The position numbers and the translations under genes are program-made. 49,175 nt of DNA from a virus. The DNA is taken from positions 1 to 49,175 of IMG/VR virus record IMGVR_UViG_3300037628_000192; one strand, written 5' to 3'. Shown one piece after another: positions 1 through 49,175 of the stretch (the first letter of the stretch is position 1; each line of letters opens with the position of its first letter). The notes beneath the pieces are model-generated. The model did not search any database and was not told the DNA's origin. It saw only the letters and a list, made by a program, of their open reading frames with translations.

Positions 1-35
1 CAATACTGCTACAGAGGTAAGAAGAGGGTAGACTA

Positions 36-953
36 ATGGCAATGTACGAGGAATTATGTTTAATCGACATACTAAGTCCAATGTGTCGGGAGTTAAGTAC
101 AGAAAGGCCGCTTAAAATAGGCGAGGATCATCAGGTTCGGCTTACATTTGTTCATGATCCAAATAAACCGTGGATACAGACCAAGGGGTTTAGGGAAAGG
201 CAATGTGGGAAATGGCAGTATTTCTTCAGTCATTGGAACTTTATACCAAGGGGTTGTAGGCATTGCTGGAAGGTTGTATGGACTGGAAGCACATTAGATC
301 AGTTATTTCAGATACTAGAGATACAGGAGGAGGATGACCTAGTGTCAAAGTGTGGCATAGAACTCAGGCCATATACTGGTAAACTAGGTTATTACCAAGC
401 GTTTTGGTACTCTGATATGGATGGTGGGTTAAAGGGTGGCCGGAAGCTGTGGAAACGGATAGTTGACCGGCTGGCTAAGTCTCCCTTAGTTGCAGGACAT
501 GATGTGTTTTTAAAGCGTGGTTGTACCGAAATGGAGAGAAGGTTTCATCCATCAGATTCGTGGGATAAAATAGCAGATGCCCGTCACTGGGACATGCAGG
601 AAATGTTATGTGACAGTATTATCCCGGATGTTGTGGCGAAACAGAACGAGGATGGTTACTGGCCCAAAGAATGGGAAGCTATTAAAGTTCATGTAAAGGT
701 AAAGTGGCTTGAATGGGCTTGGGAGCATAAAGACTCGTCCGCTACATCTAAGTACCCGAACAAATACTTTGAGGCGCCGCTAGTAGCACCGGCACTCAGA
801 TACAATAAAAGCATACACAGTGAGGTGGATTATGGAGGGTATGAGCCAAACAAGCTCCCCGATAATATTGGACACAACGATGCCGACGCCCTTACAGATG
901 GGCCAAATGAGTCCAATAAAGGTGGAGCCGAACAAATCATTACCGAGCTTTAG
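36..953 (+). CDS. conserved phage hypothetical protein, Cys- and Trp-rich
   Basis: The product has 305 residues and I do not recognise its family. It is rich in Trp and aromatic residues and has a CRHC pair at residues 74-77 plus Cys57, which could bind a metal. The start at 36 has GAGGG seven bases upstream. The last 134 bases overlap the next gene in another frame. The gene lies downstream of the capsid genes once the contig is circularised and upstream of the head-tail adaptor, so a virion or assembly role is plausible but unproven. The first 216 bases recur at the right end of the window with seven substitutions. Confidence 0.75.
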   Translation: MAMYEELCLIDILSPMCRELSTERPLKIGEDHQVRLTFVHDPNKPWIQTKGFRERQCGKWQYFFSHWNFIPRGCRHCWKVVWTGSTLDQLFQILEIQEEDDLVSKCGIELRPYTGKLGYYQAFWYSDMDGGLKGGRKLWKRIVDRLAKSPLVAGHDVFLKRGCTEMERRFHPSDSWDKIADARHWDMQEMLCDSIIPDVVAKQNEDGYWPKEWEAIKVHVKVKWLEWAWEHKDSSATSKYPNKYFEAPLVAPALRYNKSIHSEVDYGGYEPNKLPDNIGHNDADALTDGPNESNKGGAEQIITEL

Positions 954-1389
954 GGACTATCGCAGGCTGAACGATTCGGTCATGGTTCCTGACCGTGGGT
1001 TTACCAAACAGCTTAAATGTCTGGACCCCGAGTTTGATGTTGTATGGGACTGGGGAAGTCAAAACTGGGAGATCTGGAAGTTCCCGAAAGATAAGTCTAA
1101 GGAACCTAATTATGTGTTATCTGTGAGAACAAAGGATAAGTCGTATCGGGAACTGGGTGCTGATATTCTGTTAAAGCTCCAGGAAGGTCGGCAGCTCTTG
1201 GAATTATCCTTAACACAACTTGTTAACTATTTCGATGAGATGGATAACCAAGTGGAGCGTAGAAAGGCTAAAGACTTCAAGAACAGGATCGAGGCGATTA
1301 CAAACGAGACTCAGAGTTATGCAAGAGGCGTTATCCATATTCAAGTACCAAAGAAGTTTAAAATAGCGAGGGTAATAGGGGAAAAATGA
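820..1389 (+). CDS. conserved phage hypothetical protein, start uncertain
   Basis: The longest reading begins at GTG 820 (189 aa); ATG codons at 832 and 841 and later in-frame ATGs are alternatives. None has a well-spaced ribosome binding site: the GGAGGG before 841 is only about one base away. The C-terminal two thirds look like a real protein, with a WDWGSQNWEIW aromatic patch, a charged helical stretch and a basic end. The stop overlaps the next start (ATGA at 1386), which implies translational coupling. The position before the adaptor gene suggests a head-tail or assembly role; no family is recognised. Confidence 0.7.
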   Translation: MRWIMEGMSQTSSPIILDTTMPTPLQMGQMSPIKVEPNKSLPSFRDYRRLNDSVMVPDRGFTKQLKCLDPEFDVVWDWGSQNWEIWKFPKDKSKEPNYVLSVRTKDKSYRELGADILLKLQEGRQLLELSLTQLVNYFDEMDNQVERRKAKDFKNRIEAITNETQSYARGVIHIQVPKKFKIARVIGEK

Positions 1390-1595
1390 AACTATGTCCT
1401 AAATGTGACACAAGGTCGCCAGCGGTTTGTGATTTCTGCCGACACTATAAGTTTAATGGCGAGGATCGCGGGGGAAAGCATGGGCCGGTATATGTAGACA
1501 AGGGATTTTGTGAATTGCACCAAAGGAAAGAAGACCCAGGGGGCGGTTGTAAGGATTTTTACTGTTTCAAGATAAAGAAGGAAAAGGGTAATTAA
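1386..1595 (+). CDS. small zinc-ribbon protein
   Basis: This 69-aa protein begins with CPKC at residues 4-7 and has CDFC at 15-18 followed by further Cys and His residues (CELH, CKDFYC). Such spacing is typical of zinc-binding mini-domains. It overlaps the upstream stop by four bases, and its own stop overlaps the next start as TAATG. The target is unknown; it is one of about fifteen small CXXC proteins in this genome. Confidence 0.7.
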   Translation: MKLCPKCDTRSPAVCDFCRHYKFNGEDRGGKHGPVYVDKGFCELHQRKEDPGGGCKDFYCFKIKKEKGN

Positions 1596-1747
1596 TGGCT
1601 AAACTCTGTTGTTTGAAAACCAAGAAACTTGGTACATGGGGTGCTTACATGATGTGTGGGTTAAAGGCTAGAACACGAAAACATAGAAAAGCCACTGCCA
1701 GTAAAAGAAGGCGACAGCTTATAAAGAAGGTGATAAATGATACCTAA
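1595..1747 (+). CDS. very basic 50-aa protein
   Basis: ATG 1595 overlaps the preceding TAA (TAATG), and 50 codons run to TAA at 1745-1747. The product starts MAKLCCLKTKK and ends in a run rich in Arg and Lys, so nucleic-acid binding is possible. Its last 11 bases overlap the start of the next gene at 1737. The tight packing on both sides supports it as a gene. No family is recognised. Confidence 0.55.
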   Translation: MAKLCCLKTKKLGTWGAYMMCGLKARTRKHRKATASKRRRQLIKKVINDT

Positions 1748-1955
1748 ACAACCAGTTGAGAAGTTCCGATTCACACCGGAGCAAAAGACCATAATGAAGG
1801 AAATCAAGAAGATCCAGTTGGTTAAGAAGATGTTCGCCAATATGCCTGAAGAGTTACAGGCACAAGTGCAACAGGGGATGTCTGAACTGGAACAAAAGCA
1901 TCAGCAGTTGTTAGAGATGATGCCGACTGAACTTAAAGATTCGGAGGGGCAGTAA
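1737..1955 (+). CDS. small helical protein
   Basis: The 72-aa product is charged, Gln- and Met-rich and almost certainly helical or coiled coil from about residue 15 to 60. It sits between the basic 50-aa protein and the adaptor, and its stop abuts the adaptor start at 1956. A small assembly or connector role is possible; no family is recognised. Confidence 0.65.
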   Translation: MIPKQPVEKFRFTPEQKTIMKEIKKIQLVKKMFANMPEELQAQVQQGMSELEQKHQQLLEMMPTELKDSEGQ

Positions 1956-2798
1956 ATGAACGCATATTTTATGTTATCAGATTTACGGGACAATGTAGGT
2001 GAGGGAACCGGAGCGCATTGGGATGATGCTGAACTCTTACGGAAACTTAACCAAGCAAATTTAGAAGTCGGGTTTCTGGTATCCGAAAACCCTGGGGATT
2101 GGTTACTTAAATCCACAACCTTAACTCCAGTAGCTTCGGTTATTACTCTTCCTTCGGACTGTGCAAAGCCGGTGTATTTAGAGGAAACCACACCTGGCAG
2201 GGAGATACCCTTTGAGAATACAGTCAGGGAAAGGCGGGTAACTAGATCAAGCCCTTCGGGTCTTTATAGCGGTTATCTTAACGCTTACATGGTCGGGAAC
2301 ACCATTGAGATTAATAAAGACTCTTATACCGAAGGGGTTACATTGTGGTATGAACGAAAGTTGATTGATTTAAGTGCCGGTACAATAGGGACTGCGGCTT
2401 CAACTTCCCTGCAACTTGATGCGAATAACGAGCCAAGTGGTGTGGATGATTATTATAATGGTGTTACAGTTGAAGTCGTGGATGCTTCTACCAAGATAAT
2501 TAATATCAACTCCACGATCTCTGACTATACCGGGAGCACATATACGGCTACCATTACCGGAACTCCTACCACATTAGACTACTATGGAACCATCCCTCAA
2601 ATCCCAAGTGAAGGTCATGCGTTAATCGTACTCAAGGCCACTCTTATGTGTATAGCAAAACCTTCAAGCTCACTTGATCCAAAGGTATTTGATAACTTTA
2701 ACTCAATCGTGAAACGGGCTGAAAGACGGTTTGAAGAATGGATATCTACTAGAATCAAGAACTCTCGGGGTGTGAGAATTACGGAGAGGATGGGTTAA
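1956..2798 (+). CDS. head-tail adaptor protein (podovirus type)
   Basis: The 280-aa protein starts with an N-terminal helical part typical of podovirus adaptors (DLRDNVGEGTGAHWDDAELL, then a helix beginning RKLNQANLEVG). A beta-rich middle and a C-terminal helix with RRFEEWIST follow. This matches the general pattern of P22 gp4 and SU10-type adaptors, which sit below the portal and connect it to the tail. GGAGGGG lies six bases before the ATG. The nozzle-like gene two genes downstream supports the assignment. The call rests on the recognised N-terminal pattern and on context. Confidence 0.65.
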   Translation: MNAYFMLSDLRDNVGEGTGAHWDDAELLRKLNQANLEVGFLVSENPGDWLLKSTTLTPVASVITLPSDCAKPVYLEETTPGREIPFENTVRERRVTRSSPSGLYSGYLNAYMVGNTIEINKDSYTEGVTLWYERKLIDLSAGTIGTAASTSLQLDANNEPSGVDDYYNGVTVEVVDASTKIININSTISDYTGSTYTATITGTPTTLDYYGTIPQIPSEGHALIVLKATLMCIAKPSSSLDPKVFDNFNSIVKRAERRFEEWISTRIKNSRGVRITERMG

Positions 2799-3056
2799 AT
2801 GCACAACTATGACGGTGGGTGCGGAAGGTGTGGGAAACATAAGGGTGAGTTTTTAGGGAAATTGCCTCATAGTATATGGTCTTTAAGAGAAGAAATTGTT
2901 AAAAAGAAATTTGCTTGGTATTTAGACCGGAATGTAAGGCGAAATAACATGATATCAAGTGCATCTATTCATCTTTGTGACAAATGTTGGGAGAAGTGGA
3001 AGAGTCCTGTGAGAGTTAACTGGAGGGAGATCTTAAATGCCAAACCAACTATTTAA
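2799..3056 (+). CDS. small four-Cys zinc-binding protein
   Basis: The 85-aa product has CGRCG at residues 8-12 and CDKC at about 61-64, a split zinc-knuckle pattern. About 50 residues rich in Arg, Lys and Trp lie between the two pairs. It starts directly after the adaptor stop and its end overlaps the next gene by 20 bases. The role is unknown; it may be a regulatory or assembly accessory protein. Confidence 0.65.
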   Translation: MHNYDGGCGRCGKHKGEFLGKLPHSIWSLREEIVKKKFAWYLDRNVRRNNMISSASIHLCDKCWEKWKSPVRVNWREILNAKPTI

Positions 3057-5463
3057 AGAACCATTCATTGGGAAATACGACGGGGTAACTCCCCCAACCA
3101 TTCTTCAGCCGGGGCAGATTTCAGCAGGGTTAAACATGCGGAAGATATCTCCTTTAGGTGGCTGGAAGGTCCGTAAGGGAGGTATTTTGCACAACACCAC
3201 GGCGCTTGAGTCCGGTGCTGCTGTTAACTCCTTGCATCAATACACGAACCCGAAACAGTCTGACTATCATTTTCTTGCCCAAGTGAACTCCAAGCTCTAT
3301 GATTCATCTGGCGACCCACCTACGGCCTCTGGTACAACTTTTGGCTCGGACTTAGGGGTATCGATAGGGACAACTCCAGGGTTTAGCTGTGTAGTTGGGG
3401 AGAACTTCATATACGCTGATGGTTCTGGTGTGCCGATTATCTGGGGCGGGGACTCTCCTTATGTGTATGCTGTTCTTTATTATGATAGCAGCACGGGGAT
3501 ATATCGTGATATTACCAGGGAATGTACGGATGGTAACTCCAGCAACACCGCAACTATAACTCTAGCTGCGAGTGATACAATCATTGTTATTACCAGTGAA
3601 ATAGCGGAGGCGCTTGTTCTTGATCTAGGTTCTCCTGTTAATAACAATGTCGAGACAATGACGTTAAAGTCCTGGCAGTCCGGGTCGTGGTCAGATCGAA
3701 GTGAAACAGATGGTACAGAATCCGGTGGGGCATCTTTAGCTCAAGACGGATCAATCACATGGACACGTTCTGCAAATGATACTATGCGTATCATTGGTAA
3801 CACGATCATGGGATATGCCTATCAATTATCCTTTACCGGCTTATTAGATGCTGTTGAAATCGTATCCATTAAAGCCACCATTGACCCAACAAACTTAACC
3901 AACAAGTGGAACGGTCAGCTTGACTTTATTGCGGGTTGCCGGTTCTTTGACCAGTCGGCTCTTGAATACCAGGAATCATTTGCAAAAGTAACCAACGAAG
4001 CTACTAGTATGTATATTGATATATCTAGTGCAACGATATCTGACTTTTTGTATCTTAAAACATACGAGCCTGCCACGGCATTTTACATCGGAGTTGTGAC
4101 CGGGTATTCTAACACCGCTGCCGTTGTTATTGATAACATAGAACATTGGGATGGTGATTCGTGGGTTGCAGGCACAGGGATTATTGATAGTACCCTAGAC
4201 GATACGCCTGATTCGTCTATTTCTCAAACAGGGTTGTTGTCATGGAACGGTACGGCAGACTCACCACAAAAGAGCACACTAGAAGGCGACCCTATTCCTG
4301 GGTTCTGGTATCGAGTCAGTTGGGATGGTACATTATCAACAGATGTTAGAATATATCTAGTAGCTTACGCCACGTTCCCAAAGGCTATACCGGCATATGA
4401 CGGATGTGTGGAGTTCAAGGACCGTTTATTTGTATGGGGTGATCCTGAGTTTCCAAACAGACTTCGCTTTAGTGCAGAGAACAGACCGGATTGTTTTAGC
4501 GGGGCTGATAGTGGCTATACCGATGCTGTAGGTGGTGCGGATAAGATACTATGTGCTGTAAAGTTCTATAATGAGCTTCTAGTGTTTAAGGAAAACAGCG
4601 TGTTTTTGTTAGAAGGTGAAGATCCTAGAACTCTTGGACCTATTTTAGTAAGCAACACGGTGGGGTTAGCTAGCCCTAAGACCGTGCAGGTAGCAGAAGT
4701 CGGCACACCAGGCTCACATCAGGACGAACCCTTGTCTGTTTGTATATGGCAGGATACTGATGGGGTGTATGTAACAGACGGTAGAAAGCCCAGGAAGATA
4801 TCGCTTCCGGTGGATCATTATTTCAATACTGAATATGCAACTGCTATTCCCGCTGCGAGTATAAAGAACAGACAGGCTTTTGTTCAGCCAATGAAGAACG
4901 AGTATCATTTATTGCTCCCTACATCGGAACTTGTTTATAATTACGCAACTGATGAATGGTATCCCCCCTGGGAACGATCAATTGATATAGTAACAGGTTT
5001 ATCTCTCAGGGGAGCGTCCGGTGATGACAGGTATCATGTGTACGGTGCATCTGCAGCGGGGCATGTGTTTAGACTAGAAAACGACACCACTGACAAAAAC
5101 ACCAGCAACGCAGATGTAGCGATATCACACAGTCTTAAAACAAGGGCGATTGCAGCAAGTCAGAAGATATCAACAACCTTGAAATTCACGCTTCGCAAAC
5201 TATACACGGAACTTAAAGCTCGGTCAGCAGGTACGATAACAACTAAAATATTCAAGAACATGGCTACTAGCGGTACGACTCAATCAGTACCGAGTGCAAT
5301 GAGCATGGTAAACAGTGGGTTTGATATTGCAACTCCTCATGTGGATATTAAGGTTGAGGCATGTAGCTGCTTTCAGGCAGAGTTTTCTTTAGCTGTGGTA
5401 GACCAGGAAATGGAGATCTGGTCAATGTTGTATGAACTTGATATAATTGGGAAGATAGATTAA
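3037..5463 (+). CDS. tail nozzle / hub protein with beta-propeller-like region
   Basis: The 808-aa protein begins with a short segment common in podovirus tail hub proteins (GKYDGVTPPTILQPGQ). It is beta-rich throughout. Residues from about 450 to 620 carry repeats of the type seen in nozzle proteins of P22-like (gp10) and SU10-like tails: a DGCVEFKDRLFVWGDPEFPN segment, LRFSAENRPD, LLVFKENSVFLLEG and DGVYVTDGRKPRKI. The start at 3037 has GGAGGG nine bases upstream inside the previous gene. Its position two genes after the adaptor fits a protein that closes the tail tube. The fold was judged by eye. Confidence 0.7.
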   Translation: MPNQLFKEPFIGKYDGVTPPTILQPGQISAGLNMRKISPLGGWKVRKGGILHNTTALESGAAVNSLHQYTNPKQSDYHFLAQVNSKLYDSSGDPPTASGTTFGSDLGVSIGTTPGFSCVVGENFIYADGSGVPIIWGGDSPYVYAVLYYDSSTGIYRDITRECTDGNSSNTATITLAASDTIIVITSEIAEALVLDLGSPVNNNVETMTLKSWQSGSWSDRSETDGTESGGASLAQDGSITWTRSANDTMRIIGNTIMGYAYQLSFTGLLDAVEIVSIKATIDPTNLTNKWNGQLDFIAGCRFFDQSALEYQESFAKVTNEATSMYIDISSATISDFLYLKTYEPATAFYIGVVTGYSNTAAVVIDNIEHWDGDSWVAGTGIIDSTLDDTPDSSISQTGLLSWNGTADSPQKSTLEGDPIPGFWYRVSWDGTLSTDVRIYLVAYATFPKAIPAYDGCVEFKDRLFVWGDPEFPNRLRFSAENRPDCFSGADSGYTDAVGGADKILCAVKFYNELLVFKENSVFLLEGEDPRTLGPILVSNTVGLASPKTVQVAEVGTPGSHQDEPLSVCIWQDTDGVYVTDGRKPRKISLPVDHYFNTEYATAIPAASIKNRQAFVQPMKNEYHLLLPTSELVYNYATDEWYPPWERSIDIVTGLSLRGASGDDRYHVYGASAAGHVFRLENDTTDKNTSNADVAISHSLKTRAIAASQKISTTLKFTLRKLYTELKARSAGTITTKIFKNMATSGTTQSVPSAMSMVNSGFDIATPHVDIKVEACSCFQAEFSLAVVDQEMEIWSMLYELDIIGKID

Positions 5464-5592
5464 GTGGCAAAACTAATAACAAGAATGATGTTGATTTGGT
5501 TTAAAACCCCAAACCGATATTTTGTATATATTTTGGGGCCGTTAATTATCGCTTACAATCGAACATATTTAAAGTATAGGCAGAATTTATAA
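5464..5592 (+). CDS. 42-aa membrane peptide
   Basis: GTG 5464 follows the nozzle stop without a gap and gives 42 residues. The segments ILITRMMLIWF-like and YFVYILGPLIIAYN form a hydrophobic stretch of about 20 residues flanked by basic ones, so a single membrane-spanning peptide is likely. No clear ribosome binding site is visible apart from coupling to the upstream stop. A role in DNA entry or envelope interaction is possible. The non-ATG start makes this a moderate call. Confidence 0.4.
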   Translation: MAKLITRMMLIWFKTPNRYFVYILGPLIIAYNRTYLKYRQNL

Positions 5593-5595
5593 GCA

Positions 5596-7125
5596 ATGGC
5601 TTGGTCGAAACGAAAACCTTATTATAACTTAAAGCAATCAATGGGCGAGTTCTTCTCTGCCTCTGTGCGTTACCTTAAAGACTCGCAAACCAAAGAGTCG
5701 TTTATGGAGAAACCTTATTTGCAACAAGATCGAGGGGCTATGCACCAGGATTGGCCTAAGTATGTCTTTCCACCAAGAGCTGAGTATCCACCCTTAGAAT
5801 CATGGCAGCCGTGGAAACGCTTGGCAAGGAGTCCAAGGAGTCCAGGGGGTACGAGGCGAGGAATATATCCAAGATTTGGTACAGAAGACCCAACTAATCC
5901 AACCGCTGTGAATATTAACCCAGGGACTCCAGAAGAAGAATTATCAACTTCTCCAGATGATCCCTCTGGGAAAGAACCGGGATTATTTTTTGTGCCAACC
6001 TGTAATGTAGATAGTGATTGTGATTGTTTAAACATAGGAGAGTCGTGTAAAGTACTAGTAGCCAGTAATAAAAGTACAGGTATGTCATTTCGTGTTGAGA
6101 TAAGTGAACCGGAAGCTCTTTCAGCTACTATACTTCCAGCCAGAACCCCTGAAGGAAAAACATATAAAGACAGGGCGATTATTCAACTAACAGCTCTAAA
6201 GGAACAAACAGGTAACCCGGTTACTGTCGAGGTTTGGGGGTCATCCAGACACCAGGGGACAAGATACGGCTTTGTAGCTCCTGATGAAAGTAAAGAAAAA
6301 CTCACTATTGATATTACTCAATGGGGGTCTGTACCAGGGCTTGGGAAAGCAGCGAAACTTAAACTTCTCCCTTCCGGGGGAGGATGGTTTACGAGCAGAT
6401 GTGGTTGGTTAAACGTAACAATACCTTGTGATGTGTGTGATGGAACTGAAACCCCTGTTGCTTGGGATTACGGAAGTAGTGACGCAACTATTGTAAGAAA
6501 TGGAACTGCAAATGTTGTTGTAACTCCTGGGACCGGGCCTTATGCTTGGACGGTATCAGGTACAGGTTTCTCAATACCAGCAACTACTAGTGGACCAACT
6601 AATACCCTAAGTGCCGATAACACGGCTTGTGGAAGTGCGGAGATAACGGTTACTGACTTTTGTGATAATGTAACCACTGGATATGTGAGGGAAGAGGATA
6701 ATAGCGAGTGGAGCACTGCAGGGGTTGACCAAGATGTGTGTCTTATCTCGGGAGCGGCAGATAGTTGGGTTAGTTATGGTGCTCAGTCTTGGAAATTGGA
6801 TGGCACTTTAGTACAAGGGAATAAGAGAACGGTTACAAGGATTGGAGGTGGCTATGGACAGATAGGGGGAGCGTGCATAGATTGTGGAGATAGCGGTGCA
6901 TATGCGGGTGGTACAAATTGCCCCCAGTTTTGTGCCGGTGCAAATTGTGGGCCTCTAGAAAGTTGTGCTGAGTGTCTAACAGGTTTTGTTCCTAAAGATA
7001 ATTATACTAATGCTGGATCTTGGAATTGTTGGGGAAGGGATGGGTATGAATGTGAGGGTGGTTGGACACAGATGCTTTGTGCTTGTGTTACTAGAATAAT
7101 TAACGAGGAATGGGTGTGTACCTGA
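5596..7125 (+). CDS. Cys-rich virion / receptor-binding candidate with Ig-like domain
   Basis: The 509-aa protein has a basic, Pro-rich N-terminal third and a linker with TPEEELSTSPDD and CNVDSDCDC. A beta-rich domain follows, then an Ig-like domain at about residues 280-360 (VVTPGTGPYAWTVSGTGF). The C-terminal region is very rich in Cys and Gly (CIDCGDSGAYAGGTNCPQFC, CGPLESCAEC), about 29 Cys in all by eye. Such a Cys load is unusual for a phage virion protein and suggests disulfides or metal binding outside the cell. It lies between nozzle and ejection genes, which points to a tail appendage. The start has no strong ribosome binding site. Confidence 0.6.
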   Translation: MAWSKRKPYYNLKQSMGEFFSASVRYLKDSQTKESFMEKPYLQQDRGAMHQDWPKYVFPPRAEYPPLESWQPWKRLARSPRSPGGTRRGIYPRFGTEDPTNPTAVNINPGTPEEELSTSPDDPSGKEPGLFFVPTCNVDSDCDCLNIGESCKVLVASNKSTGMSFRVEISEPEALSATILPARTPEGKTYKDRAIIQLTALKEQTGNPVTVEVWGSSRHQGTRYGFVAPDESKEKLTIDITQWGSVPGLGKAAKLKLLPSGGGWFTSRCGWLNVTIPCDVCDGTETPVAWDYGSSDATIVRNGTANVVVTPGTGPYAWTVSGTGFSIPATTSGPTNTLSADNTACGSAEITVTDFCDNVTTGYVREEDNSEWSTAGVDQDVCLISGAADSWVSYGAQSWKLDGTLVQGNKRTVTRIGGGYGQIGGACIDCGDSGAYAGGTNCPQFCAGANCGPLESCAECLTGFVPKDNYTNAGSWNCWGRDGYECEGGWTQMLCACVTRIINEEWVCT

Positions 7126-7517
7126 TGAAATCACTTGACCAAGCTCTCGCTGTTTTTGATGAGAAGGCATTGCGTAATACAGTATCTGTTTGGAAGTGCT
7201 TAACCCGTCATGGGTTTGCAATGCTTGATCTTGTCCTTTATTTTGAAAGGGAGGAGAAAAGAAACAAAGAGTCTGTTATTGAACATGAGGAGATGCTTGA
7301 AAGAGGACGGAAGACTTGGGAAGCGGTTGCTCCTCTCTGCCCAACTTGTGGTGGTCCTTTAAATCCTCCTCATCATATTTGTGAGAAGAAAGGAACAGGT
7401 AATAAGAAAGGGTGGACCTGTCTCTGGTGGTGTAGTAAAGATGATTGTATGTACTCAAAATATACTCATGAGAACGCTAGTGAAGAATATAATAAACTAA
7501 TGGAAAGGAGTAAATAA
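7125..7517 (+). CDS. zinc-binding protein of unknown role
   Basis: ATG 7125 overlaps the previous stop (TGATG) and gives 130 residues; ATG 7110 would add five. Residues about 1-70 are helical. A zinc module follows with CPTCGG, HHIC and CLWWCSKDDC. The spacing suggests one or two metal sites. The next gene begins after an AAAGGAG site at 7504. The role is unknown; it may help assembly of the adjoining ejection proteins. Confidence 0.65.
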   Translation: MKSLDQALAVFDEKALRNTVSVWKCLTRHGFAMLDLVLYFEREEKRNKESVIEHEEMLERGRKTWEAVAPLCPTCGGPLNPPHHICEKKGTGNKKGWTCLWWCSKDDCMYSKYTHENASEEYNKLMERSK

Positions 7518-7518
7518 A

Positions 7519-8040
7519 ATGGGAGTTATACCAAGTAATTTAGATCCAAGATTTATAACTGGTAGTTATTCAGGTAGTAGGTGGGATCCCCTATATCAAC
7601 TTAGAGGTCAAGCTGTTGGCGATGCTAAGATACAAAGTGCTACACAAATAGATATTGCAGCATCTAAGGAACAAGGATATAGAGAGATGTTTGATATTGG
7701 GATGCGTGAACAAGTACGATCAAGTAAAGCAACAGAGGAAATCAATCGAAGTCGCAATGAAGATCAGATAGCTATGCTTATGGAACAATTAGGTCTTGAA
7801 AGAGAAGAGCTAATCTTCCAACAGGAAAAGTACAAGGGGGATTTTGCTCTTGAAAGGGAACGGTTTGCAGAGTTTCAGGAAACATCTGATATTGAACAGG
7901 AATTTGAACGGAAACGGTTTACAGAATTTAAGGAAACATCTGACGCGACACAGAAACGAATGGCGCTAGATTATGAAAACTTACAAGCCTTTTATAAAGA
8001 ATTAATGCCTAAATACGATGAGTTTTTTGGTCTAGCTTAA
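7519..8040 (+). CDS. probable internal virion (ejection) protein, coiled coil
   Basis: This 173-aa protein is largely helical. A repeated block at about residues 111-150 reads ERERFAEFQETSD and then ERKRFTEFKETSD, a tandem duplication of roughly 20 residues. Gln- and Glu-rich heptads dominate residues 45-150. The small helical composition and its place just before the 578- and 1048-aa proteins match podovirus ejection-protein operons. GGAAAGGAG lies upstream of the start. Function is inferred from position and composition. Confidence 0.6.
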   Translation: MGVIPSNLDPRFITGSYSGSRWDPLYQLRGQAVGDAKIQSATQIDIAASKEQGYREMFDIGMREQVRSSKATEEINRSRNEDQIAMLMEQLGLEREELIFQQEKYKGDFALERERFAEFQETSDIEQEFERKRFTEFKETSDATQKRMALDYENLQAFYKELMPKYDEFFGLA

Positions 8041-8053
8041 AAGGAGAATTAAA

Positions 8054-8563
8054 ATGGCATATAATCCAACTTTGTCTGAAGGAATAGCTATGATGCGGCT
8101 ATTAATGATAGATAAACAAATGAAAGAGGCAAAAACTTTTGCACCCAGATATACTAAAATTAAAAGAGGAACTAATGTGCAAAGGCGTTCTCTAAGGGAA
8201 GCACCCAAGGCTGCAGGTAGGGGAGTAACCAAAGGTGCAGGTTCGTATAAATCAGCAAACCAAAAACTTAACTACATGTTAAGGGGGATGCAAGACCAGG
8301 CAGATATCGCATTAGATGTTTATGAAAGAAAGGCTGAGATTGATTTAAAGAAGATTAGAGCATTTGAGACATTAAGGGAGCTAACTCGTCCTGGTAGTTC
8401 CTCAGCAGGAGGCGAGTTAGCTCCCTCAAATATCTACACCCCAGGTGGTGGTGGTAATATTGGTGATTTCTTTCAGCAACTTGGTACTGGTCGTCCTGGG
8501 GCTTTAAAGGGGAACCTTGGACATAAAGGTGTTCTAAACGTGAATGAATTTTTCCAAACCTAA
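8054..8563 (+). CDS. probable internal virion protein, basic
   Basis: This 169-aa protein has a helical N-terminus, a basic middle (KIKRGTNVQRRSLREAPKAAG), a helical segment and a Gly-rich tail. AAAGGAG precedes the start. It sits in the ejection-protein cluster. The codons for RELTRPGSSSAGGELAPS form a 13-bp perfect inverted repeat at 8376-8425, listed separately. The role is inferred from context only. Confidence 0.6.
   Translation: MAYNPTLSEGIAMMRLLMIDKQMKEAKTFAPRYTKIKRGTNVQRRSLREAPKAAGRGVTKGAGSYKSANQKLNYMLRGMQDQADIALDVYERKAEIDLKKIRAFETLRELTRPGSSSAGGELAPSNIYTPGGGGNIGDFFQQLGTGRPGALKGNLGHKGVLNVNEFFQT
8376..8425 (+). repeat. intragenic perfect inverted repeat, 13-bp stem
   Basis: GGGAGCTAACTCG at 8376-8388 and CGAGTTAGCTCCC at 8413-8425 are exact reverse complements. 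The 24-base loop can extend the stem further with TCCTG and CAGGA. The hairpin lies inside a gene, has no T-tract and is not at a gene border. It may act on the mRNA or be a small inserted palindrome. Confidence 0.8.
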
Positions 8564-8575
8564 CGGAGAACTATA

Positions 8576-10312
8576 ATGGCTAACCAACAATATGATCCCT
8601 GGCCGAGAATACCTACATTACCTGATCTTGGTGGTGGTGGTTTTGATTTGTGGGAAGCATATAAAGAATCTATGGCTAATGAAGTTAAGGGTGAAATTGC
8701 TAAGAGAAAAACACTTGCAAGTATTTTTGTTGCTCAAAAGAAGGCAAAGGCAGATAGGGTTGAGAAATCTATAAAGAGTTTTAACGATCAGCTTCAAGCC
8801 GCAAAGACCCCTTCTAGTAAAGCGCTTGTTAGAGCAGGAGCCAGGTCTTTTGCAGATAGACATAAAAACAATCCTATGGTACAGGAACGAACATTGCTGG
8901 CAAGGTATGGTGTTTTAGACCCAAGGATTGATGCTGCTGAAGATTATGGAAGGAACTTTCCAGAGAAGAAAATGCCGGAGGGCTTAAAACCAGAAGACGA
9001 CCCGGTAGGGTATGGCAGCGTCCATTTTTATAATTCTGATAGAGCGAATAATATTGCTGCTATTAAAAGTGGGATATCTTTGTCAGAGGCTCAAAGAGAG
9101 GATGCGTACCTTACTGGTACAGAGACTAATAGTGAAGGGAAAGTTATATCCAAGTTTTTAACAAGGCTGAAAAACACAGACGGTTCTGAATCCTTTGTAA
9201 TGCGTTCAACTACTGACCATTATCTTGATGAAATGAAGAAAAATACTGGATATACTGGACCGGAAATCCTTGCCAACAATGGTGTTATGTCTAAAAAAGA
9301 ACAGATATTTGTAGGTGGAGAGTTTATACAACAAGAAACACAGATAGATTTATTTAACAACAAAGGTTGGCAGAAGAATAAACTCGGATACGGTGAGAAA
9401 GAAATTCGTACTCCTAATGTAGAAAAGCTAAACAAACAAGATAAACTAAAGTTTTCTTTTCTGACAGCAGTGGCATCAGGTAGAGAGTCTAGTGGTCCTA
9501 ATGACCACGGAGCAAACCTAAGAGATGCGATTGATGGTCTTCGGGAGTTAGAGTATGGAAATAGAATGATTGAACACACACTTATGCAAGCCGGGCTACC
9601 GGACAATGTTGCTATTTGGCTAGATGAAGGAAAGTTTGGGAGGTCTTTAGGCAGCCCAACATCATGGTGGAGGAAAAATGCTTATATTGCTGGAAAGGCC
9701 GAATTTCCTATGATAGTTCCAGGGAAGTGGATGAGTTTAAAACTAAAAGACTCTAAGCAAGGGGAAGGGGTTGATGTTATATGGGATATGTCTGACGATA
9801 CAATTAAAGACAACCGGGGCAAACCAATACAAGTAAACTATATTGATGAGAACGGTGAGTTCCAAACCTATGAAGCGAAAACATACAATGACACACAGAC
9901 TTTATTGAGTAATCTTACAAAGAAACAACTTGCAGATGGAAAGATTTCAATGCAACAAATTGCAGATGCTAAAAGTGGTAAAACTCTTCCGGGTCCAGCT
10001 CAGAAACCACAACCTGACCAACCAATAGAAAACGTAATAGCAGAGATAATGACAAGCGATGGCGATCCTGACAAAATGAACTTTTGGAAAAGAGCTGCTG
10101 CTGAAATGCAAATAACCAATGAAATGCTTTCTGGTTTCTTCTCGATGCGTGAACAGGGAGTTGACGCGTTGGCAAATTACCTAGATCAATATAGTGCTTG
10201 GGTCAAGAAAACTGAAGGGGGAAGGGGTATCCTTAGTGGAATATGGGGAAAATTCAGTAAGGAACGATTTAAAGCTGCTATGAGATTAAAAACTCAGGGA
10301 GAAACTGAATAA
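8576..10312 (+). CDS. probable internal virion protein, 578 aa
   Basis: The large soluble protein has no recognisable family motif. It has a charged helical N-terminus (residues 25-110), a mixed middle with Trp-containing patches, a Pro-rich linker near residue 480 (GPAQKPQPDQP) and a helical C-terminus. It overlaps the next start by one base (TAATG). Size, order and helical content resemble the mid-size ejection proteins of podoviruses. A ribosome binding site (GGAG) precedes ATG 8576. Confidence 0.6.
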   Translation: MANQQYDPWPRIPTLPDLGGGGFDLWEAYKESMANEVKGEIAKRKTLASIFVAQKKAKADRVEKSIKSFNDQLQAAKTPSSKALVRAGARSFADRHKNNPMVQERTLLARYGVLDPRIDAAEDYGRNFPEKKMPEGLKPEDDPVGYGSVHFYNSDRANNIAAIKSGISLSEAQREDAYLTGTETNSEGKVISKFLTRLKNTDGSESFVMRSTTDHYLDEMKKNTGYTGPEILANNGVMSKKEQIFVGGEFIQQETQIDLFNNKGWQKNKLGYGEKEIRTPNVEKLNKQDKLKFSFLTAVASGRESSGPNDHGANLRDAIDGLRELEYGNRMIEHTLMQAGLPDNVAIWLDEGKFGRSLGSPTSWWRKNAYIAGKAEFPMIVPGKWMSLKLKDSKQGEGVDVIWDMSDDTIKDNRGKPIQVNYIDENGEFQTYEAKTYNDTQTLLSNLTKKQLADGKISMQQIADAKSGKTLPGPAQKPQPDQPIENVIAEIMTSDGDPDKMNFWKRAAAEMQITNEMLSGFFSMREQGVDALANYLDQYSAWVKKTEGGRGILSGIWGKFSKERFKAAMRLKTQGETE

Positions 10313-13300
10313 TGGCACAGCTTAATTTCAATCTTGACACTACAGGGGGTGGTACTAAGGATAGTGTAAGTTTAGACTTTTCTTTCGATAAATCACCCTT
10401 TAAACCTGTTGAAAGAGAAAAGTTTGACCTCAAGGAAACTTTAACCGGAGTTGTTAAATTCGGCACAGAGCTTGCCCCATACGGTCGTTACCTTTGGAAA
10501 GAAGAGCGTGAGAAATACGGAAGGATGTCTTCTGGCGAGAAAATGATGGCACATGGTTGGGAAGGGTTAAGTTTTTTATTCTGGTGGAAGGGTCCGGCAA
10601 TCGCTAAGGGGGCCTTTAAACTTATAGGAAAAGGTGCTGGTAAGGTAACAGGTGGTCGTATAGGCAAAAAGGTCATACAACCCATTGAAGATTTAATTGA
10701 TATTAAGTCTAAAAGCTATGCCCAGCTTGCTTCTTCTAAACTTACAAGTAAGGGTTTTAAGCAGGATGAGATACCGGCTGTGATAGATGCTGCCCGGGGA
10801 AACAACTTCTCTCTTCTAGGTGCATACAGCGAACAAGCTGCAGCCGGAAAGAGTATGAGCAGGGGATGGCAGAAGAACATTCGAGTTGCCAGAACTCCTG
10901 GTGATATATCATATCAATTTGCTCCTGCTGATGATCTTCTTAAAGAACTAGTCCCCGAAACTCTTCGTCGTAAAGCCCATGAAGGATCAATTAGAAAACA
11001 GATTGGCTTGGTATTCAAAGAGGGTGAAAAGTACAATGCTAATGAAATCTTTGCCCGTCATGCCAAGAAATATACTGGTGGTGAGGGTATTGTTAAAATG
11101 AAGGATGCAACTGATGATTTAGTCTTTAATGTGCTTCGTGATATGCAGGACAGTCCTAGATTATTAATAAAACTAGCAACAACTGCCGGTCCTTTTGCAA
11201 GTATGCGGCCCATGCAATCTGTATGGGGCGATTTAGACCGGCTTTGGGGAACTATGGAAGGCGTGTATATACCCGCCTCCAGATCCGTAGAGGGTGGTGC
11301 AAATTTCAAAGTTCAATTCGCTAGTTTATTAAACCGTATGAAGGCTGAAAGGGGTTTTGGAAGTATTGTATCTAAAACAGATCGGGCCGGTCATCTGTAT
11401 GAGAAATTCAAGCCTGCCAAATTTTATACCAAGGAGTTCAAACAACAGACGAACGAGTTCATGCACAGTGTTAGGGACATGATGCAGACTATTGGTAACG
11501 AGCAGTTGGATGATGCCGGGAGGATAATGTCGTTAAGGGATAAAACCGCTATTGTTAATCAGAAAATACTTGATGCTAGGGACGCTGCCCCTAAGATGGT
11601 GGATTTAGCAGAAACCTTGTGGGACTTTAACAATAAACTGTTTGAAGTCGGATTGGTTCCCGAGATTGAAAGAGCGTTTCTAAAGGCTGGTATCAATAGT
11701 ATGGGCATGGGTGTGTTACGGCATAGTTTCAAGGAGATTCAAAACACCGGACGGTTAAGGAATATCTTCAATGTCTTGCGTAAGGAAACGGATGTCTTGG
11801 GCAGATCAACAATAGACGTTAAGAATCCTTTTAGGCGAAGTGAGGAGATTAAAGACCTGCTTGTTGATTTTCAGGATTTAATTAAGCATACTGTAACCAA
11901 TCCGGCCTTTCGTGACCCAAAGAACCCTGCAATGGCTGTTAATGCTATGTTCAATCAAACTGGTGATGATTTATTGAATAGCCTGGACAACCTTATGGGT
12001 GAGCTTACCATGAAAAAGGGTGGCGATAAGTACGGGTTCACCAATTATCTTGAGGGGTATTTTGCCAGGATTGGTAAAGGTGGCAGGATCATGCCACAAA
12101 GAGCGATTGACGATCTACCTATTGAGATGAAGGCAGCATTTACCAGGGAGACAACTCTTGATGTGGCCAAGCAACCCTTATTGGGGTTGGACGAAGCTAT
12201 GGCTAGTAGGATAAATGCTCAGGGCAATGAGATGTATTTATACCCAGCTATCAGGGAAATATCTGAAACTGCACAAAGATACCCTAAAGTTATTCGGAAG
12301 CATGTTGAACATTATCTAAAGCGTTTAGCCGGTTTGCCATCTGCTGCTGATGATGCTGCTGCGCGATGGTTAAATCATATGCCTGGAATAAAGGGTTGGG
12401 ATGGCCACAGGGTACGAGCATTAGGCGGAGTGATAAATGATTTCACATACATGGGCTTCTTAGGGTTGAAACCGTTCTCAGCTATGCGAAATACATTTCA
12501 ACCTTTTATAAATGTACCTGCAGAGCTTGGTGGTCTATGGAGCTTTAATAACTTATTCCGAGGGTATTACAAGGTACTGACCTCATCTGCTAGACGGTCA
12601 AAACTCAGAGGTATGGGACTTATTACGGAATATGCTCCTGAGATTATGCACACTACAGGGTTAAGAAACAAAGTCCGTGAAGGTGCAATGTGGATGTTTC
12701 GGTGGTCTGATGAGGGGAATAGATTAATTACTGGTAGCGCGGCATTGGATAAATGGGAGCGGGCTGTACTGAAAATGCCGGAGATTAGAGAAGGTAAAAA
12801 CATAGCGAAGTTCATGCAGAAGTCCGGGGCAAATTTGCGAAGGCCATGGATTGCTAAAGATATTGAGAAGGCATTAACTCGAAGACCACATGGGTCGAGA
12901 ATTATACCAGACATGATTGCCGCAGAAAGGTTATATGTTCGGGACGCCACAGCCGTTACACAGTATTTATACGGTAGTTTAGATGCTCCTCTTATTACTC
13001 AAATAGGGGGTATTTTTGGCCGTACTGGTGCGATCTTCCAATCTTGGTGGATGAATTACGGTGACATGATAATGCGTTGGTATACCGGGGGTCAAAAACC
13101 AAGCGTAAAGGTACAACGATCATTTAACTTTGCGGTATCAGCCGGGCTTTCGTGGATGGCAATGAACCAAATGTGGGGGGCTGCAACTGCAACACGAACT
13201 GTTGGTTTGGGGCCGTTCCCAAAAAGTATGGTTATTCCTCCAACTTGGGAGCCTGTGTTTAAAATGATGCAGGTTATTACAACTGCGGGAGAAACTGCTT

Positions 13301-13458
13301 TTACGCAAGACCCGGAGAAGTTGGGTAGAGACGCAATGGCACTATTAAAAACATCCTTTAACTTTATACCTGGCGGTGTGCAGGGAAGACAGCTTTGGGA
13401 AGGAGGCCAACGGGAAGGAATGAAGGGATTTTTAAAGGCTATCGGTAAGTTAAAATAG
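10312..13458 (+). CDS. probable large internal virion / DNA-ejection protein, 1048 aa
   Basis: This is the longest gene in the window. The N-terminus is a low-complexity leader with many Lys, followed by a Gly- and Lys-rich amphipathic stretch at about 85-130 (KGAFKLIGKGAGKVTGG). Long alpha-helical segments follow, with short hydrophobic patches near residues 900-980. Large helical proteins at this position in podoviruses are ejected with the DNA and form a channel. No lytic transglycosylase or polymerase motif is visible. The role is inferred from size and position. Confidence 0.6.
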   Translation: MAQLNFNLDTTGGGTKDSVSLDFSFDKSPFKPVEREKFDLKETLTGVVKFGTELAPYGRYLWKEEREKYGRMSSGEKMMAHGWEGLSFLFWWKGPAIAKGAFKLIGKGAGKVTGGRIGKKVIQPIEDLIDIKSKSYAQLASSKLTSKGFKQDEIPAVIDAARGNNFSLLGAYSEQAAAGKSMSRGWQKNIRVARTPGDISYQFAPADDLLKELVPETLRRKAHEGSIRKQIGLVFKEGEKYNANEIFARHAKKYTGGEGIVKMKDATDDLVFNVLRDMQDSPRLLIKLATTAGPFASMRPMQSVWGDLDRLWGTMEGVYIPASRSVEGGANFKVQFASLLNRMKAERGFGSIVSKTDRAGHLYEKFKPAKFYTKEFKQQTNEFMHSVRDMMQTIGNEQLDDAGRIMSLRDKTAIVNQKILDARDAAPKMVDLAETLWDFNNKLFEVGLVPEIERAFLKAGINSMGMGVLRHSFKEIQNTGRLRNIFNVLRKETDVLGRSTIDVKNPFRRSEEIKDLLVDFQDLIKHTVTNPAFRDPKNPAMAVNAMFNQTGDDLLNSLDNLMGELTMKKGGDKYGFTNYLEGYFARIGKGGRIMPQRAIDDLPIEMKAAFTRETTLDVAKQPLLGLDEAMASRINAQGNEMYLYPAIREISETAQRYPKVIRKHVEHYLKRLAGLPSAADDAAARWLNHMPGIKGWDGHRVRALGGVINDFTYMGFLGLKPFSAMRNTFQPFINVPAELGGLWSFNNLFRGYYKVLTSSARRSKLRGMGLITEYAPEIMHTTGLRNKVREGAMWMFRWSDEGNRLITGSAALDKWERAVLKMPEIREGKNIAKFMQKSGANLRRPWIAKDIEKALTRRPHGSRIIPDMIAAERLYVRDATAVTQYLYGSLDAPLITQIGGIFGRTGAIFQSWWMNYGDMIMRWYTGGQKPSVKVQRSFNFAVSAGLSWMAMNQMWGAATATRTVGLGPFPKSMVIPPTWEPVFKMMQVITTAGETAFTQDPEKLGRDAMALLKTSFNFIPGGVQGRQLWEGGQREGMKGFLKAIGKLK

Positions 13459-13463
13459 GTTGT

Positions 13464-13805
13464 ATGGATAGGCGAGTACGATATCAAATTCGGCATAGAG
13501 AAAAAGGCTTGTGTATTACATGCCCAAGGGAGGCTGTATCTGGGCATGTATATTGCAGGGTTTGTCGGTTGCAGAGGATGGAATATGACCATCGGAATCG
13601 AAGACTTGAATATAAGAAAATACAAAAGGCTAAAGATAGAAAGCGTTGGGCAAGGGAGGGATTATGTATGTGTTGCGGGAAGAAGAAACACCCAGAAGTT
13701 GATAAAGAATATATAACCTGTTTCTCCTGCCGGGCGCATATTCACCCACAATGTATAAAGGGGGACCATGGATACATTGACTTGGAAAACTCCGCAGGAC
13801 TTTAA
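13464..13805 (+). CDS. small protein with two zinc-ribbon modules
   Basis: The 113-aa protein has a first module GLCITCPREAVSGHVYCRVC (residues about 16-35) and a second with GLCMCCGKKKHPE and CFSC. The GLCxxC...CxxC pattern also occurs in the gene at 25171, so the two are probably distant paralogs. Basic stretches between the modules suggest nucleic-acid contact. The end overlaps the next gene by 38 bases. The start has a weak ribosome binding site. Confidence 0.65.
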   Translation: MDRRVRYQIRHREKGLCITCPREAVSGHVYCRVCRLQRMEYDHRNRRLEYKKIQKAKDRKRWAREGLCMCCGKKKHPEVDKEYITCFSCRAHIHPQCIKGDHGYIDLENSAGL

Positions 13806-14649
13806 CTTGTTTTTGTTCGGTGACGACCATGAGGGTACGAGGTTAAGGTATAATGAGGGTTGGGAGCAACTAGTTGATATGATGTTGTCAAGTTATGGAG
13901 GGTTGCCGGAATCCAGGAATTACGGTATAGATCATGGAGATGTGGCAGAATGTATTTTAATTGATGATAAGAGGTATAGTGAGTTTGATGTTAAGGGGAC
14001 GTTCTTACAGCAAGTCCAAATGGCGATTCGGCATAGAGTTCCGATACGGCATAAGCTGATTACTATACTAGAAGGAAACCATACATGGACGTTAAGAAGG
14101 CTGGGGAATATTGTAGAGTATATTTGTAAGGAATTGACAAAAGAATGTGGGGGTAAGCATAAAATTACCTATGGCCCTTGGCAGATGATTATTGATTATA
14201 TTGGTAAGAAGAGTCAATATCTTTTCAGTCACTTTGTAACTCATGGTTATAAAGCCGTGAATAGCATAATTGATGACCCGATTGATAGAAAAAACGCTAT
14301 GCTGAGATCCTTGCGCCGACAGTTACAAAGGCAAGCGGGGAATACCATATTAATGAGCATGGGTCATTGTCATAAGTTGTTGCAATATATTCCCACTCGA
14401 AAGCTAGGAATTGTATCTGGTGAGGGATCTTACCGGGAAAAATATGACCAGCCTGAAGAACATCATCAGGACGAGTTTGTACCAGAGGATAGACGATATT
14501 ATTTAGCATGTGGGAGTTTCCTGAAAACACTAGGGGACGGGTATTTCGGGTATGCTGAGAAGGCAGGATTTGGACCTAACGAACTCGGTTTCCAAATTGT
14601 GCGGGTAAGAAATGGTATTATAGATGGGATCGATGAAGTTCTAATTTAA
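13768..14649 (+). CDS. calcineurin-like metallophosphoesterase
   Basis: The 293-aa protein shows the full metallophosphoesterase motif series: GDDHEG (Asp20, His21), HGDVAE (Asp58), EGNHTW (Asn104, His105), SHFVTH (His155, His159) and MGHCHK (His200, His202). These residues normally hold two divalent metals and hydrolyse phosphodiesters or phosphomonoesters. The substrate cannot be read from sequence; DNA, a nucleotide signal or a virion component are all possible. It is the last gene of the rightward structural operon, followed at once by two terminators. AGGGGG precedes ATG 13768. Confidence 0.8.
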   Translation: MDTLTWKTPQDFNLFLFGDDHEGTRLRYNEGWEQLVDMMLSSYGGLPESRNYGIDHGDVAECILIDDKRYSEFDVKGTFLQQVQMAIRHRVPIRHKLITILEGNHTWTLRRLGNIVEYICKELTKECGGKHKITYGPWQMIIDYIGKKSQYLFSHFVTHGYKAVNSIIDDPIDRKNAMLRSLRRQLQRQAGNTILMSMGHCHKLLQYIPTRKLGIVSGEGSYREKYDQPEEHHQDEFVPEDRRYYLACGSFLKTLGDGYFGYAEKAGFGPNELGFQIVRVRNGIIDGIDEVLI

Positions 14650-14657
14650 CCCTTCGC

Positions 14658-14680
14658 GGAGGGGAGTTTCCTCCTTTTTT
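14658..14680 (+). terminator. rho-independent terminator
   Basis: GGAGG and CCTCC can pair around a short loop and are followed directly by TTTTTT. It begins nine bases after the metallophosphoesterase stop and ends the structural operon. Confidence 0.75.
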
Positions 14681-14682
14681 AT

Positions 14683-14730
14683 AACGGGCTGCGGTTATAA
14701 CATTGTGTTATGACTTGTGGCCCGTTTTTT
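14683..14730 (+). terminator. second tandem terminator
   Basis: An outer stem AACGGGC/GCCCGTT encloses an inner perfect stem ATAACA-TTG-TGTTAT, and the outer stem runs into a T-tract. It follows the first terminator by two bases, so readthrough into the early region should be low. Confidence 0.75.
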
Positions 14731-14944
14731 GTTAAATATGAGGCACAAAGTTATTAAGGGATCATAAGTGAGCCACAAACTTTCTTGATGGCCCGTTTTT
14801 ATGTATACCCAAGTATGCCCTAATCCTAGATCGTCTTCTCAGCGGCCTCTAAGGAAGCCTTGGCTGTCAGCCCTTGCTATTATTGAAGCTAACCCAGTTC
14901 ATCTTTTTCCTGCTTGGAAATAGTTCACGGATTGTGATTTTCTT
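14731..14944. other. non-coding stretch between terminators and early promoters
   Basis: No convincing gene is seen. A second copy of a GGCCCGTTTTT-type sequence occurs at 14789-14800, echoing the end of the terminator at 14718, with only a four-base stem (GCCA/TGGC). A GGCCTCTAAGGAAGCC segment near 14842 could form a weak hairpin. An open reading frame entering from 14874 has no ribosome binding site and overlaps the promoter. Confidence 0.5.
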
Positions 14945-14973
14945 GTTGACATTGAGTGGACTGTATGATAAAG
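14945..14973 (+). promoter_or_regulatory. early promoter P1 (sigma70-like)
   Basis: TTGACA at 14945-14950 is followed after 17 bases by TAAAGA at 14968-14973. The block CTTGTTGACATT, ten variable bases, TATGATAAAGACA is repeated at 15179-15212. The predicted transcript start is near 14980, two bases before the ATG of the next small gene. Confidence 0.6.
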
Positions 14974-14981
14974 ACAATGCT

Positions 14982-15173
14982 ATGGATAAAGATGAACTAG
15001 AAAAATGCCCTTACAATTACGAGGTGCATATAAGGGAGCTTGAAAAAGCAACAAGTGAGGCTGAAAAAAGTTATCATCAATCTAGGATTGACAGATGCCT
15101 TGATTGGAAATGGCGCAAAGATCAGAAAAAAATAAAAACTTGTATTAAGGGGGCCTTTCTTCACTATTTGTAA
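14982..15173 (+). CDS. small charged early protein, possibly leaderless
   Basis: ATG 14982 gives 63 residues starting MDKDELEKCPYNYEVH, a charged helical protein with a basic C-terminal part. There is no Shine-Dalgarno sequence, and the ATG lies about where transcription from the upstream promoter should start. Leaderless translation is therefore possible. A longer frame from 14874 would run through the promoter and begins with a hydrophobic segment; I consider it less likely. No family is recognised. Confidence 0.5.
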   Translation: MDKDELEKCPYNYEVHIRELEKATSEAEKSYHQSRIDRCLDWKWRKDQKKIKTCIKGAFLHYL

Positions 15174-15181
15174 TTTACTTG

Positions 15182-15210
15182 TTGACATTCGTTTTAAAAT
15201 ATGATAAAGA
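15182..15210 (+). promoter_or_regulatory. early promoter P2, near-copy of P1
   Basis: TTGACA at 15182-15187 and TAAAGA at 15205-15210 are spaced 17 bases apart. Flanking bases match P1 (CTTGTTGACATT and TATGATAAAGACA). The predicted start, about 15217-15222, coincides with the 5' strand of the closing helix of the structured RNA. Confidence 0.6.
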
Positions 15211-15220
15211 CAGTTTACAG

Positions 15221-15380
15221 ATGAGCGAGTCGGGAGACAAAGACGGTTGCCTGCCGACCCTACGTGCAAGGGAATATAGCACCCATCGAACCCCTAGGCA
15301 AGGTCAGGGCAAATGGCGCGACAAGATGGGGGAAAATACTGTACAGACTTCCTTGAACCCATAGCGCGGACTCGCTCACC
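15221..15380 (+). ncRNA. candidate structured RNA (small RNA or leader of the Cro-like gene)
   Basis: A closing helix pairs TGAGCGAGTC (15222-15231) with GACTCGCTCA (15369-15378), ten perfect pairs across about 140 bases. Inside, TTGCCT (15247) can pair with AGGCAA (15296), and CCCATC (15282) with GATGGG (15325). These two helices cross, so a pseudoknot is possible. Further short hairpins are GTGC/GCAC and GGAA/TTCC. The region is richer in G+C than its surroundings and starts at the predicted +1 of P2. The closing helix ends about 11 bases before the AAAGGAGGG site of the next gene. An overlapping frame (47 aa from 15221) has no ribosome binding site. I do not recognise a known RNA family. 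Confidence 0.55.
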
Positions 15381-15403
15381 TTCAACTTTAAAGGAGGGAA
15401 CAC

Positions 15404-15622
15404 ATGAAAGAAATTATCAACCAAGCCTGGCTTGCTCGAAAAGTCGGGTATTCTCAATCAATGATGTCCATGATATTAAAAGGGCATCGTTCGCCAAAGT
15501 ATTCCCAAGCAAAGAAAATAGCTAAAATTATCGGTTGTGATGTTGATGTTGTAATGGATGCGAAGATTAACCCGTATAAATTAAGGGGAGCTTTCTTTTG
15601 GTTCCAGAGTTGGAAACATTAA
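15404..15622 (+). CDS. small Cro/XRE-type helix-turn-helix regulator
   Basis: The 72-aa protein has a helix-turn-helix of XRE type at residues about 8-45: QAWLARKVGYSQSMMSMILK, then GHRSP and a third helix YSQAKKIAKIIG. Family members bind operator DNA as dimers. AAAGGAGGG lies upstream of ATG 15404. It is the first protein gene after the structured RNA and opens the replication operon, so it probably controls early transcription, perhaps at P1 and P2. No opposing CI-like gene exists, so a lysogeny switch is not supported. Confidence 0.75.
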   Translation: MKEIINQAWLARKVGYSQSMMSMILKGHRSPKYSQAKKIAKIIGCDVDVVMDAKINPYKLRGAFFWFQSWKH

Positions 15623-15648
15623 GATCTAGACAAAAAGGAGGGGGGAGC

Positions 15649-16653
15649 ATGTCAGAAATAACATGCGAGGGGTATTTCAAGTCAGATTCCGACTTACCAT
15701 GCACACATTATCTCAAGGGGCATTTCGAAGAAGCCGGGTTTTGTAAACGCAAAGAGTCCTTCAGGTGCATCGAGGCCATAAAACACTATCTACCAAACTT
15801 CACTCAAAGTGCCTTTAAAACATTCAGCCAGTGTAATTACAAATACCTGCTATCTTACATTTACGGGTTCAGGCCACATGACCACACACTCCCGGATGCT
15901 ATAAAGGCCGGTACGGTGTGGGATGCGTTTAAAGATGCTTTCTACACCAACTCTGATTTTGACATCACGCCTTATATTAAACGCTATCAAATTAAACCCC
16001 AACTCCAGGCTAAGGTCGAAGCGTTGACAGAATGTTATATATCATTGGAAGTTGATGCCAAACAAAATTTCATCTCAGCACCCGAAACCCAAAAACACAT
16101 TGCCTGGGACTGTGGTGATATTTGCGTTACCGGATACCTTGACGCTGCGTTTGACGATCATATTGCAGACGATAAATGCTCCAGTTCTCCAGACTTTCAC
16201 ATTAAGTTAGAAAATATCCATATGCAAATGGGTACATACCTTTATTATAACGAGAACTGGAAATATGTGGACATGAAGGTCGTTCGTTTACCGGGGTTAA
16301 AGACCGGGAAGGGTGTAAACTCTGACGAATCATTTGAATCATACAGGAACCGGCTAATTGGAGATATTCTTAAACGACCATCATATTACTTTATCGGATT
16401 TAATGCAAAGACACGTACATATGGCAAAAGATTCTATCGTGGTGAGTTTGATTTTGACTTTATTGAGCAAACATACATAAACGTCCAAAAGGTTATGGTT
16501 CATATGATTGAGGATAATAGCTGGTATCGGAATGAACTAGCCTGTCACGTACCGACACCGTGTTGGTTTCTGCCATATAAAAAGTCCGGGGTGTTATCTG
16601 AAGAACTGTATCAACGAATGGATGTTGAAGAAGCTGTTAAGGGGATGAGATGA
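15649..16653 (+). CDS. PD-(D/E)XK nuclease, RecB/Cas4-like
   Basis: ATG 15649 is preceded by AAGGAGGGG and gives 334 residues. The nuclease core is visible: GYLDAAFDD with Asp165, ADDKC with Asp174/Asp175 and Lys176, and the QMGTY motif (Gln193, Tyr197) typical of RecB-like nucleases. Four Cys near the N-terminus (6, 18, 32, 40) and C61 could hold a metal or iron-sulphur cluster, but not with the Cas4 spacing. Family members degrade or trim DNA ends in recombination. It sits with the Sak4-like ATPase, SSB-like protein and ERCC4 nuclease. The stop overlaps the next start (ATGA). Confidence 0.8.
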   Translation: MSEITCEGYFKSDSDLPCTHYLKGHFEEAGFCKRKESFRCIEAIKHYLPNFTQSAFKTFSQCNYKYLLSYIYGFRPHDHTLPDAIKAGTVWDAFKDAFYTNSDFDITPYIKRYQIKPQLQAKVEALTECYISLEVDAKQNFISAPETQKHIAWDCGDICVTGYLDAAFDDHIADDKCSSSPDFHIKLENIHMQMGTYLYYNENWKYVDMKVVRLPGLKTGKGVNSDESFESYRNRLIGDILKRPSYYFIGFNAKTRTYGKRFYRGEFDFDFIEQTYINVQKVMVHMIEDNSWYRNELACHVPTPCWFLPYKKSGVLSEELYQRMDVEEAVKGMR

Positions 16654-16895
16654 ATAAGAAGATAGAAAATGCTAAAATGACACCTGAAGAAGAGAAGTTC
16701 ACAGAAAGATTATGTTTCTTTTGTGATTATCATTTGAAGGAGGCAAGGAAAGATAAAGATTTTAAAGAACTGTTTAAGGTAATAAAAAAGGAACAACTCT
16801 TTTCTTTCTTCCTAAATGGTTTTCTTTCAGGTTATACTACAGCAAGAAGGTATAATATAGAAAAGGAAACAGGATTTAAATCAAGGATAAAATGA
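16650..16895 (+). CDS. small helical protein
   Basis: The 81-aa protein is Lys- and Glu-rich with CFFC near residue 22 and a hydrophobic FFLNGFLSGY segment. It overlaps the nuclease stop by four bases, indicating translational coupling. No family is recognised; it could be a nuclease partner. Confidence 0.6.
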   Translation: MNKKIENAKMTPEEEKFTERLCFFCDYHLKEARKDKDFKELFKVIKKEQLFSFFLNGFLSGYTTARRYNIEKETGFKSRIK

Positions 16896-16923
16896 AAAGA
16901 AAAAGATAAAAAGGAGGATAACC

Positions 16924-17112
16924 ATGACCCGAGAAGAACATAAGCAATGGCATGAGGAACATTACGCTTGCTTACAAGCTCTTACTAAAGATTTTGTTTA
17001 TCATAATAAAGAGTTAGTAGACCAAGAAGCTAATGCTGAAGATCTCTTTAATTGGGCATACAAACAAACCATAAATCCAACAGAAACCAGAGAGGAGGCG
17101 CTAGATGAATGA
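16924..17112 (+). CDS. small hypothetical protein
   Basis: The 62-aa acidic helical protein has AAAAAGGAGG seven bases before ATG 16924 and overlaps the next gene by eight bases. No motif is recognised. Confidence 0.6.
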   Translation: MTREEHKQWHEEHYACLQALTKDFVYHNKELVDQEANAEDLFNWAYKQTINPTETREEALDE

Positions 17113-17506
17113 AGATAGCTCGTATTGGAAAGGGTATAAGGATGGTTACGAGAAGGGTGAGAAAAAGGGGTTCAAGGCTGGTTATGCTAAAGCCCTGCAG
17201 TTTGCATTGAAACGGTTAAATGAAGAGGAGGTTCCCAAGATGAATAAATCTATTCAAAATATCATTGACAGTCATGTCGGTTGGGAAGGTCATGGCTTAC
17301 CGGACGATTTGCCGGACATTGAACCGCCTGAGCCTCAAATTATTGAATGGACACCATTAACCTGTTCGATGTGTGGCCAGCCGGTAACAAAACGCGGCGT
17401 GTTCGATTGTGGGTGTTTTGATAGGTTGAAAGAAGTGAATGTATGTATGGATTATGATGAATTGTATGAAGAAAGGAGGGGAGCCGATGAAACTTCTAAC
17501 ACGTGA
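17105..17506 (+). CDS. zinc-ribbon protein with Gly-Tyr repeats
   Basis: The 133-aa protein begins with a repeat of the type GY-x3-G-x3-G (WKGYKDGYEKGEKKGFKAGY, residues 8-27), as in Yae1-like helical repeats. A Pro- and Asp-rich linker follows, then a zinc ribbon CSMCGQPV ... CGC. GAGGAGGCG is the ribosome binding site. The last 20 bases overlap the Sak4-like gene. The role is unknown; co-expression suggests a link with recombination. Confidence 0.6.
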   Translation: MNEDSSYWKGYKDGYEKGEKKGFKAGYAKALQFALKRLNEEEVPKMNKSIQNIIDSHVGWEGHGLPDDLPDIEPPEPQIIEWTPLTCSMCGQPVTKRGVFDCGCFDRLKEVNVCMDYDELYEERRGADETSNT

Positions 17507-18239
17507 TGAAATCCTGCAACCTGGCAATATGTGGATGTTATACGGTGCAACTGAGGTCGGTAAAACGACATCCATGCTTCAAACAGCAGATTGCCCTATC
17601 AAGTACATTCAAACCGAACCAAGATCATTAAAGCCATCTATAGATGCTGCAAACCGGTCAGACCTTGATCTCGATGTTGTAGTGCCTGAGAGCTTTATGG
17701 ATCTTCTTGGATATTTAAGTGACCTGACGAATTTTGAGAAATATCCAACGATTTGCTTTGACAGTTTGAGTTTCACATCCAATGTGGACCTTTCCAGTGA
17801 AATCGAGGATGAGATATTCGAGTCACTTAAAGACGACCAAAAGAAACGCAAACCATTGATAAACCGAACCAAACTGAGTCTTGAAGGTTATGGTGGGTTA
17901 TCAAGTAATTTGTTTCGGTTAACAAGGGCACTTGGCAAGATATCTCAACAAGGTAAACTGGTAATCATAACGTGCCTATTAACCTCCTCACCTTCTTGGA
18001 ACAGAGAACTTGTAGCGGCACCAGCATTAAAGGGTAAAGAATACCCAGACTCTATGCCAGGGTTCTTTGATATGATCGGCTTGGTGGAGTCGCGGGTAAA
18101 GGATGGCAAGTTTATTTATCCACCAATGGTACATTTTAAAAGCCTAGATGGAAGTTTTTTAGCAAAACACACAGGGGTATCTACAAAGACATCAGGTCCG
18201 TTAGATATCGCACGTATAATGGAAATCAACAACAAATAA
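17487..18239 (+). CDS. Sak4-like recombination ATPase (AAA_24 family)
   Basis: ATG 17487, with AAAGGAGGGG upstream, gives 250 residues. Walker A is GATEVGKT (residues 20-27) and Walker B is TICFDS (88-93). This size and layout, with the motif following MWMLY, match the AAA_24/Sak4 group of phage RecA-fold ATPases. These proteins act in single-strand annealing with a phage SSB. An SSB-like gene follows three genes later. A longer frame from 17439 lacks a ribosome binding site and was not used. Confidence 0.75.
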   Translation: MKLLTRDEILQPGNMWMLYGATEVGKTTSMLQTADCPIKYIQTEPRSLKPSIDAANRSDLDLDVVVPESFMDLLGYLSDLTNFEKYPTICFDSLSFTSNVDLSSEIEDEIFESLKDDQKKRKPLINRTKLSLEGYGGLSSNLFRLTRALGKISQQGKLVIITCLLTSSPSWNRELVAAPALKGKEYPDSMPGFFDMIGLVESRVKDGKFIYPPMVHFKSLDGSFLAKHTGVSTKTSGPLDIARIMEINNK

Positions 18240-18263
18240 ACTATCAAAGGAGGAAAGTAAAAA

Positions 18264-18500
18264 ATGGGAATAATTATTATTGAATTAGCTGGTTCATTTT
18301 GGAAAACACCAATCGGAAGATTTTCTGCTCTGCATGGAGGCCATGCCAAAGCTGTAGCTGAAAGTATTGAATGGTTATCTGCAACGGTTTTGCCTCTTGC
18401 TATTCAACAGGATCATGTATTGCACAGCCGACATGAAAGACCAGATGTAGGTTTTGGGAAACCAAAAGGAAACACTGTAGAAACCGAAAAATCAACTTAA
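18264..18500 (+). CDS. small hypothetical protein
   Basis: The 78-aa protein has AAAGGAGG ten bases before ATG 18264. It starts with a short hydrophobic strand (MGIIIIELAG), has a GGHAKAVAE segment and a His-rich middle. No family is recognised. Confidence 0.6.
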   Translation: MGIIIIELAGSFWKTPIGRFSALHGGHAKAVAESIEWLSATVLPLAIQQDHVLHSRHERPDVGFGKPKGNTVETEKST

Positions 18501-18519
18501 AAAGGAGGTAAATAAAGTG

Positions 18520-18720
18520 ATGCCAAAATGTGAATTTGGTGATTGTAAAAACTATCCAATTACTACTATGAAATTAAGCGAACATGCTATTAATATTTGC
18601 GTAGAGCACAAAATACCAGCCTATAGAATAGTGTCCGCTTTGGGCTTGGAGTTACATAGGCAGAGAGCCACAATAATCCTGGAGTATTTCAAAACCATAC
18701 AACAAGGAGGTAAGACATGA
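18520..18720 (+). CDS. small protein with N-terminal Cys pair
   Basis: ATG 18520 gives 66 residues; GTG 18517 is an alternative one codon upstream. AAGGAGGT lies ten bases before the ATG. CEFGDC at residues 4-9 and a later CVEH could bind zinc. The stop overlaps the next start (ATGA at 18717). Confidence 0.6.
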   Translation: MPKCEFGDCKNYPITTMKLSEHAINICVEHKIPAYRIVSALGLELHRQRATIILEYFKTIQQGGKT

Positions 18721-18971
18721 AAGTAGAACTCACAAAAATAGTAATAATAGATGATCCTGATACAATTTTACTAAGTAAAGTCAATAGAAACGACCCTATT
18801 TTTCTTGCCAGAAATGGTGAACTAGCCGGTATGATTGTGCAGGAAGATCACAGATGGATAGCTCGTATTGGAGGGGCAAGTGGGGTGTCAGGAGCGTGGA
18901 CAACTCTTGGAGAATGTATAAGAAGTGCTTCTGGATTTGGGTATTTAATATACGCTGGGAAAAAACAATAA
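18717..18971 (+). CDS. small hypothetical protein, beta-rich
   Basis: The 84-aa product has a mainly beta character with a Gly-rich WIARIGGASGVSGAW segment. The upstream AAGGAGGTAAGACATGA is shared almost exactly with the start at 18990. No family is recognised. Confidence 0.6.
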   Translation: MKVELTKIVIIDDPDTILLSKVNRNDPIFLARNGELAGMIVQEDHRWIARIGGASGVSGAWTTLGECIRSASGFGYLIYAGKKQ

Positions 18972-18989
18972 AATTAAAGGAGGTAAGAC

Positions 18990-19511
18990 ATGAAACTGAA
19001 CAACACAGGAGAAACATCAAAGGACATGGGGTACATTCCACCGTCACCAGGAACCTATATCTGGATGATAATGGAGGGTATTAATGTTAAATCCAAAGGG
19101 GACGGAGACGGGGTTGAAGCAAGAAGCCTGCAAGTTCCGATTGAGATTGTCCGGGTCGTTGACGGGGAGGCCAAGGAGGGGGAAAAAGCCACCTATTTCA
19201 TTAATTCAATTAACACCGCCGAAATGGGCGAGATCCGGCTGAATGAACTTTTGATCTGGACGGGGTTAATCGATGAGTTTGCTAAGCATTTTCCGGGCGA
19301 GCTTAAAGACCTGATTTGCGACGAAACATTCCAAAATAAGTTGTATCTTAAACTGTTAAACAAGACCTTTGAAGCCACCCATAACTTCCGTGAATGGGCT
19401 GGGAAGAAGTACTTTAATATCACAAACATGGGCGTTGTGGCGAAGAAGGGTGGAGCTGGAGGGGTAGCCAAAAAGGAGGTTGAGAATACTTCTGGAGGGG
19501 ATGATTGGTAA
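18990..19511 (+). CDS. single-strand DNA-binding-like protein (DUF669-type)
   Basis: The 173-aa protein has an N-terminal beta-rich domain (residues 15-90: GTYIWMIMEGINVKS, QVPIEIVRVVDGEAKEG, YFINS) and a helical segment. A Gly- and Asp-rich C-terminal tail ends GGDDW, which is acidic like many SSB tails. Order and size resemble phage DUF669/SSB-like proteins that partner with Sak-type ATPases. The first residues MKLNNTGETS recur at the starts of two unrelated genes (21270, 22335). AAGGAGGT precedes the ATG. Confidence 0.55.
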   Translation: MKLNNTGETSKDMGYIPPSPGTYIWMIMEGINVKSKGDGDGVEARSLQVPIEIVRVVDGEAKEGEKATYFINSINTAEMGEIRLNELLIWTGLIDEFAKHFPGELKDLICDETFQNKLYLKLLNKTFEATHNFREWAGKKYFNITNMGVVAKKGGAGGVAKKEVENTSGGDDW

Positions 19512-19723
19512 CTAGTTTGGTCCAGAGATGCCCGTTTCTAATCTGCCTTTTGCGCCTGCCGGGTAGGGTATTCCTATGACCGAAAGGAGAAAGGTAACTG
19601 GACCAACAACCCTCCCCATCCTCAGCAAGATCTTGCGTCTTGCCGGTGGGGAGGAAACAAACGCACTCTTCGGGTTATGGTAGGACTGAGGGGTGCGTTT
19701 CTAACCACATAAAGGATATTGTA
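19512..19723 (+). other. three-hairpin structured element (RNA or DNA)
   Basis: This 212-base gap is packed with perfect inverted repeats. H1 pairs TTGGTCCAG (19517-19525) with CTGGACCAA (19598-19606). H2 pairs CCTCCCCA (19611-19618) with TGGGGAGG (19647-19654) and holds an inner hairpin GCAAGA-TCTTGCG-TCTTGC. H3 pairs AAACGCAC (19659-19666) with GTGCGTTT (19693-19700). The hairpins follow each other without spare sequence. There is no T-tract after H3, so a plain terminator is unlikely. A small RNA, an mRNA-stabilising element or a replication structure are possible. Confidence 0.65.
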
Positions 19724-19933
19724 ATGTATGACCTGGATGAAATATCAGACGACTATGATCTTGATATTGTTATAATAAAATATGAAGGAACAAAGCGTTT
19801 AATGGATGAGCTTTCGAAGCATTTCTATCTTGACCTACTTGTAGCTTGGGGTAATAAAAACTGGTGGCCACAAAGGCTAGGAAAAAGATTCAACAACTTG
19901 TCGAGATGGCCCGTCCTTGAGGAGGAGGATTAA
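19724..19933 (+). CDS. small acidic protein
   Basis: ATG 19724, with AAAGGA seven bases upstream, gives 69 residues; a longer frame from 19640 would run through the H2 and H3 hairpins. The N-terminus is acidic (MYDLDEISDDYDLD), followed by a Trp-rich WGNKNWWPQRLGKRF segment. No family is recognised. Confidence 0.6.
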   Translation: MYDLDEISDDYDLDIVIIKYEGTKRLMDELSKHFYLDLLVAWGNKNWWPQRLGKRFNNLSRWPVLEEED

Positions 19934-19934
19934 A

Positions 19935-20207
19935 ATGATTGAATACCTGAAAATAGAGAAAGAAAAAGTGCTTGCTGCTGCTAAAGAATGTCTCGATTGG
20001 GAGAAAGGATTAAAGAAACTGTTTCCTATGGCGTTCGAAGAAAGAAAGATTGACCTTCCAAGACTTCTACAAACCTTTAAACCCTGCACGAATCAGCATT
20101 GTATCCATAATGGCAAGGGCATTAACTTGAGTATGGGGTATAATTGGAAACTTGAGACAAATGAAACAGGCGAGTGGCATTTAATCCCAAGTCGGAAGAA
20201 ACCATGA
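19935..20207 (+). CDS. small hypothetical protein, Cys pair
   Basis: ATG 19935 has GAGGAGG upstream and gives 90 residues. The N-terminal 40 residues are helical; CTNQHC later in the chain could bind a metal. The stop overlaps the start of the ERCC4 nuclease (ATGA at 20204). Confidence 0.6.
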   Translation: MIEYLKIEKEKVLAAAKECLDWEKGLKKLFPMAFEERKIDLPRLLQTFKPCTNQHCIHNGKGINLSMGYNWKLETNETGEWHLIPSRKKP

Positions 20208-20728
20208 AACTCAAACCAAACCTAAACCTAGCCCCTGCTGCACTGAAACCGTTTAAGATTCCAACAGGTCTAGTCATTATTATAGATACCCGAGAGCAGC
20301 GCCCGCTATTCTCAACACGACCTATATCCCATCTACCCCGCCTGACAACCATCAGGAAAAAGGTTGAGTTTGGGGACTATACAATTAAGGGGTTTGAAGC
20401 AGAGTTTGCAATCGAACGCAAGCAAATGTCTGATTTCTATTCATATATAGGTAAGGAGCGTAAAAAGACAGTTAAGAAGATGAACGAGTTTAAACAAATT
20501 GTAACTGCCGGTGGATTTGTCGGGCTTGTAATTGAAGCCAGTGAAGATGATGTGTTATTTGGGTATGTTATGAGTAAAGTACCACCGGAGGTTGCACGAC
20601 AGGCATTGGTGAGTTTTCGCATACGCTACGGTGTGCATGTATATTTCAATCGATCTAGGGAGTGTATCGAGAGATGGGTGTTGGATACTGCAATTAAGTT
20701 TTATAAGGTTAGAAGGGAGGTTAGGTGA
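20204..20728 (+). CDS. ERCC4-type nuclease
   Basis: ATG 20204 gives 174 residues. The ERCC4 nuclease signature is clear: IIIDTREQRP (Asp28, Arg30, Glu31), FGDYTI (Gly57-Tyr59) and AIERKQMSDFYSYI (Glu71, Arg72, Lys73). Proteins of this family cut branched or flap DNA. No helix-hairpin-helix domain is visible, so this is the catalytic domain alone. In this operon it probably processes recombination intermediates made by the Sak4-like system. It overlaps the next gene as TGATG. Confidence 0.85.
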   Translation: MKLKPNLNLAPAALKPFKIPTGLVIIIDTREQRPLFSTRPISHLPRLTTIRKKVEFGDYTIKGFEAEFAIERKQMSDFYSYIGKERKKTVKKMNEFKQIVTAGGFVGLVIEASEDDVLFGYVMSKVPPEVARQALVSFRIRYGVHVYFNRSRECIERWVLDTAIKFYKVRREVR

Positions 20729-21273
20729 TGGAAACATTTTGGGAGGCAGAAGAATGGACAAAGAAAATAACTGCTGGTTATTTTGACAAGAGTGGGCTAC
20801 GAAGAACTCGAACTTGGGAGGAAGTTTATCAAATATTCAAAGAGAGAACGGAGGAAGAAGCAAAAGAGAAGTTGACGAAGGTATTTGGGCCTGCTGGTTG
20901 CCGGTGTCCTGCGTGGGGTGTGAATAATAAAACCATTGTTTGCCAGTATTTAGACAGGGATGAGGGTTGCACCCACCCATCAAACAAGCCACCAGAGCCT
21001 GAGTGTGATCATACGGATCACTATCAAAGAATACCTGATGGATACACCAGGGAACACGAAGCTGTTGGTAACAAAGTGAGAAGCGAAATGCCTATAATGT
21101 TGTTCACTTACTGTACTGAATGTAAGGTTGTCTTATCCGTTAAAAAGCCTGAGTGCAAACATGGCTGTATTGATTTCAAGACAGATATATTTATTTCCTA
21201 TAAAGACCTTGGGGATAAGCATTGCCGGGGCTGCGGAGATAAAATTATAAGAAGGTGTGGAGATAAACTATGA
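20728..21273 (+). CDS. Cys-rich zinc-binding protein
   Basis: ATG 20728 (GTG 20725 is an alternative) has GGGAGG upstream and gives 181 residues. The N-terminal 60 residues are helical and charged. The remainder has about 14 Cys and several His in pairs: CRCPAW, CDHTDHY, CTEC, CKHGC and CRGCG. At least two zinc sites are likely. The function is unknown; it could be a nucleic-acid binding adaptor. The stop overlaps the next start (ATGA). Confidence 0.65.
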   Translation: METFWEAEEWTKKITAGYFDKSGLRRTRTWEEVYQIFKERTEEEAKEKLTKVFGPAGCRCPAWGVNNKTIVCQYLDRDEGCTHPSNKPPEPECDHTDHYQRIPDGYTREHEAVGNKVRSEMPIMLFTYCTECKVVLSVKKPECKHGCIDFKTDIFISYKDLGDKHCRGCGDKIIRRCGDKL

Positions 21274-21863
21274 AATTAAATAACACAAAGAAAACATCTG
21301 CCAACCATTCGGACAAAGACTCAGTTTACAAACAGATCGCGGCTAAATTCGGGTCGAAGATTTCTTTAATGCTGAACCTGATAAAGGGTGAGGAGCGATC
21401 CATTCGGTATAATTTTCATGGACCACCCAGGCTCGGTCGAATGGCTGGTATGATCGCTGCAAAAGTTCCAACCGTTAAAACCCTATCTGATGTGTATCGT
21501 GCTGGCTCGTATCTAGGCATATCGATAATATATCATATGCTCTTGAAGAACCCGTCTGAGGAAACTAAATGCTTTTTCGATCAGTGTATCGAATGTGAGA
21601 CAATCAGTAACCAAGTCGGGTTAATAGAGAATTGTTTATTCCTGGTCGCAGAGAATTTCTACGGGCATCAGAATGGTATAATTTCGTGGGATCAGTTACA
21701 GGAAAAGATAGATGAATTGGTGGGTCAGCTGCCGAAAAGTCTGCAGAAAATAGTCCATGAAAAGATTAATCAGATCCTAAATGGTGTGCCTCTGTTGCAA
21801 GTTTCTGATGTAAAACGTGTCGGTCGGCCACCAAAAAGACCGGGGTATGATGAAAAACAATAA
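21270..21863 (+). CDS. helical protein with AT-hook-like tail, candidate iteron-binding factor
   Basis: The 197-aa protein shares its first residues (MKLNNTKKTS) with two other genes. The body is helical (MAGMIAAKVPTVKTLSDVYR, ISNQVGLIENCLFLVAENFY). The tail VGRPPKRPGYDEKQ resembles an AT-hook (GRP core with flanking basic residues), which binds the minor groove of AT-rich DNA. The gene ends inside the first repeat of the AT-rich iteron array. A role as origin-binding or partition factor is an inference from this position. No known initiator fold was recognised. Confidence 0.6.
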   Translation: MKLNNTKKTSANHSDKDSVYKQIAAKFGSKISLMLNLIKGEERSIRYNFHGPPRLGRMAGMIAAKVPTVKTLSDVYRAGSYLGISIIYHMLLKNPSEETKCFFDQCIECETISNQVGLIENCLFLVAENFYGHQNGIISWDQLQEKIDELVGQLPKSLQKIVHEKINQILNGVPLLQVSDVKRVGRPPKRPGYDEKQ

Positions 21864-22105
21864 TATTACAATATTACAAAACAATCCTATTACCGTATTA
21901 CAATCATACAAATGTATTGTATTACACCCAAAAACTAATGGTAATACTGTAATATGTAATACAAAACAATTATATTACATTCCTTTAGGTACAATTGACA
22001 TACTGTATGAGCATTTATAAATGCTGTCCCGTATGTCTAGTATATATATATTCTTATTTATATATATAAGAGATGTAATATTGTAATATTGTAATATTGT
22101 AATAT
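21863..22105. repeat. iteron array, candidate replication origin
   Basis: The 8-mer TGTAATAT occurs eight times on either strand. Reverse copies (ATATTACA) are at 21863, 21871 and 21972. Forward copies are at 21948 and, as a perfect head-to-tail array, at 22074, 22082, 22090 and 22098. One-mismatch copies are at 21895, 21919 and 21955. The region is very AT-rich, contains a 16-bp palindrome AGCATTTATAAATGCT at 22010-22025 and an alternating TA stretch at 22040-22068. Iterons beside an AT-rich tract are the usual form of theta-type origins. No good gene is seen inside; a 56-codon frame from 21848 is made of the repeats. Confidence 0.65.
21995..22025 (+). promoter_or_regulatory. promoter-like site overlapping palindromes
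   Basis: TTGACA at 21995-22000 is followed by TATAAA after 15 bases. CATACTGTATG (21999-22009) and AGCATTTATAAATGCT (22010-22025) are perfect palindromes covering the spacer and -10 region. They could be operators for a dimeric regulator. It would drive the genes from 22135 onward. Confidence 0.4.
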
Positions 22106-22134
22106 AATTAATTGAAAAAGGGAGGGGAATTAAA

Positions 22135-22338
22135 ATGAAACCAACTGATATAGGAGATTTTATTTCAAAGGTTCTTGAGGAGATTTATTTGGGAATTAAG
22201 AAAGTGGATAAAGATTTTAATAATTCTGGTAAACCCAAACAAGTCAAGTTCATCCTGTCGGTTCAAAACGATTTGTCTCATTGTGCCAATATAATTAAAT
22301 TCACTGTACCGATTACATTCCAAAAGGAGGAAGGATGA
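22135..22338 (+). CDS. small hypothetical protein
   Basis: The 67-aa protein follows the iteron array, with GGGAGGGG ten bases before ATG 22135. It looks like a helix followed by a beta segment. The stop overlaps the next start (ATGA). No family is recognised. Confidence 0.6.
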   Translation: MKPTDIGDFISKVLEEIYLGIKKVDKDFNNSGKPKQVKFILSVQNDLSHCANIIKFTVPITFQKEEG

Positions 22339-22589
22339 AACTCCAAAATACCAAACAAACCTCAACCAGCCATTCCAGAAAACCATACCATGATATTATG
22401 GATGATATCGATGATCCAGATTTATATAATGCTGTTTTAGAATCCCGCAATTTAATGAGATGTGGAATGAACCCAGGACTGGCATTTTATAAAACCGCTA
22501 ATCGTTATTATGTAGATATTTCAGATGTAGCAAGATGGTGCGGTAAAATAGGTGAGAGAGTTAAACGATCTAAAAGGAGGGTAAGATGA
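22335..22589 (+). CDS. small protein sharing the MKLQNT-type N-terminus
   Basis: The 84-aa protein begins MKLQNTKQTSTSH, matching the starts at 18990 and 21270. A helical body and a very basic tail (RVKRSKRRVR) follow, so nucleic-acid binding is possible. AAAGGAGG precedes the start, and the stop overlaps the next gene. Confidence 0.6.
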   Translation: MKLQNTKQTSTSHSRKPYHDIMDDIDDPDLYNAVLESRNLMRCGMNPGLAFYKTANRYYVDISDVARWCGKIGERVKRSKRRVR

Positions 22590-22768
22590 AACAATATGAA
22601 TATGACATGCAGTTTTTTTACTTAGACTCAGACGAATGCCTGGAAACTATAGATAAGGAATTAGATGAAATGGGAGAGGCAGGCTGGGAGCTAAAGGCTA
22701 TCAAAGGGGCTTGTTGGGTTTTCTGCAGGGAAAGACCGGAAGAAGGTTCTTTGAATAGACTATCCTAA
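22586..22768 (+). CDS. small DUF4177-like protein
   Basis: The 60-aa protein begins with a KQYEYDMQFF strand, has a helix with EMGEAGWELKAI and ends in a CWVFCRE strand. The layout strand, helix with GWEL, strand matches the DUF4177 family, whose function is unknown. AAAAGGAGGG is upstream. Confidence 0.6.
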   Translation: MKQYEYDMQFFYLDSDECLETIDKELDEMGEAGWELKAIKGACWVFCRERPEEGSLNRLS

Positions 22769-22875
22769 GACACGTTAAATATCCACAGGAAGCACGTTTA
22801 GAGTCCGCTGGTTGAACGATATAGACTAACTGCACAGGTGAGTACCAATAATGGTTAAAAGGAAGGGGAACTCTA

Positions 22876-23070
22876 ATGATGTCGCCACGTGAAAGATACC
22901 AAAATGACCCACTTTTCCATGCGCTTGTAAATGCGCTTTATGCTGAAATAACCAAAGGAGACTTTACGCCTACAGAAATACGGCAGGCGGCATTGTTGGC
23001 TCATATTAAATACAATGAGACGCATGTTGGAATTAGGGTGTTACCGAAGGAACTTGAGGAGTGGCTATAA
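22876..23070 (+). CDS. small helical hypothetical protein
   Basis: The 64-aa product is helical throughout. The start may be ATG 22876 or 22879, with GGAAGGGG upstream. Its stop overlaps ATG 23070 of a 23-codon frame (TAATG). No family is recognised. Confidence 0.6.
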   Translation: MMSPRERYQNDPLFHALVNALYAEITKGDFTPTEIRQAALLAHIKYNETHVGIRVLPKELEEWL

Positions 23071-23141
23071 TGAACATAAACTCATTTAAAAATCTCCTCT
23101 ACGAAAAGAAGAGTACCCATGAAATTAAAACCAGTAAATGA
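23070..23141 (+). CDS. 23-aa frame echoing the helicase N-terminus
   Basis: The frame begins MNINSFKNLL, close to MNIETFKNLL at the start of the helicase gene (23543). The nucleotides TTTAAAAATCTCCTCT are identical in both. After residue 10 the similarity ends. It overlaps the next gene (23119) in another frame. It looks like a copied gene start; whether it is translated is unclear. Confidence 0.4.
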   Translation: MNINSFKNLLYEKKSTHEIKTSK

Positions 23142-23319
23142 CGGACAATGGATTTCACCTATAATGCACGGATACAAAATGCAATGTTGCGATTGTGGTT
23201 TAATTCACGAAATGGATTTTGCTGTTATTGATTCAGATGGTAATATGTTAAATGATGTTTATGTATATTTCCGAGCATACCGAAAAGACAAGAAAAAGGA
23301 AAGAAAAAAGAATGGTTAA
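23119..23319 (+). CDS. small zinc-binding-like protein
   Basis: The 66-aa protein has CCDCGLIHEMDF at residues about 23-34, a short metal-binding-like motif followed by beta strands. The C-terminus is very basic (RKDKKKERKKNG). It overlaps the next gene at 23312. Confidence 0.55.
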   Translation: MKLKPVNDGQWISPIMHGYKMQCCDCGLIHEMDFAVIDSDGNMLNDVYVYFRAYRKDKKKERKKNG

Positions 23320-23539
23320 ATTGGAAAATGGAGGTAAAATTTACGAAGGCATTCACAGGGCGTTGCGCCAAACTATTTCAACCCACGGGATCATTCATCT
23401 TGATCTTGTTGATTCTGCTACAAAACGAGTTTTTGGTGAAATTAAAAATCTTCTTCTTAATAACAAGGTCCACCTGATAAAAAGAGTTAGAAATGGTAAA
23501 GGAGGGTATAAAGAAACGGTGGAAAAACTAAGAGGCTAA
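23312..23539 (+). CDS. small hypothetical protein
   Basis: ATG 23312 has AAAGGAAAG upstream and gives 75 residues; a longer frame from 23252 has no site. The product has mixed helix and strand with a basic Gly-rich VRNGKGGYKE segment. It lies four bases before the helicase. Confidence 0.6.
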   Translation: MVKLENGGKIYEGIHRALRQTISTHGIIHLDLVDSATKRVFGEIKNLLLNNKVHLIKRVRNGKGGYKETVEKLRG

Positions 23540-23542
23540 TCC

Positions 23543-25144
23543 ATGAATATTGAAACCTTTAAAAATCTCCTCTCAAACTTTAACACCAAGCCGTTTCGTC
23601 CGGGCCAGGAAAAAGCCATACATTTTGCACTAGATAGCAGCCGAAAACTCCGGGTGATCTGTAGCCCAACCGGGTCCGGTAAGTCCCTAATAGCAATGGT
23701 AACTGGCATGGTTTATGGCAAGTTTCTCTATCTCTGCAGCTCAAAACAGCTCCAATCTCAAATCGAGTCCGAGTTTCCCGAGGTCGAGGTCATGTGGGGC
23801 CGGAATAACTTCACCTGTACACGCTCACCAGACAGATCATGCTCTGAATGTTTCTGGACCACCCTAGACCCATCTCGCCTAACAGACTCCATGAAAGACG
23901 TTAAAAAAGACTGCAAAGCTAAATGCAAATACGAACAGAAAAAACTTAAAGTCCTAGCTCATCCATACCAAGTTCTTAATTATTCCTATTTCTTAACTGA
24001 ATCGAATTTCATCGGCCTATTCTCAGACTATCCAATTATCCTATGTGACGAAGCTGACACCCTAGAATCCGCAATAGTTAGCTTTATCAAGATCAGAATC
24101 ACTAGCCACCAGTTGGAAAAACTCAAGATCCCGTACCCTGATCGAAAAACAGCAACATCTAACAAAGGATTAACATCCTGGCAGGAATGGTGTGAAATAG
24201 CCAAGGATAAAGTCTCTATTGGTATGCAACGTGTAAATAACGCACTTTCCAAAGAAGACGAGTCCACAGAACGATACGCATGGTTAATTAAAGAATACCA
24301 AACTCTCAAGGGGTTAAAAACCAAGATAAACATATTCAATAAATCCATGAACACCGACTGGATATTCGACGAGATAACAGACCAGGCCGGTGATGTCCGA
24401 GCGATAGAATTCAAACCTGTGTGGCTATCTCAAGAACTCTCAAATCAGTTCTTCTTTAAACATGCAGAATCATTCGTATTATTATCAGCCACGTTCCCAC
24501 CGCCTCAGATTTTATCAAAGATTCTAGGAATTCCTACAGGTGATATCGATTATATAACCCTCCCATCTAACTTTCCTAAGTCAAACCGCACCGTTTACAT
24601 GAAACCTAGTGGCGACTTATCATATAAAACCTTTAACCAGGAAGTCGGGGGCGTTATATCTCAAATCAAAACCATTCTTAAAAAGCATTCAAATGAGAAG
24701 GGAATTATTCATACGGTTAGTTGGAAATTAAATCAACTAGTAGTCCAAATCAACAATAAACGTCTAATAACACATGACTTTAACAATAAAATTGAGATCT
24801 TACAGTATTTTATGGATTCTAAAAAACCTTTGGTATTCGTGTCACCATCATCCACCCGAGGGTTAAATTTAGAGAATGACCTGTGCCGATTCAGTATCAT
24901 AGCTAAAATGCCGTACCAGTCTCTTGCAGATAAACTAGTCTCCCAACGTGTATTCGGTTCTGCAATGGGCAACGCATGGTACGCTTCGGATGCAGCTCAG
25001 GGAATTGTTCAAGCTACGGGTCGGGCTGTACGTTCTGATAAGGATTATGCCGTAACGTATGTATTAGATCGTCAGGCAGTTGATAAGATATTGAAATACC
25101 AGAGTTTGTTTCCTAGTTACTGGATGGAGGCCGTGGAGGTTTAA
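23543..25144 (+). CDS. DinG/XPD-like superfamily 2 helicase with iron-sulphur Cys cluster
   Basis: The 533-aa protein has Walker A SPTGSGKS (residues 41-48), a Walker B/DEAD box CDEAD (168-172) and motif VI QATGRAVR (490-497). Cys92, Cys100, Cys103, Cys124 and Cys128 lie between motifs I and II, where XPD and DinG hold a 4Fe-4S cluster. These enzymes unwind DNA 5' to 3' and remove R-loops or branched structures. No exonuclease or arch-domain extension is visible; at 533 residues it is shorter than most DinG proteins. It is the largest replication gene and probably the replicative or restart helicase. Confidence 0.8.
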   Translation: MNIETFKNLLSNFNTKPFRPGQEKAIHFALDSSRKLRVICSPTGSGKSLIAMVTGMVYGKFLYLCSSKQLQSQIESEFPEVEVMWGRNNFTCTRSPDRSCSECFWTTLDPSRLTDSMKDVKKDCKAKCKYEQKKLKVLAHPYQVLNYSYFLTESNFIGLFSDYPIILCDEADTLESAIVSFIKIRITSHQLEKLKIPYPDRKTATSNKGLTSWQEWCEIAKDKVSIGMQRVNNALSKEDESTERYAWLIKEYQTLKGLKTKINIFNKSMNTDWIFDEITDQAGDVRAIEFKPVWLSQELSNQFFFKHAESFVLLSATFPPPQILSKILGIPTGDIDYITLPSNFPKSNRTVYMKPSGDLSYKTFNQEVGGVISQIKTILKKHSNEKGIIHTVSWKLNQLVVQINNKRLITHDFNNKIEILQYFMDSKKPLVFVSPSSTRGLNLENDLCRFSIIAKMPYQSLADKLVSQRVFGSAMGNAWYASDAAQGIVQATGRAVRSDKDYAVTYVLDRQAVDKILKYQSLFPSYWMEAVEV

Positions 25145-25170
25145 CAATTTAACATAAAGGGAGGAACGCC

Positions 25171-25401
25171 ATGAAAGAATGTAAACAGGTTAAGTGGCAG
25201 TTAAAGAAGAATGCCGAAGGGCTTTGTAGGCAATGTGGCAGGCCGGCTGATGGGAGGATGCACTGTACTGATTGTATCATAAAATTTAGAGTTCGTAATA
25301 GAAATTACTACCGAATAAAACATGGGATCTCTATTGATGCGCCACTCGCTGCATGTGGCAGACCAAGTAGAATACTGATAATGAAGGAGGACAACAAATG
25401 A
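25171..25401 (+). CDS. zinc-ribbon mini-protein, paralog of the 13464 gene
   Basis: The 76-aa protein contains GLCRQCGRPADGRMHCTDC (residues about 17-35), the same GLCxxC...CxxC layout as 13464. Basic flanks follow (RVRNRNYYRIKHG). GGGAGG precedes the start. The stop overlaps the next gene (ATGA). Confidence 0.65.
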   Translation: MKECKQVKWQLKKNAEGLCRQCGRPADGRMHCTDCIIKFRVRNRNYYRIKHGISIDAPLAACGRPSRILIMKEDNK

Positions 25402-25574
25402 AAACACTAGAAGAAATGGCAGATGAACATTGGAAATGGATAGAGGGACTGTTCGAAACTAGAAACAAAGGAGACAAGATCACTATAGTTGAGATTCCGA
25501 CGGCTGCATATCTCTACAAAACAGCTTTCACTCACGGGTATAAACATGGTAAAAAACATAAGGGGGACAAATGA
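25398..25574 (+). CDS. small hypothetical protein (58 aa)
   Basis: ATG 25398, after AAGGAGG, gives 58 residues beginning MKTLEEMADEHW and ending in a basic GYKHGKKHKGDK. It overlaps genes on both sides by ATGA. The first residues MKT-x-E resemble the next two genes. No family is recognised. Confidence 0.6.
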   Translation: MKTLEEMADEHWKWIEGLFETRNKGDKITIVEIPTAAYLYKTAFTHGYKHGKKHKGDK

Positions 25575-25774
25575 AAACATCCGAAGCACTCTTCGAAGCA
25601 GTTGAATCCGTATCTCTAGTCCACCAAGCCATGTTCGATGATATGAACGATCCAGACACCAAGCCAGCCGGGGTTGAATGGATTCAAAAGTATTATCCAA
25701 TCATAACAGATGCGTACCAAATTCTATCAGATGCTCGAAACAGTTATAATGACCACGAAAGAGGCGAGGGATGA
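25571..25774 (+). CDS. small helical protein
   Basis: The 67-aa product is acidic and helical (MKTSEALFEAVESVSLVHQA). It overlaps both neighbours by ATGA, indicating coupled translation. No family is recognised. Confidence 0.6.
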   Translation: MKTSEALFEAVESVSLVHQAMFDDMNDPDTKPAGVEWIQKYYPIITDAYQILSDARNSYNDHERGEG

Positions 25775-25935
25775 AGACAATACAAGAAACTGAGAAAGAG
25801 TTTAGAAAAACTCGCTGGTATGGTATTTTAAAAGAGGCATTTGGTGACAATTTTCCTCAAGCCGATGTAGATGAGGATTCGAGCCAAGACGGTGGAAAAC
25901 TGGAGGTGAGGGATGGAATTATACAAGGGAGCTAG
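25771..25935 (+). CDS. small hypothetical protein (54 aa)
   Basis: ATG 25771 gives 54 residues beginning MKTIQETEKEFRKTRW. The C-terminus KLEVRDG is written by the ribosome binding site cassette of the next gene, and the frames overlap by 23 bases. The same cassette recurs at 26258. No family is recognised. Confidence 0.5.
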   Translation: MKTIQETEKEFRKTRWYGILKEAFGDNFPQADVDEDSSQDGGKLEVRDGIIQGS

Positions 25936-26101
25936 ATATATCTATCTACAAGTGGACCCGGATGGCGAATCAGCTTGCGACTGGATTGAAGGGGTAACGT
26001 GGCGTGAGGATCGTATTAACGAAACAGATATTGAGTATATTCGTGCAGATTTGGTTGTAGATGGGGCGATTCTGAACAATGTGGCAATAAAGGAGGGGTG
26101 A
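25913..26101 (+). CDS. small acidic protein
   Basis: The 62-aa protein starts at ATG 25913 with GGAGGTGAGGG upstream. It is beta-rich and acidic with several Trp and Tyr. No family is recognised. Confidence 0.6.
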   Translation: MELYKGARYIYLQVDPDGESACDWIEGVTWREDRINETDIEYIRADLVVDGAILNNVAIKEG

Positions 26102-26104
26102 GGG

Positions 26105-26284
26105 ATGGCTAAAGAGAAAATATATTCATTCAAACTCCACGATTGGGCAATGGCTCAACTCCCATTTGAAATAGCGCAAGCAATGCGTAAAAATGCGTGG
26201 AATGTTTTTGGTATTTATGAAATGGTAAAAGAGGGATTATCTTTAGAGAAGCGTAAGAAACTGGAGGTGAGGGATGAAGATTAA
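26105..26284 (+). CDS. small hypothetical protein (59 aa)
   Basis: ATG 26105 follows AAAGGAGGGGTGAGGG and gives 59 residues ending KLEVRDED. The end again reads through the ribosome binding site of the next gene (26274). The helical middle (MAQLPFEIAQAMRKNAW) suggests a small fold. No family is recognised. Confidence 0.55.
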   Translation: MAKEKIYSFKLHDWAMAQLPFEIAQAMRKNAWNVFGIYEMVKEGLSLEKRKKLEVRDED

Positions 26285-26534
26285 AATAGAATTACTGGCA
26301 GGAACATCTAGTGGCTCGCTGGTAATAAATGGTGAAAGAAAAATGTGTCCGTTCTCTGAAACGGATCTTAAACATCCTCATTGTGGCACTTGGTGTGCTC
26401 TCTTTGGAGAGCCCGACGCAGATAATATCTCTGATAAGACTCTCATAACAATCTCACTTTGCCACGCTTTCTTGGCATGTTCTCCTGAGGACTTCACCGA
26501 CGAAAGACCGATAAAAAAGGAGGTGGAGGGATGA
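26274..26534 (+). CDS. small Cys-containing protein
   Basis: The 86-aa protein has CPFSE, CGTWC and two later Cys, so a metal site is possible. GGAGGTGAGGG precedes the start. The stop overlaps the next gene (ATGA). Confidence 0.6.
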   Translation: MKIKIELLAGTSSGSLVINGERKMCPFSETDLKHPHCGTWCALFGEPDADNISDKTLITISLCHAFLACSPEDFTDERPIKKEVEG

Positions 26535-26725
26535 CAAACAAACAATACATTAAACACCGCAACTTATTAATACCTGAAGCCATCAGATACACAAACTCTC
26601 TGTTTAACGTACAGGATAACGGGATGATAGCACGTAAATTTGATTGGGATTGGACTAGGATATACCTTGCTAAAATGTCAGAACTGGCAATAGCTGAGGG
26701 GTTGTGTGACCCGGGGTGTGTTTGA
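26531..26725 (+). CDS. small helical protein
   Basis: The 64-aa product has the upstream site AAAGGAGGTGGAGGG. It is helical with two C-terminal Cys. No family is recognised. Confidence 0.6.
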   Translation: MTNKQYIKHRNLLIPEAIRYTNSLFNVQDNGMIARKFDWDWTRIYLAKMSELAIAEGLCDPGCV

Positions 26726-26737
26726 AAGGAGGGTAAA

Positions 26738-26923
26738 ATGGCAAAAGCACATTGTTGGGCGAGTAAATTAGAGACTTTGGAAGAGTACAGTCCCGAATGG
26801 ATGAAAATTTATGACGGTGGTGTGGATTCTTCCTGTATGCTTTGGAATGGGCACGAAGGGCCACATGAATTTGTGCCGGATAACGAAATTGGGGTTGAGT
26901 TTAATGGATCAGACAACAATTAA
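26738..26923 (+). CDS. small hypothetical protein
   Basis: The 61-aa acidic protein has two Cys and several His, with AAAGGAGGG upstream. Its end overlaps the next gene at 26904 by 20 bases. Confidence 0.6.
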   Translation: MAKAHCWASKLETLEEYSPEWMKIYDGGVDSSCMLWNGHEGPHEFVPDNEIGVEFNGSDNN

Positions 26924-27089
26924 GGAATTAAAGAGGGATTTATATCGTTCTTTGCTCCTAAAGGAGTTTAGTAGCTGGACTGAAAGTGAACAACAGATAC
27001 TTATAGCACTTTTTAAAGATGATGATATTCAGGAATTTATTGGGGCAGCAGACCGCAAGTATTTTAAGGTGTTTTTAGAAATGGTTTGA
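26904..27089 (+). CDS. small helical protein
   Basis: ATG 26904 gives 61 residues (MDQTTIKELKRDLYRSLLLK); a longer frame from 26811 overlaps the previous gene entirely and was not used. It ends at the first ACGGTAGCT repeat. Confidence 0.5.
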   Translation: MDQTTIKELKRDLYRSLLLKEFSSWTESEQQILIALFKDDDIQEFIGAADRKYFKVFLEMV

Positions 27090-27361
27090 CGGTAGCTAGA
27101 CAGGAGGGTTAAATGAAACTTGATATACCAGAAGAAGAATGGGTGTTTTTTAAGTCTGTTTTGGGGGAGGGCTGTAATTATATCAAGAGTCTTCATATGA
27201 AACATATTAATCTTGATGAGCATGTAACCTTGAATAATATATGTGCATTAGTCTGGATGCCAGAACATTGTCCGTGGATCAAGAATGACGGTAGCTAGTA
27301 TATAGAAAAACGGTAGCTGGACTTCGAACAATACTTCGAATGATCGCGAAAAACGGTAGCT
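27089..27361 (+). repeat. ACGGTAGCT direct repeats, left cluster
   Basis: Four direct copies of ACGGTAGCT lie at 27089, 27288, 27310 and 27353. A fifth is at 29806, on the other side of the leftward genes. The copies at 27288 and 29806 share 14 bases (ACGGTAGCTAGTAT). Between the third and fourth copies are TTCGAA (twice) and TCGCGA palindromes. They could be protein-binding sites or the borders of an inserted segment. Confidence 0.75.
27113..27298 (+). CDS. small hypothetical protein
   Basis: The 61-aa protein has AGGAGGG upstream. Its last codons and stop lie inside the second ACGGTAGCTAG repeat. It is the last rightward gene before the leftward cluster. No family is recognised. Confidence 0.55.
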   Translation: MKLDIPEEEWVFFKSVLGEGCNYIKSLHMKHINLDEHVTLNNICALVWMPEHCPWIKNDGS

Positions 27362-27452
27362 AACATATCGATATCATATAGGTTTCTGCTGTTTAGGATA
27401 TTTTGTATAAATGTGTTATTAAACCATTAGCGGGTATTAAATTGGGGCAAAT
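27299..27452. other. non-coding junction before the leftward genes
   Basis: No gene is seen. Two ACGGTAGCT copies, several short palindromes and an AT-rich stretch occupy the region up to the bidirectional terminator. Confidence 0.5.
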
Positions 27453-27486
27453 AAAAAGGCCTAGTTGATTAAACTAGACCTCTTTA
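27453..27486. terminator. bidirectional terminator between converging operons
   Basis: AAAAAGG and CCTCTTT flank an inner stem CTAGTT/AACTAG with a short loop. The arrangement gives a T-tract on either strand. It separates the rightward genes ending at 27298 from the leftward genes ending at 27506. Confidence 0.75.
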
Positions 27487-27505
27487 TCAGACTTTGGCGG
27501 GAATG

Positions 27506-27835
27506 TCAAACTATTTCTTTATTATACACCTTCCTTTGTTTTCCCAATAAAACTGCCCAAACACATGCTAAACAATGTGTACCAACAAACTGCCTTAACT
27601 CTTCAAGATCCTTAACATCAACATCAAAATCTTGAGCTGTGTTGTACCAGTCTTTTATTCGGTTAAGGGCAATTTCGACTGCTGACTCATAATGACCTTT
27701 TTGCAGTTTAAACGATTGAGCATCTATAATATTCACGGCCTCTTCACTGATTATATTGGTTACTTCGTTAAAAATATAAGTTGAAGAGGTACCAATATTT
27801 CTGCAAAACGCAGTTGCAGCTTCATAACTATTCAT
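27506..27835 (-). CDS. helical protein of the leftward cluster
   Basis: The 109-aa protein is mostly alpha-helical. A C-terminal hydrophobic segment THCLACVWAVLLGKQ might touch a membrane. AAGGGAGGTG lies eight bases before the start. It is the last gene of the leftward operon. No family is recognised. Confidence 0.65.
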   Translation of the reverse strand: MNSYEAATAFCRNIGTSSTYIFNEVTNIISEEAVNIIDAQSFKLQKGHYESAVEIALNRIKDWYNTAQDFDVDVKDLEELRQFVGTHCLACVWAVLLGKQRKVYNKEIV

Positions 27836-27838
27836 CTT

Positions 27839-28051
27839 TCACACCTCCCTTAATATTTCTATCTGTTCTGGAGTGGTTTTTAACCCTTCCAGTGCCCTGC
27901 TCTCCACTAGTTTTTCATCCTTAGAGATACCTTCAACGCCGGACCCGATGCAAATTGAACAAGGGTCTACTCCCTTCCCTTGCCCGGTCCCTCTACATGC
28001 CCGGCACTCTATAACATATCGTAACGTTTGATATAGCGAGTGATAATCCAT
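27839..28051 (-). CDS. DnaJ-type zinc-finger mini-protein
   Basis: The start at 28051 follows AAAGGAGGTATAACA and gives 70 residues; an upstream in-frame ATG (28072) precedes that site and was not used. CRACRGTG and CSICIGSG are the paired CXXCXGXG motifs found in DnaJ zinc fingers. A similar pair occurs in the gene at 48638. Such free modules bind proteins or nucleic acid; the partner is unknown. Confidence 0.7.
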   Translation of the reverse strand: MDYHSLYQTLRYVIECRACRGTGQGKGVDPCSICIGSGVEGISKDEKLVESRALEGLKTTPEQIEILREV

Positions 28052-28053
28052 TG

Positions 28054-28392
28054 TTATACCTCCTTTAAACATACAATCTTGTCAATTATATGTTCTAGCG
28101 CAAACCAGGCATACCAGTTCAACAAGTTATCGTTATCTTTCTTTAATGGTTCGCCTATTTCATCTTCAAACGTATTCAGACAAGCTAGTATATCTTCAAT
28201 GTTACGTTTCGCGAATGGTTTAGTCTCACTGTAATAGGTAAAACCACTTACACCTGCGCTTGCGTCCCTATAATCCATTGGATACTCCCATACCTCCGGC
28301 CAAGTCGCGCCCATTTGACGCATAACAGCTTGGAATAGATTCTTTTCATACTCTTCAAAACAGGTTTTTTCTATGGCACTTTTCATTTTCAT
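28054..28392 (-). CDS. hypothetical protein of the leftward cluster
   Basis: The 112-aa protein is mixed helix and loop with many Trp and Tyr (GATWPEVWEYPMDYRD). AAAAGGAGAGA lies seven bases before the start. No family is recognised. Confidence 0.65.
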   Translation of the reverse strand: MKMKSAIEKTCFEEYEKNLFQAVMRQMGATWPEVWEYPMDYRDASAGVSGFTYYSETKPFAKRNIEDILACLNTFEDEIGEPLKKDNDNLLNWYAWFALEHIIDKIVCLKEV

Positions 28393-28418
28393 AACTCTCT
28401 CCTTTTCATATCAGTTGT

Positions 28419-28655
28419 TTAATAATCAGTACCACTCCCCATATTAACAAGGTCAAGATCATCTTCTGAAAGTTGGCCATAGGTATAAAGCCCATGTTTT
28501 AACGGAACTTCAATGCGATCCGGGTCTCTTTTCCATCTTTTAACCTTGCCATTAACCTTCCATCTTTGAGGTGTATCATCTGCATTTTTGTTCATTACAT
28601 GGTGGATCATATCACCATACTGCAATGCTTTTGCTTGTTCTAATGTAATTGACAT
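28419..28655 (-). CDS. small basic protein
   Basis: The 78-aa product has a beta-rich centre (RWKVNGKVKRWKRDPDRIEV) and an acidic end. AAAAAGGAGGG precedes the start. It resembles small phage proteins with an SH3-like fold, but the family was not established. Confidence 0.6.
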   Translation of the reverse strand: MSITLEQAKALQYGDMIHHVMNKNADDTPQRWKVNGKVKRWKRDPDRIEVPLKHGLYTYGQLSEDDLDLVNMGSGTDY

Positions 28656-28668
28656 AACTCCCTCCTTT

Positions 28669-28749
28669 TTATTTACTCCGTTTAAACCAACATATTAACA
28701 ACATTGAATAAAATACACTAAACATTAATAAAGCTATCCAATTTTCCAT
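28669..28749 (-). CDS. 26-aa single-span membrane peptide
   Basis: After AAAAGGAG on the reverse strand, ATG at 28749 begins MENWIALLMFSVFYSMLLIC, followed by a basic end (WFKRSK). One membrane span and a good ribosome binding site make translation likely. It could disturb the host membrane or act in exclusion; this is inference. Confidence 0.55.
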   Translation of the reverse strand: MENWIALLMFSVFYSMLLICWFKRSK

Positions 28750-28826
28750 AGTTTCTCCTTTTCACCCTTGGCTCTACCCCTCACCCGCTATAGATCGTTG
28801 AATGTGCGGGCTCTCAGGGAGTCGGT

Positions 28827-29036
28827 TTAGTGGTTATCTAGTTCTTCAATAGCCTGATTTGGTGTAAACCCTAGATTATAAAGATATGTTACAGTATCCC
28901 AACAAATCACACCACTTGGTGTATAACCCTTAATCTTATTGGATTGAAAATAATCCTTCTCAGATTCCAAGTTGTTTTGATATTCAGACATCCAGGCTTG
29001 TTTTCTTTGCATCGGTGTAAGTCTCATGTTGTTCAC
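28827..29036 (-). CDS. first gene of the leftward cluster
   Basis: The 69-aa protein is basic in its first half (MNNMRLTPMQRKQAWMSEYQ) with an acidic end. AAAAGGAGTG lies before the start. The gene follows a promoter-like TTGACA on the reverse strand. No family is recognised. Confidence 0.65.
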   Translation of the reverse strand: MNNMRLTPMQRKQAWMSEYQNNLESEKDYFQSNKIKGYTPSGVICWDTVTYLYNLGFTPNQAIEELDNH

Positions 29037-29064
29037 TCCTTTTATTTAATTGATTTAAAGTTAA

Positions 29065-29097
29065 CTTATACTTAATGAATTGTTCACTCTTTGTCAA
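29065..29097 (-). promoter_or_regulatory. leftward promoter candidate
   Basis: On the reverse strand TTGACA (29092-29097) is a consensus -35 box. TATAAG (29065-29070) is a good -10 box, but the spacing is about 21 bases. The placement just upstream of the leftward genes supports a promoter. The exact -10 is uncertain. Confidence 0.4.
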
Positions 29098-29180
29098 CAC
29101 TTTTATTAAATATAAATTGTCATACATAACTGATAATACATAACTTAAAATAAAACTTATCCCTTACATGATATGTTTAG

Positions 29181-29208
29181 TTGACACCGGACTCATTATT
29201 AAGATAAA
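29181..29208 (+). promoter_or_regulatory. rightward promoter candidate
   Basis: TTGACA at 29181-29186 is followed after 16 bases by GATAAA. It could transcribe the terminase and late genes. The -10 match is moderate. Confidence 0.4.
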
Positions 29209-29498
29209 CTTTGGCTACCATTTTTCTATGGTCTAAACCATACAAGGGAGGCACACAATCAGACATATATACTGTATAAGCTGGATCAATTCACATAAAC
29301 AGATCATTTAATCCAACTGCTATGCAGATTATACCAGCTACACCTTGATATGCTATTGATAATGGTTACTGATAAGATGGTGCGATGATGTTTAACCACA
29401 GGAAACAGAGTTTCATCACATTCAACAAGCTGGTCAGGTCATCAGTACCAGTTACATTGTAGCTACATTGTCGCTACTGATCATGATTAAGAGGGCTT

Positions 29499-29786
29499 AT
29501 GATAACAACTGTTAACAATGTAGAACAACCGTTACTCACTATACCTAATGATATGTTTGTTGTTATTGGTATGAGTACAAGCAAGTATGACCCCTCCTCT
29601 AGTGTCATAACAACCGATCAAACACTGGTTATCACCCAGCATAAGGCCACCGCACCTACCACAATGTGGTACAGTACCACCAGGCCAGACCCGTTGGGGG
29701 GTTTCGATTTTCCGGGGGGGTATAAGAGCGCAAATATTACACGAACGGTTTTTGAGAAACAGCACTTAACTAATAGTGAACATTAA
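29499..29786 (+). CDS. doubtful small ORF
   Basis: This 95-codon frame begins MITTVNNVEQPLLTIP with AGAGGG upstream. It is rich in Thr and Ser and has no motif. It overlaps the ACAATGTA repeat and has no coupling with neighbours, so it may not be translated. Confidence 0.3.
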   Translation: MITTVNNVEQPLLTIPNDMFVVIGMSTSKYDPSSSVITTDQTLVITQHKATAPTTMWYSTTRPDPLGGFDFPGGYKSANITRTVFEKQHLTNSEH

Positions 29787-29805
29787 AGGGGATAAACAGT
29801 AAAAA

Positions 29806-29819
29806 ACGGTAGCTAGTAT
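29806..29819 (+). repeat. right copy of the 14-bp direct repeat
   Basis: ACGGTAGCTAGTAT matches 27288-27301 exactly and in the same orientation. Together the two copies bracket the leftward gene cluster and its control region. Confidence 0.75.
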
Positions 29820-29838
29820 TTGCTAAGGGGAGGGGGAT

Positions 29839-30117
29839 ATGGCTAATGATCGTATTTGGATGTTTTGCAAGACCTGTGATAAGGGGATTTTAATAACAAA
29901 GCACTATCCGGGTAGAGATTTAGGCGAACTTTGGAAGCCAGAACGAATTATACCTTGGATAGAGGAGCATTTAAGGCATCATCCCGATAGGTATCACATG
30001 CATTTAAGGGGCAACCCTGGGATAGATTTCACGACAGATGATTATTGGAATCCGGGGAGTTACCGTAGGGAGTCTTTTACACGTTTCTTAGCAGCTTGGA
30101 AGGAGGGGGAATTATGA
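29839..30117 (+). CDS. small protein with N-terminal zinc pair
   Basis: The 92-aa protein has CKTCDKG at residues 10-16 and a His-rich helix (EEHLRHHPDRYHMHLRG). GGGAGGGGG precedes the start. It may bind metal with the Cys and His residues. The stop overlaps a membrane peptide start (ATGA). Confidence 0.6.
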   Translation: MANDRIWMFCKTCDKGILITKHYPGRDLGELWKPERIIPWIEEHLRHHPDRYHMHLRGNPGIDFTTDDYWNPGSYRRESFTRFLAAWKEGEL

Positions 30118-30206
30118 TTTTAGGTATGGAATGGTATATTTGGTTACTATTAATACCACCCATCATGTTTGTAGTGGGTATTATCATTTTGGTTGATAAG
30201 TTATAA
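30114..30206 (+). CDS. 30-aa membrane peptide
   Basis: ATG 30114 follows AAGGAGGGGG and gives MILGMEWYIWLLLIPPIMFV plus VGIIILVDKL, nearly all hydrophobic. A single membrane span is clear. Coupling to the upstream gene supports translation. The role is unknown. Confidence 0.55.
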   Translation: MILGMEWYIWLLLIPPIMFVVGIIILVDKL

Positions 30207-30218
30207 AAGGGGGGGGAT

Positions 30219-30452
30219 ATGAAAACAATCGATCGTTTATTTCCAGATGCTTGTAAGAATAACTGCCCGAAATGTAATGACTTTAATGCTGCCTCTAAAT
30301 ATATGCCTGAGGGGCAGGTGTATGCTAATGATGAAGAACTCAGGTTTAACACGGGTATACCAGCGAAGACAATTACAGTTGAAGAGCATTTATTATGGAC
30401 ATGCAGATGTGGTTATTTTTGGATAACTAAAACGGCAGATTCAGCTCCTTAA
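30219..30452 (+). CDS. small zinc-ribbon protein
   Basis: The 77-aa protein has two Cys pairs, CPKC near residue 15 and CRCG near residue 66. GGGGGGGG precedes the start. It probably forms one zinc ribbon; the partner is unknown. Confidence 0.6.
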   Translation: MKTIDRLFPDACKNNCPKCNDFNAASKYMPEGQVYANDEELRFNTGIPAKTITVEEHLLWTCRCGYFWITKTADSAP

Positions 30453-30466
30453 AGGAGGGGCAATAA

Positions 30467-30490
30467 TTGAAACTCTTAAAAAGAATCTAA
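30467..30490 (+). CDS. seven-codon leader frame before the small terminase
   Basis: AAAGGAGGGG sits eight bases before TTG 30467, which reads MKLLKRI and stops as TAATG over the next start. The small terminase ATG has no site of its own nearby. A leader that delivers ribosomes by coupling is possible. Confidence 0.3.
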   Translation: MKLLKRI

Positions 30491-31017
30491 TGGCAAACAG
30501 TCAATCAATTACATCACTCACCGAGGCTCAGAAAGAACTCGCCCGGTATAAGTTCAAACATCCGCGCTCAACGAATAAGAAACTCGGCGAGAAGTTCGGC
30601 TGGGGTACGAATTGGGTGAACGTCGTCCGTAACTCAGAGCCATTTAAGAAGTTTATAGCTAAATTAGAGGCCCGGAAAACTGTTGCTGTCGTTGCAAGGC
30701 TGGCTAACTTCGAGGCCGAGACAATCATCAACGGTGCGGTTGCTCAGACCTACCTAGGGGATAGGTTGAATGAGGATATCGACGAGCAGGACATGGTTGG
30801 GAAGAAAATGAAGGACACCATAGCCATTAAAGCCGTGGATTCTTTACACAGACAGATAGAACGAACGGTTAAGACTCCAGGTGGTGATGATGCGGCTGGA
30901 AAAGTTAATATTGAGAACATGCAGGTGAATATAGATACAATGTCAATGAAAGATTTGATGGAATACATTATGAAAGGATCGTTGCCGGTTGTTAAACAGA
31001 TAGAGGGGGGAGGATAA
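30490..31017 (+). CDS. terminase small subunit (probable)
   Basis: The 175-aa protein has an N-terminal helix-turn-helix-like region (residues 10-50: LTEAQKELARYKFKHPRS, KKLGEKFGWGTNWVNVVRN). A helical middle and a flexible Gly-rich C-terminus follow. This layout matches small terminases that bind packaging-site DNA and deliver it to the large subunit, encoded two genes downstream. The start has no direct ribosome binding site and may depend on the upstream leader. The call rests on architecture and position. Confidence 0.65.
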   Translation: MANSQSITSLTEAQKELARYKFKHPRSTNKKLGEKFGWGTNWVNVVRNSEPFKKFIAKLEARKTVAVVARLANFEAETIINGAVAQTYLGDRLNEDIDEQDMVGKKMKDTIAIKAVDSLHRQIERTVKTPGGDDAAGKVNIENMQVNIDTMSMKDLMEYIMKGSLPVVKQIEGGG

Positions 31018-31190
31018 TGGAAAAGAACCAACTAGGAATATGTGCTACTTGTCATTGGTTCGAGGGAGACAGGGAAAATGATGAATTAATGGGCCATTGT
31101 CATTATGATTCACCATCTATGGCAGGATTCCCTTGTATTTATCCTGATAACTGGTGTGGAGATCACAAAGATCAACTCAAGGGGGGATAA
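31017..31190 (+). CDS. small Cys/His-rich protein
   Basis: ATG 31017 overlaps the previous stop (TAATG) and gives 57 residues. Cys9, Cys12, Cys28, Cys40 and Cys47 with several His suggest a metal site: CATCHWF, GHCHYD, GFPCIYP, NWCGDH. The pattern is common in small environmental phage proteins. The stop overlaps the next gene. Confidence 0.6.
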   Translation: MEKNQLGICATCHWFEGDRENDELMGHCHYDSPSMAGFPCIYPDNWCGDHKDQLKGG

Positions 31191-31612
31191 TGAAAAAGGA
31201 TAAATGTGATAAATGCTGTATTGGTTTCGGTAATGAGAGTTACGATGGTGGCGAACTTGTAGACGAAGGCTATGATGGGTATCTGGACGAAGAGTTCACG
31301 TTCTGTCCACACTGCGGGAATGAATTGCCGGAATATGTAAGACCAGAACGCAAACCGAGAGATTATTCTAAACCAGGGCCATTTGATGAAGTTCTTAGGA
31401 AGTTTTATCAACCAGCTATAGAAGAACAGTTAAAAAGCATAATGGAGCCAAGTATCCTTAAAACATTAATAGATAACCCACGTAAACAAGGTATACTTGT
31501 TAATCTTGAAGCGCCTGCCAAGGTAACAGTTCACGATCCAATGAGAGAGCAAAGAGAACATAATATAACATGGGATGACTATGAACCAATTATTAGGCAT
31601 TTTAAAGATTAA
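31190..31612 (+). CDS. zinc-ribbon protein beside terminase
   Basis: ATG 31190 after AAGGGGGG gives 140 residues. CDKC (residues 6-9) and CPHCG (40-44) form a zinc ribbon interrupted by an acidic loop. The C-terminal half is helical with a beta segment (GILVNLEAPAKVTVHD). Its position between the terminase subunits suggests a packaging accessory, which is inference. Confidence 0.6.
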   Translation: MKKDKCDKCCIGFGNESYDGGELVDEGYDGYLDEEFTFCPHCGNELPEYVRPERKPRDYSKPGPFDEVLRKFYQPAIEEQLKSIMEPSILKTLIDNPRKQGILVNLEAPAKVTVHDPMREQREHNITWDDYEPIIRHFKD

Positions 31613-33394
31613 ATGACCAGCTACCCTAAAAACTACGAAGATAACCTTAAATGGCGCGCCCAAATGAGGCTTCAATGCTCTAATAACCCTGGATACCAAA
31701 AAGGGATTAAACGGGCGTTCTTTGAGGATGTTCTATTCGCATTTAATGCGTTCTTCTATACCCTGGATGTTCGTAAACGCCCCCAACACCAGCAACCTTT
31801 CTGCACATACGAGTTTCAAGACGATGCGATCACAAGAATGGTCGATCATATTAACCGTGGGGAGGATATCAGTTACGAGAAGTCCCGTGATATGGGATGC
31901 TCCTGGATGGTAATTCTAGTCTTCTTATGGTTCTGGCTTAATCCTAAGGGTGGTGCGGACTTTTTGCTCGGCTCCCGTATCGAGGATTATGTTGACAAAA
32001 AGGGTGATATGAGGACGTTGATAGAAAAAGCCCGGTATGCCCTCTATAAACTCCCGGAATGGTTGCTCCCTAAGGGCTTTATAAAGAGTAAACATGATAA
32101 CTTTATGAGACTTACCAATCCTGAAACAGGTAACTCCATAACTGGTGAATCCAATAACCCGAACTTCTCTACAGGTGGGCGCTTCTTGGCCGTCCTGTTC
32201 GATGAGTTCGCTAAGTGGGAAGTTACAGATGTATCTGCATGGACCGCTGCTGGCGATGCCACACCATGCCGCATACCCGTGTCTACAGCCTTTGGCGCTT
32301 CTGGCAAGTTCTACGAAATAGTAACTGACGGTCAAACCGAGAAAGTCCGGCTCCACTGGTCCCTACACCCGGAAAAGTCTCTCGGCCTTTACTGCACATA
32401 CCCGCTTGATCCGGACACCGAAGAACCAGAACTTAGATCACCCTGGTACGACAGGGAAGACCAGCGAAGAACTCCCAGTGAAATGCGCCAAGAACTGGAC
32501 ATAGATTACCTTGGCTCTGGTAACCCCGTATTTGACGGTAAGGCCGCTAAACGCATTAAGAAACTAATGAAACTTGAGAAACCCCCTCCCACATACATGA
32601 TAATAGACCTTGCAACCAGCGCAATCACCGAAACTGAAAAACCCAGAGACAATGAAGGGATCTTGCTAGTCTGGGAAAAACCCAATGAAAAGACAGGGTA
32701 TTCAATAGGCGTTGATGTTGTTGAAGGTAAGGAATGGGGGGACTTCGCAGTTATAAAGGTCATGGATCGAGTCACGAAAGCCACAGTAGCTACCTACGCA
32801 GGTCGTATAGACGAAGTTCAGCTAGCTAGAATCATTAATAATATTAGCTCTTATTATGATAATAACTGGGTCGGGATTGAAACTAACGGCCCCGGGCTCG
32901 CTACATTCGATCTCTGCTACATCCAGTACGGCATGACGAACTTATTTATGATGCCCCAGTTTGACTCTGCTAAAGGGTCGTATTCATACAAGAAAGGCTG
33001 GTGGACCAGTGGCGCATCCAGATCAGTTCTTATAGCAGGGATTAAAGAATGGCTGCAAGAAGCCCAAGGGTGGACAGACCCCAGGTGTTTAAGAGAGTTG
33101 ACAACCTTTGTTTATCAAGGTACACCCCCTAAAGCACAAGCAAAAGCCGGTAGTAACGATGATGAGGTTTTTGCGCACGGTATCTGCATCCAAGTTGACC
33201 ACATAGCACCACTTGAAGAATGGGAACAGAAAGAAGAGTTCCGGCCCGATGGGTTGTCGAAATTGTTATTCGTACCGCAGAAAATAACCAACGAGCCTAG
33301 TATCGAGGAAAGGTGTCTGCAAACCGTGATAGCTAAAAAGGCTATGAAGGATAATGTTCTTGAGAACCTGGGTGTGAGTTTCGGGAGATTTTGA
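31613..33394 (+). CDS. terminase large subunit
   Basis: The 593-aa protein has the ATPase motifs of phage large terminases: a Walker A variant EKSRDMGCS (residues 89-97), Walker B FLAVLFDE (192-199) and a coupling-type region STAFG. The C-terminal RNase H-like nuclease shows GVDVVEGKEWGDFAV with Asp368, VGIETNGPG with Glu423, and SNDDEVFAHG with acidic residues near 516-518. It cuts concatemers and pumps DNA through the portal. The start abuts the previous stop with no space. Confidence 0.9.
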   Translation: MTSYPKNYEDNLKWRAQMRLQCSNNPGYQKGIKRAFFEDVLFAFNAFFYTLDVRKRPQHQQPFCTYEFQDDAITRMVDHINRGEDISYEKSRDMGCSWMVILVFLWFWLNPKGGADFLLGSRIEDYVDKKGDMRTLIEKARYALYKLPEWLLPKGFIKSKHDNFMRLTNPETGNSITGESNNPNFSTGGRFLAVLFDEFAKWEVTDVSAWTAAGDATPCRIPVSTAFGASGKFYEIVTDGQTEKVRLHWSLHPEKSLGLYCTYPLDPDTEEPELRSPWYDREDQRRTPSEMRQELDIDYLGSGNPVFDGKAAKRIKKLMKLEKPPPTYMIIDLATSAITETEKPRDNEGILLVWEKPNEKTGYSIGVDVVEGKEWGDFAVIKVMDRVTKATVATYAGRIDEVQLARIINNISSYYDNNWVGIETNGPGLATFDLCYIQYGMTNLFMMPQFDSAKGSYSYKKGWWTSGASRSVLIAGIKEWLQEAQGWTDPRCLRELTTFVYQGTPPKAQAKAGSNDDEVFAHGICIQVDHIAPLEEWEQKEEFRPDGLSKLLFVPQKITNEPSIEERCLQTVIAKKAMKDNVLENLGVSFGRF

Positions 33395-33409
33395 AAGGAG
33401 GGCAATAAA

Positions 33410-33565
33410 ATGGATAAAGAATTTAAAATAGGGTCAAAATGTAATTCAGACAAGGATGAGCATGTTTGGATTTATTTTACAACCGCAGACAAGACGTTTT
33501 GTGATCCATATAAAAAATGTCAATGTGGTGAAAAATCTTACGCTCCGAACAATACGGTTGAGTAA
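33410..33565 (+). CDS. small Cys-containing protein
   Basis: ATG 33410 after AAAGGAGGG gives 51 residues. Cys11, Cys31, Cys37 and Cys39 (CDPYKKCQCG) could hold a metal. It ends directly before ATG 33566. No family is recognised. Confidence 0.55.
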   Translation: MDKEFKIGSKCNSDKDEHVWIYFTTADKTFCDPYKKCQCGEKSYAPNNTVE

Positions 33566-33637
33566 ATGGCTTGGGACGTTGTTTTCGACCAAAAGACCAT
33601 AACAAAGGAAAATAACAATGGCTTGGGACGTATTATT
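33566..33637 (+). CDS. 24-aa frame echoing the next gene's N-terminus
   Basis: The frame begins MAWDVVFDQKTITKE, close to MAWDVLFESKTVVKD of the gene at 33618, with ATGGCTTGGGACGT identical. The reading ends inside the next gene start, so the two overlap out of frame. It looks like a duplicated gene start left by recombination. Confidence 0.4.
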
Positions 33638-33959
33638 TGAGTCTAAAACTGTCGTAAAAGACACCACTGAAACATCCGCTCGTGCGTACCTGTCAGATGG
33701 CAAGAACAACCATGCTATTCAATATAAACTCACAGGTGACGGAACTCTTGACTTATATGTGGATACCAGTATAGATGGTGAGGACTGGATCAGTAACGGT
33801 ATCAAGGCTGATGACATAACGGATACGTCCGGGCCAGGCAGTGATGGTAAAGACATTATACCACTATCACTTAAACCAGGGGAGTTCCTGCGTGTACGAG
33901 CCACAGAAGTTACGACATCAGACGATGTTGTTTTAATGCTCTGGCTGGTGCAGAAATAA
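33618..33959 (+). CDS. small beta-rich virion candidate
   Basis: The 113-aa protein is entirely beta-like (YKLTGDGTLDLYVDTSIDGE, FLRVRATEV). It resembles small phage appendage or decoration proteins. AAAGGAAAA precedes the start. It opens the fibre gene block. No family is established. Confidence 0.55.
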   Translation: MAWDVLFESKTVVKDTTETSARAYLSDGKNNHAIQYKLTGDGTLDLYVDTSIDGEDWISNGIKADDITDTSGPGSDGKDIIPLSLKPGEFLRVRATEVTTSDDVVLMLWLVQK

Positions 33960-33979
33960 CATAACTACAAGGAGGGATT

Positions 33980-34165
33980 ATGACGTTTGAAACAGCAACA
34001 GAAACAGAAGAAGCTCTAGTTAGCACTAATCAAGAACTTGAAATCGTGATCGAGAAAAAGTCCTTCTTTGGGGGTTACAAGAAAATCACCATAAGAGGAT
34101 ATAAAAAAGACGTTCCTGAAATCATAGAGTTTTGTCAAAAGGGACTGGAAGGGATGAAAACGTAA
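33980..34165 (+). CDS. small hypothetical protein
   Basis: The 61-aa protein has AAGGAGGG upstream. It has an acidic N-terminus, a central beta segment (FFGGYKKITIRGYKK) and a C-terminal helix. No family is recognised. Confidence 0.55.
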   Translation: MTFETATETEEALVSTNQELEIVIEKKSFFGGYKKITIRGYKKDVPEIIEFCQKGLEGMKT

Positions 34166-34166
34166 C

Positions 34167-36002
34167 ATGGCTTGGCTACCTGGATTTGTTAGATGGTTTA
34201 AAGACACTTCAGCTCCTGGGGTTGGTGATGATATTAATGAGGGGTATGAAGTCACCGATATTATCGTTGATGAAACCAATGGTAAGGCATACATCTGTGT
34301 AGATAACGCAGCAGGGGCAGCAGATTGGAATCAGATAGATGCAGCAGCAGGAGCAGGAGCCGTTGCTAACACTGACTTTGATGCTACAACTTTCCTTTAT
34401 GCTACTCTTGACGACACTCCTGAACCTAAGACACCAGCCGAAGTTATGGCCATCCTTAGTGGTGAAGCTGGGGCTGAGTTCTTATTTAATACCCAGAAGA
34501 TTGGTGGTGTTGTTGATCCCACAACAGATCAGCAAGCTGCAACTAAGAAATATGTAGATGATAATTCAGGTGGAACAGTTGATACAAGTGGTACTCCTGT
34601 CGATGATGATTTTGCTAAGTTTACGGACGCAGATACGATTGAGGGACGATCTTATTCGGAAGTGAAACAAGACCTCAGCCTTGAGGATTCCGACATTAAT
34701 ACTCTCATTACAGCGACTAAGATAGACGACCTAACCGCCGGAGATGATAATACAGACCTTGATGCCGACACCTCTAATCATGGCTTACTCCCTAAGGGAG
34801 ATGGTGATGAGCACCACTTCTTAGATGGGAATATCGCTTGGAGCCTTCCCACTGTTACCTTAAATGTTAGAAAGGGGAGTGCAGGGACAGTCACTCTCAT
34901 GAAGGCCGTTTATGCTGATGGTTGGAATGCTTCTGGATGGATTGAGGTAGAACTTGCCGATGCCGACGATGCAGCTAAGATGCCCTGTATTGGTCTTGTA
35001 GCGGAGGCTTCTATCGGAGTAGGTGGAGGTGGGCATGTTATAATGTCTGGCGTTCTTACCGGACTGGATACCTCTGGGTTTAGTGTTCTAGATGAGTTGT
35101 ATGTAGATACTACAGCTGGTGATCTGACAGCAACTAAGCCAACAGGGTCTACTACTGATGTTCAAAAAATCGGGTTGGTGTTGAGGGCTCATAACGGCTC
35201 AGGAATTATTTTGGTCTTTGGTGCAGGTAGGGCAAATGATATTCCCAACACAATAACTCTACCTGATGGTAACAGCATCAACCTTCAAGAGAGTATTACT
35301 TTTACCGGAGCTACGGGTGAGAATCAGATCAAAATGCCCGATATCTTGGCTGATGCACTCTCGATCCAAGAAGGGGCTAATAAGTATGTTACTTTCAAAA
35401 CTACTAATGGAGCCGAACTTGTCCAGATCAATAAGAAGATCCTTTCTGTCTTGAACCTCTACTTCAGTGATGAGGGAGGGGAACATATTCTAGGGGATGG
35501 GATGGATCTAACAATCGCCTCCGGGGGGGATATTAACCTTAATGCTACAGCTGATGTAAATCTTGGTGGTACGTTGGATCTCAACGAGAACGCAATAGAT
35601 CTCACCACTGGTCTTGCAGATACGAAGTATGAAGGTTTCACTGCTACTTTCACAGCTGGCGAGAACCTGACCATAGGTGAGCTTTGCTACTTCAAACCCG
35701 GGGATTCCAAGATGTGGCAGTGTGATGGAGATGCTCTGGCCACAACCACAGGACTTCTCGCAATAGCTACAACAACTATAAGTGCTGATGCGTCTGGGGT
35801 ATTCCTTCTCTGGGGATTTATTAGGGATGATGGAGCTTTTGCATATACCGCTGGAGATGAGCTTTACGTTAGCCTTACTCCTGGAATACCAACAGCTACG
35901 ATTCCACCTGCAGCGGGGGACTTTGTACGAGTTGTTGGAAATGCTATAACTGCCGATGTTATAATGTTTAACCCGAGTAATGATATTATAGAAAGAGTCT
36001 AG
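34167..36002 (+). CDS. tail fibre / appendage protein
   Basis: The 611-aa protein begins with a small beta domain (residues 1-60). The motif DQQAATKKYVDD near residue 125 is typical of fibre connector segments. Long beta-rich repeats follow, including GGDINLNATADVNLGGTLDL at about 450-470, which resembles a triple-helix fibre shaft. The C-terminal 110 residues form a Gly- and Thr-rich cap. It probably binds the host surface. The start ATGGCTTGG is shared with several neighbours. The stop overlaps the next start (TAGTG). Confidence 0.7.
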   Translation: MAWLPGFVRWFKDTSAPGVGDDINEGYEVTDIIVDETNGKAYICVDNAAGAADWNQIDAAAGAGAVANTDFDATTFLYATLDDTPEPKTPAEVMAILSGEAGAEFLFNTQKIGGVVDPTTDQQAATKKYVDDNSGGTVDTSGTPVDDDFAKFTDADTIEGRSYSEVKQDLSLEDSDINTLITATKIDDLTAGDDNTDLDADTSNHGLLPKGDGDEHHFLDGNIAWSLPTVTLNVRKGSAGTVTLMKAVYADGWNASGWIEVELADADDAAKMPCIGLVAEASIGVGGGGHVIMSGVLTGLDTSGFSVLDELYVDTTAGDLTATKPTGSTTDVQKIGLVLRAHNGSGIILVFGAGRANDIPNTITLPDGNSINLQESITFTGATGENQIKMPDILADALSIQEGANKYVTFKTTNGAELVQINKKILSVLNLYFSDEGGEHILGDGMDLTIASGGDINLNATADVNLGGTLDLNENAIDLTTGLADTKYEGFTATFTAGENLTIGELCYFKPGDSKMWQCDGDALATTTGLLAIATTTISADASGVFLLWGFIRDDGAFAYTAGDELYVSLTPGIPTATIPPAAGDFVRVVGNAITADVIMFNPSNDIIERV

Positions 36003-36301
36003 TGGGCGCACATATTCAATGGCTTAAAGAACAAGACGGACAAATTGGAGTGTTCCGGTGTGGAGAGGGGTTCAACAAATTTGGTGATCCCTGGGAAATG
36101 GTGTCTGTAATTCAACGCACAAAAGATGGTGGTGTGCATATGTTCGGAGTTCAAAGCAATATGAGACCTACGCAGCTTTTTAAATTTAAGAAAGATATCG
36201 AAGAATTAATGAGACAAGAGTGCGTGAGTTATATCATTTGGGAAAAGCTAAGATCTGATAGAACCATGAAGCATGTTAGGGTAGATATTAAGGGGGACTA
36301 A
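36002..36301 (+). CDS. small protein with GTG start
   Basis: GTG 36002 overlaps the fibre stop and gives 99 residues. The protein has an alpha/beta look with HMFGVQSNMRPTQLFKFKKD and no known motif. It lies among fibre genes, so it may be a chaperone or fibre accessory; this is inference. Confidence 0.6.
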   Translation: MGAHIQWLKEQDGQIGVFRCGEGFNKFGDPWEMVSVIQRTKDGGVHMFGVQSNMRPTQLFKFKKDIEELMRQECVSYIIWEKLRSDRTMKHVRVDIKGD

Positions 36302-36302
36302 A

Positions 36303-36836
36303 ATGTCAATAACATCAACCGAAATATTAGAAGATTCAGCACAGGCTGATGGCAGTCGCCACATTGGAGTGAAGTTTAACTTCCATAACGGTCAGGAAGT
36401 TGTCAGACGCTTTTGGGTAGATTCATTGTTTGATACCGTAACCGATATTGCAGCGATGGAACCAGGAATTGAAGCCTATATGATCGAACAAGACGATGAG
36501 GAAGTAATGGCTCAGATTGAAAAGGGCAATATTGCTCCGTTATCTGCTCAACCTGTTCACCCTGAAACCATTTCTGCCAATGATCGTAAAAAGCGATTGG
36601 TTAGAAAACTACTCCGTAAAATGATGCAAGAGAGAGATATGAAACTTGTTAGAAAAATGCTCTATCCAATCTGGAAATGGCTGAAATATGACTCCGGTTT
36701 TACCGCCACTCAGATAGCTAATTATTTCAATATCTCACTTGCAAAGCTCGGAACCATCAACTCCCGCTTCCAGGCAATACACGACAACCTCACCATGATT
36801 GACGCAGACGATGGGTATCTTGGGGAGGTGGACTGA
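36303..36836 (+). CDS. hypothetical protein of the fibre block
   Basis: The 177-aa protein has a beta-rich N-terminal half (GVKFNFHNGQEVVRRFWVDS). The C-terminal half is strongly helical and basic (KKRLVRKLLRKMMQERDMKL). AAGGGGG precedes the start. It overlaps the next gene by one base. It may be a fibre-assembly protein, but no family is recognised. Confidence 0.6.
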   Translation: MSITSTEILEDSAQADGSRHIGVKFNFHNGQEVVRRFWVDSLFDTVTDIAAMEPGIEAYMIEQDDEEVMAQIEKGNIAPLSAQPVHPETISANDRKKRLVRKLLRKMMQERDMKLVRKMLYPIWKWLKYDSGFTATQIANYFNISLAKLGTINSRFQAIHDNLTMIDADDGYLGEVD

Positions 36837-38158
36837 TGGCTACCTTCTATGTTGATTCGGCGGCAAGCGGAGATGATGGTGGAAGTAACTGGACAAATGC
36901 CTTTCCAGATTTAGCGACTGCTTTTGCGGATGCTGGTACAGTAGCCGGGTCCGACCTTCTTGTGGATGATGGTCATAGTTTTACCCCAGATGCTATAATT
37001 ACATACTCATCTAAAGGTACTCTTGCTGCACCCGTAAATGTTTATGTCGTAGATAAGGCAGACGACTCCTATGCTGGCAAGTCTGGAACTGGTAGTAATG
37101 CAGCGATAGAGGACAATACGGCTGGTCTTCATACTATTTATACAGATGGGTTTGCTAATGTTTACGGAGTTCATTTTAAAAGTGGGGGAAATATCATTGG
37201 AGGTGCTACCAATGATAATGAAACATGGCAGTTTATTGATTGCGTTTTGGAAGTTGCATATAACAATGCAGCCGCAGAGTTGTTTGAGCCAGAGGCCGGG
37301 CAGTGCTGGAAATTGTTTAATACTGACATTAAATTTGCACATACGGGCGGTTCAATCGTTATGGCAGCCGGAGCGGTTTTCGAATGGTTTGGGGGAACTT
37401 TACTAACTACAGACACAGCACAACTTGTGGAAGAACACTTTAACCTCGGCGGTATTTTTAGGGCTAGAGGTGTTGATTTAAGCATCATGAACGGTGGAGC
37501 TATTTTCAATGGTTTTGGATTCGGTACAAATGAAGCTGGATTTTACGGCGAAATAGTCGGCTGCAAACTCAATGCAACTCCACCAGCACTTGTCACAGAC
37601 ACACCCGCAGTAGACGGCGTCTATCTCGCCATGATCGGATGCGGAAGTGCCGGAGTTCCACAGACTCATATTCATACGAGCCAGGGGGATGTTACCCAGG
37701 AAACTTCGGTAGTCCGAACTGCAACCTATGACGGCTCAAACAAATATTCTTTTGAGATGATCTCAAACGTCAATGCTGATTTTCACACTCCGCTGAGATT
37801 CAAACTTGCTGAAATCTGGTGTGCTGCTGATCCTACGCTGACCGTAGAATGTACCCACGATGCACAAGGGAGTGAAGCAGGCGGCAATTTTGGAGATGAT
37901 GAGTTCTGGATTGAAGTTGAGCATCCAAACGATACGGTGGCTGCATATCGAAATTGGGATAGAACCTCACGAATGGCAACGCTCGGTTCGTCTACTATAC
38001 GAGATGCAGGAACATCTGGAGATTGGACAGCGGGCAAGACGGATTTTGATAAGTGCGAAGAAGTGATAAACAGTAGCGCAGGAATCCATACGATATGGGC
38101 CTGCCTTGGGGTTGCAAGCAAGACAGTTTATGTATGTCCTAAAATTGATGTGAGCTAA
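36836..38158 (+). CDS. beta-helix fibre / tailspike-like protein
   Basis: The 440-aa protein starts ATFYVDSAASGDDGGSNWTN, a common opening of secreted right-handed beta-helix proteins. Repeating short strands run to about residue 260. A beta-sandwich-like C-terminal part with conserved Cys and Trp follows. Such proteins bind or cleave polysaccharide. No catalytic residues could be assigned, so binding rather than cleavage is also possible. GGGGAGGTGG precedes the start. Confidence 0.65.
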   Translation: MATFYVDSAASGDDGGSNWTNAFPDLATAFADAGTVAGSDLLVDDGHSFTPDAIITYSSKGTLAAPVNVYVVDKADDSYAGKSGTGSNAAIEDNTAGLHTIYTDGFANVYGVHFKSGGNIIGGATNDNETWQFIDCVLEVAYNNAAAELFEPEAGQCWKLFNTDIKFAHTGGSIVMAAGAVFEWFGGTLLTTDTAQLVEEHFNLGGIFRARGVDLSIMNGGAIFNGFGFGTNEAGFYGEIVGCKLNATPPALVTDTPAVDGVYLAMIGCGSAGVPQTHIHTSQGDVTQETSVVRTATYDGSNKYSFEMISNVNADFHTPLRFKLAEIWCAADPTLTVECTHDAQGSEAGGNFGDDEFWIEVEHPNDTVAAYRNWDRTSRMATLGSSTIRDAGTSGDWTAGKTDFDKCEEVINSSAGIHTIWACLGVASKTVYVCPKIDVS

Positions 38159-38380
38159 ATGGCAGATACAAGTTGGGAATATGTAATACCCGGTGCCGGG
38201 ACTTACAATGACACTTCACAGGACTTTGAGCCGGTTGTGCCTGGGGTTGGGACTGTTAATGAGGGGGCTACGGCAGCTCCGGGGGGTTGGACTCATAAGT
38301 GGAACACAATAGCTGCTGCGAATATGGCTAAGATTAATACAATACCAAAGGCAAATATAGCTAAGATTAACACTATATAA
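38159..38380 (+). CDS. small repeat-containing fibre-block protein
   Basis: The 73-aa protein has two short internal duplications: IPGAGTYND with VPGVGTVNE, and NMAKINTIPK with NIAKINTI at the end. Such direct repeats suggest slippage or a small trimeric shaft. It starts directly after the beta-helix gene. No family is recognised. Confidence 0.55.
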   Translation: MADTSWEYVIPGAGTYNDTSQDFEPVVPGVGTVNEGATAAPGGWTHKWNTIAAANMAKINTIPKANIAKINTI

Positions 38381-38392
38381 GAAGGATAAGAA

Positions 38393-38812
38393 ATGATACC
38401 TACGCAAGGAGCAGTTAGAAGTTTTTCAGATAAAGCAATCTCAATGTTTCCGATTAAGATGAGATTGTTTCAGGTTGCCTGGACAAGCAGTGCAGACACT
38501 AATGGAGGCGCTGATTTGTTCACATGTGTTACTGATATTGACATTACTGGTTGGATACACGAAATAGAGACTGATCCAGATGGAACTACAGCACCGACGG
38601 CTGCTTATGATATTACCTTAATAAACGCTAATGGTAGGGATGTCGCAGGGGGAGCCCTTGCCAATAGAAGTGCTACAGCTACCGAGATAGTTAAACCTCT
38701 TGTGAACAGTATCCAGCAAAAGGTTATTAGCCACGGGCCGTTGACAATCACCATCACCGCTGCTGGAGATGAGAAAAAAGGCGAACTCTTAATCTACTAC
38801 GAGCCTTTTTAA
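38393..38812 (+). CDS. beta-rich appendage protein, paralog A
   Basis: The 139-aa protein shares its whole length with the next gene: MRLFQVAWTS, FTCVTDIDITGWIHEIETDP, NGRDVAGGALANR, IVKPLVNSI and GPLTIT are matched by near-identical segments. The pair arose by tandem duplication. A virion decoration or fibre-tip role is plausible. AGAAGGATAAG precedes the start. Confidence 0.65.
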   Translation: MIPTQGAVRSFSDKAISMFPIKMRLFQVAWTSSADTNGGADLFTCVTDIDITGWIHEIETDPDGTTAPTAAYDITLINANGRDVAGGALANRSATATEIVKPLVNSIQQKVISHGPLTITITAAGDEKKGELLIYYEPF

Positions 38813-38824
38813 GGAGAAAGTGAA

Positions 38825-39226
38825 ATGAAGCCAAGTGCAGGAACAGTTAGAACCTATTCAGATACATCAATCGGCAAGGGCAGGATGCGGTTGTTTCAAG
38901 TAGCGTACACGACTCATGCAAGTGCCGGGACGTTTACTTGTGTTACCCCCTTAGATATTACCGGCTGGATACATGAGGTGGAGACAGACCCGGCTCCCTC
39001 CACACCCCAACCTGATGATAACTACAGCATTACGTTAAAGAACTCAAACGGTCGGGATGTTATGGGTGGCGCTTTAGCTACTAGGGATGAAACCAATACG
39101 GAGATGGTTAAACCGATTGTTAATAGTATTTGGCAGAAAGCATGGAATGAAGGTCCACTCACTATTGCTGTAACCGTTGCCGGGAACAGTAAAGAGGCAG
39201 AGTTATTAATATATTATGAAGCATAA
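38825..39226 (+). CDS. beta-rich appendage protein, paralog B
   Basis: The 133-aa protein is the second copy of the tandem pair, with MRLFQVAYTT, FTCVTPLDITGWIHEVETDP, NGRDVMGGALATR and GPLTIA. It differs in the N-terminal 20 residues. AAGGAGAAAG precedes the start. Two versions may build a hetero-oligomer. Confidence 0.65.
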   Translation: MKPSAGTVRTYSDTSIGKGRMRLFQVAYTTHASAGTFTCVTPLDITGWIHEVETDPAPSTPQPDDNYSITLKNSNGRDVMGGALATRDETNTEMVKPIVNSIWQKAWNEGPLTIAVTVAGNSKEAELLIYYEA

Positions 39227-39247
39227 GAATGAAAAAGGAGAAATAAA

Positions 39248-39391
39248 ATGAACCTTACAATTATTTTAAACTTACTCAAAGATCATCCAGAGTTATTGGG
39301 GCAGCTTATACCTCTCATTGGTCCGATCACAGAGCTGGCAAACACCATCAACGAGATTCTGGATAAAATTAAGGCGATCGTGGAATCGTGA
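39248..39391 (+). CDS. small amphipathic helical protein, holin-like candidate
   Basis: ATG 39248 after AAAAAGGAG gives 47 residues: MNLTIILNLLKDHPELLG and then a hydrophobic helix (QLIPLIGPITELANTINEIL) and a charged end. The hydrophobicity is moderate, so membrane insertion is possible. It overlaps the next gene by four bases and starts the lysis block. Confidence 0.5.
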   Translation: MNLTIILNLLKDHPELLGQLIPLIGPITELANTINEILDKIKAIVES

Positions 39392-39633
39392 GCTTAAAAA
39401 GGATCAGATTAGCGATTTGCTTGATAATCTTTTTTAGCCTCCTGGCCATCTCTTGTGCTGCTCCCAGGGGAGATGCAGCCAAGCAATACGAGCAGGCGAT
39501 TAGTATTTATTGCTCCGCTCCGAATTGTAATGTCAGCATAACTGTGACTACCTCCGTAGCTGCCGATGTTAAGAAGGACCAAAAGGCAGATGCTAAGGCT
39601 GATATTAGCCCGACTTTGGATATAGCGCCATGA
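39388..39633 (+). CDS. small lipoprotein, o-spanin candidate
   Basis: GTG 39388 gives 81 residues. A basic start and a hydrophobic helix (residues 8-20) lead to AISC with Cys23, a weak lipobox. The mature chain is short and contains Lys and Ala repeats (KKDQKADAKADIS). Phage outer-membrane spanins have this form. No partner i-spanin is recognised next to it. The overlap GTGA couples it to the previous gene. Confidence 0.5.
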   Translation: MSLKRIRLAICLIIFFSLLAISCAAPRGDAAKQYEQAISIYCSAPNCNVSITVTTSVAADVKKDQKADAKADISPTLDIAP

Positions 39634-39659
39634 AAGACTGTTACAGGAAGGATTAAACG

Positions 39660-39788
39660 ATGCGAAGAATTGTAATTGCCGTAATTGTCCTAGTCTTAAT
39701 CGCTAGTTGCTCCTGGGGGAAAAAAACTTCGCCTGGATGGGCGAGCAATGCAAGTCCAACTGAGGTTATGGAGGAGCTGTATTTCTAA
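39660..39788 (+). CDS. second small lipoprotein
   Basis: ATG 39660 gives 42 residues with a hydrophobic signal and IASC at Cys17, a good lipobox. The mature part has only 26 residues. AGGAAGGA precedes the start and the stop overlaps the next start (TAATG). Two lipoproteins in a row suggest outer-membrane action during lysis in a Gram-negative host. Confidence 0.55.
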   Translation: MRRIVIAVIVLVLIASCSWGKKTSPGWASNASPTEVMEELYF

Positions 39789-40213
39789 TGATCGAGATGC
39801 CCATACTCAGACCCGTTCCTATCCCGACTAAGGGGTTATCCTTTTGGAAGCGGATTGGGGTGTGGAGACATACGACCCGGAAATGGGAAGTTATGGAGGA
39901 TTGGGATTATCCTGGGTTCCATATACCAAAAGGATTTATCTTTGACGGTGCTTCAATACCACGGCCTTTGTGGTGGTTCTTATCTCCTGTTGGGTTATTA
40001 CTCATTCCAGGATTAATACACGATTGGGGGTATAGGTACAATACTGGTAGCGGAGTGAAATCTAATATAAGCGATAGAGGGATTTGGGATATACTCTTTC
40101 GGCAAATTATTAAAGAAGTGACCGACACAACCATAATCCCCTGGATAGCCTGGGCAGCGGTGAGAATCGGTGGCTGGAAAGCGTGGAGAAAACATAGGAG
40201 GAATGATGCCTGA
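39788..40213 (+). CDS. DUF1353 family protein
   Basis: The 141-aa protein matches DUF1353: KWEVMEDWDYPGFHIPKGFI, FDGASIPRPLWWFLSPVG and a GLIHDWGYR motif, with a C-terminal hydrophobic segment. Members are frequent in tailed phages near lysis or tail genes. Their activity is not established; His and Asp in IHDWGYR suggest an enzyme. It may be the missing lysis enzyme here. Confidence 0.75.
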   Translation: MIEMPILRPVPIPTKGLSFWKRIGVWRHTTRKWEVMEDWDYPGFHIPKGFIFDGASIPRPLWWFLSPVGLLLIPGLIHDWGYRYNTGSGVKSNISDRGIWDILFRQIIKEVTDTTIIPWIAWAAVRIGGWKAWRKHRRNDA

Positions 40214-41207
40214 TTGTAGTAAGATTTGTAAGAACTTTGATCCGATAGATGTACCAAAGCCAGTACCGCCGACTCCACCTGTTCCTCCCCCTCCTATTCC
40301 TAAACAAAGGTATCTAGTCCCTGGAGGGAAATGGTTTAAATACTCAGACACCGGGAGGAAGGTCTATCTGGCTTTTCAGGCAGACCCGGAGAATTGGATC
40401 TGGCGCTCTGTTGGTCAACGGAACAAGATTGTGAATAACATGATTAAATTCGGGGGAAATGCTCTCAGCCTCTATTCAATTATGACTCATGGGGGAGATG
40501 CCAAATGGGAGAACCGAACGGATATGAATCCCTTTAACAAGTTTGAGGCTCGGCATGGAGTTAATCCTGGAATCTTACAAGCATGGTTTGGAATAGCTCA
40601 GAGGATGGACGCTCGTGGGAAGATTCTCATTTGGAACTGGAGAGATGATGAAACTCGACCTTATGGTAAAAACAAGATGATGGTGAAAGCCGAGAAGGGT
40701 TATTTTGATGCGGTCATAGCTAAATTTAAGGGGCTTACTCATTTAGTCTGGATGGTAGCGGAAGAATATCAGGAGATTATGTCTCGGAAATACGCTATCG
40801 AGTGCGCCCGTTATATAAAAGACAGAGATCCGTATCATCCGGTGGTGATTCATCAGACAGGGGGAACTTCCTTCAATTTCGCTGGGGTTAAATACAAAGG
40901 CAAACCCCTGTTCGACTCATTTTTTATGCAAGTCAAGGAGATACAGACTCGCACGGAGTTGAGAAGCAGACTCAGAGAAGCTGTTAAGCAAGCCAGAGGC
41001 CGCTATAACATCTGTATGTTTGAAGGCACGAATCGAGATGGGGTACGGTGGGGACACGGAGCAGAGGCCATGAAATGGGCTGAGATATGTGCTGAAGAAG
41101 GCGCTTATTTCGGCTGGTATGATCGAGGCCAGAACAAGTTCACCGCAAAAGAGCTAAAATTCCTACAACAGTTAAGGCTAAAGATGGAGAGGAAAATCAA
41201 TGGGTAA
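40203..41207 (+). CDS. TIM-barrel glycoside-hydrolase-like protein
   Basis: ATG 40203 or 40206 follows AGGAGG and gives about 334 residues. A Cys-containing start and a Pro-rich linker (PVPPTPPVPPPPIP) lead to a domain with GGNALSLYSI, KILIWNWRDDE, HLVWMVAEEY and HPVVIHQTGG. The order fits a glycosidase (alpha/beta barrel) in which a Glu of VAEEY could be catalytic. It may degrade host surface glycan or act as the cell-wall enzyme. The C-terminal ERKING is written by the translation cassette of the next gene. A family was not assigned. Confidence 0.55.
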   Translation: MMPDCSKICKNFDPIDVPKPVPPTPPVPPPPIPKQRYLVPGGKWFKYSDTGRKVYLAFQADPENWIWRSVGQRNKIVNNMIKFGGNALSLYSIMTHGGDAKWENRTDMNPFNKFEARHGVNPGILQAWFGIAQRMDARGKILIWNWRDDETRPYGKNKMMVKAEKGYFDAVIAKFKGLTHLVWMVAEEYQEIMSRKYAIECARYIKDRDPYHPVVIHQTGGTSFNFAGVKYKGKPLFDSFFMQVKEIQTRTELRSRLREAVKQARGRYNICMFEGTNRDGVRWGHGAEAMKWAEICAEEGAYFGWYDRGQNKFTAKELKFLQQLRLKMERKING

Positions 41208-41598
41208 ATCGTTTTATATTTGTATAGATTTTGATGGAACAATTGTTGACCACAGATATCCAGATATAGGGCCATTGGCTCCGTTTGTTCTTTATTGGCT
41301 GGAACATTTCAAGGTTCATGAAGATAAACTTATTCTCTTTACCATGCGTTCTGGTAAACACTTGGAAGATGCTGTTGAATTTTTACATGAGTGTGGAATA
41401 GAATTATTCGGTATAAACAGGAATCCAGACCAAGACTCATGGACTGATAGCCCAAAAGCATATGGACATATCTATATTGACGATGCCGCAATTGGTTGCC
41501 CCATGATTCATCCAGAAGGCTTTTTGCGGCCCTGTGTTGATTGGAATGCAGTTGGGAATCTCTTAGAAGCCAAACGGGAGAGGAAAATCAATGGGTAA
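41186..41598 (+). repeat. 22-bp repeated translation cassette (two copies)
   Basis: The sequences 41186-41207 and 41577-41598 are identical over 22 bases. Each holds a GAGAGGAAAA ribosome binding site, an ATG and the upstream TAA stop in overlapping frames. Each therefore adds ERKING to the end of one protein and MG to the start of the next. Confidence 0.85.
41200..41598 (+). CDS. HAD-like hydrolase
   Basis: The 132-aa protein has HAD motif I DFDGTIVD (Asp10, Asp12), motif II TMRSGK (Thr48-Lys53) and motif IV IDDAAIG (Asp94, Asp95). It is a minimal HAD fold without a large cap. Substrates of such phage enzymes are usually nucleotides or sugar phosphates. It ends ERKING, as does its upstream neighbour, because the 22-base cassette at 41577-41598 repeats 41186-41207. 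Confidence 0.8.
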   Translation: MGKSFYICIDFDGTIVDHRYPDIGPLAPFVLYWLEHFKVHEDKLILFTMRSGKHLEDAVEFLHECGIELFGINRNPDQDSWTDSPKAYGHIYIDDAAIGCPMIHPEGFLRPCVDWNAVGNLLEAKRERKING

Positions 41599-41773
41599 CG
41601 AGAAGCTGTATGAGGATATTGGCTATATAAAAGCAAAGATTGAAATGATCTCAAAATATTTCGAGAAGAATGGTTTGATTGAGGATGTTAGGGGGAACAA
41701 AATATCTATCTTGTGGCTACGTTTATTTGTGCTGGCAATTCTAGCGTTTATCATCAATCTATCATTTAAATAG
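41591..41773 (+). CDS. single-span holin-like protein
   Basis: The 60-aa protein has an N-terminal charged coiled helix (residues 1-38) and one C-terminal membrane span (ISILWLRLFVLAILAFIINL). This layout occurs in class III-like holins and in small signalling peptides. Its place after the hydrolase genes favours a holin. GAGAGGAAAA is the ribosome binding site. Confidence 0.6.
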   Translation: MGNEKLYEDIGYIKAKIEMISKYFEKNGLIEDVRGNKISILWLRLFVLAILAFIINLSFK

Positions 41774-41784
41774 GAGAAAGGAAG

Positions 41785-42615
41785 ATGAAAAAGCTATTTG
41801 TAATATTGTTCGTTCTACTGTTCGTGGTATTCGCGGGTATTGCAGAGGCAGATAACGGGTATAATACTACTGTAACGGCTAAAAGGAGTGAGATAAACCC
41901 TAAAACTATCTGTCCTGAAACTCGCTATTCTAGTGAATCTCGATGTCAAGATTGTCACACGCTAAGGTTGGATAAGGATGGTGAACCCTTTTGGGGGCTG
42001 AAAGAAACCGACCCTCATAATGCTTTTGAGTATCCCAATGGGTATCTCAGGTTTGAAAACTTAAAATCAGAAAAGATGACTGCTTATTATATGCTTTCCA
42101 ACATAAGCGAAACGGCCTTTGCCGAAGCTATGGAATACACCGTTAATAGGCATGGGATTAAAGATGTTACAATCGAAATCTATTCCCCTGGAGGGGGTAT
42201 TTTCGCAGGTAGAAAGATTGTTGGGTTAATGGAGCATTATAAAACAGAGGGTGTTGTTTTCACGACTAAAACTTATGGCCTAACAGCCAGTGCCGCTACA
42301 TGGATTTTTGCCGCAGGGAATATCGGGCATCGGTATGCTTTTAGTGCTGCTGAATTTATGTTTCATGAACTAATACAATTTCAATTTTCAATGGGCATTA
42401 CAATTTCGTCTCCTGCGGATAAAGAGGATGAGGCTAAGATATTGAGACATCTAAACGATACCACCTCTCACTATATCGCCTCCCGCTCTAAGTTGACTAA
42501 AGAGGATATCGATGCTCGGACTCGTAAAAAGCAATTTTGGATGACAGGTAGTGAGGCGTTTGAATACGGGTTAGTGGACCATCTGATAGCATCAGAAGAT
42601 ATTTTTAAGGAATAA
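41785..42615 (+). CDS. secreted ClpP-like protein with a c-type haem motif
   Basis: The 276-aa protein begins with a signal peptide (MKKLFVILFVLLFVVFAGIA, cut near AEA-D). Residues 43-58 have Cys43 and the haem-binding motif CQDCH (54-58) followed by T, as in multihaem cytochromes. Residues about 90-270 form a ClpP/SppA-like fold: SPGGG (134-138), TASAAT with Ser169, FHEL with His194 (25 residues later, as in ClpP) and EYGLVD near the end. The residue aligned with the ClpP Asp is Gln250, so the triad may be altered. It would act in the periplasm, perhaps as a protease or protease-like binder. GGAGAAAGG precedes the start. Confidence 0.75.
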   Translation: MKKLFVILFVLLFVVFAGIAEADNGYNTTVTAKRSEINPKTICPETRYSSESRCQDCHTLRLDKDGEPFWGLKETDPHNAFEYPNGYLRFENLKSEKMTAYYMLSNISETAFAEAMEYTVNRHGIKDVTIEIYSPGGGIFAGRKIVGLMEHYKTEGVVFTTKTYGLTASAATWIFAAGNIGHRYAFSAAEFMFHELIQFQFSMGITISSPADKEDEAKILRHLNDTTSHYIASRSKLTKEDIDARTRKKQFWMTGSEAFEYGLVDHLIASEDIFKE

Positions 42616-42639
42616 TGTCTAAAAAAAAGGAGGGATATA

Positions 42640-42864
42640 ATGGGATTTAAAAAAGAAGTCCGGGCGTTCATGGCAGAGCGAAATGCTGAAAAGGGTTTAG
42701 TAATACAGCTCCAAAAACAAAACCAGGACTTGATGGATAGGCTAATGGCGAGTAATTTCGGAGAGTTAAAGACATACGCTCCTAACCCGGAATGGAAAGA
42801 ACCGGAAAAAGAAGAGTACGATCCGACTAAAGACGAAACAACTGCGGGGTTAATGGTAGAATAA
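42640..42864 (+). CDS. small charged protein
   Basis: The 74-aa protein has an N-terminal helix with many Lys and Glu and an acidic C-terminus. AAAAAGGAGGG precedes the start. It is the last gene before a terminator. No family is recognised. Confidence 0.6.
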   Translation: MGFKKEVRAFMAERNAEKGLVIQLQKQNQDLMDRLMASNFGELKTYAPNPEWKEPEKEEYDPTKDETTAGLMVE

Positions 42865-42922
42865 ACTAGCTAAAATACGGGTTCTGCTGAGGTAGGCCAA
42901 CTGAGGCAGACGTAAGAAATTT

Positions 42923-42967
42923 AAAGGGATAATGTGGTGTCCACATACATCATGTTGTCCCTTTTTA
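42923..42967 (+). terminator. rho-independent terminator before the portal gene
   Basis: AAAGGGA and TCCCTTT form the outer stem around GTGG-TGT-CCAC, and TTTTTATTT follows. It ends the lysis block, so the portal operon probably has its own promoter or partial readthrough. Confidence 0.75.
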
Positions 42968-42990
42968 TTTGCCCGTAACAGGAAAATTAA

Positions 42991-44973
42991 ATGGCAACTG
43001 ACAGACTAAATAATAAAGCTGCGAACAGGTACAAAGCCAAAAGTAAAAGTGGTGGCAATAAACGTGATAAACGATGGCTCTTCCTGAAGGATAAGTTCGA
43101 TATCGGGGTTGAGGCGAAACGGCCTTTTGAACGTATCTGGGTTCCCACTCTGGCGTTTTTGGCAGGCAACCAGTGGTATCATTGGAACACAGCCGCCCAT
43201 CAGCTAGACGCTATTACAAAGCCAAAGAATCAGATGAGAATCACCGATAATTTGCTCTTACCGAAGTGGCGAAGACAGATAGCGGATTTAATTAAAACCG
43301 ATCCAACAATGAGTGTGGTTCCGCAAACCAATGATGCCGAGGATGTTAAGGCCGCAAAGGTTGGAAATGATGTCATTAAGTCTTTCTGGCAGACAAACCA
43401 ATTACGTGTGAAGATCCGGCAGATGGCCGGTTGGATGTACGGAACTGGGAACGGGTTTATAGATGATCGATGGAACCCGAAGTTGGGGCCGGTGGAGAAA
43501 CAGACAGACCCAAAAACAGGTGAAACTAAGCTAATCTATCTTGGTGATGCGGACTGTGGTGTGTGGAGTCCGTTCGAGATATTTGTACCCTTTATCGCAA
43601 TGGGTGAAACGGATCTTCATGCTTTTCCTTGGTTGATAAAAGCCAAGCGTCGGTCTTTGGACTGGATAGCTAATAATTATACTAGAGGTGATGAGGTCAA
43701 GGAAGAGTCGTTCTCAGCTTCTTTTATGAGCAGCGCAGCTCTTATGGGTACAAGCCAGGAAGCGTTAGGTGCTAAGATTCCTTCTGCGACAGTTATGGAT
43801 TTCTACCTTCAGCCGAACAGGGACTATCCAAATGGTTTATTTCTAACGGGTGCGAACGGTATTATCCTGGCTGAAAACGATTACCCGATTAACTATTATC
43901 ACCTAGAGCATTTTAAAGACATTGACGTTCCGGGCGTGTTCTGGGGACAGGCTACATCTTCAAACGCTCTTGGGCTGCAATTTACATGGAACACCACTCT
44001 CACTAGTGTAGCCCAGTATAATCATCTTGTAGCAAAGGCAAAATTATTTGTTCCTAAGGGTGCAAAGTTAGCTTATGGCGTTGATGACCAACATGGCGAG
44101 GAAGTAAGCTACACTCCTATTTACGGGATAAAACCAGAATATTTAACATTAAAAGGCTTGCCCTCAACTATAGATCAGATAATGGCGCTTACTAAAACCT
44201 CTCTTATGGACCTCTTCAACCAGCATGAGGTTTCTCAGGGAACGAACAAGTCAGACATTCGTTCCGGAGAAATGGTATCTCTACTCCGAGAACAAGACGC
44301 TCATGGCAATATACCCTCACATGCTATATTTGAGGAGTCCCTTGAACGTCTTATGAAGCGGGTTCTTGAACGTATCCGCAAGGAATATACAACTCAGAGA
44401 ATGTTGAAAATCATGGGGGACGAGGGCGAGTTCCAGGTATTTGAGTTTAAGGGTACGGACTTGCGGAACAATACAGACATCGTTGTAAGAAGGGAATCCA
44501 GCTTACCCGATTCCAGAACTGACCGGGAAACCAAAATACTTCGTAAATACGAGCTGGGCCTGTACGGACCGTTAGAAGACCCAAAGGTCCGACGAAGTGT
44601 TATGCGGATGATAGACGATGTTGCTGCTAACTCTCTTTATGAGCCTGACAGACTAGATGAACGAATAGCTGAAAGGGAGAACCATATTTTAATGCAGGCA
44701 GAAGGCATGGATGAGAACGCTGCGATAGCAATGGTTAATAAATATGATAATCATGTCATACACGATGAGATTCTAACTAAGTTTAGAAAGAGTACCGATT
44801 ATCAAAAGCTGAAATACTCTGAGAATGAGGAAGATCAGCAGAAGTTTATGGAAATGGAGGCGAGATTTAATGCTCATAACGGCATACACAAGGAGTTCAT
44901 TGCAGAACAACAGAAAGCACTACTTCAACAACAATTAATGCTACAGGGAGGGAAAGGAGGGAGCAGTAAATGA
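42991..44973 (+). CDS. portal protein (P22-like)
   Basis: The 660-aa protein has a basic N-terminus and a wing domain with FLAGNQWYHWN and RITDNLLLPKWRRQIADLI. The core includes GWMYGTGNGFID, and the tail is helical and Gln-rich (EFIAEQQKALLQQQLMLQ). These segments are typical of P22-type portals. Twelve copies form the DNA channel and connect to the adaptor. Scaffold and capsid genes follow directly. GTAACAGGAAA is a weak ribosome binding site. Confidence 0.8.
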   Translation: MATDRLNNKAANRYKAKSKSGGNKRDKRWLFLKDKFDIGVEAKRPFERIWVPTLAFLAGNQWYHWNTAAHQLDAITKPKNQMRITDNLLLPKWRRQIADLIKTDPTMSVVPQTNDAEDVKAAKVGNDVIKSFWQTNQLRVKIRQMAGWMYGTGNGFIDDRWNPKLGPVEKQTDPKTGETKLIYLGDADCGVWSPFEIFVPFIAMGETDLHAFPWLIKAKRRSLDWIANNYTRGDEVKEESFSASFMSSAALMGTSQEALGAKIPSATVMDFYLQPNRDYPNGLFLTGANGIILAENDYPINYYHLEHFKDIDVPGVFWGQATSSNALGLQFTWNTTLTSVAQYNHLVAKAKLFVPKGAKLAYGVDDQHGEEVSYTPIYGIKPEYLTLKGLPSTIDQIMALTKTSLMDLFNQHEVSQGTNKSDIRSGEMVSLLREQDAHGNIPSHAIFEESLERLMKRVLERIRKEYTTQRMLKIMGDEGEFQVFEFKGTDLRNNTDIVVRRESSLPDSRTDRETKILRKYELGLYGPLEDPKVRRSVMRMIDDVAANSLYEPDRLDERIAERENHILMQAEGMDENAAIAMVNKYDNHVIHDEILTKFRKSTDYQKLKYSENEEDQQKFMEMEARFNAHNGIHKEFIAEQQKALLQQQLMLQGGKGGSSK

Positions 44974-45275
44974 ACGATGGAATAACCCAAGAAGAGTTCG
45001 TTAAATCATGGAACAGTGTTATTAAGTTCCTACTGGCAGCTCAAACTGCCTGGGAAAAGCATCAACGGTTAATGTTAGATGGGAGAAATACCGATAACCT
45101 AACTACATATGAAGCCCAGAATATGGCAGCTTTAGTGTTTAATCGGGCCACGACTTTCTTTAAAGCTATGGAAACTTTCTGGCCTTATTGTGAAATCAAC
45201 GGAGGGTTAAGGGCTTTTACACTACCCTTACCCCAAACTAATTTAAAACCAAAGGAGATAAAGAACGATGAGTGA
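44970..45275 (+). CDS. small head-assembly-block protein
   Basis: The 101-aa protein is helical (EEFVKSWNSVIKFLLAAQTA) with a Pro-rich C-terminus. It overlaps the portal stop (ATGA) and the next gene by eight bases. Its place between portal and scaffold implies an assembly role; no family is recognised. Confidence 0.65.
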   Translation: MNDGITQEEFVKSWNSVIKFLLAAQTAWEKHQRLMLDGRNTDNLTTYEAQNMAALVFNRATTFFKAMETFWPYCEINGGLRAFTLPLPQTNLKPKEIKNDE

Positions 45276-46149
45276 AGAACTAAAAAGCAACGCCTCAGTA
45301 GACGGTGTAAAAGAACCGGATAAGAGTAACGCTGCAACAAGTATGACCGTGGATATTGACGGGCAACAGAAATCTTATACACCAGACGACATTAAGAATC
45401 TAGTTGCTCAACAAGCATCGGCAACCCAGAAAACCCAAGATGTAGCGGACGTTTTAAAACTTGCCGCCAAGCATGAAATACCCGTTAAGGAATTTGCGAA
45501 TCAAATCGAAGGGTTATTTGGTAGGGTTTCCGAGCTTATGGAAAAGGGAATCATAGACGATAACGGTGAGTTAATTGCACAAGCACCGGCTATTCAGGCT
45601 CCAGTAATTCCTGAAAACCCACTCCCGGACTTTGGTAACATGACCCCTCAAAACACTCAAGCTACTGCAGATAGTAAGCTAGAGCAAGTCGTTCAGGCGG
45701 CACTCAAGCCCATGCGAGATGAAGTAGCTAAAGTAAAAGAGGAGAATGTGAGAATCAAAGAAAATAGTGCGATGTTTCTTAAATCTCAAGTCAGGGGTGA
45801 AATTCAGAAAGCACACTCGGAGCTGTCGGATCAAGATGCGGACTACATTATAGAAAGGTCGTTAAACGACACATCTATAAAGTTAGAAGAGCATATTGAA
45901 AAGTACAAGACCACCAAGAAAGACTATGGTATCTCACAGGCTAAGTTCTACGCCAAGGAATTTGGATTGGTTAAGGATGGCGCAGATTTTGATAAATGGA
46001 ATGAAAACCGCCTTCGAGAGCAGGATTCCAAGGGTGGCGGGTTTGCAGGTCTTTTTAAGGGGAAGAAGTTTAGTTTCAAAAAAGGAGAGGGGTCTGTTAC
46101 CCCCCGTCAAGCTATGGAAGGTTCTCTGAAGACTAATATCGGAGGATAA
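45268..46149 (+). CDS. scaffolding protein (probable)
   Basis: The 293-aa protein is acidic in its first half, with a coiled-coil stretch at about 150-180 (KPMRDEVAKVKEENVRIKEN). The C-terminus is basic and Gly-rich (GLFKGKKFSFKKGEG). Scaffolds commonly sit directly before the capsid gene and have such a helical body with a basic capsid-binding end. AAAGGAGAT precedes the start. Confidence 0.7.
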   Translation: MSEELKSNASVDGVKEPDKSNAATSMTVDIDGQQKSYTPDDIKNLVAQQASATQKTQDVADVLKLAAKHEIPVKEFANQIEGLFGRVSELMEKGIIDDNGELIAQAPAIQAPVIPENPLPDFGNMTPQNTQATADSKLEQVVQAALKPMRDEVAKVKEENVRIKENSAMFLKSQVRGEIQKAHSELSDQDADYIIERSLNDTSIKLEEHIEKYKTTKKDYGISQAKFYAKEFGLVKDGADFDKWNENRLREQDSKGGGFAGLFKGKKFSFKKGEGSVTPRQAMEGSLKTNIGG

Positions 46150-46150
46150 A

Positions 46151-47545
46151 ATGGCTTATTCAGGTTCAACTGCTGCTATTTTAAGTAATTACAGTGAGGT
46201 ATTGAAGGTTTATTACCTCCCCGCAATTCAGGAGCAGCTTCAAAATGAGAACATTCTTTCTAGTTTCATTGATACAAACGAGGAAGATGTTTCAGGAAAA
46301 TCGGCCACGATTGAATGTCATTATGGCCGAAGTAATGGTGGTGGGTCTAGGGCAGACGGAGATGCGTTACCCGAAGCTGATTACCAGAAGTTTAAAACGT
46401 GTATCGTTCCTATGCGATATGATTATGGGCGAGTTACTTTCAGTGGCCCGACTATTGCTGCAACTCGGGACGACAAAGGTTCTTATGCACGGGTGATCGA
46501 TACTGAAATTAGGGGTATCGCCACTGATAGAAAAAAAGAAGTCAATCGTATGATGTGGGGCGCTGGTTACAGTATGTTAGCTCGTTGGGCAACTGGAGCT
46601 ACAACCACAATTACAGTAAATAAACTCTATCGTGGCAACGCTATCGGTGGTGACGGGTTTGGTTCCACATTTGGTGGGAAGTATTTCGATGAGTTCTCCA
46701 ACATGGTGCTGGTTAATCAGACTGCTATGTCTAGTGCCAGCGCAATTATGACAGTTGGATCAACTAACGGTGTGGTTACTGCTGTTGATAAAGACAGTTC
46801 CACGCTTATCGATACCTTAACTCTTACCACGGATGCTGGTAACGGTGTTTTGGGTGATTGGTATGCTCGTAAGGGGTCAGTAAGAAGTGCGACCACCATT
46901 ACAGCTGAAGGTTATCCCCGCCTTGAGATGATGGGTATTCGAGGGATTGTAACCAATGAAGATCTTGACGAGATCAACTGCTTTACCGGAGCCGGTAGCG
47001 ATACTGGTGGTCTGAAGATTAACGATCCGTTGCAGACTCTTGACGTTTCAACATACCCGTGGTGGAAATCACAGGTAGAGGTTCATGCTTCTGGTCGTTA
47101 TGCCGGTCAGCGCGCTCTTACCCTCAAACTGATGCAGAAGATGTTTGATAAGGTTGAGCAGGCGGCTGGCAAGGATTACGGCCCGGATATGATTATCACT
47201 ACACGTTCCATCCGTAGAGAGTATCTGGATCGTATGCAGGCAGATCGTCGGAATGTCAATACCATGACCCTTGACGGTGGTTGGACAGCTCTTGACTATA
47301 ATGGTATTCCACTGATGGTGGACAATGATGCCATTGATGGTGAGATGTATTTCCTCACTTTAAAGGATTTGGTGATCTTCCGTATGAGCGATTGGGATTG
47401 GATGACCAAGGATGGTGCGATACTCTCTCGAATTAGCGATTACGATGCCTACGAAGCAGTGTTGTTCCGTTATGCTGAGTTGGCAACCCGTAGACGTAAT
47501 TCTCATGGTGTGCTTTGTGATTTGGCATATGAGAGTGATAGATAA
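46151..47545 (+). CDS. major capsid protein (probable HK97 fold)
   Basis: The 464-aa protein starts with a helical N-arm (YSEVLKVYYLPAIQEQLQNE). An E-loop-like stretch with SATIECHYGRSNGG follows, then P-domain segments and a beta-rich A-domain with GGWTALDYNGIPLMVD near residue 380. Size, position after the scaffold and this segment order fit a capsid protein. Cys55 and Cys77 might matter for folding. GGAGGATAAA precedes the start. Confidence 0.8.
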   Translation: MAYSGSTAAILSNYSEVLKVYYLPAIQEQLQNENILSSFIDTNEEDVSGKSATIECHYGRSNGGGSRADGDALPEADYQKFKTCIVPMRYDYGRVTFSGPTIAATRDDKGSYARVIDTEIRGIATDRKKEVNRMMWGAGYSMLARWATGATTTITVNKLYRGNAIGGDGFGSTFGGKYFDEFSNMVLVNQTAMSSASAIMTVGSTNGVVTAVDKDSSTLIDTLTLTTDAGNGVLGDWYARKGSVRSATTITAEGYPRLEMMGIRGIVTNEDLDEINCFTGAGSDTGGLKINDPLQTLDVSTYPWWKSQVEVHASGRYAGQRALTLKLMQKMFDKVEQAAGKDYGPDMIITTRSIRREYLDRMQADRRNVNTMTLDGGWTALDYNGIPLMVDNDAIDGEMYFLTLKDLVIFRMSDWDWMTKDGAILSRISDYDAYEAVLFRYAELATRRRNSHGVLCDLAYESDR

Positions 47546-47560
47546 CCAATAACATTTAAC

Positions 47561-47597
47561 CTAGTATCCCTCCCTCATTCCTTGGGGGAGGGGGCTA
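47561..47597 (+). terminator. GC-rich hairpin after the capsid gene
   Basis: CCTCCC pairs with GGGGGAGG around a short loop, and TAGT/ACTA can extend it. There is no T-tract, so it may attenuate or stabilise the capsid mRNA rather than stop transcription. Confidence 0.5.
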
Positions 47598-47620
47598 ACT
47601 ATGATTAAGGAGAAGGAAAA

Positions 47621-48625
47621 ATGATTAACAAACGCAATTTAGATCCGAGTCTTCTGGCTTGGTTGATGGGGATTACGGGTCTTGGCCCAGGTATTGGAGA
47701 GATTCATTATCTGGTAAAAGAAAACTCAGCATATTACTCTTGGCTTCGTGATGATTTGAAGGTTAATGCCGCAGAGATTCATTTCGCATTAGACGCTGGA
47801 GAAAATGCATTAACAGCCAACCGGAATGATGTGCTCCTGGTTATGCCTGGGGCATATGCTATTACTGCTTCAATCGCTTGGGATAAATCTCAGACTCATT
47901 TAATCGGTCTAGGTGGACCCAATCAGAAGCATTGTCCGACTACGGCAACCGAAGGTGCGATTCAGTTCAAGTGTACAACCAGTGGAATTGATTCTATCCT
48001 AGCCATCACAGGCCACTATGTTCAGCTTCAAGGATTTCAGACGATGAATACGTTTAGTCACAACAGTAATCGAGCTGATATCGTTGTTGGAGCACGAAAT
48101 ACTTACATGAGAGGTATTCGGCCCAGAGGTGGGAATGGAGCAGATCAGTTGAACCATGCTGACGGCGGAGTTCCAGTGATCTTTCAGACTGCGGATTCTG
48201 CTGGTTTTCTAGCCGAAGATTGTTTCTTTGGAAGTGCTGGTAACAATGCGAGAACAGTTGGACCGGGTGCGATTTTATTTGAGACAACCGCAAACGCTTT
48301 TGCCCCTGTCTTCCGTCGGTGTACGTTCGAGATGCGGTGTGAGACGAATACTACTGTTCCAAAGCTGATTCATCTTGCGGGAAATAACGCAGTTGATCGT
48401 TATCTTCTGTTCGATGATTGTTTCTTCTATAACTTTTGGTTGAATCTGAGTGGTAAACCGCCTATAGCAATACATGATGAGTGCGGTACGACTCATGTAA
48501 TTATGTTGAAAAATTGTTCGCAGATTGGTTTTGACGCTTGGTGTAATACTGCAACCTATTGTTTTACTACTTCCCCGGTTGGTGACACCAATGGTGGCGA
48601 GGCAGTAGCAGTAGCTACCACATAA
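47621..48625 (+). CDS. beta-helix protein encoded after the capsid gene
   Basis: The 334-aa protein begins with a helical stretch (NLDPSLLAWLMGITGLG) and continues as a right-handed beta-helix: DVLLVMPGAYAITAS, THLIGLGGPNQKH, HYVQLQGFQTMNT, VFRRCTFEM and LLFDDCFFYNF. The pattern resembles pectate-lyase-like folds but no catalytic set can be assigned. Its place between capsid and tail-adaptor genes suggests a head decoration or minor virion protein. GGAGAAGGA precedes the start. Confidence 0.65.
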   Translation: MINKRNLDPSLLAWLMGITGLGPGIGEIHYLVKENSAYYSWLRDDLKVNAAEIHFALDAGENALTANRNDVLLVMPGAYAITASIAWDKSQTHLIGLGGPNQKHCPTTATEGAIQFKCTTSGIDSILAITGHYVQLQGFQTMNTFSHNSNRADIVVGARNTYMRGIRPRGGNGADQLNHADGGVPVIFQTADSAGFLAEDCFFGSAGNNARTVGPGAILFETTANAFAPVFRRCTFEMRCETNTTVPKLIHLAGNNAVDRYLLFDDCFFYNFWLNLSGKPPIAIHDECGTTHVIMLKNCSQIGFDAWCNTATYCFTTSPVGDTNGGEAVAVATT

Positions 48626-48637
48626 TAGGAGGGCTAA

Positions 48638-48838
48638 ATGAGTTATGTACTAATTAGTAAAAACTGTCCAGCCTGTAATGGCAAGGGAAAGCAGACCTTT
48701 AATACTGAAGCCCCAGAAGATAAAGAGTGTAGTCGATGTAAGGGCGTTGGGTATCTTCCTTGGGGGAGATTGGAGGGGGATATACACACATTAATTGGAA
48801 GGACAGTAGCAAAGAAGAAAGTAACAAAAACCAAATAA
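48638..48838 (+). CDS. DnaJ-type zinc-finger mini-protein
   Basis: The 66-aa protein has CPACNGKG (residues 10-17) and CSRCKGVG (about 31-38), a paired CXXCXGXG zinc finger as in DnaJ. The end is basic (KKKVTKTK). A second, distinct protein of this type is at 27839. GGAGGGC precedes the start. The partner is unknown; a chaperone or nucleic-acid role are both possible. Confidence 0.7.
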   Translation: MSYVLISKNCPACNGKGKQTFNTEAPEDKECSRCKGVGYLPWGRLEGDIHTLIGRTVAKKKVTKTK

Positions 48839-48842
48839 CATA

Positions 48843-48929
48843 ATTGGGTCGGGTTTTCTTTGTCCCCTTAACCCCGAAGAGGATTAAACCCCTCTTTGGA
48901 CCCTCCTTGCAAGGGAGGCTCGGCCCAAT
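48843..48929 (+). other. cloverleaf-like structured element
   Basis: ATTGGGTCG at 48843 pairs with CGGCCCAAT ending at 48929 (nine pairs, one G-T). Inside are three arms: CGGGTT/AACCCCG with a bulge, AAGAGG/CCTCTT (48877-48896) and CCTCCTT/AGGGAGG around GCA. It does not match tRNA arm lengths or conserved bases. It may be a transcript-end structure or a regulatory RNA for the gene that follows. Confidence 0.55.
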
Positions 48930-48959
48930 ACTTCAAAGGAATTATAAGGGGGTAGATTA

Positions 48960-49175
48960 ATGGCAATGTATGAGGAGTTATGTTTAATAGACATACTAAG
49001 TCCAATGTGTCGGGAGTTAAGTGCAGAAAGGCCACTTATAATAGGCGAAGATCATCAGGTTCGGCTTACATTTGTTCATGATCCAAATAAACCGTGGATA
49101 CAGACCAAGGGGTTTAGGGAAAGGCAATGTGGGAAATGGCAGTATTTCTTCAGTCATTGGAACTTTATACCAAGG
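48960..49175 (+). CDS. partial second copy of the first gene (contig closure)
   Basis: These 216 bases match 36-251 at an offset of 48,924. Seven substitutions fall between 48971 and 49049 (positions 47-125 of the first copy), and the last 126 bases are identical. The 35 bases before the ATG are also related but diverged. The frame continues to the window end. It is most simply the same locus from a related variant at the closing point of a circular map. Confidence 0.8.
   Translation, partial: MAMYEELCLIDILSPMCRELSAERPLIIGEDHQVRLTFVHDPNKPWIQTKGFRERQCGKWQYFFSHWNFIPR

Follow-up and report, generated by a model that had tools for sequence, protein, structure and literature searches.

In its usual form, ClpP is a chamber in the cytoplasm that is fed by an ATPase. 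What, then, could be the role of a viral ClpP-like protein that begins with an apparent export signal, and does the CXXCH motif close to that signal carry haem? We examined the corresponding gene in IMG/VR record IMGVR_UViG_3300037628_000192, of which the whole stretch of 49,175 nucleotides was analysed (referred to as the window). The features of the locus are listed in Table 1.

Table 1. Features of the ClpP-like gene and its surroundings (window coordinates)
Feature	Position	Strand	Basis or remark
Exported ClpP-fold protein (very probable) with CXXCH N-terminal module, 276 aa	41785..42615	+	ORF and RBS, PF00574, BLASTP with L196
Ribosome-binding site AGGAGAAAGGA	41772..41782	+	Sequence; graded strong
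Putative signal peptide, residues 1-22, KK, hydrophobic core, AEA before D	41785..41850	+	Sequence, hydrophobicity heuristic
Conserved Cys/His module, C43-P44, C54-x2-C57-H58, ... LKETDPH78	41911..42018	+	Five Cys/His positions kept in L196
CQDCH, residues 54-58	41944..41958	+	Sequence
ClpP-fold domain, residues about 96-272	42070..42600	+	AF2 on 63-sequence alignment; Foldseek PDB
Ser169, nucleophile position	42289..42291	+	Invariant, 63/63
His194, catalytic His position	42364..42366	+	Invariant, 63/63
Six-residue insertion after catalytic His	42370..42387	+	Absent from other 62 viral ClpPs in alignment
Gln250, third triad position	42532..42534	+	Other 62 aligned: Glu 49, Asp 11, Thr 2
60-aa gene, helical N-terminus and C-terminal TM segment, XhlA/holin-like architecture	41591..41773	+	11 bases upstream of the ClpP-like gene
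74-aa gene, conserved before portal in relatives; right border of cargo interval	42640..42864	+	tblastn, 11 loci of relatives
TerL-portal cargo interval, podophage-like group	33395-42990	n/a	About 9.6 kb here; 0.3-5.9 kb in relatives

A ClpP fold behind an export-type N-terminus

The gene is one unbroken ORF of 276 codons. Its product starts with MKKLFVILFVLLFVVFAGIAEA, followed by DN, which by sequence resembles a Sec-type signal that ends in AxA. This agrees with the sequence-only reading, which had proposed a signal peptide; the export-type N-terminus with its AEA site was recognized from the letters and a hydrophobicity heuristic. The same reading had described a ClpP-like domain with Ser169 and His194 at a spacing of 25 residues. 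Here the Pfam family PF00574 (CLP_protease; E 7.4e-22, 78.5 bits against a cut-off of 20.2) and the structure search gave the same answer, and both residues proved to be invariant.

A structure prediction from the single sequence was poor (pLDDT 46) and was superseded by an AF2 model of one chain, for which the window protein was aligned with 62 other viral ClpPs. The ClpP core of this model has a pLDDT mostly above 90 and superimposes on solved ClpPs with an rmsd of 1.8 A; the best Foldseek match in the PDB was 6hwn_C (E 8.9e-13, TM(target) 0.75). Structure prediction and search of both parts had been suggested along with the original reading, and they succeeded for the core but not for the N-terminal part, which is modelled as disordered (for most of residues 25-82, pLDDT is below 50) and found no PDB match of note. 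We consider it very probable that the gene encodes an exported ClpP-fold protein.

The protein resembles ClpP (peptidase family S14) in its fold, the SPGG loop, the Ser-His spacing and a C-terminal EYGLVD. It differs in adding the export-type N-terminus, a Cys/His module and the insertion after the catalytic His, and in having Gln at the Asp position; moreover, no ATPase partner would be expected for it outside the cytoplasm. The S49 peptidases of the SppA, SohB and NfeD type belong to the same superfamily and share the proposed compartment. However, they use a Ser-Lys pair, whereas the window protein keeps His194 as in ClpP, and its match to PF01343 (E 0.076) is below the cut-off.

A Cys/His module shared with one other phage protein

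The only cysteines of the protein, C43, C54 and C57, all lie within the first 60 residues. H58 completes the motif CQDCH, and H78 is nearby in LKETDPH. The CXXCH that had been pointed out in the region of residues 54-59 is thus present, and it recurs as CFACH in the one phage homolog with CXXCH that our search recovered. This full-length homolog (L196) is encoded on an 11.5 kb contig (L268, the whole of IMGVR_UViG_3300033150_000493) of a distantly related phage from an environmental sample. It was found by a scan tuned to the ClpP motifs of the window protein, whose queries included artificial alignment rows that keep only these motifs, and was confirmed when the natural protein served as tblastn query. 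The two proteins are 32% identical over 274 columns (BLASTP 2e-53), and the two contigs also have a tail gene in common (24% identity).

L196, too, starts with a signal-like sequence of its own, and it contains CPKNGMTENCFACH and LKETNPHDAYNYP; both members thus begin with what looks like a signal peptide according to sequence and the hydrophobicity heuristic. Its module reads CP-x7-CFACH and LKETNPH, with C43, C54, C57, H58 and H78 all kept, and an insertion similar to the six residues of the window protein, but shorter, follows the catalytic His. When the two N-terminal segments were aligned alone, they scored 72, compared with 25 +/- 4.8 for shuffled sequences, none of which (0/5000) reached this value. 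Among the 700 ORFs (60 aa or longer) on contigs of the phage group, CXXCH occurs in only two, the window gene and its full-length homolog; both belong to the 27 that the hydrophobicity heuristic scored as exported. We regard the Cys/His module as a conserved feature, because five Cys/His positions persist at 32% overall identity, the N-terminal alignment scores far above shuffles and CXXCH is so rare among these ORFs. CXXCH thus appears to be a real feature of the family, since the motif, the extra Cys and the second His are all retained in the sole close homolog.

Like c-type cytochromes, the protein has CXXCH behind a Sec-type signal, as well as a possible distal His. Unlike them, it has a single CXXCH and a third conserved Cys, and the module matched neither a cytochrome profile nor any Pfam family up to E 10. 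The N-terminal half as query gave no match in phages, plasmids or Pfam.

About 110 other viral ClpP homologs were recovered by profile-like scans, none of them with a signal or CXXCH. In the sequence-only reading, homologs lacking CXXCH at this position would have counted against haem; what we found is the opposite, since those without the motif also lack a signal peptide and belong to other subfamilies. Matches on Azospirillum plasmids that aligned from residue 25 turned out to be ClpPs without signal or CXXCH and were rejected as members. Scans of the viral and genome collections with 8-mers of the single protein returned no match, a viral scan with the two-member alignment yielded no third member, PADLOC gave no match, and no periplasmic or secreted ClpP was found in the literature. 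ClpPs that combine an exported-type N-terminus with a conserved Cys/His module are, as far as these sequences tell, known so far from two phages. This appears to be a real protein design, hitherto undescribed, because a virus that is related to the window phage and was sampled from the environment keeps the same module.

Small Cys-rich proteins are encoded in both genomes (window 31017-31187 (+); L268 10886-11134 (+)). They have the pattern CATCHWF or CNTCYWW ... HC and resemble each other (5 of 2000 shuffles were as good). Both are likely metal-binding, and their use of a CXXCH-like motif is probably non-haem. Since the short ORF with CATCH at about 31.0 kb looks like a cytosolic metal-binding protein, a CXXCH motif alone is no proof of haem.

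Genomic neighbourhood and host

The window phage has a P22-like portal, and its capsid has relatives in 37 viral records and in one deltaproteobacterial MAG. The 74-aa gene starts 24 bases after the ClpP-like gene, and the portal gene lies 0.4 kb downstream of the ClpP-like gene. In this podophage-like group, the interval between TerL and portal is a hypervariable cargo region. In the window it contains tail-fibre-like proteins, a small lipoprotein (39388), a DUF1353 protein (39788), a glycosidase-like protein (40206), a HAD-type phosphatase (41200), the TM gene and the ClpP-like gene. The relatives have tail-fibre-like proteins with signal-like starts as well as genes of the lysis type: an M15-like peptidase (endolysin-like; E 2e-4, below the cut-off), DUF1353, a small lipoprotein and TM proteins. 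None of the 37 viral records with a homologous capsid has a ClpP match, though many of them are fragments. Because of its place in this interval and the lack of ClpP in the capsid relatives, the gene looks like cargo and not like a part of head assembly.

The PHROG matches of the TM gene next to it are all weak (hemolysin, E 0.098). A TM gene adjoins the ClpP-like gene in L268, too; homology of the two neighbours was rejected after a negative sequence test.

The capsid relative in the MAG (Deltaproteobacteria MAG Meg19_1012_Bin_441) shows 45% identity and lies on a 35-kb contig. This contig, a prophage or a binned phage, is the sole hint at a host. The MAG carries two strong Cytochrom_C_asm genes. 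Searches of 395 and 297 genomes of its phylum returned either no match or ClpPs that look ordinary and cytoplasmic, with alignments beginning near residue 105-125, and L196 as query had no match in genomes of this phylum.

Proposed function and competing explanations

That two phages apparently export a ClpP fold bearing a conserved Cys/His tag implies a role in the envelope that does not depend on ATP. We know of no description of such a role for the ClpP fold. There is about an even chance, in our view, that the protein is an exported Ser-His hydrolase working in the envelope of the host at a late stage of infection, with haem on its CXXCH where the host has a Ccm system. It would be made with a Sec-type signal and be translocated in an unfolded state. 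Where the host has a system for cytochrome c maturation, haem would then be bound covalently to CXXCH; His58 would be the proximal ligand, and the conserved His78 is a candidate for the distal one. Once folded in the periplasm, the ClpP domain would need no Clp ATPase and would act on envelope polypeptides that are small or unfolded. Export, haem attachment, peptidase activity, the substrate and a connection to lysis or the envelope are all things that we infer; the connection to lysis is suggested by the gene neighbourhood.

Should the tag hold haem, protease and cytochrome would be combined in one chimeric protein, a rare instance in which a phage makes use of its host's cytochrome maturation machinery. 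To our knowledge, periplasmic zinc sites are uncommon. Even so, an exported ClpP-fold hydrolase without haem, whose C43, C54, C57 and H58/H78 hold zinc or provide a structural disulfide, is only slightly less than an even prospect. Three conserved Cys and two conserved His suffice for a CCCH zinc site, a third conserved Cys (C43) is not expected at a plain mono-haem site, the small proteins of the same genomes use CxxC[H/Y]W and need not be haem proteins, and the cytochrome profiles are silent on the N-terminal module. On the other side stands the permissiveness of the maturation machinery. System I needs little beyond CXXCH, attaching haem even to 12-residue peptides (PMC3601427), and does so on engineered Sec-exported non-cytochromes as well (PMC6962350), so that, where System I operates in the periplasm, a CXXCH that arrives there through Sec is generally loaded, and haem on the window protein is likely if its host has such a system. 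Weighing these points, we see the probabilities that haem is or is not attached to CXXCH as evenly balanced. A more elaborate version, in which a periplasmic ClpP-type protease with covalent c-type haem has its activity or targeting coupled to the haem or redox state and, as infection ends, attacks proteins of the envelope or of electron transport, seems rather doubtful.

Two other explanations concern the ClpP domain itself. By family-level comparison, the best matches are phage head-maturation proteases (PHROG 94; NCBIfam NF045542; phage D3 orf5), with which the core motifs are common. Taken with the PHROG scores (6e-22) and the position shortly before the portal, this could mean that the gene encodes a prohead protease whose hydrophobic N-terminus is incidental. 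We think this very unlikely. The window protein reaches 56 bits with NF045542, against a cut-off of 120, and has a signal-like N-terminus and CXXCH; head-maturation proteases lack a signal and CXXCH. In L196 the signal-like start and the Cys/His module are conserved. In annotated D3 and AH07, the head protease lies between the portal and capsid genes, a place occupied by other genes in the window phage. As the ClpP-like gene is instead located in the hypervariable cargo interval, beside a gene with a single TM segment, it is probably not a head-maturation protease.

It is also conceivable, though unlikely, that the protein is a catalytically dead ClpP fold that binds envelope proteins, either for superinfection exclusion or by blocking a receptor or a cytochrome. 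The sequence-only reading had noted Gln250 at the Asp position, and the alignment of 63 sequences bears this out: the third triad residue, acidic in family S14, is Glu or Asp in 60 of the 62 other proteins and Thr in the remaining two. The window copy thus appears to have an altered third triad residue within a ClpP-like family, and it may be weak or inactive because Gln250 replaces an acidic residue. In addition, the gene is sporadic cargo, like many exclusion genes. However, Ser169, His194 and the SPGG loop are intact, and in L196 a Glu takes the place of Gln250, which makes it probable that the family is catalytic. For the window protein itself, we lean towards catalytic activity. The reading that we prefer remains an exported ClpP-fold hydrolase.

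Other genes of the cargo interval

The glycosidase-like protein (40206-41207) has a proline-rich N-terminus and a match to the Apiosidase-like family PF13204 below the cut-off (E 2e-5). It is found in the interval in which relatives have the M15-like endolysin, and it is possible that it is a lysis enzyme. The HAD-type phosphatase (41200-41598) matches the NCBIfam BT0820 family (E 2e-23, below the cut-off) and PHROG 1238, 'phosphoheptose isomerase' (E 6.5e-27); it is likely an accessory metabolic gene. Two large tail-fibre-like proteins of relatives (L140 1988-4803 and L156 1278-5200) start with sequences resembling signal peptides, which is odd for virion proteins.
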